Assembly: GCA_024398135.1 (NCBI GenBank)
Contig: CP073750.1
Span: 186,001 to 250,000 of the forward strand
DNA: 64,000 bases
Direction of reading: 5' to 3'
Source of the DNA: a bacterium SCSIO 12643
GTDB taxonomy: Bacteria > Bacteroidota > Bacteroidia > Flavobacteriales_G > Salibacteraceae
Numbering within the stretch: position 1 is the first letter of the stretch; the number at the start of each line of letters is the position of its first letter. Both the position numbers and the translations under genes were made by a program. Positions 1 through 64,000 of this stretch are shown one piece after another. A model generated the notes under the pieces. The model saw only the letters and a program-made list of their open reading frames with translations. It was not told where the DNA came from and searched no databases.

Positions 1-70
1 AGGACCGGAGTCGATCGTACTCCTGACCAAAGAATGCATTCAGTTTTTTATTATTATCCGATTCTGACAT
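1..70 (-). CDS. N-terminal fragment of a probable ECF-type RNA polymerase sigma factor
   Basis: The reverse strand opens with an ATG at 68-70 and reads 23 residues to the window edge without a stop. The fragment begins MSESDNNKKLNAFFGQEYDR. A short polar N-terminus followed by FF-x-x-EY-x-x-L resembles the start of region 2 in Bacteroidota extracytoplasmic-function sigma-70 factors. Only 23 residues are visible, so the call rests on this opening alone and could be wrong. The rest of the gene lies outside the window. Confidence 0.45.
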   Translation of the reverse strand, partial: MSESDNNKKLNAFFGQEYDRLRS

Positions 71-398
71 TTATGAAAGCCCTGTTTCAATGCTCTTCAT
101 CTATAAAGACGAAGGCTTTTTAAAATCTTGCATTTATTTCAAAATTTTTCAAAAAATAATTGAAATCACCTCGACAAGGTATGCCCTCCTCAAATACTTT
201 TCAACGTAAGTAGGTGATTCTACCTATTTTATGAAAACAGGTTTTTATACGCTTTTAATTATTTATTGATCCATAGAGATTTGTGAGGTAATCCAAAAAC
301 AACCATTCGATGGAGTAGCTACTATCACTTTACGGTTACAAAGGCGGTATCTGAAAAGCCTGGTAAACAGAGTAAGAAATCAAATAAACTTAATTATT
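71..398. other. Intergenic region between the divergent sigma-like gene and the triple-repeat gene
   Basis: This 328-base AT-rich gap separates two divergent genes. I found no ORF of note and no exact TAnnTTTG promoter core. The only structure I see is a weak hairpin at 211-226 (TAGGT, 6-base loop, ACCTA) followed by four T. Promoters for both flanking genes should lie here, but I cannot place them. Confidence 0.5.
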
Positions 399-782
399 AT
401 GTCACAAATAACATTAGAAGCATTAGGAAAAGAAAGAGGGCTTTATTTAAGCCACGCATTAGATAAAGTATGGTTACAAACAGGAGTTCAGGGATTGGGC
501 GAAGTGTTTGTATTGGAAAAACGTGGAGACCGTGTTGCATTAGCCTGTACTGGCGGTGAGCAAGGTAAATATTTAAGCCATGCTTTCGAGAAATTATGGT
601 TACAAGATGGTATTCAAGGCGAAGGCGAAGAATGGATCATGGTTGACCATGGAAACGGAAACGTATCTTTCAACTGCTTAGGTAAAGAAACCGGATTGAC
701 TTTAAGTCATGCATTTGGTAAAATGTGGCTTCAAAATGGTTACCAGGGCGAAGGTGAGCTTTGGGCAATGAGAAACTATTAA
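399..782 (+). CDS. Small triple-repeat protein, probable beta-trefoil (fascin-like) fold
   Basis: The 127-residue product consists almost entirely of three tandem repeats of about 41 residues (roughly 4-45, 46-88 and 89-127). Each contains G-K/Q-x-x-x-LSHA-x-x-K-x-WLQ-x-G-x-QG-x-GE followed by an aromatic and a hydrophobic strand. There is no signal peptide or membrane segment, so it is probably cytosolic. Three repeats of about 40 residues is the classic build of a beta-trefoil, and the LSHA-x-x-K-x-WLQ stretch recalls fascin-type trefoils that bind actin or sugars. That fold assignment is inference; no function is known to me. The gene stands alone and ends at a strong terminator. Confidence 0.8.
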   Translation: MSQITLEALGKERGLYLSHALDKVWLQTGVQGLGEVFVLEKRGDRVALACTGGEQGKYLSHAFEKLWLQDGIQGEGEEWIMVDHGNGNVSFNCLGKETGLTLSHAFGKMWLQNGYQGEGELWAMRNY

Positions 783-802
783 AATACCCTTCAACATCAA
801 TC

Positions 803-837
803 AAAATCCGGATGGTGAATAACTATCCGGATTTTTT
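803..837 (+). terminator. Rho-independent terminator after the triple-repeat gene
   Basis: An 11-bp perfect stem, AAAATCCGGAT at 803-813 and ATCCGGATTTT at 825-835, encloses an 11-base loop and runs into a T tract ending at 837. It sits 21 bases after the stop codon of the upstream gene. It also faces the end of the converging minus-strand lipoprotein gene at 853. Confidence 0.85.
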
Positions 838-852
838 GTCAATATCATTGAT

Positions 853-2715
853 CTATCTAGCCAATCTACGATATGCTAAGGTATCCACATCACTTTCTTC
901 AATAATCCAAATGTAACATGGTCTTGCAATTTGATCTAGATATTGAATAAATTCTCGTTCCTTCTTCAACGCCTCCTGACGCTTTCTCTCTTGATAAAAC
1001 AATTGCATGTATTCTAAATCTTTCTCAATCCTATTCTCTTGTTTATAATTATTAAACTTTCGAATAGCTTTCTTTACTTCTTTTGGAGAATGTTCTGCTA
1101 AACTTATCTTTAATTTCAGTTCTTTTCCTGTTTGAAACTCCTGAATTTTCATAAATACTTTTTCATCTTTATAACCTATCGCAATGCATATGGCAGTTTC
1201 TTTTTGAGGCATTAACATATCTCTATTTTGACTATTCCCGACATGAAAAATCACATTATCTGATGAATTCAAACGATATATACTTTTTATTGATGAATAC
1301 ACCACATAGGTATAAACCTGATCAAATTTCTTCCCGTTCTCAACCTTTACTTCAAGACCATATCTTGCCCATGTTTTAGGAATAGTCCCCCTATCAATGT
1401 TTAGCCATCCGGTATCCGTCCATTCAAAACCATAGGCTTCCATTCGGTGTTTCTCACGCGCAAAAAGAACTTCTCTATATTCATCTGCTAATTCTTCCGC
1501 TTTTTTATTTTTCGCACCTAATTCTTCCTTTGCTTTTTGTTTCACCTTCTCCAACTGAGATTTGTATTTCTTCAATTGTTTCTCATAATACCCTTTTAAT
1601 AGTTTGAAATGAATTTCCCCTTCTTTAACTTTAGTGAGTCTCTGTTTTGCGAAATCAGTAAAAACTATACTCATGGAGTCATTTCCTAAAGCCAATGCAG
1701 CTGCGCTATCCAGTTCCCATAGGTTTCTATCTAAATTTTTAACATAAATATCCAGGATATCATTATTACATGTTTTAAATATCACCTGAAGTCGCGTTTC
1801 AAATTCGCGGGTAGCAATCAAAGTGTTTTCAAACTTCTTATCCCATATCACTTTAATAATTGCCGGATCAATCCCACAGTCACATTCACTATCAACACTT
1901 TCCACGGCTGCTTCAACCGCCCAACCATATTCAGATTCATATGATTCTTTTGTATACTCACCATCCACCACGCGACTTTTAGGATTATCATATGGTTCAT
2001 TGTAATCTGTCCCTACAAACCCTTCGGTTAAGAAACCTCCATCAGAAACGGATAAACTATAATATAAACTATCAACTAGTTCTTTTGTCAACTCTTTATG
2101 CTGCTTGTATGGTAAATTTTTAGCTACCGCATTTTCAAATCCATCTGGATAAAAGTCCAAAAGTTCAATATCAATTGGTGTCAGATATTTATCTAGTTCT
2201 TTCGGTTCTACCCAGTTCATATTTCCATCCTCATCTCGTATTCCTTTGTAAGCCATCATTCCTGATTTCTTCTTAGCGGTTGGAATTTCAATATATATGG
2301 GATTCTCTTTATTGATCGCAAGTCTTTCTCCATTCGAAGTTGCCTCCAAATAAATCATTCCATCCGTTTCCAGCAAATTCCCATCTGAGGTAGTCGTTAA
2401 GTTCGACAATACCATTTCTTCCAGAGATAAAGCTTCAGCTAACTCCAATTTCACATTAGATGTTACAACCTCACCTTTCGTATTAATAAAACAGCCTTTA
2501 GGTAACACAATCATAGTACCTTTTTGACCTTTCACAACGGTGTCGTTCTTCGCATCAATATCAAAATACTCGCTTTCGACTATTGTTTCTTTAAATGGGT
2601 CTTTTTCAGAAAACTTATTTGATGTAATAACCTTACTCTGGTCTCCAACACATCTATAAAGCGTTATGGATAAAAGTGCTAGGATTAGTATTTTAGTTAA
2701 GTGTTTTATCATCAT
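853..2715 (-). CDS. Probable lipoprotein of a Bacteroidota-specific family of unknown function
   Basis: The 620-residue product starts with a hydrophobic segment ending in a cysteine at about residue 22 (LYRC), a poor but plausible lipobox. Residues about 55-160 carry a pattern I associate with Bacteroidota surface lipoproteins: DTVVKGQKGTMIVLPKGCF, later LLETDGMIYLEA, which resembles a ZU5-like beta domain. The middle (about 380-425) is a lysine/glutamate-rich coiled coil and the C-terminus is charged. It is the last gene of a four-gene minus-strand run behind a GH20 enzyme, with 19 bases to the preceding gene. Function is unknown; a role at the outer membrane is inferred. Confidence 0.75.
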   Translation of the reverse strand: MMIKHLTKILILALLSITLYRCVGDQSKVITSNKFSEKDPFKETIVESEYFDIDAKNDTVVKGQKGTMIVLPKGCFINTKGEVVTSNVKLELAEALSLEEMVLSNLTTTSDGNLLETDGMIYLEATSNGERLAINKENPIYIEIPTAKKKSGMMAYKGIRDEDGNMNWVEPKELDKYLTPIDIELLDFYPDGFENAVAKNLPYKQHKELTKELVDSLYYSLSVSDGGFLTEGFVGTDYNEPYDNPKSRVVDGEYTKESYESEYGWAVEAAVESVDSECDCGIDPAIIKVIWDKKFENTLIATREFETRLQVIFKTCNNDILDIYVKNLDRNLWELDSAAALALGNDSMSIVFTDFAKQRLTKVKEGEIHFKLLKGYYEKQLKKYKSQLEKVKQKAKEELGAKNKKAEELADEYREVLFAREKHRMEAYGFEWTDTGWLNIDRGTIPKTWARYGLEVKVENGKKFDQVYTYVVYSSIKSIYRLNSSDNVIFHVGNSQNRDMLMPQKETAICIAIGYKDEKVFMKIQEFQTGKELKLKISLAEHSPKEVKKAIRKFNNYKQENRIEKDLEYMQLFYQERKRQEALKKEREFIQYLDQIARPCYIWIIEESDVDTLAYRRLAR

Positions 2716-2734
2716 TTTAGCTGTTATGTTCTAT

Positions 2735-3286
2735 TTACGTCCAACTCCAGTTTAAATTTACTTGATTGGGAATTCCTAATTGATCAGAGGTAGTCGAAAT
2801 CCAGTTCTCTAACTCCTGAAGGTTTTGAATCTTTTCTTTAGGGAAAATCAACCCCATTCCTACTCCCAATCGAACAAACAAATATTGTTCCGTTTCAATG
2901 ATTTCAGTAATATCTTCTACTTTAACCGTAGTATTACCTTTTGAGTTTTCAGAATAGATTTCAGTCTCCCCCAATTGTGTTTTTGTTTCTAATCCATAAT
3001 GTGATTTGAAATTCTCATCTACAAACGCATTGTAGTGCTTTTTATATTTCCACGCTTCATACTTTGGGTAAAATAAAAACCAAATCAACGACAACACCAG
3101 AAATACGATACTCATAGTCGTATCTCCAGTATATCCACCAAAAGCAGCAAAGGCCAGATATATAATTGGGATGATGATTCGTGATCTTTTGCGCTTCTTT
3201 TTAATTCGGTCTGATGTGGATGCCACAAGTAATTGAAACATCACATAATCTTCTTTTTCTAAAGCATATTTTAGGTTGACTGTCAT
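2735..3286 (-). CDS. YcxB-like membrane protein
   Basis: The protein has 183 residues. A charged N-terminus containing DRIKKKRKRSR is followed by two closely spaced membrane segments (about residues 37-72) and a C-terminal soluble part with the pattern YGLETKTQLGETEIYSENSKGNTTVKVEDITEIIETEQYLFVRLG. That layout is typical of the YcxB-like domain, a bacterial PH-like fold found at membranes of many phyla. Function is unknown. It lies 3 bases after the secreted protein gene and 19 before the lipoprotein gene, so the genes are very likely co-transcribed. Confidence 0.7.
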   Translation of the reverse strand: MTVNLKYALEKEDYVMFQLLVASTSDRIKKKRKRSRIIIPIIYLAFAAFGGYTGDTTMSIVFLVLSLIWFLFYPKYEAWKYKKHYNAFVDENFKSHYGLETKTQLGETEIYSENSKGNTTVKVEDITEIIETEQYLFVRLGVGMGLIFPKEKIQNLQELENWISTTSDQLGIPNQVNLNWSWT

Positions 3287-3289
3287 ATT

Positions 3290-3784
3290 CTAATAATTTT
3301 CATAATCATAGGCCATATAACCTACAACTTCTCGAAGTAATTCTAACAAATTCTTAAATATAGGATCACAATTCTCTCTGTTATTTCCCTTTAATCTGAT
3401 TTGATTTCCATTGAACGATAATAATAATTCTGAACTCTTTCCATCCATAGTATATGGGTCATCCTTTTCATGAGGTAGGTCCGCTAACTTAAAGGCAATA
3501 ATCTGTTCTTTAATCTGTCTAAATGAATTATGATCCAATATTATTTGTTTATCGGCAATAGTGTCCCTCCTTGCTTTCTTAAAATTTGAAGTATAAAAAG
3601 TACAACGTACGTTTCCTATACTATCAATTGTTGTGATCATTGTACTTACTGACAAATGATGATCTGAAACAAGTTTTAGATTAAACGATTCTATTGTATC
3701 ATTAGGAAATTCATCTTGGGAAAATCCTAATAAATTAGCTTGTAACAATACTATTAAAATCAAATTCTTCATGAAGAACTTCAT
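3290..3784 (-). CDS. Secreted protein of unknown function
   Basis: The 164-residue product begins with a clear signal peptide (MKFFMKNLILIVLLQANLLG, cleavage probably near FSQ-DE), so it is exported. A second ATG at codon 5 would also give a good signal peptide. The mature part is polar with no motif I recognise and only one cysteine near the C-terminus. It is sandwiched between the GH20 gene (16 bases upstream) and the YcxB-like gene (3 bases downstream), which suggests an envelope function, but nothing specific can be said. Confidence 0.65.
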   Translation of the reverse strand: MKFFMKNLILIVLLQANLLGFSQDEFPNDTIESFNLKLVSDHHLSVSTMITTIDSIGNVRCTFYTSNFKKARRDTIADKQIILDHNSFRQIKEQIIAFKLADLPHEKDDPYTMDGKSSELLLSFNGNQIRLKGNNRENCDPIFKNLLELLREVVGYMAYDYENY

Positions 3785-3800
3785 ATTGATAAACCACCTT

Positions 3801-5684
3801 TTACTTTCTCAAATACAATAATAAATCTTCCAGTTTAGCTGACGAATCCTGGAGCCCACCAGCTCTATTTCGAATTACCCAGAATTTTTTATGATTGTCA
3901 ATTAAAGCTTCGAGTTCTTTGGCAAGTTGTTCTTTCTGTTCTTTAGGAATATTCGCTGTTGATTGACCAGAAGCATCCAGACGTGCCAGCCCCAAATGAA
4001 CTCCAAACAGTGCCAGATTTGCAGCCTGTCGGGTTTCTTTTAAAATGATTTCAGCATCTTCACTTTGCGGTTGTGCCTGATCCAAAACCGCCAATCCTCT
4101 TTGAATTTCTTTTTCTGCCAATATCAATCCCTCTTTATTCAGTTTCTTGGTTTGATATTGACCTTTCATAGTCCATTGATATCTGCGAATCATCAAATGA
4201 AACGCATTAGAATTTCCTGCCGGAATCCCTGCTTTCAAATACGCATTTCCAAGAATCAACATGGCCTGGGCTGTATTTCCTGTCGGATCATCAAATACAT
4301 ATTTATTTAGGTTATTCTCCAATTGACCTAAACTCTCCTCCCGATAATTCCAGGCATAACTTGCACCCAACAGCATACTGGCATATCCTACTGATCTTGG
4401 TTGAAAGTGTCCATAATCTCCCCAATCGGTAATAAGATATCCTTTGGCTTGATTCTTTTGTCCCTCTATCGCGGCCACCTTTAAATTGATAAATGCGTTT
4501 TTATTTCTCCCTATTTCCGAACGCCAGGTGGAGGTTCCCGGACATACATAAAAATCCAATCCGGCATTTTTGAATTTAGGTAAGTTCTCATCAAACGGAT
4601 AAGTTGCTCCATACCCCCATACCAAAGGAATCATGTCTTTAGGAATTTCAGATATCAGCTCCGGGTGATTTAAAATAATATCACCCCAAAATTGAGTCTG
4701 TTTTCCATTTTTCTGTGCAATGGTGTTGAGTTGTTTTAAATAATTTAAATACACGTTTCCTTTTCCTAAACTGTCGCATGCAGACTTTGATTTTCCTAAA
4801 CACAACTCCACCGTTTCATCACATCCGATGTTAAAATACGGACTGGTAAAATTGGGAAGTAATTCGGTATACAACTCCTCCATCAATGCCAATGATTTCG
4901 GGTTGGTTGGAGCTAAACTGGTACGCTTTCGCTTCCCCCAAACGGTTTTACAATCGGTTTCGCATTCGCATAAATCCAAATATTCATCGTGCTTTAACCA
5001 GTTTTCCAGATGCCCAAAAGAGTTTTGATTCGGTACCAGATCAATATAATGCTGTTGACAGTACGCATTCAATTCCTGAATTTGTGCCGCAGTAAACGGA
5101 CTACTGTTTTCCCAAACCACTTTATGATTTTGATAGGCAAAAGTATGTTCTGTATACAATTGTAATTCGTTGACCCGCCACTCGGCCAATTGATCTACGA
5201 GCAAATACATGCTCTCCATCTTAGGTACTTTGTCACGGCTAATATCCAGCATATAGCCACGTCTTTCAAAATTGGCCCAATCATTAATGTTGATCTCCGG
5301 TACTGCCTTTTGTTCGGCTAAAGCATAATCCAGTAATTGTCTCACGGTACGTTCCGCATATCGAACCCCAGCTTTATTTTTCGCTCTAATTACTATGCTT
5401 TGATCTGCTATTCGAATCGAATATTCATCGTGTTTTTGATAACTGGAATCTATTTCCAAACTAACGCTCAAATCTCCTACTCTAAAATTCAATTTTGAGG
5501 CACTCTTGTTCGAGACCGTATTCAACATATCGGACAGTTCTTTGACTTGAGCTACAGGTACAGCTATTTCTTCTTGACTTTCGGTGTATTGCTGTGGAGG
5601 AATAATTAATTGTGCTTTCCACGCTTCACCTGCATATAGATTCAATTGTATCCATCCAACGATACATATCAATAATATCCTCAT
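3801..5684 (-). CDS. Glycoside hydrolase family 20, probable exported beta-N-acetylhexosaminidase
   Basis: This 627-residue exported enzyme likely removes terminal N-acetylhexosamine from glycans. A signal peptide covers residues 1-18. A GH20b-like domain spans about 25-130 and ends with the usual VRYAERTVRQLL helix. The TIM-barrel starts at RRGYMLDISRDKVP (142-155), whose second arginine normally binds substrate. The family's catalytic Asp-Glu pair is D289-E290 in FNIGCDETVELC, and H225 lies in SFGHLENW. The C-terminal 150 residues are helical. It is the first gene of a four-gene operon with a secreted protein, a YcxB-like protein and a lipoprotein. Substrate (chitin, peptidoglycan or host-type glycan) cannot be decided. 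Confidence 0.88.
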   Translation of the reverse strand: MRILLICIVGWIQLNLYAGEAWKAQLIIPPQQYTESQEEIAVPVAQVKELSDMLNTVSNKSASKLNFRVGDLSVSLEIDSSYQKHDEYSIRIADQSIVIRAKNKAGVRYAERTVRQLLDYALAEQKAVPEININDWANFERRGYMLDISRDKVPKMESMYLLVDQLAEWRVNELQLYTEHTFAYQNHKVVWENSSPFTAAQIQELNAYCQQHYIDLVPNQNSFGHLENWLKHDEYLDLCECETDCKTVWGKRKRTSLAPTNPKSLALMEELYTELLPNFTSPYFNIGCDETVELCLGKSKSACDSLGKGNVYLNYLKQLNTIAQKNGKQTQFWGDIILNHPELISEIPKDMIPLVWGYGATYPFDENLPKFKNAGLDFYVCPGTSTWRSEIGRNKNAFINLKVAAIEGQKNQAKGYLITDWGDYGHFQPRSVGYASMLLGASYAWNYREESLGQLENNLNKYVFDDPTGNTAQAMLILGNAYLKAGIPAGNSNAFHLMIRRYQWTMKGQYQTKKLNKEGLILAEKEIQRGLAVLDQAQPQSEDAEIILKETRQAANLALFGVHLGLARLDASGQSTANIPKEQKEQLAKELEALIDNHKKFWVIRNRAGGLQDSSAKLEDLLLYLRK

Positions 5685-5853
5685 CTAAAATTTGATCTTT
5701 CTTTTGTTTACGTCCTGAAATTAGTCCGTGGCAAGGTACGTTTCTATTTTTAAATGAATACGCATCTTCGAGACAAAATCACATGCTCTTCGAGCACCTG
5801 ATTTCCCTCAGATGGCTTTGTTTTTCGGTAAGACAAATGATAATTTATATCAT

Positions 5854-6210
5854 TTACATATTACCAACAAAAAAACTCAACAACGATACCAATGTGACAA
5901 TCAACAACATTACCAAGCATCCATTTCTTGTTTTTCTATCAGACTGCTTTAAATCATCCAAATACTTTAAGGCATTCTCTTCTTTCAAAAAATAGCCTCT
6001 CCACGCATTATCTGGGACTGACATCACAAACTTCTCATTACAGATTTTGCATCTATAATTTAACTCATAATCAATTACTCCTTCTCCAGTAGGAACATAA
6101 ATCTCTACTTTATTTTCCCTTAGTTTTAAATCTAAGTCTTTTTCAAACCTTTCAAAATCATCATGAGAAGGAAAACCTTTGTATTCTTTATTAAAACAAT
6201 CTGGACACAT
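5854..6210 (-). CDS. Small zinc-ribbon protein with C-terminal membrane anchor
   Basis: The product has 118 residues. Two cysteine pairs, C2-x-x-C5 at the N-terminus and C54-x-x-C57 (RCKICNEKF), could form a zinc ribbon. The C-terminus (about 96-116) is one hydrophobic helix, so the protein is probably tail-anchored with its zinc domain in the cytoplasm. It starts one base after the preceding gene ends and is therefore co-transcribed with it. I do not recognise a family. Confidence 0.6.
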   Translation of the reverse strand: MCPDCFNKEYKGFPSHDDFERFEKDLDLKLRENKVEIYVPTGEGVIDYELNYRCKICNEKFVMSVPDNAWRGYFLKEENALKYLDDLKQSDRKTRNGCLVMLLIVTLVSLLSFFVGNM

Positions 6211-6211
6211 A

Positions 6212-6592
6212 TCAATGATTTTCCTTTATCAATAGCATTTTACCATCGATAAACACTTTGCGATAAATAATTTTTTCTTTTTTGAATTTAAAAACCACCT
6301 TATCAGAGTCAAACTTAATTTTCAGCTTGTAAGCCAATTCTGTGGGAGATTCTAGAGATTGAGTACCCGTCCAATAGTAATGATCATATTTGTCATTCTT
6401 TATTTGTTTAAACTCAGTATATTTTCTTTGATTTAGTTGATTTGGGGAATTAAAAACTTCTAAAGTATCTGGACTTTCTATTATCCAATTGAGACAGTAA
6501 AAATGATCTTTATTAATTTCAAAATTCTTCCCATTCTGGCCCCAACTTGCCAGGCTGCAAAAGGTTAGAAATACTGCAATAATTAATTTCAT
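6212..6592 (-). CDS. Small secreted protein of unknown function
   Basis: The protein has 126 residues. A short signal peptide (MKLIIAVFLTFCSLASWGQ) precedes a mature domain rich in lysine, aspartate and aromatic residues with alternating beta-type pattern and no cysteines beyond one. No family is recognised. It lies 15 bases behind the 305-residue secreted protein and one base ahead of the zinc-ribbon gene, so these three probably form one transcript. Confidence 0.6.
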   Translation of the reverse strand: MKLIIAVFLTFCSLASWGQNGKNFEINKDHFYCLNWIIESPDTLEVFNSPNQLNQRKYTEFKQIKNDKYDHYYWTGTQSLESPTELAYKLKIKFDSDKVVFKFKKEKIIYRKVFIDGKMLLIKENH

Positions 6593-6607
6593 AAACTTAA
6601 TCCTACT

Positions 6608-7525
6608 TTAAAACCGCATTTCTTCGAAATACCAATTAGAATACCTTTTGACTAAAATAATATGACAAATTGTTTTTTGAGAATATCTCAATTCGTAGAC
6701 ACAATAATGTTTTCCGATACTCACTTCAATAATATCATAACTACAATTAAACTTTTTTAGAAGTCTTATCGATTCTTGATCGTCTTCATCAAAGAAATCT
6801 AACAGATCGACATTATCATCATTATCAAACTTTGGATCAACAAGCAAACTTAAAAAGTCATAATCTTTAGTTTTAGCAGCATATTGTAATCCTCTAATAA
6901 CACTAACAGGATCTTTATGGTCTAATTCGTAAAACCATCTTTCCTCCAATAAACTTCCCTCCGAAATACTAGCATATATCCATGAATTAAACTCATTTAG
7001 ATTCCAAAATTTATTGATACCATTTTTGGGGCATTTAGGTTTTAAGTAACAGCTTGCACCTTCATAACTCTGAAACCAATAATCACCGATATAGTCAAAA
7101 CAATTCATTAAAAACTGACTTGATGTTATAACTGTAGCTAAATCTATTTTTCCAAATGATTTAATTGAAACCGAATCATTTTCTATTTTAAGTTCGCCCG
7201 AACTTCCATGTAAGACATTATAGCTCTCAGATTTTACATCTTTTCGCAAAAAAAATAATGCAGAAACTCCTTTTTCATATTTAAACCTATGATAATCACA
7301 TTGCCATTCCTTCCAAAAATTTAGTGTTAACTTTTTATTTCTCTGCTCTTCTCTTTTTATATCATTACGAATTTCTATTACAAATGAGGAATTATTTACC
7401 TCGACAATTTCGCCAACCACTATTTCATCTGCTTCTAATGTCAAAATTTCAAATGGTATTCTCGCTTTTTTTGCAGTTAAAAAACTGGAAACACTTAGTG
7501 CTAGAATTAATAAAAAGTACTTCAT
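6608..7525 (-). CDS. Secreted protein of unknown function
   Basis: The protein has 305 residues. The N-terminus (MKYFLLILALSVSSFLTA) is a signal peptide. Residues about 28-60 (EADEIVVGEIVEVNNSSFVIEIRNDIK) look like a small beta barrel, as in secreted proteins that begin with an OB-like segment. The C-terminal third is acidic and aromatic. I recognise no catalytic motif. It heads a three-gene run with the two smaller genes downstream. Confidence 0.6.
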   Translation of the reverse strand: MKYFLLILALSVSSFLTAKKARIPFEILTLEADEIVVGEIVEVNNSSFVIEIRNDIKREEQRNKKLTLNFWKEWQCDYHRFKYEKGVSALFFLRKDVKSESYNVLHGSSGELKIENDSVSIKSFGKIDLATVITSSQFLMNCFDYIGDYWFQSYEGASCYLKPKCPKNGINKFWNLNEFNSWIYASISEGSLLEERWFYELDHKDPVSVIRGLQYAAKTKDYDFLSLLVDPKFDNDDNVDLLDFFDEDDQESIRLLKKFNCSYDIIEVSIGKHYCVYELRYSQKTICHIILVKRYSNWYFEEMRF

Positions 7526-7613
7526 AGGTTATTCGATTTAAAGGGTAATTATTGTTTTCTATTAATATAGACGTTTAATAAAGTATAGAAGATGGTCTCA
7601 TTAACCATTTCAC

Positions 7614-8372
7614 TTATTCTATTTCAATTTCTGCTACGAACCACTCAAAACCATTTAGTATTTTTAAATATTGGGGCATGCTTTCCATTATACTTTTCTG
7701 CTCGGTTTTATAATCAGTAATTATTAAACTACCATGAGTTCTATCATTCCAATCAAACAATCTAAGCGTATCTAATCTACTCCCACACCACATAAATTCA
7801 TAATACATAGTATAGCCAGGTGGGCCATAAGTCATGCTGAAAGCTTTTAGTTTTTTCGGATAAAAAGTAGGATTTGGGATTTCAATTTTTTCAGAAAAGG
7901 TATCGGTTTTTGAATCATATAAATAACAATCATGTATATCCGCCAAACAACATCCTGAAGACGGATACCAATGTATTACTAAGTCAATTGTTTGATCTCC
8001 GTTAATATCAAATATGGAATCGGAAACAAAACTCATATTGCCTATCCTCACAACTAAAATGGGACTCTTGTAATGATCCTTTTCTGAATATACATGTATG
8101 TATGTTCCTGTAAAATTTGATAGTCGAATGTATTTATGGTTTATCGACTTCGAAAAAACCTTACCCGACATCAATGTTAGAGCATCATTGTCAACATCCT
8201 GACTCTCATTTTCTATTAATTTCAAAATAGACAAAGTCGAATTAACACTGTCCTGATCTGACTGAGAAAACGATGTATTTACACATCCCAACATTAAAAG
8301 AAAAGTGAACAAAAGCTCTGAAAAACTTTTGCGATCCTTCACTTCTATATTTGAGTAGTCCATACGTTTCAT
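7614..8372 (-). CDS. Exported protein of unknown function
   Basis: The protein has 252 residues. A long polar N-terminus precedes a hydrophobic stretch LLFTFLLMLGC (about 20-30), which may be a lipobox with C30 or an ordinary signal peptide cut after SFSQ. The mature part contains DINGDQTIDLVIHWYPSSGCC, an FG-GAP-like aspartate-rich loop, so it may be a small beta-sheet surface protein. The start overlaps the stop of the TPM gene by 4 bases, which indicates translational coupling. Confidence 0.6.
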   Translation of the reverse strand: MKRMDYSNIEVKDRKSFSELLFTFLLMLGCVNTSFSQSDQDSVNSTLSILKLIENESQDVDNDALTLMSGKVFSKSINHKYIRLSNFTGTYIHVYSEKDHYKSPILVVRIGNMSFVSDSIFDINGDQTIDLVIHWYPSSGCCLADIHDCYLYDSKTDTFSEKIEIPNPTFYPKKLKAFSMTYGPPGYTMYYEFMWCGSRLDTLRLFDWNDRTHGSLIITDYKTEQKSIMESMPQYLKILNGFEWFVAEIEIE

Positions 8373-8863
8373 TTAATCTCCTTCATGATCTTTACGAGTC
8401 CTTTTTTGATTCCCGTATAAAACTTACCTTTTTTAAACTTTGGAACCATATATTGATCTATGATATACTTAGCTTCCTCATTCGTCAGTTTATCTTCAAG
8501 TCCTTTACCTACTTGTATTCTGACTTCTCTAATTTGCTTTCCAAATACAATCAATATCCCATTATTCTTTCCTGCTTTACCTGTCCCCCAATAATTCCCT
8601 AAATCCAAAGAATAATCGAATAGCGTTTTATAAGGCGCATAAGATTCAATAGTAACAATAGCTATCTCATTGGTGGTTAATTTTTCATGTTTTACAATCA
8701 TGCGGTTCAAATGATCTATTTGTCCTTGCTTTAAGATTCCCTCAAAATCATTTACATACCCGATTGCATCGGGGAATTTAAAATACGGCTGCGAATTACT
8801 TTGGGAATGGAAGTTCAAAGTAACAATCGCAAATAAACAAGTTAGGATTATTTTTAGTTTCAT
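8369..8863 (-). CDS. Secreted TPM-domain (TLP18.3/Psb32/MOLO-1) protein
   Basis: The 164-residue product has a signal peptide (1-20) and a single TPM domain. Visible family features are the opening YVNDFEGILKQGQIDHLN, the central strand NEIAIVTIESY, the helix LFDYSLDLGNYWGTGKAGKNNGILIV and the closing RIQVGKGLEDKLTNEEAKYIID. The family is often called a phosphatase from its plant member, but in bacteria its activity is uncertain. No C-terminal glycine-rich or membrane tail is present, unlike YgcG. It is the first gene of a pair with the next exported protein. Confidence 0.85.
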   Translation of the reverse strand: MKLKIILTCLFAIVTLNFHSQSNSQPYFKFPDAIGYVNDFEGILKQGQIDHLNRMIVKHEKLTTNEIAIVTIESYAPYKTLFDYSLDLGNYWGTGKAGKNNGILIVFGKQIREVRIQVGKGLEDKLTNEEAKYIIDQYMVPKFKKGKFYTGIKKGLVKIMKEIK

Positions 8864-8929
8864 TTTAAGTTATTAAGTATCGACCAAAATACACAATCCG
8901 CATCAGGTTAAATCATCTCTTGTGATTTC

Positions 8930-9586
8930 TTACGCCAAAAACTGAACGGTTTTGGCTTTTCGCAACCAGGAAATCGCAAAGGCCTCGATAGCCACCACCT
9001 CAAATACAAATACATATGGGAAACCTACCTCTACGCCTTGTTTTTCCAGAATCATTAAAACGATCATGATAACAATACTTGCCCAAATAATAATTCCACA
9101 GGTCTTATAAAACATATTCAAACCCTGAGAGTTGTTGGACGATAACGTAAATTTAAAATAAGACATATACCCTAACAAAGAGATAAATATCCCAGCTGAA
9201 CCCAGATGGATATATTTCTTGGTCATATTGTCCACGTGACCAAATAAATACGGGCTATCCGTGAAATGAATAGGCCCCTCAGCATTCATGGAGGTAGTGG
9301 GTACCAAAACCACTACAACAGCAAAAAATGCGGCTATACTTGTGATCACATTATCACTAATTTTCTCCGAGGGTAATTTTTCGTACCCCTGATAACTAAA
9401 CAGCATGATCGCAAAGGCAAAGATGATGGCAATAAAAAATAAACTCGATCGGGTATAATAGTAATGACTAAATGAGCTCAATACCTTTTCTATGTCTGAA
9501 CCGAAATACAATAAAAATGGGAGCATCATTCCCAATAAGCCAATGTTTCTTCTCTGTTTATACAGTTCTTTTTTGTACGTATCCAT
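8930..9586 (-). CDS. Multi-pass membrane protein, DUF998-like
   Basis: The 218-residue product has six predicted membrane helices: about 14-30, 48-66, 83-100, 126-145, 161-180 and 186-208. Between helices 3 and 4 is a loop TTSMNAEGPIHFTDSP, and Gly-Ser-Ala-Gly-rich helix 4 begins IHLGSAGIF. The layout resembles small DUF998-type integral membrane proteins, but I see no catalytic residues. Its upstream region carries an 18-bp palindrome shared with the next gene upstream, so the two are probably controlled by one regulator. Confidence 0.65.
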   Translation of the reverse strand: MDTYKKELYKQRRNIGLLGMMLPFLLYFGSDIEKVLSSFSHYYYTRSSLFFIAIIFAFAIMLFSYQGYEKLPSEKISDNVITSIAAFFAVVVVLVPTTSMNAEGPIHFTDSPYLFGHVDNMTKKYIHLGSAGIFISLLGYMSYFKFTLSSNNSQGLNMFYKTCGIIIWASIVIMIVLMILEKQGVEVGFPYVFVFEVVAIEAFAISWLRKAKTVQFLA

Positions 9587-9646
9587 GATTGTTGATTTTA
9601 TAAGTTGAATTGATGCATCTAAATTCGGTGATCTGATTGGAACTTT

Positions 9647-9668
9647 ATATCACGGAATTCGGTGATAT
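9647..9668 (-). promoter_or_regulatory. Palindromic operator candidate, copy 1
   Basis: ATCACGGAATTCGGTGAT at 9649-9666 is an 18-bp palindrome with one mismatched pair, extended by AT/AT on both sides. A half-copy (AATTCGGTGAT) follows at 9622-9632. It lies 62 bases upstream of the membrane-protein start at 9586. The same core recurs at 10253-10270 ahead of the neighbouring gene with matching downstream spacing. I infer a binding site for a dimeric regulator that I cannot identify. Confidence 0.65.
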
Positions 9669-9773
9669 TATTCTAGATCAAATCATTGAATAAAATATGG
9701 TAAGCTGGTCCGTTTTTTTGAATCACAGTAATTCCAACCTACCATATTCAAATACGTCAAGTTCTATTTTTAA

Positions 9774-10196
9774 TTATCCAATAATTCTGTATTTCTTCGC
9801 AAAAACTGCAAAGTAGTTTACGTCCAGTTTAAAATTAGAATTCACTCGAATATCTTCTCTATACACTTCCAAATTATGTCTTCCCGGTTCTAAATAAATG
9901 GTTGTTGATGCTGATGAAAAAAATGTTACCGTACTACTTTCTCCTTCAAAACTCATATCAGCTGCTACGCGCTGCCCATTCAGCTTTACATACAACCGGA
10001 TTCCTGCATTAGCGGTAGGCCCAGAGTAGTTTGCACTTGCACAGGCATTAATAGTTAAAAGACTTGGCACCTTAATCTCAATATAGTCTTGCCATTTATT
10101 CTCAGAATAACCCTCAGGGGTTTTATTCATGGCAATGATTCTTACAGGTGAAATTCTTCCGTTTTCAAGTTCCGACTTTTTTAGATCTTCTTTCAT
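9774..10196 (-). CDS. Non-secreted beta-rich protein of unknown function
   Basis: The protein has 140 residues. No signal peptide or membrane helix is visible. The sequence alternates short strands rich in Ser, Thr and Val (SSTVTFFSSASTTIYLEPGRHNLEVYRE), like a C1q- or jelly-roll-type sandwich. I chose the ATG at 10194-10196 rather than the in-frame ATG at 10239-10241. It places the start 18 bases after the conserved TTTAGATCCATCA, close to the layout of the neighbouring membrane-protein gene, and the longer version would leave almost no room for a promoter. Function is unknown. Confidence 0.65.
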   Translation of the reverse strand: MKEDLKKSELENGRISPVRIIAMNKTPEGYSENKWQDYIEIKVPSLLTINACASANYSGPTANAGIRLYVKLNGQRVAADMSFEGESSTVTFFSSASTTIYLEPGRHNLEVYREDIRVNSNFKLDVNYFAVFAKKYRIIG

Positions 10197-10250
10197 GTTT
10201 TTGGTTTTAATTAATGATGGATCTAAATACGAGAGTTTCACTGTAATATA

Positions 10251-10272
10251 AAATCACGGAATTCGGTGATTT
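10251..10272 (-). promoter_or_regulatory. Palindromic operator candidate, copy 2
   Basis: The core at 10253-10270 is identical to that at 9649-9666 and is extended by AA/TT. On the minus strand, TTTAGATCCATCA begins 43 bases after the first base of the core. TTTAGATGCATCA begins at exactly the same distance in copy 1. This shared geometry argues for a real promoter-operator unit and not a chance repeat. It also sits in the gap ahead of the divergent helicase gene. Confidence 0.65.
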
Positions 10273-10343
10273 TTTCTTTAACCAAATAATAATTAAAAAT
10301 AAAAGCCATTTAAAGGCTCCAACTCTCATCTCATCAATCTAAC

Positions 10344-10351
10344 TACCTTTG
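10344..10351 (+). promoter_or_regulatory. Promoter core TACCTTTG of the helicase gene
   Basis: TACCTTTG matches the Bacteroidota -7 element TAnnTTTG exactly. It overlaps the most upstream TTG codon of the helicase frame, so that TTG cannot be the start. Transcription should begin near 10356-10358. Confidence 0.6.
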
Positions 10352-10366
10352 CGCAAATTTTTGGAT

Positions 10367-11701
10367 GTGAATTTTACGGATCTTAATATCAACAACACGA
10401 TACTTCGGGCGATTGAGGAAGTCGGTTATACGACTCCTACTCCTATTCAAGAAAAAGCATTTCCGGTAATTATGTCGGGGCGCGATATGATTGGGATTGC
10501 CCAAACGGGTACCGGAAAAACCTGGGCGTATTTGTTGCCTTTGATCCGAATGTATAAATACACCAAAAGCATGCATCCCACCATGTTGGTGTTGGTACCT
10601 ACCCGCGAATTGGTTTTACAAGTTGTAGAGGAAGCCGAGAAACTCTCGCAGTTTACCAACTTACGTGTAGGTGGATTTTATGGAGGAACCAACATCAATA
10701 CCCAAAAAGAAAAAGCTTTTCACGGATTGGATTTAGTGGTTTCTACCCCTGGAAGATTATATGATTTGGGACGTATTGGCGCTTTACGTTTAAAACACAT
10801 CAACAAACTGGTGATTGATGAGGTGGATGAAATGATGAATTTGGGCTTCCGTACCCAGCTGAATAACATTTTTGAGCTTTTACCTGAGAGACGTCAAAAC
10901 ATTATGTTCTCCGCTACGATGAACTCGGAAGTGGAAAAACTCATCACCGGGAAGTTTATCAGTCCGGTCAATGTGACCATCACCCCTACGGGAACTCCTG
11001 TAGAGAAAATTGAGCAACAAGCATTTCATATTCCGAATTTCAATTCTAAGGTGAATCTGCTTCAGTATTTTATTGAAAACGATCCGGACTTTACCAAGGT
11101 ATTGGTGTTTGTGAAAAATAAACGTTTTGCGGACCGTTTGTTTGAGCGCATTGAAATGGAATACCCGGAATTCAGTCGTGTGATCCACTCTAACAAAATG
11201 CAAAACTACCGGATACGTTCAGTAAAAGCATTTCAGGAAGGTCGTTGTAAATTACTGATCGCTACTGATATTATTGCACGTGGAATTGATGTGGATCAGG
11301 TGACTCATGTAATCAACTTTGATTTACCGGAACATCCTGAAAACTATATTCATAGAATTGGTAGAACGGGTCGTGCGCAAGAAAGCGGTGTGGCCATCTC
11401 ATTTGTGGCAGAAACAGAACTGGGACTTTTACATAACATTGAAGGGTTGATGAAGAAGACCATTCCCGTACTTCCGGTACACGAAGATGTAGAAATCCGA
11501 GAAGACCTCATCAAAGAAGAAATTCCAGATAACCATGACCGTTCATATGAAGTAGGCTCTAAGAAAAAAGAACTGGCTCCCGGTTTTCATGAGAAAAAAG
11601 CCAAAAACAAAAAAACCAATCAGGGTGGTTCTTATCGCGCTAAAATCAAAGCGAAATACAAAAAACCAAAAACGCGAGGACAAAAAAGAAAGAAAAAATA
11701 A
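10367..11701 (+). CDS. DEAD-box ATP-dependent RNA helicase
   Basis: The enzyme unwinds RNA duplexes in ribosome assembly or mRNA turnover. All core motifs are visible: the Q motif ahead of TPTPIQEKAF, motif I AQTGTGKTW, Ia PTRELVLQ, Ib TPGRLYDLG, motif II modified to DEVDE (D-E-V-D in place of D-E-A-D), motif III SAT, then IARGIDVDQV and HRIGRTGRA in the second RecA domain. The tail is a lysine-rich basic extension. I set the start at GTG 10367, giving V/M-NFTDLNIN, the usual family opening; the frame could extend to TTG 10349, but that codon lies inside the promoter core. Confidence 0.93.
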   Translation: MNFTDLNINNTILRAIEEVGYTTPTPIQEKAFPVIMSGRDMIGIAQTGTGKTWAYLLPLIRMYKYTKSMHPTMLVLVPTRELVLQVVEEAEKLSQFTNLRVGGFYGGTNINTQKEKAFHGLDLVVSTPGRLYDLGRIGALRLKHINKLVIDEVDEMMNLGFRTQLNNIFELLPERRQNIMFSATMNSEVEKLITGKFISPVNVTITPTGTPVEKIEQQAFHIPNFNSKVNLLQYFIENDPDFTKVLVFVKNKRFADRLFERIEMEYPEFSRVIHSNKMQNYRIRSVKAFQEGRCKLLIATDIIARGIDVDQVTHVINFDLPEHPENYIHRIGRTGRAQESGVAISFVAETELGLLHNIEGLMKKTIPVLPVHEDVEIREDLIKEEIPDNHDRSYEVGSKKKELAPGFHEKKAKNKKTNQGGSYRAKIKAKYKKPKTRGQKRKKK

Positions 11702-11736
11702 AGTTGATCAACCTATTTCGGTTTAACTCTTTAACA

Positions 11737-11774
11737 TCCTTCGATTCCCTTCGGCTCCGCTCAGGGACGAAGGA
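11737..11774. repeat. REP-like hairpin after the helicase gene
   Basis: TCCTTCG at 11737-11743 pairs with CGAAGGA at 11768-11774, and CCCT at 11747-11750 pairs with AGGG at 11763-11766, around a GC-rich loop. The G+C content stands out from the surrounding AT-rich DNA. No T tract follows, so it is a poor Rho-independent terminator. I saw no second copy in the window. Confidence 0.5.
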
Positions 11775-11937
11775 CTCCATCTTTCCATGTACTACCAATT
11801 AATCGTAGCACCGTAAGAATCGATAAGAAAACAGCTATCTCATCATTGAAGTTTTTCGTTTAATTTGTTTGATCAATTTGATGCAAAAACAATGAATTGG
11901 TATAGTTCTTGGTTTCGGCTGCGCGAAAAACAAACTA

Positions 11938-11945
11938 TACATTTG
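11938..11945 (+). promoter_or_regulatory. Promoter core TACATTTG of the TonB-dependent receptor gene
   Basis: An exact TAnnTTTG element ends only 4 bases before the ATG at 11950. Transcription should therefore start at or next to the start codon, which predicts a leaderless mRNA. Confidence 0.55.
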
Positions 11946-11949
11946 AACA

Positions 11950-14346
11950 ATGAAATTTCTACCTATACTACTGCTGTTATTCCCGCTGTGTCTTTCTGCG
12001 CAAACAGATGAGATAATTACCCAAAGTATCCGTGGAACCATTCGTGATAAGGTCACACAATCCCCACTACCCGGAGCATCTATTGTACTTTTAGATGTAG
12101 AACCCAAAACCGGAACCACCACTGATGTCAATGGTGAATTCCTGATTCCCAACGTACCTATTGGTCGGGTACATGTACAGATTTCTTATATCGGCTTTAA
12201 ACCTCAGGTATTACGCAACTTACTATTGACTGCCGGAAAGGAATTAATCGTTAATGTCGATTTGGAAGAACAAGCTTTTGAAATGGACGAGGTAGTCGTT
12301 ACCGTCAAAACGGACAAACAAAAAGCTTTAAACGAAATGGGTACTGCCAGTGTCCGTACCTTCTCCATAGAAGAAACTGAACGTTATGCCGGGAGTTTAG
12401 GCGATCCTTCTCGGATGGCTTCGAATTTTGCGGGAGTCGCTATGGTCAATGATTCCCGAAACGATATCATTATTCGAGGGAATTCCCCGGCCGGATTGTT
12501 ATGGCGCTTAGATGGAATTGAGATTCCGAACCCCAATCACTTTGGCGCCAACGGAACTACAGGTGGTCCGGTGAGTATGCTCAACAACAATCTATTGACC
12601 AATTCAGATTTCTTTACGGGTGCCTTCCCTGCCGAATATGGAAATGCAATGTCAGGAGTATTTGATTTGAGAATGAAATCGGGAAACAATCAAACACATG
12701 AGTTTTTAGGACAAGTCGGTTTTAATGGTTTTGAATTGGGTGCTGAGGGTCCCTTCTCTAAAAAACACCGAGGATCGTATATTACCAATTATCGGTACTC
12801 CACACTAGGATTACTGAATAATATCGGAGTGAATTTTGGAACCGGAACCGCAATTCCACAATATCAGGATTTGACCTTTAAACTGGACTTCCCTACCGAA
12901 AAAATGGGAAAATTCACTTTAATCGGGATGGGTGGTTTAAGTTATATCGAATTGTATGACAGCAAAACCGCGGAAGTGAAACCGGATGAAAACATTGATT
13001 ATGAACTGCAAGGTGTAGACCTCAACTATGGTTCCAATATGGGCGTGATTGGCTTGTCTCATTTGTATTATTTCAGTCCGAAAACACGATTACAAACTAT
13101 TGTTTCGGTTTTGGGTTCTCAAAACCTTACGCATATAGATTCGCTGCGATTCGATCAAAACGGATCGATTATCGCCAATTCAAATTACAAATTCTATTCT
13201 GCAACTTCTAATGAAGTCAAATACACTGTAGCTTCACATCTGAATCATAAAATCGATTCAAGAAATAACTTTAGAACAGGGTTTTACTTTGATGTTTTTC
13301 AAATCTCGTTTCGAGACAGTGTACTGGATTTTGAAACCCGTAATGTAGATGATCGTTATAAAGCGAATGGCGTGATTCCGGTAACCCGTGCCTATTTCCA
13401 ATGGCAACATTTCCTGAATAAAAGGACCACTGTGAATGGTGGATTGTATACGCAGATTGATCATCGGAACAATGCATTTGCTTTAGAACCTCGTTTGGGA
13501 ATTCGATACGAACTCAGTCCTAAACATGCTTTAAATCTGGCGTATGGTATGCATTCGCAAATGCAAAACAAGCGTTACTATTTCATGGAAGAGAAACAAA
13601 ATAATGGTCGATACATTCCTTTAAATCAGGAAATGGGATTGTCTAAATCACAGCAGATTGTTTTAGGGTCTAATTATCAAATTGCGCCCAACTTTAGATT
13701 TAAAACCGAAACGTATTTCCAATATTTATATGAAATTCCGATCACCCCTTCTCTACCTGAATTTTCTATGATCAATACAGGAGACAACTACAATAGTGCT
13801 TTCCCGGATAGTTTAGTCAACAACGGTACCGGAATGAATTATGGTATTGAGTTTACCTTAGAGCGTTTCCTCAATAAAAACTTCTATTTCCTGAGTACAT
13901 TATCGCTATTTGAATCCAAGTACAAAGGTTATTCTGAAACTGAACGCAATACCGCTTTTAACGGCAATTTCGTATGGAATGTGTTGGGTGGATATGAACT
14001 CCGACTGGACCAAACTAAATCTTTGGGTTTTGATGCACGGATGGTTTATGCGGGTGGCAAGCGATATGTTCCGGTAGATTTAGAGGCTTCTCAGCGTGAA
14101 TATGAAACGGTATATAAATGGGATGAAGCATACGATCATAAGCATGGGAATTATTTCAGAACCGATTTAAGAATTTCGTTTAAAATGAATGGTAAGAAAA
14201 TTGATCAGGAATGGGCGATGGACTTACAGAACTTTACCAATTCTAAAAACTTGTATTCTGAATCGTATAATCCGAATACTCAGAAATTACATCAAACGTA
14301 TCAAACGGGATTCTTCCCGATGTTTTTGTATCGTATCCGATTCTAA
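11950..14346 (+). CDS. TonB-dependent outer-membrane receptor with N-terminal carboxypeptidase-regulatory-like domain
   Basis: This 798-residue outer-membrane transporter uses TonB energy for uptake of an unknown substrate. A signal peptide (1-17) is followed by a CarboxypepD_reg-like domain (about 25-110: GTIRDKVTQSPLPGASIVLLD ... TDVNGEFLIPNVPIG). A plug domain follows (about 125-235) with IIIRGNSPAGLLWRLDGIEIPNPNHFG, then a barrel ending in aromatic FPMFLYRIRF. No SusD partner is adjacent, so it is not a classic Sus pair; an iron, vitamin or peptide substrate is possible. Its last 4 bases overlap the end of a converging gene. Confidence 0.9.
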   Translation: MKFLPILLLLFPLCLSAQTDEIITQSIRGTIRDKVTQSPLPGASIVLLDVEPKTGTTTDVNGEFLIPNVPIGRVHVQISYIGFKPQVLRNLLLTAGKELIVNVDLEEQAFEMDEVVVTVKTDKQKALNEMGTASVRTFSIEETERYAGSLGDPSRMASNFAGVAMVNDSRNDIIIRGNSPAGLLWRLDGIEIPNPNHFGANGTTGGPVSMLNNNLLTNSDFFTGAFPAEYGNAMSGVFDLRMKSGNNQTHEFLGQVGFNGFELGAEGPFSKKHRGSYITNYRYSTLGLLNNIGVNFGTGTAIPQYQDLTFKLDFPTEKMGKFTLIGMGGLSYIELYDSKTAEVKPDENIDYELQGVDLNYGSNMGVIGLSHLYYFSPKTRLQTIVSVLGSQNLTHIDSLRFDQNGSIIANSNYKFYSATSNEVKYTVASHLNHKIDSRNNFRTGFYFDVFQISFRDSVLDFETRNVDDRYKANGVIPVTRAYFQWQHFLNKRTTVNGGLYTQIDHRNNAFALEPRLGIRYELSPKHALNLAYGMHSQMQNKRYYFMEEKQNNGRYIPLNQEMGLSKSQQIVLGSNYQIAPNFRFKTETYFQYLYEIPITPSLPEFSMINTGDNYNSAFPDSLVNNGTGMNYGIEFTLERFLNKNFYFLSTLSLFESKYKGYSETERNTAFNGNFVWNVLGGYELRLDQTKSLGFDARMVYAGGKRYVPVDLEASQREYETVYKWDEAYDHKHGNYFRTDLRISFKMNGKKIDQEWAMDLQNFTNSKNLYSESYNPNTQKLHQTYQTGFFPMFLYRIRF

Positions 14347-15086
14347 AAAGTACGCTTATAAAACTGTTTGGTATCTTCCGGGAGAAGTACTTTAAAATCT
14401 AATTCCTCGATTCTATAAATCAACGGTCTGCGTTTTCCATATTCCTCAGGTGGATATACTTCAAACGTATAATCGTTGGTAAAATAAATAGACCATATGT
14501 TATATCGAATGGAATCTAATTTAGGAATCATCGCTACAGTATCATTGTATCCCAAAGCCTCTCCCCGGGTTGGAATGGTTCGTAGATCATAAATCCAAAA
14601 TTCACGGCCTAACATGCCCATTTGGATCAGAATATCTTTTTTAGGATTCATTTCAAATCCACCGGAAGACAATGTAAAGAACACTTCTTTGAGCATTAAA
14701 TCATAGACTCTAAAATTAGCACAATTGGTTCCACATCCCCAGCCATGTATTATTTGGTTCAGATGATTCCATTCAAAATCTCCGCCAAACCCCGGTACGA
14801 TTTCGGCCATTTGGGTTAAGGTTTCCAGATTGTATAAAGTCAATCGATAAGCCCCGCCTTTATCTGCCTTATGACGAAAAAAGAAGTATTTTCCATCTGG
14901 TGAAATTTCTAAAGTTTTAACTTCTTCCCAGGCCTTAAAATGCGTCACATTCACCTCTTTTCCATTGACTTTGGCATAAATATCATAATAAGCACCATCG
15001 TGAAATTCAATGTAGATTTCATGCTTTTGCGCCATAGAAACCTGCAGTCCAATCAACCCAATGACCAATAGTAAAATATGCTTCAT
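14343..15086 (-). CDS. Secreted protein with beta-propeller-like repeats, unknown function
   Basis: The protein has 247 residues. A signal peptide (MKHILLLVIGLIGLQVSMAQ) is followed by strands resembling WD40/TolB blades: VKTLEISPDGKYFFFRHK and YRLTLYNLETLTQMAEIVPG. A CGTNC motif lies in the middle. It is too short for a complete seven-blade propeller. It converges on and overlaps the receptor gene by 4 bases at the stop codons. Function is unknown. Confidence 0.65.
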   Translation of the reverse strand: MKHILLLVIGLIGLQVSMAQKHEIYIEFHDGAYYDIYAKVNGKEVNVTHFKAWEEVKTLEISPDGKYFFFRHKADKGGAYRLTLYNLETLTQMAEIVPGFGGDFEWNHLNQIIHGWGCGTNCANFRVYDLMLKEVFFTLSSGGFEMNPKKDILIQMGMLGREFWIYDLRTIPTRGEALGYNDTVAMIPKLDSIRYNIWSIYFTNDYTFEVYPPEEYGKRRPLIYRIEELDFKVLLPEDTKQFYKRTF

Positions 15087-15145
15087 GTGTCTTTTAAATC
15101 TAATGACGGAAAAAGGAATGATAAAGTATTTTTTAGAAGATTTAA

Positions 15146-15877
15146 TTACAATGTACCTGTTAACTTATAATAGATGGTCGCTAGTATTGAATACACCACA
15201 GGAATTCCCCACCACATCTTTTTCTTCACTTTAGGGTCTATATTCTTATTGGTGTATATCTCATAAAAACCAAAACTTAATACCGCCAAACTAAATGTAC
15301 CACTTATGATCACCACATATTTATTGGATGCCAGATAAGTTGTCGCAAAAGCAAGTAGAGTAATAATGGTTACCAGAAAAACATTTTTTTCCATCCAGGA
15401 TTTAGCCCCACCCTGAAAAGGTGTAATTGAGTGAACATCTTCCAACCTTCGTTTTATTTCATCATAATCTTCTACACCAGAGTGAATCAAAATAGTCTCC
15501 GAGTCACTTTTAACCGTAAGCACTCGTAAATCCGCGGTACCTTCTATAATTTCTATGATTTCATTGAATGGAATCGTTACGGTTGGTAAATTCATTTGTT
15601 CTCTAACAATCTGATTTTCTTCGATCGTTAACTGATAACTATAGAAAATTTCCTCTTGTCTTTTCAATTGCTTTTTAATCGTAAAAAACATAATCGCAGA
15701 CGCCATCATAATTACAAACGGATATGTATACATATCCATAGAATGATCATTTGAATTTAAGTACGCAATTCCAAGTCCAGCTAATACTGCGAATATCATA
15801 AGTATTAATACAGTACGCATATACTTTTTCTTGTGTCTCTCAAATGCATTGGGCTTAATAGTGTATACTCTGTCCAT
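15146..15877 (-). CDS. Membrane protein with an internal PH-like (YcxB-type) segment
   Basis: The protein has 243 residues. Two membrane helices (about 20-40 and 47-66) precede a soluble stretch YQLTIEENQIVREQMNLPTV...IPFNEIIEIIEGTADLRVLTVKS (about 80-150), which resembles the bacterial PH/YcxB fold. Three more helices follow (about 165-240). The order 2 TM, PH-like, 3 TM is unlike the smaller YcxB-like protein at 2735-3286. It sits 26 bases behind the acetyltransferase gene and is probably co-transcribed. Function is unknown. Confidence 0.6.
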   Translation of the reverse strand: MDRVYTIKPNAFERHKKKYMRTVLILMIFAVLAGLGIAYLNSNDHSMDMYTYPFVIMMASAIMFFTIKKQLKRQEEIFYSYQLTIEENQIVREQMNLPTVTIPFNEIIEIIEGTADLRVLTVKSDSETILIHSGVEDYDEIKRRLEDVHSITPFQGGAKSWMEKNVFLVTIITLLAFATTYLASNKYVVIISGTFSLAVLSFGFYEIYTNKNIDPKVKKKMWWGIPVVYSILATIYYKLTGTL

Positions 15878-15903
15878 ATTTCAAGTATTAATTGGGTTTT
15901 AAT

Positions 15904-16413
15904 TTATCTTCCTAACAAATCCAGTTCAAAACAAATAAATGGGTCTGTCTTACCTTGAAAAAACACCTCCCCTCGTGTTTGATATCCTCTTCTTTTGTAA
16001 AAGTTTTGAATACGCTGATTTTGGCTATATGCGTCTAATCTGATAGATGGATACCCCGACTCTTTCGCATGAGCTTCGGCAAAATCCATCAACTTCTGCG
16101 CATAACCATTTTTTTGATATTCGGGTAATACCACTAAACGATGAATCACCATTGGCATATCTTCTTTATAGGTCCACCCAATATTTACATATTGTTCGTC
16201 TTGTTGTTCGTCCAACATTATCGCACCAATAATTTGAGCTCCATCAAACAAGGCATACACTCTTCTTTTTTCAATGGATGTACGAATCAGATCCTGCGTG
16301 GGGTAATTCTCATTCCATTGCTGAATGTTCTGGGCCAGCATATCATTTCTACAAGCTATATAGATATTCCAGATTTGATCGAAGTCAGCATTTTGGGCTA
16401 ATTTGATTTCCAT
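15904..16413 (-). CDS. GNAT-family N-acetyltransferase
   Basis: The 169-residue cytosolic enzyme transfers an acyl group from acyl-CoA to an unknown amine. The fold opens with a typical beta1-alpha1 (IKLAQNADFDQIWNIYIACR). The acetyl-CoA loop is VLPEYQKNGYAQKLMDFAEAHA, matching the Q/R-x-x-G-x-G/A signature, and the C-terminal NFYKRRGYQTRGE is the usual closing helix-strand. A promoter core lies at 16448-16455, and a membrane-protein gene follows in the same direction. Confidence 0.85.
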   Translation of the reverse strand: MEIKLAQNADFDQIWNIYIACRNDMLAQNIQQWNENYPTQDLIRTSIEKRRVYALFDGAQIIGAIMLDEQQDEQYVNIGWTYKEDMPMVIHRLVVLPEYQKNGYAQKLMDFAEAHAKESGYPSIRLDAYSQNQRIQNFYKRRGYQTRGEVFFQGKTDPFICFELDLLGR

Positions 16414-16447
16414 ATCATTAGACTAGTTTCCATTTAAACATGCTCCA

Positions 16448-16455
16448 CAAATTTA
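16448..16455 (-). promoter_or_regulatory. Promoter core TAAATTTG of the acetyltransferase gene
   Basis: The minus strand reads TAAATTTG, an exact TAnnTTTG core, 34 bases ahead of the ATG at 16413. It lies in the 65-base gap after the ccsBA gene. Confidence 0.5.
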
Positions 16456-16478
16456 GACGGATTCTTTAAATATCTATC

Positions 16479-19400
16479 CTATTTCTGTTTTCGTTTTATC
16501 GCGAAATAAGCCAGTAAAACAGAGACTCCAACCACGCTCACCAAAATATATACCCAAGATGGAATCGGTAACGGATCTCCTTGCGCATATGAGTGTAACC
16601 CGGATAAATAATAGTTTACTCCAAATGAAGTCATGATAATGCTAAAGAACGCTACCACGCTCGCTGCACTAAACCAGTATTTAAATGGTTTGATCACCGG
16701 GATCAAACGTAAATGCAATACAATCGCATAAGCCAAAATAGAGATTAATGCCCAAGTTTCTTTCGGATCCCACCCCCAATAACGTCCCCAACTTTCATTG
16801 GCCCATACACCTCCTAAAAACGTTCCGATGGTCAGCATATAAATCCCTATCGTCATGGCCATTTCATTCAATAGCGTGATTTCTTTTAAGGCATTCTTTA
16901 CGGCATCATTTTGCTTTCTTACCAAAATCATCATCCATAAAGAAGTGAAACCTAATAATGCAGATAATGCCAATGGTGCATAACTCCCCACTATAATGGC
17001 TACGTGAATTTTTAACCAATAAGATTTCAATACCGGTACCAGATTGGTAATTTCCGGATTGAGCCAATCTAAAAACGCAACAAACAATAGTGTCCCCGTA
17101 AACAATGTAGCCAACGGTAGTATAAAATCGGTCTTTTTATGGAATAAGATTCCAAATAAGATGGTCGCCCAGGATACCAGAATCGTCATTTCATATCCAT
17201 TACTCCATGGCGGATATCCACCCGCATACCAACGGATAATCATATTGGCAGTTTGGACTACAAATAAGAAAGCTGTAAAATACACCAGTCCTTTTTGAAT
17301 TTTAAATAGTATCAAACGTGGTTTGAAAAGTAATGTGATGGCTATGATTAATAGAATGAGTCCTACGAGTGCATAACTGTAGAACAAATGGAAAAACAGG
17401 CGCATTTTATTGTACCATAATTCTGCTTTGATTTGATTTTGAGATGGAATAATGTCTTCTGCGTAATGCTCCTGGTACTTTTTGATGTAACCAATGTATT
17501 CGTGTACTTTGGATAAATCTCCCGTCATTCTCGCAGAATCACTCGCATTAAAAACCATTGGTAGGATATTCCGAATAAAAACAGAATCCTCCTGTCCTAC
17601 ACCCAATAAAACAGATTTATCTGTAAACCATCCGTGATTCAAATCATCAGGTTTCGGGAACATCTTCATGTATGAATCAGTTAAGGCCTGATACAAGATA
17701 TTGAAACGCTCATCTACCTTAATCACTTCTTCCATATGGGCTGAGCGCTGATCGGGCTTGGTATTATACGCTTCATCCACCATATCCTGAAGTTTGTATT
17801 GCCCTTCCGCATTAAAGAAGTCTTTAAGCGCCAAAAACTCCGAAGTACTTCCCAATTTCTCTTGAATCAAACGCCCCTTCTCCTGATCAATCTTAATCAC
17901 TGGTGCAAAGGTCCAAAATTGAGGTTTCGCATGAATGGCCAAAAACAACTGATTGACGTCCAGTTTGGTTTTCACCGAATCATACTGCAAATTGAATGTC
18001 GTTTTTCCGGTTAGTTTACGGGTTAGTTCGGATGCCAATGTATTGACCGGCTTGATTCGACCGTCCATGTCTTGCAATAACAATCCACCAAAAGCTTGTC
18101 CCACTTCTTTTGGAAATACTCCGGATACCTTTTCAAACTCACCAGAGTTTTGTCCAACTACAGTCAGCGAAAACAATAACAAAATCAATGTGGTCATTCG
18201 TTGCTTTTTCACTTTAGCCAATGAACGACTTAAAAACTGGAAACGACTGTCTTTGGCAAACAAACTCCAGATCATCCCTAGTGTCAATAAAAAATATCCC
18301 AAATAGGTCACTTGTGTTCCCCACCAGTCATGATTTACGCTCAATACCGTTCCTTTTTCATCCGTATCATATGATGCCTGAAAAAAACGGAATCCTCCGT
18401 GATCCAATACATTATTCATGTAAATGGTATATGGAAATTTCTCTGATCCATCGATTACATCTAAATAACTGGAGTATGAGGACGGACTGGTACTTCCAGG
18501 ATAACGGATCAATTCAAAATCTTTTAAGTACAATGAGAATCCCAGAGGAATAATTTCAGGTCCAATAGCCACACTCACCTGCTTTCCGTTGAGTTTGAAT
18601 TCACTTGATTTCGATGTTTCTGTAGGTCGGTAATCCAACGCAATTTCTTTATGTTCTCCTTCACTGCTTACATTTAAAATAACTTTATCAGAAAGGGTTC
18701 TTTGTAATTTCTTATCCTCTGAAGAAGTATAACCAATTTTGGAATCCGGGTGTGCGCTCTTTACCACAAAACTCATAGCTCCAGCTCTGTATAATGAGGC
18801 AAATTTCAAAGGGACTAAAGTATCTGCAGCAAAACTGCCAGAAGTTTGTGTCGCCATTTCTAAAACTTCGGCAGGTACATTAGATTGAATAAACATTTGG
18901 TCTCCTTCCAATCGTAATTGTACATCTACCGGATCATTGGCATTAAAGCCAATCATTCCATAAGGTGAATCTATGACCTGCCCCCTTTTCATCACATATG
19001 TTGCTCGCTGCCCCTGATCGGCCATCACCACGGTCAATAAATAATCAGCTCCGGCTACAATGTCTTTTTCTGCAAATGGAATATAATCTACGCTTGATAC
19101 TGTAACATCGTTTAGTGTATATTCAAATTTTGGAGGGGTTAATACGGTTGGTTCTAATCCTTTCACTAACTCTTCTTCATCTACTTTTAGTGTCAGATAG
19201 CTTTTATTGCTCCGCATAGTTTCGGTCGCATGTCCCTCCCGGATACTCACCACTCCTTCAAATCCGGTATATCGACTTACGAATGCACCAATGAGCACCA
19301 CCACAAATCCCAAATGAAAAAATAGCAAAGACCATTTCTCTCTTCGATACAATCTGTATTTCTGAATGTTTAGAAGAAAATTTACCGCCAATAACCCCAT

Positions 19401-19562
19401 GATCAATTCAAACCACCAGGCATCATATACAACTGCTCTCACCGCAGGCGTTCCGTAATCATTTTCTAAAAATGTGCCGTATCCACAAGCAGTTCCAAAT
19501 ATCAATAATATGATCAGGGATATTTTATTGGAACTCAGAAAACCCATCAACTGCTTCATCAT
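16479..19562 (-). CDS. ccsBA: Fused ResB-CcsA cytochrome c synthase
   Basis: This 1027-residue membrane protein exports heme and attaches it to apocytochrome c (system II). The N-terminal half is ResB/CcsB-like: helices near 15-30, 48-65 and 75-95, a large periplasmic part and a helix near 410-430. The C-terminal half, after about 730, is CcsA-like with a run of helices and the heme-binding WWD-type motif WGRYWGWDPKETW at 925-937. Between the two lies a long soluble region and a second hydrophobic segment ending VVGQ (about 460-472). It follows nrfA on the same strand with its own promoter and should mature NrfA, NrfH and the cbb3 oxidase cytochromes. Confidence 0.92.
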   Translation of the reverse strand: MMKQLMGFLSSNKISLIILLIFGTACGYGTFLENDYGTPAVRAVVYDAWWFELIMGLLAVNFLLNIQKYRLYRREKWSLLFFHLGFVVVLIGAFVSRYTGFEGVVSIREGHATETMRSNKSYLTLKVDEEELVKGLEPTVLTPPKFEYTLNDVTVSSVDYIPFAEKDIVAGADYLLTVVMADQGQRATYVMKRGQVIDSPYGMIGFNANDPVDVQLRLEGDQMFIQSNVPAEVLEMATQTSGSFAADTLVPLKFASLYRAGAMSFVVKSAHPDSKIGYTSSEDKKLQRTLSDKVILNVSSEGEHKEIALDYRPTETSKSSEFKLNGKQVSVAIGPEIIPLGFSLYLKDFELIRYPGSTSPSSYSSYLDVIDGSEKFPYTIYMNNVLDHGGFRFFQASYDTDEKGTVLSVNHDWWGTQVTYLGYFLLTLGMIWSLFAKDSRFQFLSRSLAKVKKQRMTTLILLLFSLTVVGQNSGEFEKVSGVFPKEVGQAFGGLLLQDMDGRIKPVNTLASELTRKLTGKTTFNLQYDSVKTKLDVNQLFLAIHAKPQFWTFAPVIKIDQEKGRLIQEKLGSTSEFLALKDFFNAEGQYKLQDMVDEAYNTKPDQRSAHMEEVIKVDERFNILYQALTDSYMKMFPKPDDLNHGWFTDKSVLLGVGQEDSVFIRNILPMVFNASDSARMTGDLSKVHEYIGYIKKYQEHYAEDIIPSQNQIKAELWYNKMRLFFHLFYSYALVGLILLIIAITLLFKPRLILFKIQKGLVYFTAFLFVVQTANMIIRWYAGGYPPWSNGYEMTILVSWATILFGILFHKKTDFILPLATLFTGTLLFVAFLDWLNPEITNLVPVLKSYWLKIHVAIIVGSYAPLALSALLGFTSLWMMILVRKQNDAVKNALKEITLLNEMAMTIGIYMLTIGTFLGGVWANESWGRYWGWDPKETWALISILAYAIVLHLRLIPVIKPFKYWFSAASVVAFFSIIMTSFGVNYYLSGLHSYAQGDPLPIPSWVYILVSVVGVSVLLAYFAIKRKQK

Positions 19563-19566
19563 GACG

Positions 19567-19574
19567 CAAAAGTA
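19567..19574 (-). promoter_or_regulatory. Promoter core TACTTTTG of ccsBA
   Basis: An exact TAnnTTTG element on the minus strand ends 4 bases before the ATG at 19562, predicting a leaderless transcript. The base immediately upstream is the first base of the nrfA terminator hairpin, so terminator and promoter abut. Confidence 0.55.
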
Positions 19575-19600
19575 AAAATGGTGCCCTGGGGCACCATTTT
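19575..19600 (-). terminator. Terminator hairpin of the nrf operon
   Basis: AAAATGGTGCC and GGCACCATTTT form an 11-bp stem with a CTGG loop, starting 31 bases after the nrfA stop codon. On the minus strand the stem leads into TTTTTAC, whose last bases form the ccsBA promoter core. Confidence 0.75.
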
Positions 19601-19631
19601 ATTATTATTTAAATTTAAATTCTGAAAAAAA

Positions 19632-21092
19632 CTACTCTGCAGATTCTTTCATCCATGTAGGAAGTACATCCTTTTTGAATTGTTCTTTTTCCGCTTCTAA
19701 TTTTTCCATATCCAATCCAATGTATTCTTGAGCTAATGCTTTTGTCTCAATATTTGGATAAGGTACTGGTTCGTTTAATCCTAAGCTACTTAATAAACGT
19801 GCTAATTTCAAACGTGCTTCTTGAGCGATTCTGGTTCCGGAAGTCATAATTCTACTTACTTCTAATGGTGCGTGGAAAGAAGCTCCGTGAGAAGCCACCG
19901 CATAATCCCAACGCCATTGTGCGTGACGAATATCCATTAAAATCGGTTTCATTTGTTCTTCAGTGGCACCTAATTCCCAGGCTTTACCTGCTTCAACGTG
20001 TGCACGTACCAGCAATTTTTCTAACTCAATCGCTTGCTCTTTGTTCTTAGCTTGTCTTTCATAAACATCGCCTACTAAAGCTTTAGTTTCCTGACGGTGA
20101 CATACCTGACAAGAATTTGCCGGATTAGCCAATGGAGACTGAATATGGTGATCTGTGAATTTCTGTCCACCTTCAGTTTTATATGGCATATGACAATCAG
20201 AACAAGAAACACCACGTTTAGCATGCACACTCTGAGTAAACATTTCGTAACCCGGGTGTTGTGCTTTTAACATAGGAGCTTTACTAATGGTATGCGTCCA
20301 ATCTGCAAACTCGATATTGTCATAATAAGCTTCCATTTCTTCAACGCCCATACCTTTTTTCCAAGGGAATGTTAAATATGGTACGCCTTCTTTACCAGGA
20401 ATTTTCTTATCAAAATAATACTCTACGTGACACTGTGCACATACTAATGAACGCATCTCCTGGTGAGAAGCTTCAGAGATATCTTTTCCCATAGCTTCGA
20501 ATCCTTCAACTAATGCAGGACGAGAAATACGTAAACTCATGTTTTTAGAATCGTGACAATCCGCGCATCCAATAGGATTGGTTACTTCAGGACCTTTGTC
20601 TGCCCATTTTCCTTTGTAAAACTCCTCAATACCCAATTCGTTCATCAAACGTGGCACATCCGGACTTTTACAAGTCCAACAAGTACTTGGCATTGGACCA
20701 GTTCCAGGACCTGTTGGCCCTCCTGTTCTCAATGTATTATGGATATCGGTAATTGCATATCCGTGACCAATTGGTGCATTATAGTCTTTCGCAAAACCAT
20801 AACCTGCCCATAGTACAACTAATCTTGGAGACTCTTCTAGCATATCCTTATACCCGTCTTTGCTATTATAGCTTTTGAACGTAGTATCCAGGGTTTGCAT
20901 GAATGACTGATACTCTCTTGGGAAATATTCCCCCCAAACGGCATTATCAGATTCATTTTCATCAATCTCAATCTTAGGCATGTATGCAAAACGTGCCTCT
21001 GCTTTCCGGTTGGTAATATTACTAGCTAATAATCCTAATAAAAATACAACTACAATAGTCACCACCAGGAGTGTCCAATTTCTAGCTTTCAT
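19632..21092 (-). CDS. nrfA: Cytochrome c nitrite reductase, catalytic subunit
   Basis: The 486-residue exported pentaheme enzyme reduces nitrite to ammonium with six electrons. A signal anchor spans residues 7-23. Heme sites in order are the active-site CWTCK at 138-142 (lysine ligand), then CADCH 176-180, CAQCH 218-222, CSDCH 297-301 and CQVCH 328-332. All five are present, and the conserved DHHIQSP is at 314-320. It starts 4 bases after nrfH and shares an operon with it and an outer-membrane porin. Confidence 0.96.
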   Translation of the reverse strand: MKARNWTLLVVTIVVVFLLGLLASNITNRKAEARFAYMPKIEIDENESDNAVWGEYFPREYQSFMQTLDTTFKSYNSKDGYKDMLEESPRLVVLWAGYGFAKDYNAPIGHGYAITDIHNTLRTGGPTGPGTGPMPSTCWTCKSPDVPRLMNELGIEEFYKGKWADKGPEVTNPIGCADCHDSKNMSLRISRPALVEGFEAMGKDISEASHQEMRSLVCAQCHVEYYFDKKIPGKEGVPYLTFPWKKGMGVEEMEAYYDNIEFADWTHTISKAPMLKAQHPGYEMFTQSVHAKRGVSCSDCHMPYKTEGGQKFTDHHIQSPLANPANSCQVCHRQETKALVGDVYERQAKNKEQAIELEKLLVRAHVEAGKAWELGATEEQMKPILMDIRHAQWRWDYAVASHGASFHAPLEVSRIMTSGTRIAQEARLKLARLLSSLGLNEPVPYPNIETKALAQEYIGLDMEKLEAEKEQFKKDVLPTWMKESAE

Positions 21093-21096
21093 AATT

Positions 21097-21705
21097 CTAC
21101 TTTTTAGTGTTGTTTTGGTCGATTTGTTCTTTCATCCACTGTGGTACAATGGACTCTTTATTCTCTTCTTCTGATAATGGTTCTACTTGATAACCCACAG
21201 ATGACAAGCTTTTTACACGTCCGTGAGGAACTTCACGATGACATTCCCAACATTGTCTATCTGTTCTACTCGCATCATGTCCTTCTATCCAGGCGGATGC
21301 CTTAGCATCTGTAACCTGGTCGCTGTGACAACGGATACAATTGGCCTTTACTACTTCCTGTCCTGCTTCATGCATGACGATAACTTCCGGTTCTGCATGT
21401 AACGTAAAAATAGTAGCGTGATATAACCCGTCTTTTGCTTTAAAGGCATACTTTCTGAACACATTATCATGGGGAACATGACAATCATTACAATTCGTCA
21501 CTTTTCCGTGTGAGCTATGATCCCAGGTAATGTATTCAGGTGTCATTACGTGACAGTTAATACAAGTTTTCGGATCATCAGATAAATAAGAAATGGCTTT
21601 AGATTCCTGTAAGATAAACAAACCTAAACCGATGACGGAACCCGAAAGTATGATCACCCAGGTTTGCCATTTCTTTGGCGGTTTTAAATTAGAAATAAAG
21701 CGCAT
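21097..21705 (-). CDS. nrfH: Cytochrome c nitrite reductase, membrane-bound tetraheme subunit
   Basis: NrfH takes electrons from menaquinol and passes them to NrfA. The 202-residue protein has one N-terminal membrane helix (about 14-33) and four heme sites: CINCH 48-52, CNDCH 72-76, CIRCH 123-127 and CWECH 152-156, as expected for the NapC/NirT/NrfH family. It lies 9 bases after the porin gene and 4 before nrfA. The C-terminal extension after the last heme is acidic. Confidence 0.95.
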   Translation of the reverse strand: MRFISNLKPPKKWQTWVIILSGSVIGLGLFILQESKAISYLSDDPKTCINCHVMTPEYITWDHSSHGKVTNCNDCHVPHDNVFRKYAFKAKDGLYHATIFTLHAEPEVIVMHEAGQEVVKANCIRCHSDQVTDAKASAWIEGHDASRTDRQCWECHREVPHGRVKSLSSVGYQVEPLSEEENKESIVPQWMKEQIDQNNTKK

Positions 21706-21714
21706 GTCTAAAAT

Positions 21715-23082
21715 TTATTTTTTAATACTCAAAAGATCTGTTGCGAAGTTGATTTGTAACCACATCCAGTTATTCGTTCCGGTTTTTGCTAAACCGTTTA
21801 CCGGATCGGCCATATTCTTAATTTGCTTCATTGAATCTGTAGCAAACATTTGAGAATAACCTACGTTGGCAGATACTCCTTTTGTTAATACTACTTTGTA
21901 AACTAAATCAATCTCAGTACCTAATCCAGAATCTACTGTTCTGGTTCCAGCAGGATCTGTTAAATCCAATAACTCCACCGGAGACATAAAATAGTGTACA
22001 AAAGTTAATAATGAGTGTTTATTGGTCTTACCTAGTTTAAAGTTCGCTTTACCATAAATATCAATTAACCCGGTATTTCTTCCATTTTGGCCATGTGCAT
22101 TACCTACATAGAAGTAATCCATAAATCCATAAAACTTGTGATTTGTACCATATAGAGGATTCCATGAGTTGTTATTCTTCGCATCTGCATCATGTGCAGT
22201 TCCTGAAGCATAATCCACACCAATCGTAATTGGAGTCAGATCAGTTTTGTAAGTAAAGTTCAATGCTACAAAATATGCGCTAATATCCTGATCAGCAACA
22301 TTCTTACCCATTTGGTAATACATCTCTGCACCGATTTTCCACTTATCACCTTTATATGTAGGAATTAAACCAATAGTTTGGCTACTTACCACAGAAGAAT
22401 CAGCGATTTTTTCTCTTCCGTCATTGTTGAATAACAAGGAAGCAGATAACTTATCCCAGTCTTTATGCGCCCAAACATACCCCATCATTTTATAATTATT
22501 TAGCTGGTATTGACTGAACGACAAGTACTTTGGTTCATTTTGGAACTGGTTAAACGCGAATCCACCATGAACTTTTAATTTTTTAGTAGCATCTTGATAC
22601 TTGATCACAAATGCATCATGGCTACGTCCTTGTGCAGCCCAATCTAAATTACCAAAGAAACGTGCATTATCATAGTCAATCGCCTGACGTCCTACTTTAA
22701 ATGCCCAGTTTTTATTCATATAATACTCCCCATATGCTTCATATGCATTGAACATAGAAGGATCCGCCTTATAAATCTGACTTGTGCTACCCCACATACG
22801 CACGTCTTGCAGATTTAAATGAATATGAAATTTAGAATTTTTATAATCGAACCAGATTCTAGAACGTTGCTCTACGAATCCAGCCGCTTTTAAAGTATCT
22901 GAGAATGGTTTTTTGAAACCGTGACGGTATTCGAATCTCGGTCTGATTTGAGCTCCGATTGTAACTACTCCTGTATCTTTAGGATTTGAATCTCCGGCAG
23001 AATCTGCCGCCATGACAGGTTGAAATACAATTGCTTGTACTAAAGCAATTCCGACCCATTTAAGTGTATTTTTCGTAAACAT
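21715..23082 (-). CDS. Outer-membrane beta-barrel porin of the alginate-export type, first gene of the nrf operon
   Basis: The 455-residue product has a signal peptide (MFTKNTLKWVGIALVQAIVF, cut after MAA) followed by alternating amphipathic strands to a C-terminal QINFATDLLSIKK. The opening IGAQIRPRFEYRHGF and the pattern VEQRSRIWFDYKN...VRMWG match the Alginate_exp family of 16- to 18-strand porins. I set the start at ATG 23080-23082: the longer frame begins at a TTG inside the promoter core. Its position ahead of nrfHA suggests it lets nitrite or another small solute into the periplasm; that is inference. Confidence 0.8.
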   Translation of the reverse strand: MFTKNTLKWVGIALVQAIVFQPVMAADSAGDSNPKDTGVVTIGAQIRPRFEYRHGFKKPFSDTLKAAGFVEQRSRIWFDYKNSKFHIHLNLQDVRMWGSTSQIYKADPSMFNAYEAYGEYYMNKNWAFKVGRQAIDYDNARFFGNLDWAAQGRSHDAFVIKYQDATKKLKVHGGFAFNQFQNEPKYLSFSQYQLNNYKMMGYVWAHKDWDKLSASLLFNNDGREKIADSSVVSSQTIGLIPTYKGDKWKIGAEMYYQMGKNVADQDISAYFVALNFTYKTDLTPITIGVDYASGTAHDADAKNNNSWNPLYGTNHKFYGFMDYFYVGNAHGQNGRNTGLIDIYGKANFKLGKTNKHSLLTFVHYFMSPVELLDLTDPAGTRTVDSGLGTEIDLVYKVVLTKGVSANVGYSQMFATDSMKQIKNMADPVNGLAKTGTNNWMWLQINFATDLLSIKK

Positions 23083-23112
23083 AATACAATTTTTTGTGTA
23101 AATATGACTACT

Positions 23113-23120
23113 CAAAATTA
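23113..23120 (-). promoter_or_regulatory. Promoter core TAATTTTG of the porin-nrfHA operon
   Basis: The minus strand carries TAATTTTG, an exact TAnnTTTG core, 30 bases ahead of the ATG. A second core, TATATTTG at 23145-23152, lies further upstream. Either could be used; the two give different distances to the Crp/Fnr-type site. Confidence 0.5.
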
Positions 23121-23162
23121 CACTACCATGACAATTATTTCAATCAAATATAATGCAATTTC

Positions 23163-23178
23163 TGTGACTTTAATCACA
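23163..23178 (-). promoter_or_regulatory. Crp/Fnr-family operator TGTGA-N6-TCACA
   Basis: TGTGACTTTAATCACA is a perfect TGTGA-N6-TCACA palindrome, the consensus of the Crp/Fnr family. With the core at 23113-23120 in use, its centre would be about 63 bases upstream of transcription start, a classic activating position. A regulator responding to low oxygen or nitrogen oxides is likely given the operon; its gene is not in the window. Confidence 0.75.
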
Positions 23179-23327
23179 TATTAAATTGTATTAAAGTTTC
23201 CTTTTTGTAAAGAAAACCTTACTTATTACTGAATTACAATGCTTTAGAAATTATTATTGTTTTTTACACAAAACGCGTAAAACGGAGAGTTAACGAATAT
23301 AATCGTCCTTTTGTCAGAATTTCAATT

Positions 23328-24383
23328 TTAGATTTTAAGGATTTTTTGATATTGAATTTGCCCGTCAGATTTTATCAGTTTTAGCACGTATAAACCCTGT
23401 GATAAAATGGATAAATCATTACTTCCCTGAACGAATTCTATTTTTATTTCATGTCCGTATTGATCTAAAAGAATTGCATGATCAAACTGGCTTACAATAT
23501 TCACAACTCCGCTGGTGGGATTCGGATAAACTAAACCTTGTTCGTTTCCTAATTCTAAAATAGATGTCACATTCGGATTCCAACTATTCCCAATTTGATT
23601 TCCCCATAGGTATTCGGCTAGCTCGGGATAATCGATAAAGGGATTTCGATTCTTTTGAAATTTGGTATATATAATCTCATTTCGATTTCTTTCCCAATCG
23701 GATACAGGATCATTTCTGTGCCACTCTAATAAAGTTGTCAATGAAGCTTGTAACGGATTTTTGTCACTTTTACTCAATAAGGTATTTGTAAGTTCTAAAT
23801 CCGGCTCGTTGCCATTTCCTTCATAGCGAACAGCCATATAAAAAATCATTCTGGCCACATCTCCCTTCACCGCATCAGGTGGTTCAAAGGTCCATAAATT
23901 AGCATCTCTCTTTGACCCTGTTTGATACCCATCATCTACCACATCTATACAAGATACACAATCATCAAAATTTCGATTATTTCTGGTAGAATTTACACTA
24001 ATATCACATGGTCTTAAATGATGTACATCAGTCCCTGCTCCTGTGCTGGTTCCAAAATCACCTCGTGACTTTGCCCAAACATGTTCTCTATTCCATCCTT
24101 GTCCTCCGTTATACTCCTGTGCCGCATCCACACTTCTTCCAGAATAAATAAGAATGACATTGTTAGGGTTTACGGTATCCTGATCTGTCTGCTTAAGAAT
24201 ATCCCATACATCGGTGGATGATGATGTATACGAATAGGCTTGATGATTACGAATAATCAGATGTAACTCTTGCTTTAAAGTCGCATCACTACTATTAAAA
24301 GCAGTTTGATAATAATCCGAAATCTGCCCAAACACATTGGTATAGATCAATATGTTAACTGCCAACAACCCTAACCTTAGCAT
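23328..24383 (-). CDS. Exported endonuclease I with type IX secretion C-terminal domain
   Basis: The 351-residue secreted nuclease degrades extracellular nucleic acid, probably for nutrition. A signal peptide covers about residues 1-19 from ATG 24381-24383; the frame could extend to TTG 24395. The endonuclease I core includes WNREHVWAKSRGDF (the metal-binding His motif), DVHHLRPCDISVNSTRNNR and the DPVSDWERNRN region. The last 75 residues, starting LVYPNPTSGVVNI and ending YQKILKI, form the sorting domain recognised by the type IX system, so the protein should be released or surface-attached. Confidence 0.93.
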   Translation of the reverse strand: MLRLGLLAVNILIYTNVFGQISDYYQTAFNSSDATLKQELHLIIRNHQAYSYTSSSTDVWDILKQTDQDTVNPNNVILIYSGRSVDAAQEYNGGQGWNREHVWAKSRGDFGTSTGAGTDVHHLRPCDISVNSTRNNRNFDDCVSCIDVVDDGYQTGSKRDANLWTFEPPDAVKGDVARMIFYMAVRYEGNGNEPDLELTNTLLSKSDKNPLQASLTTLLEWHRNDPVSDWERNRNEIIYTKFQKNRNPFIDYPELAEYLWGNQIGNSWNPNVTSILELGNEQGLVYPNPTSGVVNIVSQFDHAILLDQYGHEIKIEFVQGSNDLSILSQGLYVLKLIKSDGQIQYQKILKI

Positions 24384-24459
24384 ATACTTATTCAATGAAC
24401 TGCGAATCTAAGGATTCTATACGAACAAATGCTTACACTATATTTTCTTATGATTAAGT

Positions 24460-25953
24460 TTACTCTATCTCTTCCGCTGGAACAACTTCCAAATTTCGGA
24501 TTAAGTAAGTTTCCGTTTCTGCATACTCCTGTATGATCTCAAACGTATTGAGACGAAGTTCTTCTAATTGGTCCTTGAAGATATAATAGTATTGATCTCC
24601 CGCATCAAAGCCATCTCTATCTACACGATTTAACCAATTTAGTTGATGTGTCTCTCTATAGAAATTGGTAGCTGGTTCAAATAACCAATGAATACCCAAA
24701 CTTACATCTGTCTCATTTGGGAAATTATCCTGATGGTATTTCTCCAATGTTTCTACCATGTTTTTAGTATACATGTCATACCCCCACTCCGATGAAGCGT
24801 GCCAATCAAACTTAAAAACAAAACTTATAATTGAAGCCAATGCTAAACCGTACATTACTGGCGCCATCCACTTTTTATTTCCTAAAGCCGATACATATTG
24901 CGCTAAAAAACCAAAATGAACGAGATACAATGGAATTAGAAATGATGAAAATCTGGCCACCGGATAATCCGCTCCAAGAATCACATGTGACAAGATAATA
25001 ATGGATGAAATACATATTAGAAGTAAATTCGATACAATTAAGCCCTTATAACTCTCAAAAAACTGCACCTCTTTTTGAATCAATTTAAATATGATCCAAA
25101 CAAATGTTAAAAGCACAATGAGAACCAATACTATTTTAGCTACAACAAATGCGGTATCTGATAGTCCTAATCCATGTGTTAAGTTAATCGAAACATGTGT
25201 CAACGTATTTTCAAAGAAACCCTCCTTTCCTCCAAAATCTAGTTTACTAAATGTGAGTACACGTCTTACCGGTTCAAACAAAATGGCTGTGGCAATCAAC
25301 AATGGAATAATATGCACTTTGTTTATTTGAAACAGCTCAAACTTGCCTGCTTTAACATAAAACTGCTCCATAAAGATCACTACATTATATACTGCTAAAA
25401 AAGACACATAAATGGTGAGCATGGTAAAACTGCTTAAACTCGCTAAAATTGCAGCTGAATGAAACCAGATCAGGTACTTGCGATTTGGTTCCCGCAGATA
25501 TTCGATCAAATAGTACATTCCCATAATCATAAAACCGAAAGACAATCCGTAACCTCTGGCCACACTAAATAAATCAATCATTGCCAGATTTGAAATCAAT
25601 AGTGCAAATACAGGTATTGTAATAATTGGATCTTCACTTCGGTAAAGCAAATAGGAATAACGCATGTAAATCAACAAGGCTAACAAATTGGGTAAGCGCA
25701 ATGCAATCTCCGAACTCCCAAATATCATTTCTGAATACTTCATAGATAGACTATTCAAAATGTGATTATTGGTATACCAATTTTTAAATGAGATGATATC
25801 CATAAAACTATCATGAATAAAAGCCAAGTAGGTGTAGCTCTCATCATGGGTAAATGAGGTCATTGAGGCCTTTATAAACATGGCTATAAATAGGATAGCT
25901 CCAAGAATTATCACAATATATTTCGCGATATTGGTGTGTTTTATTTCGGACAT
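24460..25953 (-). CDS. GT-C-fold membrane glycosyltransferase-like protein (ArnT/PMT type)
   Basis: The 497-residue polytopic protein has about 11 membrane helices and a C-terminal periplasmic domain. The first loop contains THDESYTY (about 33-40), with the Asp-Glu pair expected in the first periplasmic loop of lipid-linked sugar transferases. The later AALRLPN-like stretch EIALRLPNLLALL is also typical of this superfamily. Donor and acceptor are unknown. It stands alone between the nuclease and a small-protein gene. Confidence 0.75.
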   Translation of the reverse strand: MSEIKHTNIAKYIVIILGAILFIAMFIKASMTSFTHDESYTYLAFIHDSFMDIISFKNWYTNNHILNSLSMKYSEMIFGSSEIALRLPNLLALLIYMRYSYLLYRSEDPIITIPVFALLISNLAMIDLFSVARGYGLSFGFMIMGMYYLIEYLREPNRKYLIWFHSAAILASLSSFTMLTIYVSFLAVYNVVIFMEQFYVKAGKFELFQINKVHIIPLLIATAILFEPVRRVLTFSKLDFGGKEGFFENTLTHVSINLTHGLGLSDTAFVVAKIVLVLIVLLTFVWIIFKLIQKEVQFFESYKGLIVSNLLLICISSIIILSHVILGADYPVARFSSFLIPLYLVHFGFLAQYVSALGNKKWMAPVMYGLALASIISFVFKFDWHASSEWGYDMYTKNMVETLEKYHQDNFPNETDVSLGIHWLFEPATNFYRETHQLNWLNRVDRDGFDAGDQYYYIFKDQLEELRLNTFEIIQEYAETETYLIRNLEVVPAEEIE

Positions 25954-26168
25954 ATAATTCTTGATCTTTTAAATCTCAAACGAAGCAATACTTCTTACAT
26001 TTTTGATAAAGCGGAGCGCAAAATACACCTTTTCAGGACAAACCTCAAAATGAAGAAAATATTATCTCGACTTCATAAATATAGAGGACAAACTTTCAAT
26101 GAATATGAGCAAATAAAGGCAACATCAATGTTGAATATAAGTGTTGCATTACAATTTGAGGCATAAAA

Positions 26169-26198
26169 AATCCCCAGATTCATCGGAACCTGGGGATT
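26169..26198 (-). terminator. Terminator of the small conserved gene
   Basis: AATCCCCAG (26169-26177) pairs with CTGGGGATT (26190-26198) around a 12-base loop. On the minus strand the stem is followed by T6, so it best serves the gene ending at 26221. On the plus strand a T tract appears only after an interruption. Confidence 0.75.
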
Positions 26199-26220
26199 AA
26201 AGATTTTTTAGATGAAGACT

Positions 26221-26454
26221 TTAATCTTCTTTATCGTCTTTTTTCTTCTTTTTCTTGACATCATTTACGAACTTCCCGTTGATACTTTGTCCAAGAATAA
26301 CCACATCTTTAGTTCTGCTGTATTCTTCAATCGCATGTCTCATTTGCTCTTCAGTATCACGAACCAATTTTATACCTGTATTGGCTCCTCTATTTCTTAC
26401 CTCGATGTAAAATCCGTCTCTAAGTTTTTTCGGTTTAGTTGGAGGTCTTCCCAT
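26221..26454 (-). CDS. Small conserved basic protein of unknown function
   Basis: The 77-residue product begins MGRPPTKPKKLRDGFYIEVR and ends in a lysine/aspartate run. The N-terminal GRPP is an AT-hook-like patch, and the middle is a beta-beta-alpha pattern. I believe short proteins of this type occur widely in Bacteroidota, but I know of no assigned function; nucleic-acid binding is a guess from composition. It is transcribed alone and has its own terminator. Confidence 0.7.
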   Translation of the reverse strand: MGRPPTKPKKLRDGFYIEVRNRGANTGIKLVRDTEEQMRHAIEEYSRTKDVVILGQSINGKFVNDVKKKKKKDDKED

Positions 26455-26645
26455 AATTTACTCTTATTTCTTCTTGTTATAGTGTTTTCTTGTACCAAAA
26501 CAACGTTTCACACATCACATAAATCATTAATAAACAATTGATTTAATCAAAAATGCAAACACTATTTCAGGTCGGCAATATAGAACAGCAAATTCGATTA
26601 ATCAAGAATTTTAGGAAATAGTATGAATTAAACTATTAATAATTC

Positions 26646-27293
26646 TTATACTTTAAAGATATCTTGTAAGATTGGCGTAAGCCCACTGAAAAAGAACTCT
26701 ACCGCAATTACCATCACAATAAGCCCCATAAGTTTCATAAGCACCCTATTCCCTGTTTCTCCTAAAAACTTCGAAATTCTGGTGGCACTCATAAATATGA
26801 TGTAGGTAATAAACATAACAAATGCCATAACCAATATAAGTTCAATTTTTTGATCAATTGTATTGGCATCATCCATTAAAACAATAGAATTCGTAATTGC
26901 TCCGGGTCCTGCAATCATGGGGATGGCCAATGGTGTAATCGATATATCACTTACATAAGAATTGATTTCCGCCTCATCATTAAATTTCATCTTTCCCAAT
27001 CGCGCATGCAACATATCCTGCCCCATAATAAAAAAGATAATCCCTCCTACGATTCTGAAACTGTTCACAGAGATTCCGAAAAAAGAAAACATCAACTGCC
27101 CTGAAAAGGCAAACATCACCAGGGTAAGAAACGCAATTACCACAGCCTTCCACGCAGTTTTCTTTCGTTGCTCTTCTGTTAATGTAGAGGTCATCCCTAA
27201 AAACACCGGCATTGATCCAATGGGGTTAATCAGTGTAAAGAAAGATGTAAACACTAAAATGGCGTAGGTATATAATCCTTCTATCTCTATCAT
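26646..27293 (-). CDS. MarC-family integral membrane protein
   Basis: The 215-residue protein has six membrane helices and the family marks FTLINPIGSMPVFLGMT at the start, SFRIVGGIIFFIMGQDML in the middle and PLAIPMIAGPGAITN later. MarC proteins were once linked to antibiotic resistance, but their substrate is not established. I set the start at ATG 27291-27293; the frame could begin at ATG 27306-27308, but that overlaps the promoter core. Confidence 0.9.
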   Translation of the reverse strand: MIEIEGLYTYAILVFTSFFTLINPIGSMPVFLGMTSTLTEEQRKKTAWKAVVIAFLTLVMFAFSGQLMFSFFGISVNSFRIVGGIIFFIMGQDMLHARLGKMKFNDEAEINSYVSDISITPLAIPMIAGPGAITNSIVLMDDANTIDQKIELILVMAFVMFITYIIFMSATRISKFLGETGNRVLMKLMGLIVMVIAVEFFFSGLTPILQDIFKV

Positions 27294-27305
27294 TACTTTT
27301 TGGTG

Positions 27306-27313
27306 CAAATGTA
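27306..27313 (-). promoter_or_regulatory. Promoter core TACATTTG of the MarC gene
   Basis: An exact TAnnTTTG core on the minus strand, 12 bases before ATG 27293. It overlaps the alternative upstream ATG, which fixes the start downstream. Confidence 0.6.
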
Positions 27314-27491
27314 ATTGCAGAACGCATTAATTAATGTTCACTATTGTAAGAACATTGTAAGGTTTTATTCGTTTAAGATACTTTACGATGTCTGTAATCA
27401 TAGTCTTTTAGAAAGTTTTTTGCTATTGTTGTATCTAAATTATCTAGTCATCAGGGTCCACATAAATACATATCATAATCCTAAGCTTCTG

Positions 27492-30323
27492 TTGAAAATC
27501 AAATGGACATTTACGATTCTTTTTTTGACTCTTATTCAAATAGGGAAATCACAGCCTATTCCTGAATCTGTAAACTACATCAATTATACTTTAACAGATG
27601 GATTACCTAGTAACGAGACCTATGATGTTTTTCAGGATTCTAAAGGCTATTTATGGATTGGTACCGATAATGGAGTCGTTAAATATGATGGTCACACATT
27701 CAAGACCTACACTACCAAAGATGGCTTAACCGATAATACAATTTTTAGAATCCAGGAAGACTACAAAGGACGTATATGGTTTATGACATATCGAAGGAAT
27801 CTTTGTTTTTACGAGAAAAATGAATTTCACACTTTTAAATATAATGAAAAACTCCAAGAAGCTACGCAAAATCTTGATTTAACCTATACAATCACAGATT
27901 TCCATCTAGATTTCAACGAAAATTTAAAATTAACTTTTGTCAATTTATTAAATATGCAAATTGACTCTAACGGTAATATTACTAGCGAATCGATAAAGTC
28001 AATAAGATATTTACCCCAAATAACACCCAAAATAGAAGCGACTTTAGATAAATTAATGAATGAAATCAATAGTAATAAGTCTATAATAAACACTGAAAAA
28101 TGGGGAAAGCTTCATATACTTAAAACTAGCGAATCTACATATATTAGCTATCAAAAGAATCTTTTTACTTGGGATAAAATCAACCACAGATTAATCACAT
28201 TCCCATTTTATTATCAAACGGTTACAGGAATATGTTCCGATTTTGAAAACGGAATTTGGATTTCAACATTATCCAATGGCATTTTTTATGTTCCCTCTTC
28301 ACATCTAAATCAATTTGAAATTAACATATTAGAAAATGAACATCTTTACGGAATAGTTCCTCAGTCTGATAACATGATTTTTTCATACGGTCAAGACTCG
28401 CACTTTTATGAATTAAGACACCCATATTCCCAACTTACTACTTATTCGAAAAATCTTGATTTTAGAGCGATACCGGATAAATACCTTGTTAAAGGGCTTA
28501 AGTTTGAGAACCCCATTTACGTCAATCAACATTTAAATACACCAAATACAATTATTAAACTATCTCCAACAATTACACTTTTAGGTTCTATTCAAGGTAT
28601 AATTAAAGTTTTAGAGGGAAAACCAAAAAAAGTAGCAAATCATAAGGTAATCCAAATCAACAGTTGGACTACTAAAATAGGGTCTCAGTTTTATGATCAC
28701 TATTATAATATAACATGGCAATTGTTCCCCTACAATATATCATCAAATAGAATCTTTAAGTTTTATAGAACTAACAAGAATCAAATATTACTAGCAACTA
28801 CAAATGGCATCTTAGAATTCAATCCAACAAATAATAATATATTAGAAATTGAATCCTTAAAAGCACTCAAAAATTACAGAATTCAAGACATAATTGAAAC
28901 AAAAAACAACACTCTGTTTTTTGCAACTAAGGCCAATGGAATTTTCACATTAAAAGATAGTATTATTAACTCAATTGATTTAGATTCAGGATTATTGAGT
29001 AATACTGTAAATCAACTCGTCTATGATTCCATAAAAAACCAAATTTGGGTAGGAACAAATAATGGTATTTCAGTATTAAATCAAAACACGAAATACGAAT
29101 GGGTTCCAAGATCCATTATTACAAAACACGATGGTTTAGGATTAACCGATATTAGACAACTGATATTTTATGATGAGTATTTATTATTTGCTAATAACGA
29201 AGGAATTGGAAAAATTCACAAAAGTCATCTTGATGATACCTTACCTCCTCCAATCCTTCACATTCAATCATTGTTGAGTAATGAGCACTCTAAAAATATT
29301 GATTCAACAATTAATCTTACTCATGATTCCAACAACATCCAAATTAACTATCATGCGATTTCTTATAAATCGCAAAATGATATTATCTATAAATATCAAT
29401 TAAGTCCAATCAATGATTCCTGGCAAACTACAACTAATGATAATATCATATTTAATGCACTCCCTCCTGATGATTATACGCTTAAGCTTAAAGCCATCAA
29501 TATTGACGGTGTAGAAAGTGAGATTCAAACTCTACAATTCTCTGTTATCCCTGCTTTTTGGATGACCTGGTGGTTTAAGGCTATTGTGATTATTATTGCT
29601 ATTATTTTTGGTTATAAACTATCTATCAGAACTATTAAGATTTATAAAACTCAAGCGCAGTTTCAAAAGACCATCAACGAAATGCAAATCATTTCTTTGC
29701 AATCAAAAATGAATCCTCATTTTATTTTTAATTCTTTAAATTCTATTCAGAACTATATCCTTAAAAATGAAAAAACAAATGCCAATCAATATCTCCTGGA
29801 ATTTTCAAAACTGATTCGAACCATTCTTCAAAATTCAGATTCAACAACTATTCTGCTACAGGATGAACTTGAAACGCTTAAAATGTATGTAAATCTCGAA
29901 AAAAAGAGAATTAGAAAAGAGTTTAAATATACTGAAGAGATTGACTCCGAAATTGATTTAGAAAAATGTATTATTCCTTCCCTGTTAATCCAACCATATA
30001 TTGAAAATGCAATTTGGCATGGAAAAGTTTATAGCAATCCCAATGGAGAAATAAAACTATCCATTCATAAAAAGCAAAACACTTTATTTATCGAAATTTG
30101 CGATAATGGAATTGGTATTAAAAATGCCGAAGCCAGTAAAGTCAAAAAAACACAACATAAGTCCTTAGGAACTTCTGTAACTAAAAAAAGAATAGAATTA
30201 CTTTCTGAATTGAACAACGAAATGTCAGATGTAACTATTTCTGAAGCTTTTAGAAACGAAAAGGTTTTTGTAGGTACAAAAATCATATTCAACATTCCTT
30301 ATGTACTGAAATATAACTCTTAA
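27492..30323 (+). CDS. Propeller-type sensor histidine kinase (LytS-like output), copy 1
   Basis: This hybrid membrane sensor should phosphorylate the LytTR regulator encoded downstream. From the chosen TTG, a signal-like helix spans residues 3-21. Two-component-regulator propeller motifs follow (YLWIGTDNG, RIWFMTY, GIWISTLSNGIFYV, ILLATTNGILEF, IWVGTNNGISVL), then a Y_Y_Y domain and one membrane helix (WWFKAIVIIIAIIFGYKL). The His_kinase domain has NPHFIFNSLNSIQ with the phosphoacceptor His, and the ATPase has ENAIWHG and DNGIGI. The frame has no ATG ahead of the signal region; TTG 27492 is the best start, with other TTG/CTG codons possible. Its C-terminal half is almost identical to copy 2. 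Confidence 0.85.
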   Translation: MKIKWTFTILFLTLIQIGKSQPIPESVNYINYTLTDGLPSNETYDVFQDSKGYLWIGTDNGVVKYDGHTFKTYTTKDGLTDNTIFRIQEDYKGRIWFMTYRRNLCFYEKNEFHTFKYNEKLQEATQNLDLTYTITDFHLDFNENLKLTFVNLLNMQIDSNGNITSESIKSIRYLPQITPKIEATLDKLMNEINSNKSIINTEKWGKLHILKTSESTYISYQKNLFTWDKINHRLITFPFYYQTVTGICSDFENGIWISTLSNGIFYVPSSHLNQFEINILENEHLYGIVPQSDNMIFSYGQDSHFYELRHPYSQLTTYSKNLDFRAIPDKYLVKGLKFENPIYVNQHLNTPNTIIKLSPTITLLGSIQGIIKVLEGKPKKVANHKVIQINSWTTKIGSQFYDHYYNITWQLFPYNISSNRIFKFYRTNKNQILLATTNGILEFNPTNNNILEIESLKALKNYRIQDIIETKNNTLFFATKANGIFTLKDSIINSIDLDSGLLSNTVNQLVYDSIKNQIWVGTNNGISVLNQNTKYEWVPRSIITKHDGLGLTDIRQLIFYDEYLLFANNEGIGKIHKSHLDDTLPPPILHIQSLLSNEHSKNIDSTINLTHDSNNIQINYHAISYKSQNDIIYKYQLSPINDSWQTTTNDNIIFNALPPDDYTLKLKAINIDGVESEIQTLQFSVIPAFWMTWWFKAIVIIIAIIFGYKLSIRTIKIYKTQAQFQKTINEMQIISLQSKMNPHFIFNSLNSIQNYILKNEKTNANQYLLEFSKLIRTILQNSDSTTILLQDELETLKMYVNLEKKRIRKEFKYTEEIDSEIDLEKCIIPSLLIQPYIENAIWHGKVYSNPNGEIKLSIHKKQNTLFIEICDNGIGIKNAEASKVKKTQHKSLGTSVTKKRIELLSELNNEMSDVTISEAFRNEKVFVGTKIIFNIPYVLKYNS

Positions 30324-30359
30324 ATTATTAAAACCTGTTTCACATACCAATATCTTTAC

Positions 30360-32945
30360 ATATGGATTATTTTAATAATTCTAATAACAAATTCTGGGAT
30401 TTCTCAAACCATTCCAGAATCTGTTAATTACATCAACTATACACTTAAAGATGGATTGCCTAGTAATGAAACTTATGATGTGTTCCAGGATTCTAAAGGG
30501 TATATTTGGATAGGTACCGACAATGGAGTTGTAAAATATGATGGTCATACTTTTATATCATATAACACAAAACATGGTTTAAAAGATAATACGGTTTTTA
30601 GAATCCAAGAAGATTCCAATGGTCGTATTTGGTTTATGACTTATAGTAAAAAACTTTATTATCTAGAAAACAATAGAATCCTTCCCTATAAGTTTAATGA
30701 TAAAATAATAAACTCTATATCAAATCTACTTTCAGGTCATACTATTACAGGGTTTAAAAAATCTGCTTCTAACTCTATCATATTAACTTTAGTTAATTTT
30801 TCTACGATAACAATTGACGATAACGGAACAGTAAATACAACTATAGAACCTAATCAATTATCTAATATTGATACTATCACATCTAATTCTATGGCTCAAA
30901 TAATTAACACGGTCAATAGAATGGATAAGCAAAAAAACTCCAAACATATTTTCCTTACTAATAAACTAGGAAAAGTACATTTTTTCGCAAACAAAAACAG
31001 ATTTGGAATAGGTACAAATTCTGGGTTAATTATTTTTAATGAGAAACAAATTATTGCTCATTTTTTAAAGGATTATCATATTACCGGATTTACAATAGAT
31101 AATGAAAATGGAATTTGGGCATCAACATTAACAAGTGGTTTAATATATATTCCAAATAAAGACCTACATTTTTATAAAATATCAAACTCCGAAAAAAATT
31201 TAATCAATGGAGCTATTAAACAGGATAATTCCATAATATTCAACTTTGGATCAAATCAAAACTCTCAATATTATAATTATAAGTATGACGAAATTAGTAA
31301 TGAATTTTCTATAACATCTGATACTATTGATTCTTATCTGACTCCAATAGACGACACAAAAAAAGGTCTTAAATTCGTTAACCCAATACATATCAAACAC
31401 ATTTTTATAGCAGCTTCAACTTTTATTCAAATTGACAACAACTTTATTTTTGCTGATGATATAATTGTTCAATTCAATACTTCATTTAAGTACAAAAAAA
31501 AAATAGACCCATCTCAACTTATTATCGCTACAAATTTTTATGGTGAAAAATGGTACTTTGATCGAAATAGACATATACGACCTAAAAAACCTTTTTTCTA
31601 TAATATTATTAAGCAGAGTGATAAAATTAAAATAAAAAAATTCTTCCTTAGTAAGGATAAAATACTTTGGACAGGAACTCTGAATGGTATTTCTATCTTA
31701 AGTCAAAATTTGAAGAACGAATGGACTCCAAGGTCTGTTATTACAAAACATGACGGTTTAGAGCTAGCTGATATTAGACAATTAATATTTTATAATGATT
31801 ATTTATTCTTTGCTAATAACGAAGGAATTGGAAAAATTCATAAAAGTCATCTCGATGATTCCTTACCCCCACCAATTCTTCATATTCAATCTTTGTTGAG
31901 CAATGAATACTCAATGAATATTGACACAACTATCAACCTTACTCATGATTCCAACAACATCCAAATTAACTATCATGCGATTTCTTATAAATCGCAAAAT
32001 GATATTATCTATAAATATCAATTAAGTCCAATCAATGATTCCTGGCAAACTACAACTAATGATAATATCGTATTTAATGCGCTTCCTCCAAATGATTATA
32101 CACTTAAGCTTAAAGCCATCAACATTGATGGTGTAGAAAGTGAGGTTCAAATACTGCAATTCTCGATTATCCCTGCTTTTTGGATGACCTGGTGGTTTAA
32201 GGCTGTTGTGATTATTATTGCTATTATTTTTGGTTATAAACTATCTATCAGAACTATTAAGATTTATAAAACTCAGGCACAGTTTCAAAAGACCATCAAC
32301 GAAATGCAAATCATTTCTTTACAATCAAAAATGAATCCTCATTTCATTTTTAATTCTTTAAATTCCATTCAGAACTATATTCTCAAAAATGAAAAGACCA
32401 ATGCCAATCAATATCTCCTGGAATTTTCAAAATTGATTCGAACCATTCTTCAAAATTCAGATTCAACAACTATTCTACTACAGGATGAACTTGAAACACT
32501 TAAAATGTATGTAAATCTCGAAAAAAAGAGAATCAGAAAAGAGTTTAAATATACTGAAGAAATGGACTCCGAAATTGATTTAGAAAAATGTATTATTCCT
32601 TCCCTGTTAATCCAACCATATATTGAAAATGCGATTTGGCATGGAAAAGTTTATAGCAATCCCAATGGAGAAATAAAACTATCCATTCATAAAAAGCAAA
32701 ACACTTTATTTATCGAAATTTGCGATAATGGAATTGGTATTAAAAATGCCGAAGCCAGTAAAGTCAAAAAAACAAAGCATAAATCTTTAGGAACTTCTGT
32801 GACTAAAAAAAGAATCGAATTGCTTTCAGAACTGAATAATGAAATGTCAGATGTAACTATTTCTGAGGCTTTTCGAAACGAAAATGAAGATATTTACGTA
32901 GGTACTAAAATTACATTTAATATTCCTTACGTTTTAAAATTTTAG
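30360..32945 (+). CDS. Propeller-type sensor histidine kinase (LytS-like output), copy 2, start codon unclear
   Basis: This tandem paralog of the preceding gene has the same order of propeller motifs, Y_Y_Y domain, membrane helix, NPHFIFNSLNSIQ and ATPase. Coding similarity to copy 1 begins upstream of the first canonical start (TTG 30456): SGISQTIPESVNYINYTLKDG and a hydrophobic segment WIILIILIT are in frame from about 30360. No ATG, GTG or TTG occurs between the copy 1 stop (30321-30323) and 30456 in this frame; ATA 30360 or an ATT is the only option, or a base is missing. The stop of copy 1 is in the same frame. The regulator gene starts 3 bases after the stop. Confidence 0.8.
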   Translation: MWIILIILITNSGISQTIPESVNYINYTLKDGLPSNETYDVFQDSKGYIWIGTDNGVVKYDGHTFISYNTKHGLKDNTVFRIQEDSNGRIWFMTYSKKLYYLENNRILPYKFNDKIINSISNLLSGHTITGFKKSASNSIILTLVNFSTITIDDNGTVNTTIEPNQLSNIDTITSNSMAQIINTVNRMDKQKNSKHIFLTNKLGKVHFFANKNRFGIGTNSGLIIFNEKQIIAHFLKDYHITGFTIDNENGIWASTLTSGLIYIPNKDLHFYKISNSEKNLINGAIKQDNSIIFNFGSNQNSQYYNYKYDEISNEFSITSDTIDSYLTPIDDTKKGLKFVNPIHIKHIFIAASTFIQIDNNFIFADDIIVQFNTSFKYKKKIDPSQLIIATNFYGEKWYFDRNRHIRPKKPFFYNIIKQSDKIKIKKFFLSKDKILWTGTLNGISILSQNLKNEWTPRSVITKHDGLELADIRQLIFYNDYLFFANNEGIGKIHKSHLDDSLPPPILHIQSLLSNEYSMNIDTTINLTHDSNNIQINYHAISYKSQNDIIYKYQLSPINDSWQTTTNDNIVFNALPPNDYTLKLKAINIDGVESEVQILQFSIIPAFWMTWWFKAVVIIIAIIFGYKLSIRTIKIYKTQAQFQKTINEMQIISLQSKMNPHFIFNSLNSIQNYILKNEKTNANQYLLEFSKLIRTILQNSDSTTILLQDELETLKMYVNLEKKRIRKEFKYTEEMDSEIDLEKCIIPSLLIQPYIENAIWHGKVYSNPNGEIKLSIHKKQNTLFIEICDNGIGIKNAEASKVKKTKHKSLGTSVTKKRIELLSELNNEMSDVTISEAFRNENEDIYVGTKITFNIPYVLKF

Positions 32946-32948
32946 AAT

Positions 32949-33659
32949 ATGAAAATTACCGCTACGATTCTAGATGACGAATTTGCTGCTGCAGAAAATA
33001 TTAAAATTTTACTATCTAACTATTGTCCTGAAATTACCATCCTTGGAATTGCACACTCTATCAGTGAAGGAATAAAAATGGTAAAAAAAGACAAACCTGA
33101 TTTGGTTTTTCTTGATATTTCCATGCCTCCTGAAGGAACTGGATTTGATTTTTTAGATATGTTCCCTAACAGAGATTTCCATGTCATTTTCGTAACAGCC
33201 TACGAACAATACAGTCTTAAGGCATTAAAAGAGCATGCATTCGATTATATCTTAAAACCAATTGATTTCAAAGACTTAATCAAATCTATTGATCAATTTA
33301 AATCTATTCACTTTAAGAACAAAAAGGAAATTGATCATTCCCCTAAAACCATAACGCTCTCCACAGACCAGGGAGTGCATGTGGTCCGCACGGAAGAAAT
33401 CTTATTTTGTAAAGCTTCAGGAAGTTATACCGAATTCCATATAGCAGAAAGAGCGCCAGTAATTATATCAAAACCGTTAAAATACGCAGAGTCTATCCTT
33501 ACTTCTAGTCAATTTAAAAGAGTTCATCGCTCATATCTTATCAACTCAGAGAAAATATCAAAATTTACAAAAGAAGATGGCGGTTTTGTTTATGTTGGCA
33601 ACGAGGTGATTCCAGTTTCTAAAAAATACTATGACAATCTCTATGATTTAATCTCATAG
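32949..33659 (+). CDS. LytTR-family response regulator
   Basis: The 236-residue regulator has a receiver domain (acidic pocket D9-D10, phospho-acceptor D56 in DLVFLDISMP, and K of YILKPID near 103) and a C-terminal LytTR DNA-binding domain (about 135-236: TEEILFCKASGSYTEF, FKRVHRSYLIN, VIPVSKKYYDN). It is encoded 3 bases after the second kinase, so the two kinases and one regulator form a signalling unit. Target promoters are unknown. Confidence 0.93.
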   Translation: MKITATILDDEFAAAENIKILLSNYCPEITILGIAHSISEGIKMVKKDKPDLVFLDISMPPEGTGFDFLDMFPNRDFHVIFVTAYEQYSLKALKEHAFDYILKPIDFKDLIKSIDQFKSIHFKNKKEIDHSPKTITLSTDQGVHVVRTEEILFCKASGSYTEFHIAERAPVIISKPLKYAESILTSSQFKRVHRSYLINSEKISKFTKEDGGFVYVGNEVIPVSKKYYDNLYDLIS

Positions 33660-33716
33660 TCACTGGTTTTCCTTTACAAACCATATCTACAGATTCACTA
33701 ACTCAAAATACAGGTT

Positions 33717-33737
33717 CACAAAATTCAGGATTTTGTG
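33717..33737. repeat. Intergenic hairpin
   Basis: CACAAAAT (33717-33724) and ATTTTGTG (33730-33737) form a perfect 8-bp stem with a TCAGG loop. It lies between the regulator and the convergent SulP gene, without a T tract, so it may be an RNA-processing or 3-prime-end structure. Confidence 0.4.
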
Positions 33738-33813
33738 TTGCCCAGGTGATATACATTTGGGTATAGGTAAGAAATATTAACCCTAAGATACTTAACCTTA
33801 TACTTGTTCGGTA

Positions 33814-33842
33814 GAGACTTCAGAATTTGATTCTGAAGTCTC
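33814..33842. terminator. Bidirectional terminator between the LytTR regulator and sulP
   Basis: GAGACTTCAGAAT (33814-33826), a TTG loop and ATTCTGAAGTCTC (33830-33842) make a perfect 13-bp stem. It stands 5 bases before the sulP stop codon and 155 bases after the regulator gene, where two converging transcripts meet. Confidence 0.7.
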
Positions 33843-33847
33843 ATTAT

Positions 33848-35482
33848 TTATACTTCTTCATCCATCATGTCTGTTACGACATGATATCTAGGATCTTCAA
33901 TTGAAGTTTCAATTATGGGCTCCAACTTTGGATGCGCTTTAAGCAATAACATTTTACACTCCGGACTTAGGTGTATTAATTTCAATTCTTTACCTAAATT
34001 CAAATACTTATCTGCAATATTACTCACGGCTTCCATCCCCGAATGATCAGCAACTTTAGATTCCATAAAGTCTATTTCTATTCTCTTCGGATCACCCTTT
34101 GGATTAAACTTTGAATTAAAATTTTGAATCGAACCAAAGAATAAAGGCCCCCAAATTTCATATACCTTGGTTCCATCATTTTTTGTGCGCTTTCTTGCAC
34201 GAATCATCGTTGCATTTTGCCATGCAAACACTACAGCAGAGATAATGACTCCCGCGATAACTGCAATAGCCAAATCTTTCCAAACTGTTATTGCAGAAAC
34301 AGCGATCAAAACAAATGCATCTGCTAATGGGATTTTGTTTAAAATTCTAAAACTACTCCAGGCAAATGTGCCAATTACTACCATAAACATTACACCAACC
34401 AAGGCTGCGATTGGAATTTGCTCGATTAATGGGGCTCCGTATAGAATAAAAATTAATAATCCAATGGCTGCCACAACTCCTGATAATCTTCCCCTACCTC
34501 CGGAATTCACATTAATAATGGATTGACCAATCATTGCACAACCTCCCATTCCACCAAACAACCCATTTAAAATATTTGCACTTCCTTGTGCAACACATTC
34601 TCTGTTTCCCGATCCCCGCGTATCCGTCATTTCATCGATCAGGTTTAATGTCATTAAAGATTCGATTAAACCTACAGCTGCAAGTAAGAATGCCGTAGAA
34701 ACTATCAGGTCCCAATGCCCCATTATGGTATCCACCAAGCCAAAAATTTGAAATTGGAAATGCGGCAAACTACCTTCCAGACCTTTACCACCACCATCTC
34801 TAATGAATGAACCTACAGTTCTTACATCTATCCCACCCAAAATAGTTATTGCTGCAACCACTATAATGGCTGTCAAAGCTGCTGGAATTTTCTTTGTAAC
34901 CTTAGGCAACCCCCACATAATCAACATCGTAAGACCAACCAATCCTATCATAGTATAGAGCTGCATTCCTTCTAACCATTCTTTTTCACCATTTATGGTT
35001 TCTTTGAACATCCCCAACTGCGCAATAAATATGACAATAGCCAAACCATTTACAAACCCCATCATTACCGGGTGCGGAATCAATCTAACGAACTTTCCCA
35101 GTTTCAATACTCCAGCCAAAATTTGAATTACTCCCACCAAAAGCAAAGTGATAAACAACCACTGCAAACCGAGATTTTCAATTGGTGTATCCAGCCCTAA
35201 ACCAACATCATTTCCTTTACGAATCAAATCTACCATTACAATAGCCATCGCTCCGGTGGCACCAGAAATCATTCCAGGTCGTCCCCCCAATAAAGATGTT
35301 ATTAACCCCATCATAAATGCACCATAAAGCCCGACCAAAGGATCTACTCCTGCAACAAACGAAAATGCCACAGCTTCCGGCACTAATGCCAAAGCAACGG
35401 TAAGTCCGGATAATAAATCATTCTTAGGATTTTGTGTGAAATTTCGAGCAAACGAACCCGCAGCCTGTTTAAAACGATTCAT
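33848..35482 (-). CDS. SulP-family anion transporter with STAS domain
   Basis: The 544-residue inner-membrane protein imports sulfate, bicarbonate or another anion. About 12 helices span residues 20-430, with the SulP signature region LVPEAVAFSFVAGVDPLVGLYGAF and later GGMGGCAMIGQSIINVNSGGRGRLSG. The C-terminal cytosolic STAS domain (about 435-544) includes IEIDFMESKVADHSGMEAV. Substrate cannot be decided from sequence. A YeeE/YedE pair nearby (36319-37442) suggests sulfur compounds. Confidence 0.92.
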   Translation of the reverse strand: MNRFKQAAGSFARNFTQNPKNDLLSGLTVALALVPEAVAFSFVAGVDPLVGLYGAFMMGLITSLLGGRPGMISGATGAMAIVMVDLIRKGNDVGLGLDTPIENLGLQWLFITLLLVGVIQILAGVLKLGKFVRLIPHPVMMGFVNGLAIVIFIAQLGMFKETINGEKEWLEGMQLYTMIGLVGLTMLIMWGLPKVTKKIPAALTAIIVVAAITILGGIDVRTVGSFIRDGGGKGLEGSLPHFQFQIFGLVDTIMGHWDLIVSTAFLLAAVGLIESLMTLNLIDEMTDTRGSGNRECVAQGSANILNGLFGGMGGCAMIGQSIINVNSGGRGRLSGVVAAIGLLIFILYGAPLIEQIPIAALVGVMFMVVIGTFAWSSFRILNKIPLADAFVLIAVSAITVWKDLAIAVIAGVIISAVVFAWQNATMIRARKRTKNDGTKVYEIWGPLFFGSIQNFNSKFNPKGDPKRIEIDFMESKVADHSGMEAVSNIADKYLNLGKELKLIHLSPECKMLLLKAHPKLEPIIETSIEDPRYHVVTDMMDEEV

Positions 35483-35513
35483 AATGATTGATTTCCAATT
35501 TTAAAAAAGGCTG

Positions 35514-35521
35514 CAAAAGTA
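35514..35521 (-). promoter_or_regulatory. Promoter core TACTTTTG of sulP
   Basis: An exact TAnnTTTG core on the minus strand, 31 bases before the ATG at 35482. Confidence 0.55.
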
Positions 35522-35637
35522 ATTTTTTAATCCACTGATTCGATTAAATATAGAATAAGATTACATCAAGAAAAATACTTACATAAATCTAACAAAAAAG
35601 TCTTTTGAAAAGACCAATGCCATTTAAAAGAATGCAC

Positions 35638-35645
35638 TACTTTTG
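35638..35645 (+). promoter_or_regulatory. Promoter core TACTTTTG of ndk
   Basis: An exact TAnnTTTG core, 26 bases before the ATG at 35672, with AT-rich leader. Confidence 0.6.
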
Positions 35646-35671
35646 CGCGCGAAAAATAAAAACATAAAAAA

Positions 35672-36091
35672 ATGGCAGGTACTATAACTTACACTATGGT
35701 AAAACCTGAAGCAGTTGCAGCAGGTCACACAGGACATATTTTAGGAATGATCACTGACGCGGGATTTAGAATCGTTGCGTTAAAAAAAGTTCATTTATCA
35801 GCTGAGCAAGCTGGCGAATTCTACGCAGTACATAAAGAACGTCCGTTTTACGGAGAATTGGTAGAATACATGTCTGGAGGTCCAATCGTAGCAGCAATCG
35901 TTGAAAAAGAGAACGCTGTAGAAGATTACCGTAAATTAATTGGTGCAACTAATCCTGCTGAAGCAGAAGAAGGTACTATTAGAAAGCGTTTTGCAAAATC
36001 TATTGGCGAGAATGCAGTTCACGGATCTGATAGTGACGAAAATGCACAAATCGAAGCAAATTTCTTTTTCTCAAGATTTGAGAGGTTTTAA
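35672..36091 (+). CDS. ndk: Nucleoside diphosphate kinase
   Basis: The 139-residue enzyme equilibrates nucleoside di- and triphosphates with ATP. Features are the opening TMVKPEAV, the R-x-x-SGG-like [10 protein letters not shown], the [12 protein letters not shown] segment and the active-site signature ENAVHGSDS with phosphohistidine H117. Length is normal. It is a single gene between the divergent sulP and a downstream terminator. Confidence 0.97.
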
Positions 36092-36110
36092 TATAGTTAA
36101 TGGATAACTA

Positions 36111-36144
36111 AAAAAACCTCAATCGTAATGATTGAGGTTTTTTT
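36111..36144 (+). terminator. Terminator of ndk
   Basis: AAAAAACCTCAATC and GATTGAGGTTTTTTT form a 14-bp stem with a GTAAT loop, 19 bases after the ndk stop codon, ending in seven T. Confidence 0.93.
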
Positions 36145-36318
36145 ATGCCATAGTTTTTAACCTTCTACAATAAATTTCAACAACAAGTATCTCTAAATCA
36201 ATTCATATTAGATTTTTCATATGTTTAGTCAGTTTTTTTGTTGTCCTTGAATCATAAATAAACAGAAGATAAGTCAATACTTTAACCCTACGAACATTTG
36301 TAACTTTACATTGTCAAA

Positions 36319-36993
36319 ATGTTAGACTCATTTAATTCTAATACAATGGAAACATTACATAATATTCATGAAATTTTAAGTCAGCCCTGGCCATGGTGGG
36401 CAGGAGGAATAACAATAGGAATCACGCTGTTCTTCTTACTTTATTTTGGTAAAGAATTTGGGTTATCCGCTAATCTTAGGACAATGTGTGCCGCAGATGG
36501 TGCTGGTGAGTTTTCTGATTTCTTTAATTTCGATTGGCAATCTCAAGGTTGGAATCTCATGGTGGCTTTGGGTGCTATGTTTGGTGGTTATATGGCTGCA
36601 ACCTACTTTTCTCCTGATCAGGAAGCTCATATATCTCAGGAAACCGTTTTATCACTAAACGAAATCTCTAAAGATGTTCCTGGAGCTCAATTGGTTTATG
36701 GTGAAGTACCTATTGTTCCTGCTCCTACTGTAGAAAAAGCCGATATTCCTGATTTTTGGAATCTATATAGCTGGAAGTCTCTGTTTACACTCAGAGGGTT
36801 TATCATCATAGTGGGTGGTGGTTTTTTAATAGGTTTTGGATCAAGATATGCAGGGGGGTGTACCTCCGGACATGCTATTTCAGGTATAGCAGACTTACAA
36901 CTACCATCTCTTGTCGCGGTAATTAGCTTTTTTATAGGAGGGCTTATTATGACCTATGTATTCCTTCCTTACATTTTAAAAATCCCATTTTAA
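36319..36993 (+). CDS. YeeE/YedE-family (DUF395) sulfur-compound transporter, larger half
   Basis: The 224-residue membrane protein belongs to the family that moves thiosulfate or related sulfur compounds. The signature GFGSRYAGGCTSGHAISGIADLQLPS, with conserved cysteine, is at about 172-196. Helices lie near 19-40, 74-92, 155-172 and 197-218. A TAnnTTTG-like core with one mismatch (AACATTTG) ends at 36300, favouring the first ATG; the ATG at 36346 is also possible. The next gene encodes the complementary half. Confidence 0.9.
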   Translation: MLDSFNSNTMETLHNIHEILSQPWPWWAGGITIGITLFFLLYFGKEFGLSANLRTMCAADGAGEFSDFFNFDWQSQGWNLMVALGAMFGGYMAATYFSPDQEAHISQETVLSLNEISKDVPGAQLVYGEVPIVPAPTVEKADIPDFWNLYSWKSLFTLRGFIIIVGGGFLIGFGSRYAGGCTSGHAISGIADLQLPSLVAVISFFIGGLIMTYVFLPYILKIPF

Positions 36994-37028
36994 TCTGAAA
37001 AAGATATATCAACTAAAAATCGATCATC

Positions 37029-37442
37029 ATGAAATTCTTTAAGTATATAATGGTAGGGTTCCTATTTGGTTTTGGAGCCTATAAACTGGAAATGATTTCA
37101 TTTTTCAGAATTTACGAAATGTTTCACTTTCAAGATTTCCACATGTACGGGATCATCATAACCGGAATCACATTTGGAATTATCATTACGCAGTTATTCA
37201 AACTAGGTTTTGTCAAAACCTCTAAAGGGGAACAGAAAATATTCAATCCTAAAGCGCATACCTGGCCAAGATATATTATTGGCGGAATCATTTTCGGAAT
37301 GGGCTGGGCTCTTACCGGTGTTTGTTCAGGAATGATGTTCGTTCTCATGGGAAGTGGATATACCGTATTCGGTGTTTTTATTGCTGCTGCAATGCTGGGA
37401 ACATTTGTTTATGGAATGGTAAGGAAACATATTCCACATTAA
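37029..37442 (+). CDS. YeeE/YedE-family transporter, smaller half
   Basis: The 137-residue membrane protein has about four helices and the family motif GMGWALTGVCSGMMFVLMGSG (about 96-116) with a cysteine that pairs in function with the one in the larger half. Single-chain YeeE proteins contain both halves; here they are split into two genes 35 bases apart, as often seen in Bacteroidota. They probably form a heteromeric transporter. Confidence 0.9.
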   Translation: MKFFKYIMVGFLFGFGAYKLEMISFFRIYEMFHFQDFHMYGIIITGITFGIIITQLFKLGFVKTSKGEQKIFNPKAHTWPRYIIGGIIFGMGWALTGVCSGMMFVLMGSGYTVFGVFIAAAMLGTFVYGMVRKHIPH

Positions 37443-37564
37443 TGACATCTATCCTTATCAAATTCCGATAAATTGACACAAAATTTTGTTGATATATTAT
37501 GTCTAGCAATATTTGACTGAATCATACCTCTCGTTATTTTCGCGCCAATCAAAGACTAAAATTT

Positions 37565-38107
37565 ATGAAAATCATTGCAGAGGATATTCCTGGTGTTAAA
37601 CTAATTCAACCTCAAGTATTTGAAGATTCGAGAGGCTATTTTTACGAAAGCTATAATGAAGAAAAATTAAGAGAAATAGGTATCAATGAAAAATTTGTTC
37701 AAGATAATCAGTCTCTTTCTAACAAAGGGGTTTTAAGAGGTTTACATTTTCAATTACCTCCAATGGCTCAAGGAAAACTTGTTCGTGTAATCAAAGGTGC
37801 CGTTTATGATGTTGCTGTAGATATTCGTAAAAACTCTCCTACATATGGTCAATACTATGGTGTAGAGCTTAATGAAGCTAATAAACTTATGCTTTGGATT
37901 CCAGAAGGGTTTGCGCATGGTTTTTGTACCTTAGAGGATCAAACAGTTTTTAATTATAAATGTACCAACTATTACAGTCCTCAACTTGAATCTGGAATTA
38001 GTTGGAATGATTCTGACATTGGTATTCACTGGAATATTGAAAATCCAATACTTTCAGCTAAAGATCAAAATAATATCTCACTTAAAGAGTTAGATTCTCC
38101 ATTTTAA
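37565..38107 (+). CDS. rfbC: dTDP-4-dehydrorhamnose 3,5-epimerase
   Basis: The 180-residue cupin enzyme epimerises dTDP-4-keto-6-deoxyglucose on the way to dTDP-rhamnose for surface polysaccharide. Visible marks are FEDSRGYFYESYNEE, GVLRGLHFQLPPMAQGKLVRV (catalytic His in RGLHFQ), WIPEGFAHGF and the tyrosine of YKCTNYYSP. It is isolated from rmlA, B and D, which must be elsewhere. A lytic transglycosylase gene follows 12 bases downstream. Confidence 0.95.
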   Translation: MKIIAEDIPGVKLIQPQVFEDSRGYFYESYNEEKLREIGINEKFVQDNQSLSNKGVLRGLHFQLPPMAQGKLVRVIKGAVYDVAVDIRKNSPTYGQYYGVELNEANKLMLWIPEGFAHGFCTLEDQTVFNYKCTNYYSPQLESGISWNDSDIGIHWNIENPILSAKDQNNISLKELDSPF

Positions 38108-38119
38108 AATTGAATTATT

Positions 38120-39073
38120 ATGCACACAAAATTCTCGAAGTACATCGTAACATTTATAGGTTTACCTCTTGCTTTATACGGGGCAATGCAATTGTTCAGT
38201 TTCAGTAAAAATGAAGTTGTTGAAAAAGAAGAATACCAACATTCCTTTAACACGGACTACAAAATTTACGCGCTAAATCTGCCCAATGACCTCGTATTTG
38301 CTGAAGAGAGAGTACCACTTCAATTGGTTGATGTACAAGAGAAACTAGATCGTGAATTGCTGGTGAATACTTATTGGCAATCCAATACGCTACTTTACCT
38401 AAAACGTGCGCATAAATATTTTCCAATCATTGAACCGATTCTAAAAGAAAATGGGATTCCGTTAGATTTTAAATATTTGGCTGTAATTGAAAGTGGTTTA
38501 ACCCCTATTGTATCTCCTGCCGGTGCTACTGGTTTTTGGCAAATTATGAAAACTACAGGTAAACAATATGGATTAGAAATTAACACTGAAGTGGACGAAA
38601 GATACCATATTGTAAAGTCTACTCAGGCAGCCTGTAAGTATCTAAACGAAGCTTACAAAAAATTTGGAAGCTGGACTTTAGCTGCTGCTTCGTATAATAT
38701 GGGAATGGGTGGTTTAAATCGTCAAATCACCAAACAAAAAGTAGATTCTTATTACGATCTAAAACTAAATACCGAGACTGGAAGATATGTTTATAGAATC
38801 ATCGCTGCAAAAGAAATCTTATCAACACCAGAAAAATACGGTTTCCAGTTTAGAGAAAATCAATTATGGAATAAGATTCAAACGGAGCCTCTAACTATTG
38901 ATACGAGTATTACCGATTTGGCTTCATTCTCAAAGGAAATTGGATTAAACTATAAAATTCTTAAAGAATATAACCCGTGGTTAAGATCTAATAAACTAAC
39001 GCTTAAGACTGTAAAATCTTATACCATGGATATTCCAAAAAAGGAATTTTTACCATTACTTGTTCAAGAATAG
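38120..39073 (+). CDS. Membrane-anchored lytic transglycosylase (SLT domain, MltD-like)
   Basis: The 317-residue enzyme cuts peptidoglycan to 1,6-anhydromuropeptides. An N-terminal helix (about 9-26) anchors it. The SLT domain covers about 105-225 with FKYLAVIESGLTPIVSPAGATGFWQIM (catalytic Glu in IESG), then AAASYNMGMGGLNRQI and the DSYYDLKLNTETGRYVYRI segment. The last 70 residues (ITDLASFSKEIGLNYKILKEYNPWLR) resemble a LysM-type cell-wall-binding domain. It forms an operon with rfbC. Confidence 0.93.
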   Translation: MHTKFSKYIVTFIGLPLALYGAMQLFSFSKNEVVEKEEYQHSFNTDYKIYALNLPNDLVFAEERVPLQLVDVQEKLDRELLVNTYWQSNTLLYLKRAHKYFPIIEPILKENGIPLDFKYLAVIESGLTPIVSPAGATGFWQIMKTTGKQYGLEINTEVDERYHIVKSTQAACKYLNEAYKKFGSWTLAAASYNMGMGGLNRQITKQKVDSYYDLKLNTETGRYVYRIIAAKEILSTPEKYGFQFRENQLWNKIQTEPLTIDTSITDLASFSKEIGLNYKILKEYNPWLRSNKLTLKTVKSYTMDIPKKEFLPLLVQE

Positions 39074-39079
39074 ACTTAT

Positions 39080-39109
39080 ATAGTGCGAGCAAATATTATC
39101 TCGCACTAT
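39080..39109. terminator. Bidirectional terminator between the transglycosylase and TerB-like genes
   Basis: ATAGTGCGAG (39080-39089) and CTCGCACTAT (39100-39109) form a 10-bp stem with a 10-base loop, followed by TTCTCTTT. It lies 6 bases after the plus-strand stop and 12 bases before the minus-strand stop of the converging gene. Confidence 0.85.
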
Positions 39110-39121
39110 TTCTCTTTAACC

Positions 39122-39547
39122 CTAAATCTGCTGAATTGATACATCAGCTTTATCGAGCAAAATTTCTTTCAATTTCAAGATTATTTTATGATCCTGAATA
39201 TTGGTTTCGTGAAAAGAATTAATTAGCGTTTCTGCGACTCTATAAACTGCCTGCTTAAGTTTATCATCAAATGCAGTATAATGCTCCTCTACATAATCGA
39301 TAAACGAATTAAACGCCACGTCAGGATCGTATAGATTCTCATTTAAATAATCGAACTCCATTTCAACATAAAACGCTGAATCTGTTCCAAATTCATCCGT
39401 GCTATCTTCCAATGGAACCAGGTCTTCTAAAACCAGCTTATGAATTGCTTTAATTTCTGCATCAGTTATATTTCCATCTGCCTTGGCCAGAGCATATAAC
39501 AACTTCCCTACCTCTGAATAAAAGTTCTTATAAATCATAATCCTCAT
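39122..39547 (-). CDS. TerB-like domain protein
   Basis: The 141-residue helical cytosolic protein has the TerB/DjlA-type opening LLYALAKADGNITDAEIKAI (metal-binding aspartate and glutamate) and a second half with YRVAETLINSFHETN. The family is linked to stress and metal resistance, but single-domain members are mostly uncharacterised. I set the start at ATG 39545-39547 (or 39536-39538); the long frame to 39604 crosses a near-consensus promoter core (TACCTTTA, minus strand, 39564-39571). Confidence 0.75.
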   Translation of the reverse strand: MRIMIYKNFYSEVGKLLYALAKADGNITDAEIKAIHKLVLEDLVPLEDSTDEFGTDSAFYVEMEFDYLNENLYDPDVAFNSFIDYVEEHYTAFDDKLKQAVYRVAETLINSFHETNIQDHKIILKLKEILLDKADVSIQQI

Positions 39548-39657
39548 ATTTAAATTTGCACCATAAAGGTAAAAAAATTGCCTTTGTCTATTGCTGATAA
39601 TCATCCATAAATGATTAATTTAAATTACGTACTTTTATAGATTCAAAACCCAATACA

Positions 39658-40017
39658 ATGTCAAATTTATGTCCCGAATGTGGTGATCCTTTTAAAGGCC
39701 GATCCGATAAAAAGTTTTGCTCTGATTCTTGTCGAAACACTTATAACAATAGATTTAACAAAGACTCAACTAACCTGATGCGTAAAATCAATAGAACACT
39801 ACGAAAAAATAGGCAAATCCTTTCTAAATTAAATCCTAACGGAAAATCCAAAACCAGTAAAAAGACATTATTATTACTTGGTTTCGATTTTAACTACCAT
39901 ACCAATACTTATATCACAAAAAATGGAAACACATACTTCTTCTGTTACGAACAGGGTTATTTACCGTTGGAAAATGATTTGTTTGCTTTAGTCGTTAAGC
40001 AAGAATATGTGGGATAA
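39658..40017 (+). CDS. Small protein with N-terminal zinc ribbon (DUF2116-like)
   Basis: The 119-residue cytosolic protein starts with CPECGDPFKGRSDKKFCSDSC, two cysteine pairs (C5, C8 and C21, C25) that should bind zinc. A basic linker and a small C-terminal domain follow. The KFCSDSCRNTYNN pattern is common in Bacteroidota proteins of unknown function. Its stop codon lies one base before the end of the converging lipoprotein gene. Confidence 0.75.
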   Translation: MSNLCPECGDPFKGRSDKKFCSDSCRNTYNNRFNKDSTNLMRKINRTLRKNRQILSKLNPNGKSKTSKKTLLLLGFDFNYHTNTYITKNGNTYFFCYEQGYLPLENDLFALVVKQEYVG

Positions 40018-40662
40018 CTAAAATGCCCATGCACGACTAAAGAAACTCGCATTGGAAATCAAAAGAGAATCCCCACTGGCATTATAGACCCATCCAGAAA
40101 AAGAGCCTTTCACTTCTAAAGCAGAAAAGCCATCATAATTCTTTGCCACATCAGTTATTGTAAATGAATGGGTGGCTTGTGTAGAAAATCCATTTGGTGC
40201 TAATGAGGAGCTCCAAAAAACGCTATCAGCATCTATATAATTTATAAAAGCAATTGATGTGTCAGGGTAACTAATTTCAATTGGGAAACTCAGTTTTAAA
40301 TAAGTACTGTCATTAATACCATCAGCAGTATCGCTTACACAGTTGCGTAACCCGAAACCTATCATCTCTTTTTTTGATGTATCCGAAACATATGCAAAAT
40401 AGGAAGTGAATTTCATAGTATTTCCTAAACCACAAGGCCCTTGATCCTCTCTAAACACACCATTTCCAACATTGTTTACACTACTCTTCATATCCAGAAC
40501 AGTCCCCCCTACGGTTGCATTGATGAAATAATTCACATCACTGACAACAACCATACTATCTTCTGGCTGAGGAGGAGGAAATGAAGCATCGACTTTCTTG
40601 TTACAAGACATTGTAAAAATCACCGATACCGAGACTAATAATAGTATAATATGTTTCATCAA
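40018..40662 (-). CDS. Lipoprotein of a local three-member family, copy A
   Basis: The 214-residue product has a signal peptide with lipobox MSCNKK (C20). The mature beta-rich domain carries the family marks FINYIDADSVFWSSSLA and a C-terminal GWVYNASGDSLLISNASF. Two neighbouring genes (40715-41377 and 41390-42049) have the same layout. A cysteine pair (about C77 and C107) recurs among copies. It has its own promoter core at 40688-40695. Function is unknown; it is probably on the outer membrane. Confidence 0.8.
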   Translation of the reverse strand: MMKHIILLLVSVSVIFTMSCNKKVDASFPPPQPEDSMVVVSDVNYFINATVGGTVLDMKSSVNNVGNGVFREDQGPCGLGNTMKFTSYFAYVSDTSKKEMIGFGLRNCVSDTADGINDSTYLKLSFPIEISYPDTSIAFINYIDADSVFWSSSLAPNGFSTQATHSFTITDVAKNYDGFSALEVKGSFSGWVYNASGDSLLISNASFFSRAWAF

Positions 40663-40687
40663 TATAGTATAAAATCAGGTTATTAAG

Positions 40688-40695
40688 CAAAGTTA
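40688..40695 (-). promoter_or_regulatory. Promoter core TAACTTTG of lipoprotein gene A
   Basis: An exact TAnnTTTG core on the minus strand, 25 bases before the ATG at 40662, in the 52-base gap behind lipoprotein gene B. Confidence 0.5.
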
Positions 40696-40714
40696 TATTT
40701 TAACTTGATAATGC

Positions 40715-41377
40715 CTAATTCTGAACAATTCTTCCTTTAAATTGACCTTTCTTCAACTTAATAGAATCTCCAGCTGCATTGTATAGGTAACCCTCGAACT
40801 TACCATATGCTATTTTCTGTGAGAAAACGTCATAATTGTTATCCTCAATAGCAGATAGTTCAAACCTTGCAAAAGAACTTGTATTCCCTCCGAATGCAGT
40901 ACTCCATAACACACTATCCGCGTCTATATAACGAACAATAGCATATCTATCATCATCAGTCATTTTAGGATAATATGGATATTCTCCGACTATTAATACC
41001 GAATCGATTTTACTAATATCCTTTAAACTATCCGTTCTTGCACATCCTTTTAAATCAATGTAAATAGACTCTTCCAATTTATTTGGAACCACAAAAGCTG
41101 TAGTATGCGCTTGAATAAATTTATTGATATCTGTTGGGCAAAATCCTTCCTCTGCGCTAATGGTCCAATTCGAGTAATTATTAATTCCATTAAAATAGCT
41201 AAACGGCACATTGTCTATTTCAACACTCACAAATAAATCTATGGCAACATTGTTTCCACTGGTATCCGATTGATTGGGGTTTACATATGGCTGCAACGCT
41301 TCATCTGATTCACACGAAACCAACCAAAACAGTCCTAACAACAGAACTACAAATACCCGAATATCCAATTTCATCAC
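40715..41377 (-). CDS. Lipoprotein of a local three-member family, copy B
   Basis: The protein has 220 residues, lipobox VSCESD (C22). It shares with copy A the marks VRYIDADSVLWSTAF and GYLYNAAGDSIKLKKGQF, and has two cysteines (about C79 and C111) spaced like those of copy A. It starts 12 bases after copy C ends, so the two are co-transcribed. The start shown is the first of two adjacent ATG codons. No function is known. Confidence 0.8.
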   Translation of the reverse strand: MMKLDIRVFVVLLLGLFWLVSCESDEALQPYVNPNQSDTSGNNVAIDLFVSVEIDNVPFSYFNGINNYSNWTISAEEGFCPTDINKFIQAHTTAFVVPNKLEESIYIDLKGCARTDSLKDISKIDSVLIVGEYPYYPKMTDDDRYAIVRYIDADSVLWSTAFGGNTSSFARFELSAIEDNNYDVFSQKIAYGKFEGYLYNAAGDSIKLKKGQFKGRIVQN

Positions 41378-41389
41378 CCTAAATCCTTT

Positions 41390-42049
41390 CTAATATACTC
41401 CATACTGGAATTGGAATTCTCCTCCTTCAATACGTATAGATTCCGTACCATTATATAAAGTCACATCCATTTTTCCCAGAATCACACTTTCACCTAAAAC
41501 ATTTGCAGGTGCTGCAGTTACCGACAAAATTTGAAATGAATCATTTGCCTTAGATCCACTACCACTTAAGGTCCTCCAAACTTTTCCAGTATCATCTACC
41601 CATGATATTTCTACACCATCAATAGGAGCCAAAATATCACTACTTCCGTAAGGATAAGTTCCCACATATAACAAACTTTCTTTATCCGGCTTACTTGTAG
41701 AATCGGCAATACATTTCAAAATCTTAATTTCTAATGTATGTGTTCCACTTAAACTATACATCCCAGTTAATTGTCCATAAAATACACTCGGAGAATCACA
41801 CGCTACATAACCTGAATCAAACACCAAATTGTAAAATCCATCAATACTATCCTGAAGGGTATAAAAAACACTATCAACTTTCCCCGTAAAATAATATGGC
41901 GCTACAATTGGAATCGAGTCTCCTTTTCCCCAATTAAAGTCTGGGTCTTCATTATGTGGGACATTGGTTACCAGTGTGTCCTTTTGACACCCTACAAACC
42001 CTAGGGTTAAAACAGCTACAACCAACATTAGCTTATAAATACTCTTCAT
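41390..42049 (-). CDS. Lipoprotein of a local three-member family, copy C
   Basis: The protein has 219 residues, lipobox VGCQKD (C21). The C-terminal part (ISWVDDTGKVWRTLSGSG ... DVTLYNGTESIRIEGGEF) is a divergent version of the domain in copies A and B. It heads the run, with a promoter core at 42073-42080. The three genes look like an expanded family of surface lipoproteins, possibly antigenically or functionally diversified; that is inference. Confidence 0.78.
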   Translation of the reverse strand: MKSIYKLMLVVAVLTLGFVGCQKDTLVTNVPHNEDPDFNWGKGDSIPIVAPYYFTGKVDSVFYTLQDSIDGFYNLVFDSGYVACDSPSVFYGQLTGMYSLSGTHTLEIKILKCIADSTSKPDKESLLYVGTYPYGSSDILAPIDGVEISWVDDTGKVWRTLSGSGSKANDSFQILSVTAAPANVLGESVILGKMDVTLYNGTESIRIEGGEFQFQYGVY

Positions 42050-42072
42050 TTCTAAAACATTATGAACAGCCC

Positions 42073-42080
42073 CAAATATA
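42073..42080 (-). promoter_or_regulatory. Promoter core TATATTTG of the lipoprotein cluster
   Basis: An exact TAnnTTTG core on the minus strand, 23 bases before the ATG at 42049. Confidence 0.55.
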
Positions 42081-42231
42081 GCATAAAAATCGAATCTTAA
42101 ATATTTTTTTTCGGTCTCAGATAAACCGATTATCCTACCTTTCTATTCCATCAAACCTTTACCACTGCGCATTGTTATAAACTTGTTGAGATTTGTAGAC
42201 TAAAAAATAATCTTACTCATATAATTAGGAC

Positions 42232-42239
42232 TACTTTTG
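42232..42239 (+). promoter_or_regulatory. Promoter core TACTTTTG of udk
   Basis: An exact TAnnTTTG core ends 6 bases before the ATG at 42246. It covers an in-frame TTG that might otherwise be taken as the start. A leaderless or near-leaderless mRNA is expected. Confidence 0.6.
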
Positions 42240-42245
42240 TCCCCC

Positions 42246-42884
42246 ATGAAGGTAAAACCATATCTTGTTGGAATAGCCGGTGGGAGTGCTTCCGGGAAAA
42301 CATCTTTTTTAATGGACTTGAAGAATTCTCTTCCTCCTAAAACTGTTTCCATTATCACTCAGGACAATTATTATCTTCCTATTCATGAACAAAAAAAGGA
42401 TGAGAACGGAGAAGTCAATTTTGACTTACCAACGTCTATTGATCGTGAAAAATTTCATGCTGATTTAGAACATGTCATGAACTGGGAGCCTATTACCATT
42501 AAGGAATATACATTCAATAATGCTGAAAAGATTCCTGGGCTTATCACCATTGAACCTCGTCCAATCATCATTATGGAAGGTTTATTTATTTTCCATTTTG
42601 AAGAAATCAGAAAAGCTCTGGATTTAAGAGTTTTTATTGATGTTAGGGAACATAAGATGCTTGAACGAAGGTTGAAACGAGATTATGTTGAACGAGGATA
42701 TAACGAAGAATCTGTACGTTATCAATGGGAAAACCATGTTGTACCTTCGTATAAAAAATATTTAAAACCATATCGTGATGACTCGCATGTTATTGTGACT
42801 AACAACAGTCACTATACCAAAGGGCTTGATGTGATCACGAATCATCTTAGATCTAAACTTATTTCACATTTTTATCAGCAATAA
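42246..42884 (+). CDS. udk: Uridine kinase
   Basis: The 212-residue cytosolic enzyme phosphorylates uridine and cytidine in pyrimidine salvage. The Walker A loop is GGSASGKT at 12-19, with TQDNYYLP (substrate-binding), [13 protein letters not shown] and IIMEGLFIF following, and [10 protein letters not shown] in the lid. I chose ATG 42246 because the upstream in-frame TTG lies in the promoter core. The transaldolase gene follows 11 bases downstream. Confidence 0.93.
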
Positions 42885-42895
42885 ATTCAATTACT

Positions 42896-43552
42896 ATGAA
42901 ATTTTTCATCGATACCGCTAATCTGGATCAAATTAAAGAAGCTCAAGATTTAGGTGTTTTAGACGGAGTAACAACAAATCCTTCATTAATGGCAAAAGAA
43001 GGTATTACCGGAGCTCAAAACATTTTAGATCACTATGTTAAAATCTGTAACATCGTAGACGGACCTGTGAGTGCTGAAGTGATCTCAACAGATTATGAAG
43101 GTATGATTAAAGAAGGAGAAGAATTGGCCGCTTTACATCCAAATATTGTAGTAAAAATTCCTATGATCAAAGACGGAATTAAGGCTCTAAAATACTTTTC
43201 TGATAAAGGAATTAAAACCAACTGCACTTTGATTTTCTCAGCTGGACAAGCTCTTTTAGCAGCTAAAGCGGGAGCGACTTATGTTTCTCCGTTCATCGGT
43301 CGTTTAGATGATGTGAGCTATGATGGTATGGATTTGATTGCTCAAATCAGAATGATTTTTGACAACTATATGTTCGAAACAGAAATTCTTTCAGCTTCTG
43401 TAAGAAACACCATGCATGTGATTAAATGTGCTGAGATTGGTAGTGATGTTATGACGGGACCTTTAAGTTCTATTCTAGGATTGCTAAAACACCCTTTAAC
43501 AGATATTGGTCTTGCGCAATTCTTAGCAGATTATAAAAAAGGAAATTCTTAA
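42896..43552 (+). CDS. fsa: Small transaldolase / fructose-6-phosphate aldolase family
   Basis: The 218-residue decameric-type aldolase interconverts sugar phosphates in the pentose phosphate pathway. The opening [16 protein letters not shown], the [11 protein letters not shown] loop, the Schiff-base lysine K88 in VVKIPM and SPFIGRLDD are all present. Whether the true activity is transaldolase or fructose-6-phosphate aldolase cannot be read reliably. It is co-transcribed with udk and ends at a strong terminator. Confidence 0.93.
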
Positions 43553-43567
43553 AAGATTTCTAATCTT

Positions 43568-43601
43568 AAAAAAAGAGGCCTTCGATAGGCCTCTTTTTTT
43601 T
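43568..43601 (+). terminator. Terminator of the udk-fsa operon
   Basis: A 14-bp stem, A7-GAGGCCT and AGGCCTC-T7, with a TCGAT loop, ending in eight T, 15 bases after the fsa stop. Confidence 0.95.
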
Positions 43602-43649
43602 GACTATGTTTTGCAACTTTCATTACATAACATTTAAAACCTTACACAC

Positions 43650-43657
43650 TAAATTTG
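43650..43657 (+). promoter_or_regulatory. Promoter core TAAATTTG of the TlpA-like gene
   Basis: An exact TAnnTTTG core, 18 bases before the ATG at 43676. Confidence 0.6.
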
Positions 43658-43675
43658 TCAACTGATTGATCGACT

Positions 43676-44554
43676 ATGGAAGAACAAAAGATGAAGACCG
43701 AAGAAGAACGTTTAAAGCATGAGAAAAAAATGACGGGGTATCTCAGTTTATTTAACTTCTTACTCACTTTTCTGGTCGGATATTATTATGGTTTTCATTA
43801 TGCCGCTGTTTTGGCTTCTTTAACCAGTCTAATCATTGGGTATACCAGAGATGAATCGGAAATTCCATTGTATAAACAAGTTTGGTCGTTAGCAAGTCCT
43901 TTTGTATTTGTGATTCTTATTGGCTTTATCAATCCTTCTGTTGTTCCTGTTGGGATTTCCGGAGTATTGTTTACTGCAATTGGTCTACATGTAAAAACAT
44001 TAAACCAGGGAATCTATGTGAAGCTTATCATTCTGGGTACAGCATTTATTTTAGCTTTATATGGTGGATTAGTCCAGTACCCTAGATATGTTCAAAGTGT
44101 ATTGGCACAGACTACTCATGAACAACTTCCTAATTTTTCCATACGTGATTTGGATGGGAATCAAATTTATCTAAGTGAATTGAAAGGTAAAGTTGTACTA
44201 GTCGACTATTGGGCTACATGGTGTAAGCCTTGTAGGGATGAATTTGTTGAACTTGAAGAAGTTGTGAAACACTATAAAGAAAATGACAAGGTTGTTTTCC
44301 TGATCACAAATGCCAAAGGAAGTGGAGATACATTAGAAAAAATTCAAAACTTCGTTCAATCTAATTCTTATCAATTGCCTTTTTACATTGATGATACCGG
44401 ATTAGCAAGTCAGGCGGTTAACGTTTCAGCATTTCCTACTTTAGCATTAATTGATAAAAATGGCACATTGAGAATACATCATACAGGTTATTCAAATGCA
44501 GAAAACCTTAAAGATTATTTGATTGAACAAATTGATGCTTTGATTCAAGAGTAG
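43676..44554 (+). CDS. Membrane-anchored TlpA-like thiol-disulfide oxidoreductase
   Basis: The 292-residue product has four membrane helices (about 20-150), then a periplasmic thioredoxin domain of the TlpA/ResA type (about 153-292): LPNFSIRDLDGNQIYLSELKGKVVLVDYWATWCKPCRDEF, with active site WCKPC, and AFPTLALID with the cis-proline. It may reduce heme-site cysteines or other periplasmic thiols. The multi-helix N-terminus is unusual compared with the single anchor of classic ResA. It converges on the GNAT gene with no gap. Confidence 0.88.
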   Translation: MEEQKMKTEEERLKHEKKMTGYLSLFNFLLTFLVGYYYGFHYAAVLASLTSLIIGYTRDESEIPLYKQVWSLASPFVFVILIGFINPSVVPVGISGVLFTAIGLHVKTLNQGIYVKLIILGTAFILALYGGLVQYPRYVQSVLAQTTHEQLPNFSIRDLDGNQIYLSELKGKVVLVDYWATWCKPCRDEFVELEEVVKHYKENDKVVFLITNAKGSGDTLEKIQNFVQSNSYQLPFYIDDTGLASQAVNVSAFPTLALIDKNGTLRIHHTGYSNAENLKDYLIEQIDALIQE

Positions 44555-45001
44555 CTATAGACGCTTAGAAAAACAAATACTATTGTCCACTCCCACATAT
44601 GGAGGGTAATTATCAATCACATGATAGCCTTTAGATTGATATAAACCAATAGCACTTTCCATAGTCTTCCCCGTTTCTAAGACAATATCCGTATAACCTA
44701 AATCTTTCGCCCAGATTTCCAGTTCTTGCAAAACCTTTGATGCGATCCCCTGCCCTCTATTTTCTGGTAAAGTATACATCCTTTTGACTTCTACGGTTTG
44801 ATCTTTAAACAACTTGAACGCACCGCATCCAATTGGTTTCTCTGAACTATAAATAACCACGACATTTTTGATTAGATCTATTTTATTATATTGATCATAA
44901 AAAGAATGCGCATCACCGTCAATTACCTCTAATTCGGAATCTAAATGTCTCACTAAACTCTTAAACCCTTTATTTTCAGAATCGGTTCGAAGTATTTTCA
45001 T
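44555..45001 (-). CDS. GNAT-family N-acetyltransferase
   Basis: The 148-residue acyl transferase has the motif A pattern VEVKRMYTLPENRGQGIASKVLQELEIWA with acetyl-CoA loop RGQGIA. The closing GLYQSKGYHVIDNYPPYVG is typical of GNAT proteins. I set the start at ATG 44999-45001; the frame extends to ATG 45022, but that overlaps the end of the upstream gene. Substrate is unknown. Confidence 0.88.
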   Translation of the reverse strand: MKILRTDSENKGFKSLVRHLDSELEVIDGDAHSFYDQYNKIDLIKNVVVIYSSEKPIGCGAFKLFKDQTVEVKRMYTLPENRGQGIASKVLQELEIWAKDLGYTDIVLETGKTMESAIGLYQSKGYHVIDNYPPYVGVDNSICFSKRL

Positions 45002-45009
45002 ATTTTCAA

Positions 45010-45609
45010 TTAATCCACCCATTCTATCTTAAATTCATGACGCATCAACTCTTCCCCTCTAAAGTCTTCTCCTATCTTTTTAAACTTAATAAATGTTAAA
45101 TACATAGGCGTATCCAACTGTTTAAAATCCACTTCTTCATGTACATTGACATCGTAAATAACATCCACCTGACGTGTACAGATGTATCGTTTATTCACCC
45201 ATTCATAATCACTAAATCGGTGGTTTAAACGAGATTCAATAAACCAAAAACATGGTTTTGTATTCGACACCAATAACTCTTTATTCGGATTCTTCCACAC
45301 TTCATATATTGCTGCTTCAGAAAAACCATTCAAATCTTTAAAAGGAACATTTTTCAATGCATTTTTATAGGTGTTTTTTGAAAAGGATGCATTGACAAAA
45401 ACACCTTCTTTATCGGGCATATCCACTATGATTTGAAAAGGTTTTCGCTTTACCTGAACCACATGATATTTAATGGGAAGCTGTTGACCATCCTGAACGA
45501 TATATGCTTTAAAATGATGCGCAGGAAATTTGGGTGGGGTCGCTCCTAACGTAAACAACCAAACAAGCACCAAAATGAACCTGAAAGTATTTGTGTGAAA
45601 TAGCTTCAT
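45010..45609 (-). CDS. Secreted protein of unknown function
   Basis: The 199-residue product has a signal peptide (MKLFHTNTFRFILVLVWLFT, cut near LGA). The mature part is beta-rich with two cysteines (CFWFIE and ICTRQ) and ends in KIEWVD. I recognise no family. I chose ATG 45607-45609 since the upstream ATG 45636 adds a tail that weakens the signal peptide and leaves only a 2-base gap to the nhaA stop codon. It is probably co-transcribed with nhaA. Confidence 0.65.
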   Translation of the reverse strand: MKLFHTNTFRFILVLVWLFTLGATPPKFPAHHFKAYIVQDGQQLPIKYHVVQVKRKPFQIIVDMPDKEGVFVNASFSKNTYKNALKNVPFKDLNGFSEAAIYEVWKNPNKELLVSNTKPCFWFIESRLNHRFSDYEWVNKRYICTRQVDVIYDVNVHEEVDFKQLDTPMYLTFIKFKKIGEDFRGEELMRHEFKIEWVD

Positions 45610-45638
45610 AATATCCCTAAATATTAAAGCTGGCAAAA

Positions 45639-46970
45639 CTATTCAGAATCTCTTTTATTGTAATAAAACTTTAAAATTAATAATCCTAAAATTGCCGCCA
45701 CCAAAGAGGCCGCCATTACACCTACCTTGGCATGTTCTATAATTGATTTATCATCGAACGCTAAATCCGTGATAAAGATAGACATTGTAAACCCTATTCC
45801 CGCAAGCATTGCCGCACCGTATATTTCCATCCACGCCACATTATCAGGCAAAGTAGAGAGTTTTAACTTTACCATAAGCTTGGAAAACAATGAGATTCCC
45901 AGAAATTTCCCAAGTACCAAACCAAACATCACACCAAGTGCAACAGGATGTAACATCATATCTATAATAGAGCCCGAAATCTCTATACCTGCATTACTCA
46001 ATGCAAATAGTGGTAAAACGAAATAGGCTACAAACGGGTGAATTGCATGTTCTAGTTTTTGTAATGGTGTTTGTACTTGCTCCATGGCCTTTTCCATTCC
46101 CGAAATAGCATGTGCCTGTTCAGTAGACAATAACTTACCCGATTTCATATTTTTTGTAAATACATCGGCATACTTTCTCCCCTTTTCTAAAAACTCTTGT
46201 TCAGATATTTTAGCTCTGGCAGGAATTGTAATCGCTATCAGCACCCCAGCAAAAGTGGCATGTATTCCAGAGTAAATAAACGCAATCCATACACCAAAAA
46301 GGCCCACAATTCCATAAAAGGTTCCACTTCTAATTCCAACCTTATTCGCAACGATTAAAACCACAATAAATGCCAATGCTACCCATAACTGATTAAAATC
46401 TATACTAGCCGGATCGGTATAAAACAAAGCAATCACCATAATCGCTCCTAGATCATCTGCAATTGCCAAAGCAGTTAAAAATATCTTTAGATTTATACTT
46501 ACGCGATTCCCCAGAAGAGATAAAACTCCCAGAGTGAAACCAATATCTGTCGCCATGGGAATCCCCCAACCATTTGCGGTATCCGGATTATCATAATTAA
46601 AAAATGTATAAATCACCGCAGGCACAATCATTCCTCCTACTGCAGCCATAATTGGCATTGAAGCTTTTTTCAGAGAACTTAACTCCCCTTCCATCACTTC
46701 ACGCTTGATTTCTAAACCAACCGTAAAGAAAAATATCGCCATCAATCCATCGTTAATCCAGTGATTCAAAGAAGCATCTAAATCAAACCAGTTCTCAAAT
46801 TCAAACTCCATATGAATCTCATGCCATACATAATGATAAGAATGTGCCCAGGGTGAATTTGCCCAGATAATCGCAATGACTGCTGCGACAACCAGAATAA
46901 TTCCACTGATGGTTTCTTTGGAGATAAATTCACGTCCATGTTCGGTGACTAAATGAGGTGTCTTTTTCAT
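45639..46970 (-). CDS. nhaA: Na+/H+ antiporter NhaA
   Basis: The 443-residue inner-membrane antiporter exports sodium in exchange for protons, keeping cytoplasmic pH and sodium in balance. Twelve helices are visible. The adjacent aspartates that bind the ion lie in LTALAIADDLGAIMVIALFYT (about 165-185), and HWINDGLMAIFFFTVGLEIKREVMEGEL is the conserved helix 2 region. A soluble insertion at about 265-305 is typical of longer Bacteroidota forms. A marine or salty habitat would fit but is not shown by this alone. Confidence 0.95.
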   Translation of the reverse strand: MKKTPHLVTEHGREFISKETISGIILVVAAVIAIIWANSPWAHSYHYVWHEIHMEFEFENWFDLDASLNHWINDGLMAIFFFTVGLEIKREVMEGELSSLKKASMPIMAAVGGMIVPAVIYTFFNYDNPDTANGWGIPMATDIGFTLGVLSLLGNRVSINLKIFLTALAIADDLGAIMVIALFYTDPASIDFNQLWVALAFIVVLIVANKVGIRSGTFYGIVGLFGVWIAFIYSGIHATFAGVLIAITIPARAKISEQEFLEKGRKYADVFTKNMKSGKLLSTEQAHAISGMEKAMEQVQTPLQKLEHAIHPFVAYFVLPLFALSNAGIEISGSIIDMMLHPVALGVMFGLVLGKFLGISLFSKLMVKLKLSTLPDNVAWMEIYGAAMLAGIGFTMSIFITDLAFDDKSIIEHAKVGVMAASLVAAILGLLILKFYYNKRDSE

Positions 46971-47098
46971 ACGTATAGATTTATGGTACGCAAAATATAT
47001 TACAAATCTGACAGGTAATAAAGTAATCCAGGCTGAAATCCGAAATAATTCAATGCTTTAGACCTCATTTATGCTTTATAATACTACTTTAGCCCACT

Positions 47099-47566
47099 AT
47101 GAAAAGTGTCATGTTTGTATGTCTGGGAAACATCTGTAGATCCCCTATGGCTCACGGTATTTTTAGAGATAAAGCTCAAAAAAAAGGATTGAAGGTTCAT
47201 ATTGAATCTTCAGGTACATCCGGATTCCATGTTGGTGAACATGCGGACCCCAGGTCCATCAGCACCTTGCGTTCTAAGGGTATTGATATTCTGGACTTAA
47301 GATCTCGCAAGTTTGATTTTGTCGATTTCAAAGACTATGATTTTATTTTTACTATGGATCAACAAAATCAAAGTGATGTTTTGAGAATGGCAAAAGCTGC
47401 AAATAGTCAAAATACCCCTGAAATGATTATGAATTTGTCCCACCCGGGAGAAAACATATCGGTACCAGATCCATACTATGGCGGAACCACAGGGTTTGAA
47501 GATGTATACCAAATGCTAGACGAATCATTAGATGTATTGATCGAAAAAATTGAAAATCTTCAATAG
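47099..47566 (+). CDS. Low-molecular-weight protein-tyrosine phosphatase
   Basis: The 155-residue cytosolic enzyme has the P-loop VCLGNICRSP with C8 and R14, and the general acid aspartate in VPDPYYGG. It starts 7 bases after a near-consensus promoter core (TACTTTAG, 47085-47092). No tyrosine kinase is adjacent, so the substrate is unknown; polysaccharide control is a usual role of such enzymes. Confidence 0.93.
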   Translation: MKSVMFVCLGNICRSPMAHGIFRDKAQKKGLKVHIESSGTSGFHVGEHADPRSISTLRSKGIDILDLRSRKFDFVDFKDYDFIFTMDQQNQSDVLRMAKAANSQNTPEMIMNLSHPGENISVPDPYYGGTTGFEDVYQMLDESLDVLIEKIENLQ

Positions 47567-47636
47567 TTTTCACCATAAACAAACAGCTATTATTTAGACG
47601 TGATTTATCACTTTTGTAGCCATTAAAATTTATAAA

Positions 47637-48347
47637 ATGAATTCAGGTACATTGTTTTTAATTCCAACACCAATTAGTGATGCACCCATGCATTATGTGA
47701 TTCCGGAAGGTAACAAAGAGCAACTGGCACATATCACTCACTTTTTAGTTGAGAAAGAAAAACCTGCAAGAGCTTCATTAAAAAAATTAAATCTTAAAAA
47801 TAATATTCAAGATTTAAAGCTCTACAATATTGGAAAATACAGTGAGAGTAGTGATTATGAGTCATACTTTGCACCTATCTTCAATGGTGAAGATATGGGA
47901 TTACTTTCAGATGCTGGCTGTCCTGGAATCGCTGATCCTGGATCAGATCTGGTAAAACTTGCTCATCAGTTTAATATAAAGGTGGTGCCTTTGGTAGGTC
48001 CATCTTCTATTTTCCTGGCACTAATGGCTTCCGGTTTAAATGGACAAAATTTTGCTTTTCACGGTTATTTACCTGTTAAAGATAAAGAGCGTAATAAGAG
48101 ACTGAGGGAATTAGAACAGATTTCAACGAAAACCGGACAAACTCAAATATTCATCGAGACACCATATAGGAACGAACAGATGTTTGAAGCATTAAAAAAA
48201 ACGCTTCGTGCAGACACAAAATTGTGCATGGCACTGGATACCACGAATTCAAATGAATATATCAAAACATTGGATATTGCAGAGTGGAAATCATATCAGC
48301 ATCCATCTTTCCACAAAAGACCATGTGTCTTTTTATTTCAGGCTTAA
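47637..48347 (+). CDS. RsmI-like tetrapyrrole-methylase-fold methyltransferase
   Basis: The 236-residue SAM-dependent methylase has the family marks LFLIPTPISD, GLLSDAGCPGIADPGSDLVKLAH, VPLVGPSSIFLALMASGLNG and QIFIETPYRN. RsmI methylates cytidine 1402 of 16S rRNA. The N-terminal part differs from typical RsmI (TPISD where the usual form has TPIGN), so it may be a related family member that acts on another substrate. A palindrome GTGATTTATCAC lies just upstream at 47600-47611. Confidence 0.85.
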   Translation: MNSGTLFLIPTPISDAPMHYVIPEGNKEQLAHITHFLVEKEKPARASLKKLNLKNNIQDLKLYNIGKYSESSDYESYFAPIFNGEDMGLLSDAGCPGIADPGSDLVKLAHQFNIKVVPLVGPSSIFLALMASGLNGQNFAFHGYLPVKDKERNKRLRELEQISTKTGQTQIFIETPYRNEQMFEALKKTLRADTKLCMALDTTNSNEYIKTLDIAEWKSYQHPSFHKRPCVFLFQA

Positions 48348-48394
48348 CGGCCATATTATTTAAAAGCAAAAGAGTTAATTAGAAATTGGTAGGC

Positions 48395-48402
48395 TACATT
48401 TG
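48395..48402 (+). promoter_or_regulatory. Promoter core TACATTTG of dapD
   Basis: An exact TAnnTTTG core, 27 bases before the ATG at 48430. It covers an in-frame TTG at 48400 that is therefore not the start. Confidence 0.6.
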
Positions 48403-48429
48403 CCGACTAAATTAAAAGATCAAAATATC

Positions 48430-49236
48430 ATGAGAGAAATCATTGAGCAAGCCTGGGAAAATAGAGACATGTTAAATGATCAAAAAGTGCAGGATACCAT
48501 CCGTGAAGTAATCGAACAGATTGATTCAGGTAAACTGCGCGTGGCGGAGCCAACCGAAGATGGATGGCAAGTGAATGAATGGGTAAAGAAAGCTGTGGTT
48601 ATGTACTTCCCTATTCAGAAAATGGAAACTATTGAAGTAGGTCCATTTGAATTCCATGATAAAATGAAATTAAAAACCGGTTACGAGCAAAAGGGAGTTC
48701 GTGTGGTTCCTCATGCTGTAGCAAGATACGGTTCTTACATTTCCAGTAATGTCATCATGATGCCTTCTTATGTAAACATTGGTGCTTATGTTGATGAAGG
48801 AACCATGGTCGATACATGGGCTACTGTAGGTTCTTGTGCACAAATTGGTAAGAATGTGCATTTATCCGGTGGTGTTGGAATTGGTGGAGTTTTAGAACCA
48901 CTTCAAGCAGCACCTGTTATTATTGAAGACAATTGCTTTATTGGTTCACGTTGTATTGTTGTTGAGGGTGTTCGTGTTGAAACCGAAGCTGTTTTAGGAG
49001 CAAACGTGGTTTTGACCATGTCTACAAAAATCATAGACGTTTCTGGTGATGAACCTGTAGAATACAGAGGCATTGTTCCTGCGAGATCAGTTGTAATTCC
49101 CGGAACCATTGAAAAAGAGTTTCCGGCAGGAAAATATAATGTACCCGTAGCATTGATTATCGGTAAGCGTAAGCCAAGTACAGATAAAAAGACTTCACTT
49201 AATGATGCTTTACGTAACTTTAATGTTGCCGTTTAA
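48430..49236 (+). CDS. dapD: 2,3,4,5-tetrahydropyridine-2,6-dicarboxylate N-succinyltransferase
   Basis: The 268-residue enzyme catalyses a step of lysine and diaminopimelate biosynthesis by the succinylase route. The left-handed beta-helix of hexapeptide repeats spans about 95-220 (VNIGAYVDEGTMVDTWATVGSCAQIGKNVHLSGGVGIGGVLEPLQAAPVIIEDN). I chose ATG 48430, giving MREIIEQAW as in other DapD proteins. The glycosyltransferase gene starts on the last base of its stop codon (TAATG). Confidence 0.95.
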   Translation: MREIIEQAWENRDMLNDQKVQDTIREVIEQIDSGKLRVAEPTEDGWQVNEWVKKAVVMYFPIQKMETIEVGPFEFHDKMKLKTGYEQKGVRVVPHAVARYGSYISSNVIMMPSYVNIGAYVDEGTMVDTWATVGSCAQIGKNVHLSGGVGIGGVLEPLQAAPVIIEDNCFIGSRCIVVEGVRVETEAVLGANVVLTMSTKIIDVSGDEPVEYRGIVPARSVVIPGTIEKEFPAGKYNVPVALIIGKRKPSTDKKTSLNDALRNFNVAV

Positions 49237-50234
49237 TGACCATCGTCCCAAATAAAATATTGATTATTCAAACCGCCTTTATTGGTGATGTAATTTTGGC
49301 CACCGCACTTATCGAAAAGATTCGTGCGCATTTGCCAAAAGCTCAAATTGACTATTTAGTACGTAAAGGCAATGAAGCTTTAGTACAAAATCATCCGCAT
49401 ATTAATGAGGTCATTATTTGGGATAAAAAAAGTGGAAAGTATAAGAATTTATATCGCTTACTCAAGCAAATTCGAAACTCCGAATATGATGCGATTGTAA
49501 ATACACAAAGGTTTGGTGCAACTGGAATGTTAACCGCATTATCCAAAGCCAAAATACGTTCCGGTTTTTCCAAAAATCCTTTTTCTATTGGATTTACGCA
49601 TTCGGCCCCACATGAGATTGGAGATGGCACGCATGAAGTAGAGCGAAATCAAAAACTAATTTCATTTTTCACTGATGATATTGCTGCAAAACCCCGACTG
49701 TATCCTTCAAAGGAAGATTTTGATACAGTATCTCAATATCAGAGTCTACCTTATATTACGATCTCTCCTACTTCCGTATGGTTTACCAAGCAATATCCAG
49801 CTTACAAATGGGTAGAATTGATTGATCAAATTCCTGAAAATCTTAATGTATTTCTTTTAGGTGGGCCGGATGATAAAGAGGTCATTGATCAGCTTATAGC
49901 CAAATGCCAATTAAATATTCCGGAAAATCTAGCAGGACAATTATCATTTCTACAATCTGCGGCTTTGATGAAAAGTGCCAGAATGAATTATGTCAACGAT
50001 TCCGGACCACTTCACCTCTGCTCTGCAATGAACGCACCGGTAACATCAGTTTTTTGTTCAACTATACCAGATTTCGGCTTTACACCGTTATCAGATAATA
50101 AACATGTTATAGAAACAGCATCAAAATTAGATTGTAGACCTTGTGGACTTCATGGACATAAAAGCTGTCCAGAGAACCATTTCGAATGCGCAAATACAGT
50201 GGAAACAAGACAATTGTTATCAACATTAGAATAA
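49236..50234 (+). CDS. Glycosyltransferase family 9, heptosyltransferase-like
   Basis: The 332-residue cytosolic enzyme transfers a sugar from a nucleotide donor, probably to the lipopolysaccharide core. Marks are IQTAFIGDVILATALIEKIR at the N-terminus, LLGGPDDKEVI, NDSGPLHLCSAMNAPVTSVFCST and the cysteine-rich end LDCRPCGLHGHKSCPENHFEC. The start overlaps the dapD stop by one base, so translation is coupled. Donor sugar is not known. Confidence 0.92.
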   Translation: MTIVPNKILIIQTAFIGDVILATALIEKIRAHLPKAQIDYLVRKGNEALVQNHPHINEVIIWDKKSGKYKNLYRLLKQIRNSEYDAIVNTQRFGATGMLTALSKAKIRSGFSKNPFSIGFTHSAPHEIGDGTHEVERNQKLISFFTDDIAAKPRLYPSKEDFDTVSQYQSLPYITISPTSVWFTKQYPAYKWVELIDQIPENLNVFLLGGPDDKEVIDQLIAKCQLNIPENLAGQLSFLQSAALMKSARMNYVNDSGPLHLCSAMNAPVTSVFCSTIPDFGFTPLSDNKHVIETASKLDCRPCGLHGHKSCPENHFECANTVETRQLLSTLE

Positions 50235-50311
50235 TCATTTAGGAATGATTAAAATATCATTAAAATTGGAACAAAACCCAGTAAAAAGTGTGTTTTTCCA
50301 ATAATTCAAAA

Positions 50312-50319
50312 TAATTTTG
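50312..50319 (+). promoter_or_regulatory. Promoter core TAATTTTG with downstream GGAG
   Basis: An exact TAnnTTTG core, 21 bases before the ATG at 50341. The short leader contains AGGAG at 50320-50324, one of few Shine-Dalgarno-like sequences here, though about 16 bases from the ATG. Confidence 0.55.
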
Positions 50320-50340
50320 AGGAGATAAAAAATAAAGAGA

Positions 50341-51750
50341 ATGGACACCGCACGAAAACTAACAGTTAACGAAAAAGCATTAGCTGTAAACCTTGACCCT
50401 CATGTCTATGGATCATTTTCAGAAATTGGTGCAGGTCAGGAAGTTGCTGCCAATTTTTTTCAAGCCGGAGGGGCCTCCGGTACAATTGCTTTGACGCAAT
50501 CGGCTTATGATAAAAAGATCTCTAATGCCATTTATGGAGAAGGTAAGCGATTTGTAAGTAAGCAACGTTTGGTGAGAATGATGGAGCATGATTATGCAAA
50601 TATCACAGACAAATTGAGCGATCGTAAAGACGACACATGTTTTTTCGCATTTGCTGATACAATAGAGACTTTAAATTTCCATAAAACCAATCAGGGACAC
50701 GGTTGGATGGGTATTACCTTTCAAAGAAAAGCCAATACCGCACCAAACCAAATTGTCATGCACGTCATCTTACATGATAATGATCCTTTGTTACAACAAA
50801 AGGCCGTTGGACGTCTGGGAGTAAATTTGGTTCATGGCGTATACAATAAAACACATTCCATTAAGGAGTTTTTAACCTCTCTAATGGATGGATTAAGTCG
50901 TTCTCGTGTAGAGATTGACATGTTCAATATCATTGGACCAGACTTCGAAAATGTAGACAACAGATTAATTAGTTTGAAACTGGTGAAATTGGGGTTAACC
51001 CCTGTAGCCATGTTTGGACCTGACGGGAATAACGTTCAGGCATCCGAGATTTTATATAAAAAGAACCTTTTGGTTTTACGTGGTCGTTTCCGTCCTCCTA
51101 CCCTTGTAAACGTTGATATGTTATTAGCTGGATACCGACAGTTTGTAAAAGAAGAAGATGTAGTCAAAAAGGATCTTATTGTACTATCTGAGCTTTCATT
51201 GAATAATCTTTTAATGGGGGATGATCAAAAGAAAGAACGTGATTACATGGATCGTGTGGACATTTTATGTTCATTGGGACAAACTGTAATTATTACCAAC
51301 TATCAGCACTATTATAAATTGACCAATTATCTATCTGATGTAAACAGAGGGCGTAAGATTGGCGTTTTGATGGGGGTGAATAATCTCGAGGCTATTTTCA
51401 ATCCAACATATTATAAGAATCTAAAAGGTGGAATCCTGGAATCTTTTGGTCGCTTATTTGGCCGAAATATCAAACTATTAATCTACCCGGCTACGGATGC
51501 TGAGGATGGTAGTTTACATACATGTGAAAATGTACAGATTGATAAAACTTTGATGCACTTATTCATGTATTTGATTGAGAATAATCAAATTGAAGATATT
51601 AAGAATTGTAACCGTGATTTACTGACTATTTTCTCAGACGATGTGCTGGAAATGATTGGAAGTAATAAAGCTGGTTGGGAAAAAATGGTACCAAACAAAG
51701 TCGCCCGGACCATTAAGTCCAACGGAATGTTTGGATATTCAAGTAACTAA
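50341..51750 (+). CDS. Conserved cytosolic protein of unknown function, about 470 residues
   Basis: The 469-residue protein has no signal peptide or membrane helix. It contains strongly patterned stretches: HVYGSFSEIGAGQEVAANFF near the start, GHGWMGITFQRK (about 121-132), GRLGVNLVHGVY, IDMFNIIGPDFENVDNRLISLKLV, LVLRGRFRPPTLVNVDML, GRKIGVLMGVNNLEAIF and GGILESFGRLFGRN. I recall that homologs are widespread in Bacteroidota and sometimes carry a nicotinate-nucleotide adenylyltransferase label, but I see no such nucleotidyltransferase motif. Its high conservation pattern suggests an enzyme; function is open. It is monocistronic. Confidence 0.8.
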   Translation: MDTARKLTVNEKALAVNLDPHVYGSFSEIGAGQEVAANFFQAGGASGTIALTQSAYDKKISNAIYGEGKRFVSKQRLVRMMEHDYANITDKLSDRKDDTCFFAFADTIETLNFHKTNQGHGWMGITFQRKANTAPNQIVMHVILHDNDPLLQQKAVGRLGVNLVHGVYNKTHSIKEFLTSLMDGLSRSRVEIDMFNIIGPDFENVDNRLISLKLVKLGLTPVAMFGPDGNNVQASEILYKKNLLVLRGRFRPPTLVNVDMLLAGYRQFVKEEDVVKKDLIVLSELSLNNLLMGDDQKKERDYMDRVDILCSLGQTVIITNYQHYYKLTNYLSDVNRGRKIGVLMGVNNLEAIFNPTYYKNLKGGILESFGRLFGRNIKLLIYPATDAEDGSLHTCENVQIDKTLMHLFMYLIENNQIEDIKNCNRDLLTIFSDDVLEMIGSNKAGWEKMVPNKVARTIKSNGMFGYSSN

Positions 51751-51754
51751 ATAC

Positions 51755-51786
51755 AAAAAGCGCTGTTGAAATCAACAGCGCTTTTT
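51755..51786. terminator. Bidirectional terminator between the conserved gene and the LytTR regulator
   Basis: AAAAAGCGCTGTTGA and TCAACAGCGCTTTTT make a long perfect stem with a short AA centre, between converging stops at 51750 and 51789. Confidence 0.93.
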
Positions 51787-51788
51787 CT

Positions 51789-52547
51789 TTAATAATTCAT
51801 CCAGGAAAGAAAGTCATTCACCCTACTCCTTGTAACCAACACTTCTGATTCATATTCAGGTTGAATCACTAACTTTAGTCTACTATTGAAATATTTGTGA
51901 ATCCCCTTTATACACGTATTATTGAGTAGTAAATGTCTATTTACTCTAAAAAACTGTTTTGGGTCAAGTTGATTCGTAACTTGCTCTAAAGAAAAATCTA
52001 CGATGAGTTTTTTACCATCCTTTTTTACCAGATACACCGTATTCCCCTCAGCATAAAAGAATCCTATATCGTGGGTATGTACCCGTTTATATTGATCTCC
52101 AACTTTAATTAAAAAATTGGATTTATATGATTTTTCAATTTTACGTGCAATCAGATTATTCAATACATCATCAGTGAGGTTATTTCTTTTACTCCACAAT
52201 GATTCGTACTTATTTAAAGCTGACTTTAGATCATTTTCATCAATCGGCTTTAACAAATAATCAATACTATTAAGTTTAAATGCCTTTAAAGCAAATTCAT
52301 CATATGCAGTGGTAAAAATGATCGGAGTTTGAATATTGACCTGCTTAAATAATTCAAAACTGGTTCCATCAATTAATTGAATATCAGAAATAATTAAATC
52401 AATTTCCACATCCCGGGTAAACCATTCTTTACCTTGTTGGACACTTCTAACCTGATCAACAATCTCTACATCCTGACGAATATTCGCTAATGTTCGCTTC
52501 AACTCATTCGCTAACAAATTTTCGTCTTCAATAATTAATACTCGCAT
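51789..52547 (-). CDS. LytTR-family response regulator (orphan)
   Basis: The 252-residue regulator has a receiver domain (D8 and E9 acidic pocket, phospho-acceptor D55 in LIISDIQLID, YLLKPID) and a C-terminal LytTR domain (RVHTHDIGFFYAEGNTVYLV, FRVNRHLLLN, VTRSRVNDFLSWM). No histidine kinase is adjacent, so its partner is elsewhere. It is distinct from the regulator at 32949-33659. A promoter core lies at 52566-52573. Confidence 0.93.
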   Translation of the reverse strand: MRVLIIEDENLLANELKRTLANIRQDVEIVDQVRSVQQGKEWFTRDVEIDLIISDIQLIDGTSFELFKQVNIQTPIIFTTAYDEFALKAFKLNSIDYLLKPIDENDLKSALNKYESLWSKRNNLTDDVLNNLIARKIEKSYKSNFLIKVGDQYKRVHTHDIGFFYAEGNTVYLVKKDGKKLIVDFSLEQVTNQLDPKQFFRVNRHLLLNNTCIKGIHKYFNSRLKLVIQPEYESEVLVTRSRVNDFLSWMNY

Positions 52548-52565
52548 ACACTCTAAGATTCATTT

Positions 52566-52573
52566 CAAAACTA
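52566..52573 (-). promoter_or_regulatory. Promoter core TAGTTTTG of the orphan regulator
   Basis: An exact TAnnTTTG core on the minus strand, 18 bases before the ATG at 52547. Confidence 0.6.
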
Positions 52574-52790
52574 CATTAATAGACACCTTGAAATTGTTAA
52601 AACATTGCATCATCAAGTCGGATTTATTTTATTGGTTAACTAGATTTATAATCGGGAAAAAAATAAGGACGAACGATTATTTTACCACACTAAGCATACT
52701 ATTCTTAAAATGTGAAATGCACATAGAGCTATGTCAAATGCAAAAGGATTAACATTAATTACATTTGAATGGAATTTTTAGACTTACGAA

Positions 52791-53492
52791 CTAGTCACAT
52801 TGAGTGATTTCAGGGTCTACTCTGTCAATATGAGGACTTAAATAATGAATCCCCAAATTCATCCCTCTTAATATGAATAACACCCCAATGATAAAAACCA
52901 TATACGGAATGGCTTTCTGAAGTTTATTTCTAAACTGCACGGTTACGAAACTTCCTAAAACCGTTGCCGTATACATCATGGGGATGGTTCCTAACCCAAA
53001 AAACATCATAAAGGACATCCCTCCTAACATATCTCCCTCAGCAATCGCACCGGCCAATGCTATGTAAACCATGGCACATGGAAGTAAACCGTTCAATACA
53101 CCAATAAAAAATAAAGATTCAACAGACGACTTTTTAAACAACCGTCCAAATACCGATTTCAACTTCCCTATATACTTAAAGGTTAAGGCATCAATATTTG
53201 CCATAGCTGAAATCTTAGGTAATACCACAGATAGAATCATGAATATACCCGCAAAAATAGATAGTGATCGTTGCACACCGGCCATTATTAAACTCTTACC
53301 GATGAGTCCAAAGGCCAATCCTAACATACCGTAGGTAACCAATCTGCCCAAATTATAAGCAAATGCTCCAAAAAGTTGGCTCGCCAGTGAATTTCGATTC
53401 AATGGGAGGGCAAATGCTATAGGGCCGCACATTCCCAAACAATGGAAACTACTGACCAACCCAATCGTTATTGCTGCCCACCACTGAATCAT
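52791..53492 (-). CDS. SafE/TauE-type membrane protein of the cbb3 oxidase locus
   Basis: The 233-residue inner-membrane protein has six helices. The motif LVSSFHCLGMCGPIAFALPL (about 14-33), with conserved His and two Cys, and NGLLPCAMVYIALAGA (about 135-150) are typical of sulfite-exporter-like proteins found behind ccoGH in Bacteroidota. In this context copper handling for oxidase assembly is a more likely role than sulfite export; that is inference. It is the last gene of the operon. Confidence 0.85.
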   Translation of the reverse strand: MIQWWAAITIGLVSSFHCLGMCGPIAFALPLNRNSLASQLFGAFAYNLGRLVTYGMLGLAFGLIGKSLIMAGVQRSLSIFAGIFMILSVVLPKISAMANIDALTFKYIGKLKSVFGRLFKKSSVESLFFIGVLNGLLPCAMVYIALAGAIAEGDMLGGMSFMMFFGLGTIPMMYTATVLGSFVTVQFRNKLQKAIPYMVFIIGVLFILRGMNLGIHYLSPHIDRVDPEITQCD

Positions 53493-53503
53493 CTATATCT
53501 TAT

Positions 53504-53953
53504 TTAATGAATAAAAATGTTCTTCTCCAAATAACATTCTTTACCATCAATATTCCACTTAACCTGGATCTGATATTTCCCTCTTTCAAAATTATTTGCT
53601 GAAATCATTTGTTGTCCGGAATCATCCAAATCCAGTGGAATCGTTAAATCTAATTTTGAATTGGAAGGTCTGTAAAAATGTACTTCTCCTTCTGCATCTG
53701 TAGACTCAAAATCACCATTTAAATCTAATTGCCAATTGGCTTCAACTTTAGTCCAATTTAATTGGGTATTCAACTCCAATGCATTTTTCACCTGATCAAT
53801 TTGATCTTGAAACTGCATTTCCTTCGCATAATAATCTTCGGTAACTAACTCGGTATTCTTATCATCTGCCATACTTCTAATTAGTACAGAAGTGAATACT
53901 ACGACAATGGTTACTGGTATTGCTATGGCTGCATGCCCCCAGGTAAATCTCAT
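53504..53953 (-). CDS. ccoH: FixH/CcoH, cbb3 oxidase assembly protein
   Basis: The 149-residue product has one N-terminal membrane helix (about 8-26) followed by a periplasmic domain with DKNTELVTEDYYAKEMQFQDQID, the FixH hallmark, and an Ig-like part (VHFYRPSNSKLDLTIPLDLDDSGQ). It is needed in other species for maturation of the cbb3 complex. It lies 3 bases after ccoG and 11 before the SafE-type gene. Confidence 0.9.
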   Translation of the reverse strand: MRFTWGHAAIAIPVTIVVVFTSVLIRSMADDKNTELVTEDYYAKEMQFQDQIDQVKNALELNTQLNWTKVEANWQLDLNGDFESTDAEGEVHFYRPSNSKLDLTIPLDLDDSGQQMISANNFERGKYQIQVKWNIDGKECYLEKNIFIH

Positions 53954-53956
53954 ATA

Positions 53957-55390
53957 TTATTGAATTGGCCCTAAGAACATCGTTTTAACCGTGGTTAATG
54001 TTCTATCGGAATTATTAATATTCAATTTAAGTTTTGTTTTATAGTCTGTGACTCTATCCGCATCAATGATCACAAACAATGCTCCTTCTGCAGAACCACC
54101 TGCTGGTACAACCGGAGCATGTCCGATCAATTTCACCTCTGCGCCTTCAAAATCATCAATTACAAAATTAACATCAATTTCGTCTTTTGTTTTATTAATT
54201 ATCTTGTAGGTATATAAATTCTTTAGCTGATCACCTTCTTTTTGATATGTAGTTCCCTGACTTCTTAATACCGTAGCTTCTACTGGAGATCTTAAAGCCA
54301 ATAGAATCACCATTGCTGACATTAACAATCCAAGTACTGCACTATATGCAATTAAACGTGGCGTAAACTTAAATGGCTCCTTTTTCTCAATGTTTTCGAT
54401 AGATGCATATCTAATCAAACCTTTAGGTTTAGAAATACTATCCATAATGCTATCACACGCATCAATACATGCTGTACAATTCACACATTCCAACTGTGTT
54501 CCGTTACGAATATCAATTCCTGTTGGGCACACATCTACGCAGGCTTTACAATCGATACAATCTCCTTTTCCAGCTGCTTCTCTATCTTCGTTTTTCTTAA
54601 ATCTTGCACGTCCATTGGTACTTTCACCTCTTACAAAGTCATACGCCACAACGATTGACTTATTATCTAAAAGTGCCCCCTGAAGTCTTCCATAAGGACA
54701 AACGATGATACAAGCTTGTTCTCTAAATCTCGCAAATACGCCATAAAATACTCCGGTGAAGATGACCATTGATATAAACCCGGTTGTATTTTCAAATGGA
54801 GATGTAGTAAGTAATTCATTTACCTGCTCTACCCCAATGATATAAGAAAGGAAGGTATGGGCGATGATTATGGAAATCAGGATAAATAGAAAATTCTTTA
54901 TGCCTTTCTTTCTGATCTTCTCAGCATTCCATGGCATTTTATCCAATTTCTTTTGTTTTCTCCAATCTCCTTCAATCCAATATTCAATTTTTCTGAATAC
55001 CATCTCCAGAAAAATAGTTTGCGGACATATCCATCCACAGAAAATCCTTCCAAATACTGTTGTAAATAGAATGATAAATACAATTGCCGTTAGCATGGCA
55101 ATTACAAATAGAAAGAAGTCTTGTGGCCAGAATATTTGCCCGAAAATGACAAACTTTCTTTCTATAATGTTAAAAAGTAATAGTGGCTCCCCATCAATTT
55201 TCACAAATGGGCCACCAAATAATATGATTAATAATATCCAGGAAACGATTGACCTTCTGTTATAGAATCTCCCTTTCGGTTTTCTGGGATATACCCATTT
55301 TCTTTTTCCTTCATCGTCAATGGTTCCTATGGAATCTCTAAAAGAACCTCTTTCTTCTAGAATTTCTCCATAATTATTTCCCTCATCCAT
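53957..55390 (-). CDS. ccoG: FixG/CcoG, cbb3 oxidase accessory iron-sulfur protein
   Basis: The 477-residue membrane protein reduces copper for delivery to the cbb3 active site in characterised relatives. After five helices interspersed with CGWICPQTIF and CIIVCPYGR, a double ferredoxin motif follows: CIDCKACVDVCPTGIDIRNG and CVNCTACIDAC. The C-terminal 150 residues form an Ig-like domain. I set the start at ATG 55388-55390; the frame extends to 55423, inside a hairpin. Confidence 0.93.
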   Translation of the reverse strand: MDEGNNYGEILEERGSFRDSIGTIDDEGKRKWVYPRKPKGRFYNRRSIVSWILLIILFGGPFVKIDGEPLLLFNIIERKFVIFGQIFWPQDFFLFVIAMLTAIVFIILFTTVFGRIFCGWICPQTIFLEMVFRKIEYWIEGDWRKQKKLDKMPWNAEKIRKKGIKNFLFILISIIIAHTFLSYIIGVEQVNELLTTSPFENTTGFISMVIFTGVFYGVFARFREQACIIVCPYGRLQGALLDNKSIVVAYDFVRGESTNGRARFKKNEDREAAGKGDCIDCKACVDVCPTGIDIRNGTQLECVNCTACIDACDSIMDSISKPKGLIRYASIENIEKKEPFKFTPRLIAYSAVLGLLMSAMVILLALRSPVEATVLRSQGTTYQKEGDQLKNLYTYKIINKTKDEIDVNFVIDDFEGAEVKLIGHAPVVPAGGSAEGALFVIIDADRVTDYKTKLKLNINNSDRTLTTVKTMFLGPIQ

Positions 55391-55417
55391 ATCAAATCTT
55401 TTATTGTGTAGAAAACA

Positions 55418-55459
55418 AAACACCTTGAAAGAGCTGTAGTACAGTCAATCAAGGTGTTT
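55418..55459 (-). terminator. Hairpin between ccoP and ccoG
   Basis: AAACACCTTGA (55418-55428) and TCAAGGTGTTT (55449-55459) form an 11-bp stem. The 20-base loop contains CTGTAGTACAG, itself palindromic. On the minus strand the stem leads into TTTTGTTTTC, so it may end part of the transcripts and lower ccoGH expression relative to the structural genes. Confidence 0.65.
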
Positions 55460-55496
55460 CATATTGTTATTTTGTATTCATGAATATCCTTTCGGA

Positions 55497-56573
55497 TTAT
55501 TCACCTGTCCACTTGTCGCCTTCAGGTGCTTTTCCGCCTTCAGGATTTGTTCCTTGTAAGCTTAATACAAAACTAGCTACTTTTTGAATATCAGTTGGTG
55601 ACAATTGTGACTCCCAGGAAATCATTCCTTTTTCAGGAACACCAACTTTAATGGTACGGAATACATTTTTAATTCCTCCACCATGTAACCAATACTCATC
55701 TGTTAAGTTTGGACCTACACTACCACCACCATTTGGTAAGTGACAAGCTACACAATTCGTATTATAAATCTCAGCTCCAGCAGCTAAATCAGCTTCAGAA
55801 GTCAATAGAGTTGCAGAATTCTCATCTACACTTGCACCACGTTTTGCAGCTTCTTCTTCAGCTAATTTCATTTCAGCCACAAACTCGTTATGTCCTACAT
55901 GACTATCTACATTAAACAGATAATACCACATATACACACCTGAGAAGAAAATAGTGATATAGAATCCCATCAACCACCAAGGTGGAAGGTTATTATCTAA
56001 CTCGTGAATTCCATCATAATCATGATCTAACAAGATTTCATCCTCATGCTCTATCGCTACTGCATCGGTTAAACCTAAGCTACTGAACATACCATCTTCT
56101 GTGGTAACCTCAGCATCTTCAGCACTCGCTTTTAATGCATTCGTAATTTTCTTTACATTCACCAACAAGATGATGATCACAAATAATAAAAAAGCATTAA
56201 TTGAGATTAAAAGTAATTCCAGGCTTGAATCTAACACAAATTCTGAAGAACCTCCTCCTTGTGCAAAAACACTCGTACTTGATATCAAAAGTAAACCTGT
56301 AAGAGCTGTTGCTGCATTAGGTGCATATTTTTTCCAGATCGATACATTTCCAGTTAATGATTTAAACACACTAGAAATAACGTATAGCAATACGATTTGC
56401 ACCACCATCATTCCCACTAAAATGTAGGTCAAACTTGTATCACTAATTCCGCTTTCGCCTCCATTGGCAAACGCCCCGAATGATGAAAGCATCATGGCGG
56501 ATAACAGGGCATATTTAAGTCTCCCGCTTTGGGCAACTATATTCTTAGTTTGGTTGAATATTTTCATTTCCAA
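55497..56573 (-). CDS. ccoP: cbb3 cytochrome c oxidase subunit III (CcoP)
   Basis: The 358-residue subunit delivers electrons from soluble cytochrome c. Only one heme motif, CVACH at 274-278, is present, with GPNLTDEYWLHGG and the methionine ligand region KGMISWESQL. Classic CcoP has two heme motifs. The N-terminus contains two signal-like plus membrane units (about 20-70 and 86-140) before a third helix (about 198-220), so it looks as if an N-terminal unit was duplicated or fused. It follows ccoQ by 11 bases. Confidence 0.92.
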   Translation of the reverse strand: MEMKIFNQTKNIVAQSGRLKYALLSAMMLSSFGAFANGGESGISDTSLTYILVGMMVVQIVLLYVISSVFKSLTGNVSIWKKYAPNAATALTGLLLISSTSVFAQGGGSSEFVLDSSLELLLISINAFLLFVIIILLVNVKKITNALKASAEDAEVTTEDGMFSSLGLTDAVAIEHEDEILLDHDYDGIHELDNNLPPWWLMGFYITIFFSGVYMWYYLFNVDSHVGHNEFVAEMKLAEEEAAKRGASVDENSATLLTSEADLAAGAEIYNTNCVACHLPNGGGSVGPNLTDEYWLHGGGIKNVFRTIKVGVPEKGMISWESQLSPTDIQKVASFVLSLQGTNPEGGKAPEGDKWTGE

Positions 56574-56584
56574 ATAATTTTCGA

Positions 56585-56776
56585 TTAAATATTAATTTTC
56601 ATTTCGTCATCCTGAAAAGGCAAACTAGAAATTTCATCTGCTGTTCCCTTCTCCATTGAGAAAAAAGCGTAGTAAGAAACGTACAAAAAGATCAGAACGA
56701 ACATTACTAAGGCTACTGAAGCCAGATAATCCATTCCTTCAATTGTCGCTAGATGATTTTTTATAAACTTTAACAT
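56585..56776 (-). CDS. ccoQ: cbb3 oxidase small subunit CcoQ
   Basis: The 63-residue single-helix membrane protein stabilises the cbb3 complex. Its position between ccoNO and ccoP, one helix (about 17-38) and short polar tail support the call. It is preceded by a perfect hairpin in the gap to ccoNO and lies 11 bases from ccoP. Confidence 0.85.
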   Translation of the reverse strand: MLKFIKNHLATIEGMDYLASVALVMFVLIFLYVSYYAFFSMEKGTADEISSLPFQDDEMKINI

Positions 56777-56793
56777 GACTTTCTTAGTTTGTA

Positions 56794-56819
56794 GCTCCTC
56801 TTCTATTTAGAAGAGGAGC
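56794..56819 (-). repeat. Perfect hairpin between ccoNO and ccoQ
   Basis: GCTCCTCTTCT (56794-56804), a 4-base loop and AGAAGAGGAGC (56809-56819) make a perfect 11-bp stem without a following T tract. In operon context it is more likely an RNA-processing or stabilising element than a terminator. Confidence 0.65.
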
Positions 56820-56833
56820 ATTTTCAAATTGAC

Positions 56834-58993
56834 TTATTTTTTATGAATATCAGTTCCCAACCTTTGTAGATAAGCAATCAATGCAACAATCTCTTTATCT
56901 GGAGAACATTCGATACCCTTAGCTTTTAGATTTTTAGAAATTTGCACAGCTTGCTTTTCTAAATCCGCCATTGCTTGTGCTTCATACCCTTCTGGGTAAG
57001 GAACACCGATCTTACGTAATGCACCGATCTTATCTTCTAAGTGCGATGTATTCATTACATCTCTAATAATCCAAGGATATCTTGGCATAATCGAATTTGG
57101 ACTTGTAGTTTCTGGATCGAACATATGATTGTAATGCCAATCATCACTATACTTTCCACCTAATCTATGTAAGTCCGGACCTGTTCTTTTAGAACCCCAT
57201 AAGTGTGGGTGGTCGTAAACATACTCACCTGCTTTAGAATATTCCATTCCATTAGGATCGTATCTCACTACCTCACTTCTGAAAGGTCTAATCATTTGAG
57301 AGTGACAGTTATTACATCCTTCTCTAATATAAATATCTCTACCTTCTAACTCTAACGGAGTATATGGTTGTACACTGGTAATTGTAGGAACATTAGACTT
57401 AATCAAGAATGTAGGTAACATCTCAATTGCACCACCAATCGCTACTGCTACGAAAGTCCAAACCATAAATTGAACTGGTTTTCTTTCAATCCATCTGTGC
57501 CAGTGGTCACCTGAATGTTTAGTATATGTAGTAGTTAATGCAGGAGCAGAAGCAGCTTCAACTTTAGACAAAGTACCTTGTGCAGCTGTTTTAACCAGGT
57601 TCCATGTTGCTAATAAAATACCAGTGAAATATAATAACCCTCCTAAAGCTCTTAGTTTATATAAAGGAGCCAGTACAGTTACAGTTTGTAAGAAGTTTGG
57701 ATAAGCCAACATTCCTTCATCTGTGAATTGTTTCCACATAGATGCTTGTACCCATCCTGCCCAATACATTGGAATAGCCCAGAATAACAATCCTAAAGTT
57801 CCAATCCAGAAGTGAACGTTTGCTAATTTAATAGACCAAAGTTTAGTGTTCCACATTTTTGGTACTAACCAGTAGAACATACCAAATGTTAAGAATCCAT
57901 TCCATCCTAGTGCTCCAACGTGAACGTGAGCAGGAATCCAGTCAGTGTAGTGTGCAATTGCATTTAATGATTTCACAGAAAGCATAGGTCCTTCAAAAGT
58001 TGACATACCGTATGCAGTAATTGCAATTACAAAGAATTTTAATACTGGTTCTTCACGAACTCTATCCCAGGCACCTCTTAATGTTAACAATCCGTTGATC
58101 ATACCACCCCAAGAAGGGAAAATCAACATCACTGAGAATGCAGTACCTAATGTTTGTGCCCAATCTGGTAAAGCTGTATATAATAAGTGGTGAGGACCAG
58201 CCCAGATATACAAGAAAATTAATGCCCAGAAGTGAATAATCGATAATCTATAAGAGTAAACGGGTCTTCTTGCCGCTTTAGGCACGAAGTAATACATCAG
58301 ACCCAAGTATGGCGTAGTTAAGAAGAATGCCACCGCATTGTGACCATACCACCATTGTACCAATGCATCTTGTACACCTGCATACCATGAATATGATTTA
58401 AACATATGCACCGGCATCTCGAAAGAGTTTACTACGTGTAATAAAGCTACAGTAATGAAAGTTGCCAAATAGAACCAAATAGCCACATACATATGACGCT
58501 CTCTACGCTTGATAATGGTCATAATCATGTTTAAACCAAACACAACCCAAATCAAGGTAATTGCAATATCAATAGGCCATTCTAATTCAGCATACTCTTT
58601 ACTTGTTGTAATCCCTAAAGGCAACGTAATTGCTGCAGAAAGAATGATTAACTGCCATCCCCAGAAGTTGATGTTGGATAACATCTTACTCCACATTGGC
58701 GTTTTAAGAAGACGAGGCATTGAATAATAAACCCCAGCAAAAATTCCGTTACCCACAAAAGCAAAAATTACCGCATTCGTATGAAGCGGTCTAATTCTAC
58801 CGAAAGTGGTATAAGCCAAGTCGAAATTCAACACCGGAAATGCTAACTGTAATGCTACGGTTAATCCCACAAGCATACCAATTATTCCGAATGCTACGGA
58901 GGCGATAATAAACTTCCTTACGATATCATTATCGTACTCGAAGTGTTCTACGTTACCGGAAACATGTTCCGGATTGGTAATTGTTTCTGCCAT
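56834..58993 (-). CDS. ccoNO: Fused cbb3 cytochrome c oxidase subunits I and II (CcoN-CcoO)
   Basis: The 719-residue catalytic chain reduces oxygen at high affinity. The CcoN part (1-about 470) has heme and copper ligands at H71, H218 (WYGHN), H268-H269 (GPHH) and the HVH at 356-358. The CcoO part (about 505-719) has a membrane helix and the heme motif CNNCH at 560-564. The CcoN-CcoO fusion is typical of Bacteroidota. It follows ccoS by 30 bases. Confidence 0.96.
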   Translation of the reverse strand: MAETITNPEHVSGNVEHFEYDNDIVRKFIIASVAFGIIGMLVGLTVALQLAFPVLNFDLAYTTFGRIRPLHTNAVIFAFVGNGIFAGVYYSMPRLLKTPMWSKMLSNINFWGWQLIILSAAITLPLGITTSKEYAELEWPIDIAITLIWVVFGLNMIMTIIKRRERHMYVAIWFYLATFITVALLHVVNSFEMPVHMFKSYSWYAGVQDALVQWWYGHNAVAFFLTTPYLGLMYYFVPKAARRPVYSYRLSIIHFWALIFLYIWAGPHHLLYTALPDWAQTLGTAFSVMLIFPSWGGMINGLLTLRGAWDRVREEPVLKFFVIAITAYGMSTFEGPMLSVKSLNAIAHYTDWIPAHVHVGALGWNGFLTFGMFYWLVPKMWNTKLWSIKLANVHFWIGTLGLLFWAIPMYWAGWVQASMWKQFTDEGMLAYPNFLQTVTVLAPLYKLRALGGLLYFTGILLATWNLVKTAAQGTLSKVEAASAPALTTTYTKHSGDHWHRWIERKPVQFMVWTFVAVAIGGAIEMLPTFLIKSNVPTITSVQPYTPLELEGRDIYIREGCNNCHSQMIRPFRSEVVRYDPNGMEYSKAGEYVYDHPHLWGSKRTGPDLHRLGGKYSDDWHYNHMFDPETTSPNSIMPRYPWIIRDVMNTSHLEDKIGALRKIGVPYPEGYEAQAMADLEKQAVQISKNLKAKGIECSPDKEIVALIAYLQRLGTDIHKK

Positions 58994-59023
58994 TTTTAGC
59001 GATTTAATTGTTTTCTGATTATT

Positions 59024-59215
59024 TTATTTTGATTGTGTTTTTACTTTTTTGGAAGGGTTAATCTCCTGTTCATAGTTTTCATCATCAAATAACATGCGTA
59101 CCGAAGGCGTATAGTCATCCTCATATTGTCCATTCTTAATGGCCCAGAAAAAAGCTCCTAAAAAGAATAAAGCAGCTAACAAACTGAATCCCACTAAAAT
59201 AAAAATTACGCTCAT
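59024..59215 (-). CDS. ccoS: cbb3 oxidase maturation protein CcoS
   Basis: The 63-residue single-helix membrane protein (helix about 4-27) carries the family pattern FWAIKNGQYEDDYTPSVRMLFDDE. In other bacteria CcoS is needed to insert heme b and copper into CcoN. It is the first gene of the structural operon, 30 bases ahead of ccoNO. Confidence 0.92.
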   Translation of the reverse strand: MSVIFILVGFSLLAALFFLGAFFWAIKNGQYEDDYTPSVRMLFDDENYEQEINPSKKVKTQSK

Positions 59216-59287
59216 TTTAACGCTTTTTAACGATTAACCTAAACAAATATCATATCGAATTGTGACCTAAAACGTGAGCCGCATCAA

Positions 59288-59307
59288 GATGAAATATGAC
59301 TTTCATC
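59288..59307 (-). promoter_or_regulatory. Inverted repeat upstream of the cco operon
   Basis: GATGAAA and TTTCATC flank a 6-base spacer, a perfect 7-bp dyad about 70 bases before the ccoS ATG. A near-consensus core GATATTTG at 59246-59253 on the minus strand would put the dyad about 59 bases upstream of transcription start. The Fnr consensus is not matched, so the regulator is unknown. Confidence 0.4.
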
Positions 59308-59374
59308 ATACATTTGTCATTGGATTGTCATGGGTAAAGTTAAAAATTAAAGTAAAACTAAATCTAAATCAGTG

Positions 59375-61795
59375 TTATAAGTTTCTTTTTCTTGCTGACA
59401 ATCGAATAGATAGGGTAATAAATGAAACAACGGTTATTGAGCTAATTGGCATTAGTATTGCTGCGAATAGAGGTGTCACCAAACCTTGAATGGCAAATAA
59501 CATTCCTAAAGAATTATAAAACAATGAAATCGCAAAACTCGTTTTAACCACCTGAATTGTCTTTTTAGAAAATCTCATAAAACCTTCTAAATTCACAAAA
59601 TTTGCGGCATCCAAAATAGCATCACATGCCGGGGTGAAATTATATACCTCATCACTCACCGCTAGTCCTACATTGGCTTGTTTTAAAGCTCCAGCATCAT
59701 TTAATCCATCACCTACCATTAAAACTTTTGCCCCTTGATCTTGTAATGCTTTGACATAATCCAGTTTATCTTGAGGTGATTGATTAAAATGTAGATTTTC
59801 TCGCTCAAAATAGTTTGATAAATTCTCCATTTCTGATGAGTTATCTCCAGAAATCAAATGAAGATTAAACTGATCATTCTTTAGCTTTTGAATCAATTCG
59901 GCAATGCCAGTTCTATATTGTTTTTTAATAATAAAATACCCTAAAACTTTAGCATCTATTTGTACGAAAACTCGAGAGGACAAATCCTTTTTAATCTCTC
60001 CGTTATACTCCACAAAACTCGCAGCTCCTAATTTCAAATGCTCCCCATCAACCGTTCCCTGAATTCCCTGAGAAACAACTTCTTTGTACCCTTCAACTGC
60101 TACGGTTGTCATCCCGTGCATATGTTGATAAATCGCTTTACTTAATGGGTGAGTAGAATTTGCAACTAATGAGAATATCATTTGATTTTGCGCTTCTGTC
60201 AGATCACCTCCAACAAAATGGACCGACTCATCTCCGGATTGGGTTAATGTCCCGGTTTTATCAAACACGATAGTGTCCACTTCCGACATCTTCTCGACCG
60301 TTTCTGCATTTTTCAGATAAAAACGATTTCGTCCAAAAATCGTCATCGTATTTCCAAAAGAAAAAGGCAATGTCAGAGCTAAAGCGCATGGACACGCAAT
60401 AATTAATACCGATGTAAATACTTTTAAAGCTGTAGTAACTCCGCTCCCCCACCAAAATAATAAGGTTAGGGATGCCACGATTAGTACAAAAAAGGTAAAG
60501 TACTTACTCACCTTATTCACTACACTTTGATATTGCGATTCTTCTTTCGCAAATGCATCCTGATTCCAAAGTCTGGTCAGATAAGATTGAGATACCGGTT
60601 TCTTTACCTTTATCTTAATTGAAGCACCTAACTGTCTTCCTCCTGCAAACAGTTTATCACCTTTCGTTTTTTCAATCGGAATAGACTCTCCCGTCACAAA
60701 ACTATAATCGATTTTTGCAGTATCACTTAACAATTCCGCATCTGTAGGTATAATCTCCTGATTTCTAAGAATCACTTCATCATTGATCTCCAATGTGCCT
60801 ACTGGAACAGGCTCTTCTCTATCCGCAAATACTTTAACAACAGCTAATGGGAAGTAAGATTTATAATCCCGTTCGAATGATAATGCCTGATACGTCCTGT
60901 TTTGATACCATTTTCCAACCAGTAACAAAAACACAAACATGGTAAAAGAATCCATAAATCCACTTCCGGTTTGTGTAATGATCTCGTACGCACTACGACT
61001 AAATAAAGTCATGATCCCAACGGATATTGGGAAATCTATATTAATGTATCGTTTGATTAAAGCTTTATATGCGGAAACAAAATAGTCTGACGCACTGTAA
61101 AACAAAACTGGTGTCGCCAGAAATAAATTAAGATACCCAAATAGTTTTTTAAAGCTCTCATCCAAATAATCATTGGTATCGAAATAATCCGGAAAACTCA
61201 ACAACATTATGTTTCCAAAAGCAAATCCAGCTACACCAAGTTGATAAAAGAATTTCTTGTTTTCCTTCTTTGATTCCTTTTTCTTAAAATCCTCTAAAGA
61301 AATGTTGGGTTCATATCCTATTGAGGACATCAACTCTACTACTTTTCGCAAAGAAATTTTTTCAGTTTTGAAAACCACATACACCTCTTTCTTTAAAAAG
61401 TTAACTGTTGATCGAATAATTCCGTCCTCCAGTCTATGCATATTTTCCAATAACCAAATACACGAACTACAATGTATTTTAGGCACATAAAATTTTATGC
61501 TCGCAACTCCCCCATCTTCAAAATCCAATAGCCCCTGTTTAACCTCATCATTATCTAAAAAGGCATATTTATTTCCAATGGCTTTGAGAATTTTATTACC
61601 CGGGTTGTTTTCAATTCCATAGTAATTGTTCAGTCCATTTTCATCTAAGATTTCATAAACCGTTTTACATCCTTCACAACAAAACTTATGTTCATACGCC
61701 TCTATGACAACCTCTTCAAAATCACTTCCACAATGATAACAGGTGTTCTCATTTTTTTCGGATAATTCCGTTTCTCTTTTTATTCCCTGTATCAT
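59375..61795 (-). CDS. ccoI: CcoI, copper-transporting P-type ATPase for cbb3 oxidase assembly
   Basis: The 806-residue ATPase exports copper for the oxidase active site. An N-terminal cysteine-rich domain (C19, C22, C39, C40, C43) precedes a heavy-metal domain with HCSSC (108-112). The actuator loop TGES is at 368-371, the ion-binding CPC at 468-470 and the phosphorylation site DKTGT at 512-516. It lies just upstream of ccoS with a 159-base gap on the same strand and a near-consensus promoter in front. Confidence 0.95.
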   Translation of the reverse strand: MIQGIKRETELSEKNENTCYHCGSDFEEVVIEAYEHKFCCEGCKTVYEILDENGLNNYYGIENNPGNKILKAIGNKYAFLDNDEVKQGLLDFEDGGVASIKFYVPKIHCSSCIWLLENMHRLEDGIIRSTVNFLKKEVYVVFKTEKISLRKVVELMSSIGYEPNISLEDFKKKESKKENKKFFYQLGVAGFAFGNIMLLSFPDYFDTNDYLDESFKKLFGYLNLFLATPVLFYSASDYFVSAYKALIKRYINIDFPISVGIMTLFSRSAYEIITQTGSGFMDSFTMFVFLLLVGKWYQNRTYQALSFERDYKSYFPLAVVKVFADREEPVPVGTLEINDEVILRNQEIIPTDAELLSDTAKIDYSFVTGESIPIEKTKGDKLFAGGRQLGASIKIKVKKPVSQSYLTRLWNQDAFAKEESQYQSVVNKVSKYFTFFVLIVASLTLLFWWGSGVTTALKVFTSVLIIACPCALALTLPFSFGNTMTIFGRNRFYLKNAETVEKMSEVDTIVFDKTGTLTQSGDESVHFVGGDLTEAQNQMIFSLVANSTHPLSKAIYQHMHGMTTVAVEGYKEVVSQGIQGTVDGEHLKLGAASFVEYNGEIKKDLSSRVFVQIDAKVLGYFIIKKQYRTGIAELIQKLKNDQFNLHLISGDNSSEMENLSNYFERENLHFNQSPQDKLDYVKALQDQGAKVLMVGDGLNDAGALKQANVGLAVSDEVYNFTPACDAILDAANFVNLEGFMRFSKKTIQVVKTSFAISLFYNSLGMLFAIQGLVTPLFAAILMPISSITVVSFITLSIRLSARKRNL

Positions 61796-61963
61796 ACTCT
61801 GAACTATTGCGCGTGCAAAAGTGAGTCACCCTTAGTTTTTTACCAAACTTTTCATTCAATTTGGTAAAACTTTTAACTCATTGATCAATATGTTTAAATC
61901 TAATGCTGTTACTCAATTTTACGTATTTAATTCTCTATTTTTCACTTAGAATCACCACCCCAA

Positions 61964-64000
61964 ATGATTGACAAGTATCCTCAAATACAGAATGAATTCA
62001 ATGAATTCTCCCAATCGGACGTCACCCACGCCCTTCAAATTTCAGGAATGGCTATCTGGGAATATGACATCATTTCTCGTGATGTTAAGTTTAATGAAAA
62101 CTGGTTTGTAATTCTTGGTTACGGACTAGATGAACTTCCTCCTAAAACTTCTACATTTTATCAATTGCTTCACCCCGAAGATTATGATATTTTAAAAGAT
62201 GCTGAAAAAGCGCATTTGATCCATAACCCACATGGTATTTTGGAGGTTCAATATAGAATGCGAACAAAGTCGGGCAAATGGAAATGGCTTCGTAATAGAA
62301 GTAAGCTTATTTACGATGAGGATGACCACCCAATAAAATGGGTGGGCAGTATTCTGGATATCAGCCGACTTAAAGATTCGGAACATCAAGTGATTCAAAA
62401 AAACCAGCATATCAATGCTGTAGTAAACTCTCTATCCGACATTATATATGAGATTGATGAAGATTACACTTTTATTAATTGTTGGGTTCCAAATAACAAT
62501 CCGTTACATACCAGAATAAAATCTTATAAAGGAAAAAATGTTTCTGATGTGTTTAGTCGCACAGTCTATTCCTATTTTAAAAACCTGGTTGACGAAACTA
62601 TTAATACCGGAAAACCGCAAGAACTCACTTACTATTCTCCTAAATTTGACAAATATTACCTGGCCCGAACCACCATGATTCCTCGGAATGATTCATTCAA
62701 AAAGCATATCACAATGGTGGTTCAGGATATTACCAGTATCCAAAAGACCAGGAATAGATTAGAAAAAAATGAAGCCAATCTAAATGCTATTATTCAAAAT
62801 ACATCTGATGTTTTTTGGGCAATTGATATTACGGGTAATATGATTATTTTCAATCAGGCTTTTGATGAATTGTACTACAACTTATCACATTTACATCCCG
62901 AGATTGGAGCACCATTATATGACGGCTTTTTGTTAGATGAAACTGCCAAAAGGTGGCGCTTGATTCATGCTAAGTCTTTGAATGGGATAGACACTCAGTT
63001 CTCCAAACATGTACATTTCTTAGATGGAAGAAAAAGGTTTTACAAATTCCATATCAACCCATTGAAAAATCTGGAGGGAGAAATTATTGGAAGTGTGGTT
63101 ACAGGGCGAGATATTGATGACATCTACACTTCAAAAAAACAGGCAGAAAAAGCTGCGAGGTTAAAATCTAAATTCGTTTCTACGATCAGTCATGAAATTA
63201 GAACCCCATTAAATGCTATTCTGGGCACATGTCACCAGCTTGAATTAAATAATAAACAAGAAAACCTGAATGAGGATATTAATATATTACATCTAGCTTC
63301 TGAAAACCTATTATCTTTAATCAATGATGTACTTGATTTCACCAAGCTAGAATCTGGAAAATCCACATATAAACCATCTCATTTCAATCTAACACACTTA
63401 CTCAAAAACATCAGTCAGTTCTTACGGAACCTGGCGACCAATAAAGGATTGGAATTTAATATTGATATTACGGAAGATTTACCGGAATTTATTACCACAG
63501 ACAAAACAAAACTTCATCAAATACTAACTAACTTACTCAACAACGCCATAAAGTATACCGATAAGGGAATGGTAAACTTTAGGGTGACTTCAAATAAAAC
63601 ATCTAAAGATAAAGCTCTGATTGGGTTTGAAATTATAGATACAGGTGTTGGCATTCCAAAATCTGATCTAAAAAACATATTCGATAGTTTCACCCAATCA
63701 TCCACTTCATTTGATTTACAAAAAGGAGGTACAGGTTTAGGTTTAGCCATAACGAAAAACCTTGTAAATCTATTAAACGGAGAAATTACTGTCAAATCAA
63801 CTGTAGGAAAGGGTTCTATCTTCTATTTGGAATTGGAGTTTGATATCTATCATCAAAAAATGAAAACGACTGAACCGCATTATTTATCTGAAGATCTGGA
63901 AGGGATCAATATTTTGATTGCAGAGGACAATGAGATCAATGCTAAAATTATAACACGTCTGTTAGGCCAATGGAATGCTTCGTATGACTTGGCCTGTAAT
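61964..64000 (+). CDS. PAS-domain hybrid histidine kinase, C-terminally cut by the window edge
   Basis: The frame is open for 679 codons from ATG 61964 to the end of the window. Three PAS-like domains are visible (residues about 18-140, 145-260 and 275-385), the first containing SGKWKWLRNRSKL. A HisKA segment follows with phospho-acceptor in FVSTISHEIRTPLNAILG, and an ATPase domain with ILTNLLNNAIKYTDKG, DTGVGIP and GGTGLGLAITKNL. The end, INILIAEDNEINAKIITRLL, starts a receiver domain. No signal peptide or membrane helix is seen, so it may be cytosolic. It is divergent from ccoI. Confidence 0.93.
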   Translation, partial: MIDKYPQIQNEFNEFSQSDVTHALQISGMAIWEYDIISRDVKFNENWFVILGYGLDELPPKTSTFYQLLHPEDYDILKDAEKAHLIHNPHGILEVQYRMRTKSGKWKWLRNRSKLIYDEDDHPIKWVGSILDISRLKDSEHQVIQKNQHINAVVNSLSDIIYEIDEDYTFINCWVPNNNPLHTRIKSYKGKNVSDVFSRTVYSYFKNLVDETINTGKPQELTYYSPKFDKYYLARTTMIPRNDSFKKHITMVVQDITSIQKTRNRLEKNEANLNAIIQNTSDVFWAIDITGNMIIFNQAFDELYYNLSHLHPEIGAPLYDGFLLDETAKRWRLIHAKSLNGIDTQFSKHVHFLDGRKRFYKFHINPLKNLEGEIIGSVVTGRDIDDIYTSKKQAEKAARLKSKFVSTISHEIRTPLNAILGTCHQLELNNKQENLNEDINILHLASENLLSLINDVLDFTKLESGKSTYKPSHFNLTHLLKNISQFLRNLATNKGLEFNIDITEDLPEFITTDKTKLHQILTNLLNNAIKYTDKGMVNFRVTSNKTSKDKALIGFEIIDTGVGIPKSDLKNIFDSFTQSSTSFDLQKGGTGLGLAITKNLVNLLNGEITVKSTVGKGSIFYLELEFDIYHQKMKTTEPHYLSEDLEGINILIAEDNEINAKIITRLLGQWNASYDLACN

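Follow-up and report, generated by a model that had tools for sequence, protein, structure and literature searches.

The window analyzed here is a stretch of 64,000 nucleotides from the bacterium SCSIO 12643 (contig CP073750.1, positions 186,001 to 250,000), in which two minus-strand genes are each preceded by the same 18-bp palindrome. The genes and the features associated with them are as follows, with the operators and promoters being predicted:

8930 to 9586, minus strand: first gene, a 218-aa multi-helix membrane protein, probably of a distant DUF998-like family
9611 to 9627, minus strand: CGAATTTAGATGCATCA, putative core promoter of the first gene, with +1 predicted at 9614
9622 to 9632, minus strand: extra half site, ATCACCGAATT, which directly repeats operator 1's left half and overlaps the -7 region of the first gene's promoter
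9649 to 9666, minus strand: candidate operator 1, ATCACCGAATTCCGTGAT, 5' of the membrane-protein gene
9694 to 9748, minus strand: hairpin between the two genes, with arms at 9694-9708 and 9734-9748, followed by TTTTATT on the minus strand
9774 to 10196, minus strand: second gene, 140 aa, without a relative in the searches described below; TNF/C1q-like jelly roll in a single-sequence model of low confidence
10215 to 10231, minus strand: putative core promoter of the second gene, CGTATTTAGATCCATCA, where TTTAG occupies the -7 box position and +1 is predicted at 10218
10253 to 10270, minus strand: candidate operator 2, ATCACCGAATTCCGTGAT, 5' of the second gene

The membrane protein itself has no match to the DUF998 Pfam family to E 0.01; six of the 20 members of its homologue alignment do match the family (best 8e-7), and a fold search with the protein gave no significant match. 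No palindromes were found near its homologues, suggesting that the window promoters are recent or species-specific. For the second gene, no close relative was present in 42 genomes of the order, and a pattern search of genome contigs returned 29 matches, none of which is a relative. Its single-sequence model (pLDDT 63) gave a best VIA Z of 10.8 (rmsd 2.1, 112 aligned) to 4-1BB ligand and a Z of 10.0 to the BC2L-C lectin domain. Based on this model, the protein possibly resembles TNF/C1q-like jelly rolls, bacterial TNF-like lectins included. It bears no relation to the 128-aa protein of the kinase operon presented below. The hairpin could be the terminator of the second gene, in which case each gene would have its own promoter.

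The original prediction held that the palindrome occurs once ahead of each gene, that a half site accompanies the first copy, and that one regulator binds at a fixed distance from the promoter. Both copies are present and identical (9649-9666 and 10253-10270), and the half site was found at 9622-9632 as AATTCGGTGAT. The palindrome is imperfect, with eight of nine pairs matching; on the minus strand, positions 6 and 13 are both C in each copy. When up to three mismatches are allowed, the two operators are the only copies in the window, where shuffled sequences give 0.02. The genome-wide search proposed at the outset, permitting one or two mismatches, revealed no further copy in the 4.1-Mb genome, which marks the repeat as real and specific; the five matches with three mismatches are near chance level. 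Farther afield, ATCACSGAATTCSGTGAT at up to one mismatch is absent from all 41 order relatives, and an exact scan of 84,980 genomes returned 51 matches, mostly inside genes and near chance level. Searching with the exact 18-mer alone is too restrictive to reveal what the repeat belongs to. Of the notion that the 18-mer is a regulator site, the palindrome has stood while the exact 18-mer has not: the relevant match is TCACsG-N4-CsGTGA, and the operator can be seen as a 7-2-7 inverted repeat, in which two TCACsGw heptamers are separated by two bases.

A second element, TTTAGATsCATCA, was said to follow the palindrome at a fixed distance, 43 bases from first base to first base. This is true for both promoters (TTTAGATGCATCA, 9623 to 9611; TTTAGATCCATCA, 10227 to 10215), and the match is longer than first described, extending to CGwATTTAGATsCATCA. 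Such a pair of elements might also arise without a regulator if the identical 18-mers were the remains of a duplicated upstream segment. The copies are identical down to the asymmetric pair, and about half of the bases between the palindrome and TTTAGAT agree between them. Outside the two elements, however, similarity is low, and the element and its spacing recur at unrelated promoters in this genome and in other lineages; a bare duplication is therefore very improbable.

In Flavobacterium psychrophilum, the -7 box TAnnTTTG is located at -12 to -5 (PMC9723704), a position that would place the transcription start at offset 52 from the operator's first base and the palindrome centre near -43. 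The -7 boxes start 39-40 bases after the first base of the operator, and TTTG or TTWG ends at offset 46-47 in most of 12 aligned promoters. In the window promoters, TTTAG ends at offset 47, the same base as in the perfect -7 boxes elsewhere. The proposal that TTTAGAT is a promoter element requires some refinement, since it occupies the -7 position yet makes a poor -7 box (four and three of six matches in the two promoters), which would fit an activator-dependent promoter. The offset-52 base is A at both predicted starts, 9614 and 10218. The predicted 5' leader is 28 nt long for the first window gene and 22 nt for the second; the kinase operon would have one of 27 nt, and a gene encoding a 507-aa protein one of 31 nt. 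Across the promoters with a clear gene, predicted leaders range from 14 to 55 nt. The predicted +1 at 10218 is downstream of a GTG at 10241, in support of the earlier relocation of the second gene's start to 10196.

Two other roles for these elements were considered. A common leader peptide encoded by TTTAGATsCATCA was rejected, as the in-frame extension of the first gene is without an ATG, GTG or TTG start. On the plus strand, TACCTTTG at 10344-10351 is a good -7 box for a DEAD-box helicase gene. Its start is 91 bases away from the first base of the operator and thus out of register, so that the helicase gene is probably not a target.

Further sites were sought in the genome with a relaxed pattern comprising TCACsGNNNNCsGTGA (any four central bases) and TTwG at the same distance. 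At up to one mismatch, TCACSGNNNNCSGTGA-N27-TTWG occurs at exactly five places, consisting of the two window sites, 2,822,884, 2,940,767 and 2,120,069, where a rough estimate of chance expectation is 0.65. Random scatter inside coding sequence had been named as the outcome that would speak against a regulatory site; all five places are intergenic. At two mismatches, the count is about that of a reversed control pattern and includes the opposite strand of the same sites. The palindrome is perfect (TCACGGTTTTCCGTGA) at 2,822,884 and 2,940,767 and near-perfect at 2,120,069. At both of these perfect palindromes, the distance from the first base of the 18-mer to the start of TAGTTTTG, itself a -7 box that fully matches TAnnTTTG, is exactly 40 bases. 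Among 395 genomes of the class, the exact palindrome followed by N{10,40} and TANNTTTG was found at three places, two of which are in this genome, both with a gap of 23; no other class genome has the gap-23 arrangement. The site at 2,822,884 precedes the gene for the 507-aa protein, which is exported. At 2,120,069 (L159:4570-4700), TTCATTTG at 40 has the correct spacing, and no gene clearly follows; the site might serve a small RNA or a short peptide.

The site at 2,940,767, TCACGGAAAACCGTGA, opens a minus-strand operon located 2.7 million bases from the window palindromes. Its three genes are:

L157:5819-6205, minus strand: 128-aa protein, first operon gene
L157:3943-5793, minus strand: histidine kinase, 616 aa, with TPR, HisKA_3 and HATPase_c; overlaps the regulator gene by 4 bases
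L157:3323-3946 (about 2,937,825-2,938,445 in the genome), minus strand: NarL/FixJ regulator, 207 aa, with receiver and GerE domains, last operon gene

It had been suggested to look for a LuxR-type gene with the same site ahead of it, and this operon supplies one: it starts with the operator, followed by a -7 box at the same distance (40), which supports the idea of one regulator acting at a fixed distance from the promoter. The kinase sequence predicts a signal peptide, TPRs and an additional membrane span. The regulator's domains, PF00072 (E 4e-29) and PF00196 (E 5e-16), are both over the cut-off, and its closest solved structures are NarL (1a04, E 3e-36), VraR, DesR and DevR. The operon combines a receiver with a GerE domain, an adjacent kinase, an inverted repeat at its own head and a fixed distance from site to promoter, the features that go with a NarL/FixJ regulon.

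Bacteroidota genomes can hold dozens of NarL-type regulators, and 23 GerE matches were found in this one. Among the GerE proteins found, the recognition helix of the operon's regulator, SVNTVETHRKN, is unique. It is nevertheless conceivable that a different regulator, such as another NarL paralogue or a TetR- or MarR-type protein, uses the window sites and that their likeness to the kinase-operon site is partly coincidental. The number of GerE matches leaves room for this reading, as does the C at position 6 of both window sites, where the other sites of this genome carry G. Against it, the window sites have the same arms and the same centre-to-promoter distance, a combination occurring at only these places genome-wide; the site is tied to a helix class in relatives; and the searches turned up no further regulator gene in this genome with a site of this kind. 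A different regulator is thus quite improbable. Given the C at position 6 and the weak -7 boxes, the regulator may bind the window sites less strongly than the autoregulatory site, or transcription from them may depend more on the regulator. It is possible in principle that other NarL paralogues act through the perfect palindromes.

The palindromes are in all probability operators of the NarL/FixJ regulator at about 2,937,825-2,938,445, which would activate its own operon and a small set of further targets, the two window genes among them. Upon stimulation of the kinase, the regulator would become phosphorylated and dimerise. The dimer would bind TCACsGw-N2-wCsGTGA, an inverted repeat whose centre lies about 43 bases 5' of the predicted +1 and which replaces a -33 element, and would recruit sigma-A polymerase to the -7 box 39-40 bases after the operator's first base. 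The predicted targets are its own operon (autoregulation), the gene for the 507-aa exported protein (2,822,884), possibly 2,120,069, and the two window genes. The sites, their spacing, the operon and the co-occurrence with a regulator subclass are observed; binding, phosphorylation and activation are inferred.

The position of the operator points to activation rather than repression. Were the same regulator a repressor, its dimers at about -52 to -35 would block polymerase until a signal releases them. The operator does overlap the -33 region, the extra half site of the first gene overlaps the -7 region, and the window -7 boxes deviate from consensus. However, a centre near -43 that replaces the -33 element is the usual position of class II activators, no -33 element is evident in the promoters, and weak -7 boxes suggest that an activator is needed. 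Repression is therefore unlikely.

The link between the NarL/FixJ regulator and its putative operator extends to relatives. From the same order, 37 neighbourhoods of similar regulators were sampled without using the site in choosing them, and a site was counted if it was intergenic, had at least nine of ten core bases and was followed by a -7 box (5/6) at 38-40. Four neighbourhoods have sites (L221, L222, L226 and L227), all among the five whose regulator bears the helix [NH]TVETHR[KR]N; the fifth, L242, is without a site, as are all 32 neighbourhoods with other helices. The hypergeometric value for this association, 8e-5, is somewhat flattering because the helix class was defined after the first loci had been seen. 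Simulated DNA contains three such sites per 5 Mb, as compared to four loci in 0.53 Mb of relatives. In L221, L222 and L226, the site heads a gene cluster ending in the kinase and regulator, and in L227 it is 3' of the regulator and 5' of a 208-aa gene. Three relatives of the same family have a caspase-like cluster:

L222:8989-12511: caspase-like cluster
L226:5258-10565: caspase-like cluster
L227:4833-9377: caspase-like cluster

Each is ordered as a caspase-like protease, a 130-137-aa protein, a TPR-HisKA_3 kinase and a NarL regulator. The 130-137-aa protein is poorly conserved and takes the place of the 128-aa protein of SCSIO 12643, whose operon has no caspase-like gene. The caspase-like protein has an invariant His-Gly (HG) and Cys-x-Ser-Gly-Gly (CxSGG) in all three clusters, and its profile matches GSU0716 (3bij, E 7e-15) and metacaspases (E 0.002). 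Pfam gave no caspase match for the relatives' protease, and a defence-system library gave only a weak one, for the protease of one relative. It is as if the effector part of the cluster were exchangeable. At L221:9394-10639, two small, unrelated proteins, 179 and 216 aa long, take the place of the protease ahead of the kinase/regulator pair. Separately, the promoter start region of L222 (12430-12511, TTTGATCCATTATTAATTAAAAC) nearly equals that of the second window gene (10190-10270, TTTAGATCCATCATTAATTAAAAC), the difference being one inserted base and one substitution; the downstream genes are not alike.

To our knowledge, few operators have been mapped for the NarL-type regulators of Bacteroidota, and none of the papers in the collection searched describes this operator site. 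NarL dimers recognize a palindrome of two TACYYMT heptamers with a two-base spacer (7-2-7). NarL of E. coli and VraR of S. aureus have a receiver plus a GerE domain like the regulator described here, and the 7-2-7 layout of NarL is matched by its candidate operator; the heptamer is different (TCACGGA), as is the use of a Bacteroidota -7 box in comparison with both systems. The regulator's best NCBIfam equivalog, MctR (NF052445), scores 190 bits, far below the cut-off of 300. FimS/FimR of Porphyromonas gingivalis is likewise a Bacteroidota system that pairs a LuxR/NarL-type regulator with a HisKA_3 kinase containing TPRs. The SCSIO 12643 kinase matches the NCBIfam FimS model (NF053520) over residues 103-579 (E 2e-15) at 56 bits, well below its cut-off of 600, and the operons differ in content, with a 128-aa protein here, a caspase-like protease in relatives and no fimbrial genes seen. 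The HG and CxSGG protein in the operons of the three relatives resembles bacterial caspase-like (C14) effectors but is coupled to a two-component system, whereas those of PMC7159879 belong to NTP-dependent systems.

A tentative reading, which we consider somewhat doubtful, is that a TPR kinase, a NarL regulator and a small companion protein form an undescribed Bacteroidota system that controls a caspase-like protease in relatives, and that in this species new operators have brought a DUF998-like membrane protein and a jelly-roll (lectin-like) protein under its control. As to its function, one might guess at a surface or stress response that includes a protease arm in relatives. The site, its spacing to the phylum's -7 box and the matching recognition helix can be read together from sequence, such that two genes of unknown role become candidate targets of a specific two-component system, one linked in relatives to caspase-like proteases.

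Among the intergenic matches of the 84,980-genome scan, similar sites occur in two distant lineages of Bacteroidota. A match to the palindrome in Parabacteroides (L057) was rejected as an operator because it is part of a long terminator-type hairpin. In three species of Myroides, a perfect palindrome, ATCACGGAATTCCGTGAT, is at the promoter of a gene adjoining a NarL-type regulator/kinase pair, and the helix of the regulator is identical to SVNTVETHRKN. One such promoter (L220:7510-7584) has TACCTTGT at offset 40 rather than TAnnTTTG, and TACCTTGT fits an alternative -7 box, TAnnTTGY, reported in F. psychrophilum (PMC9723704). In Cytophagales (L046 and L073), the same perfect palindrome is directly 5' of a 7TMR-DISM/HisKA_3 kinase and a NarL-type regulator with the helix ENTVETHRKN. 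At L218:7556-7573 (Cytophagales), the perfect palindrome is flanked by -7 boxes at 38 on one strand and 40 on the other, suggesting divergent activation.
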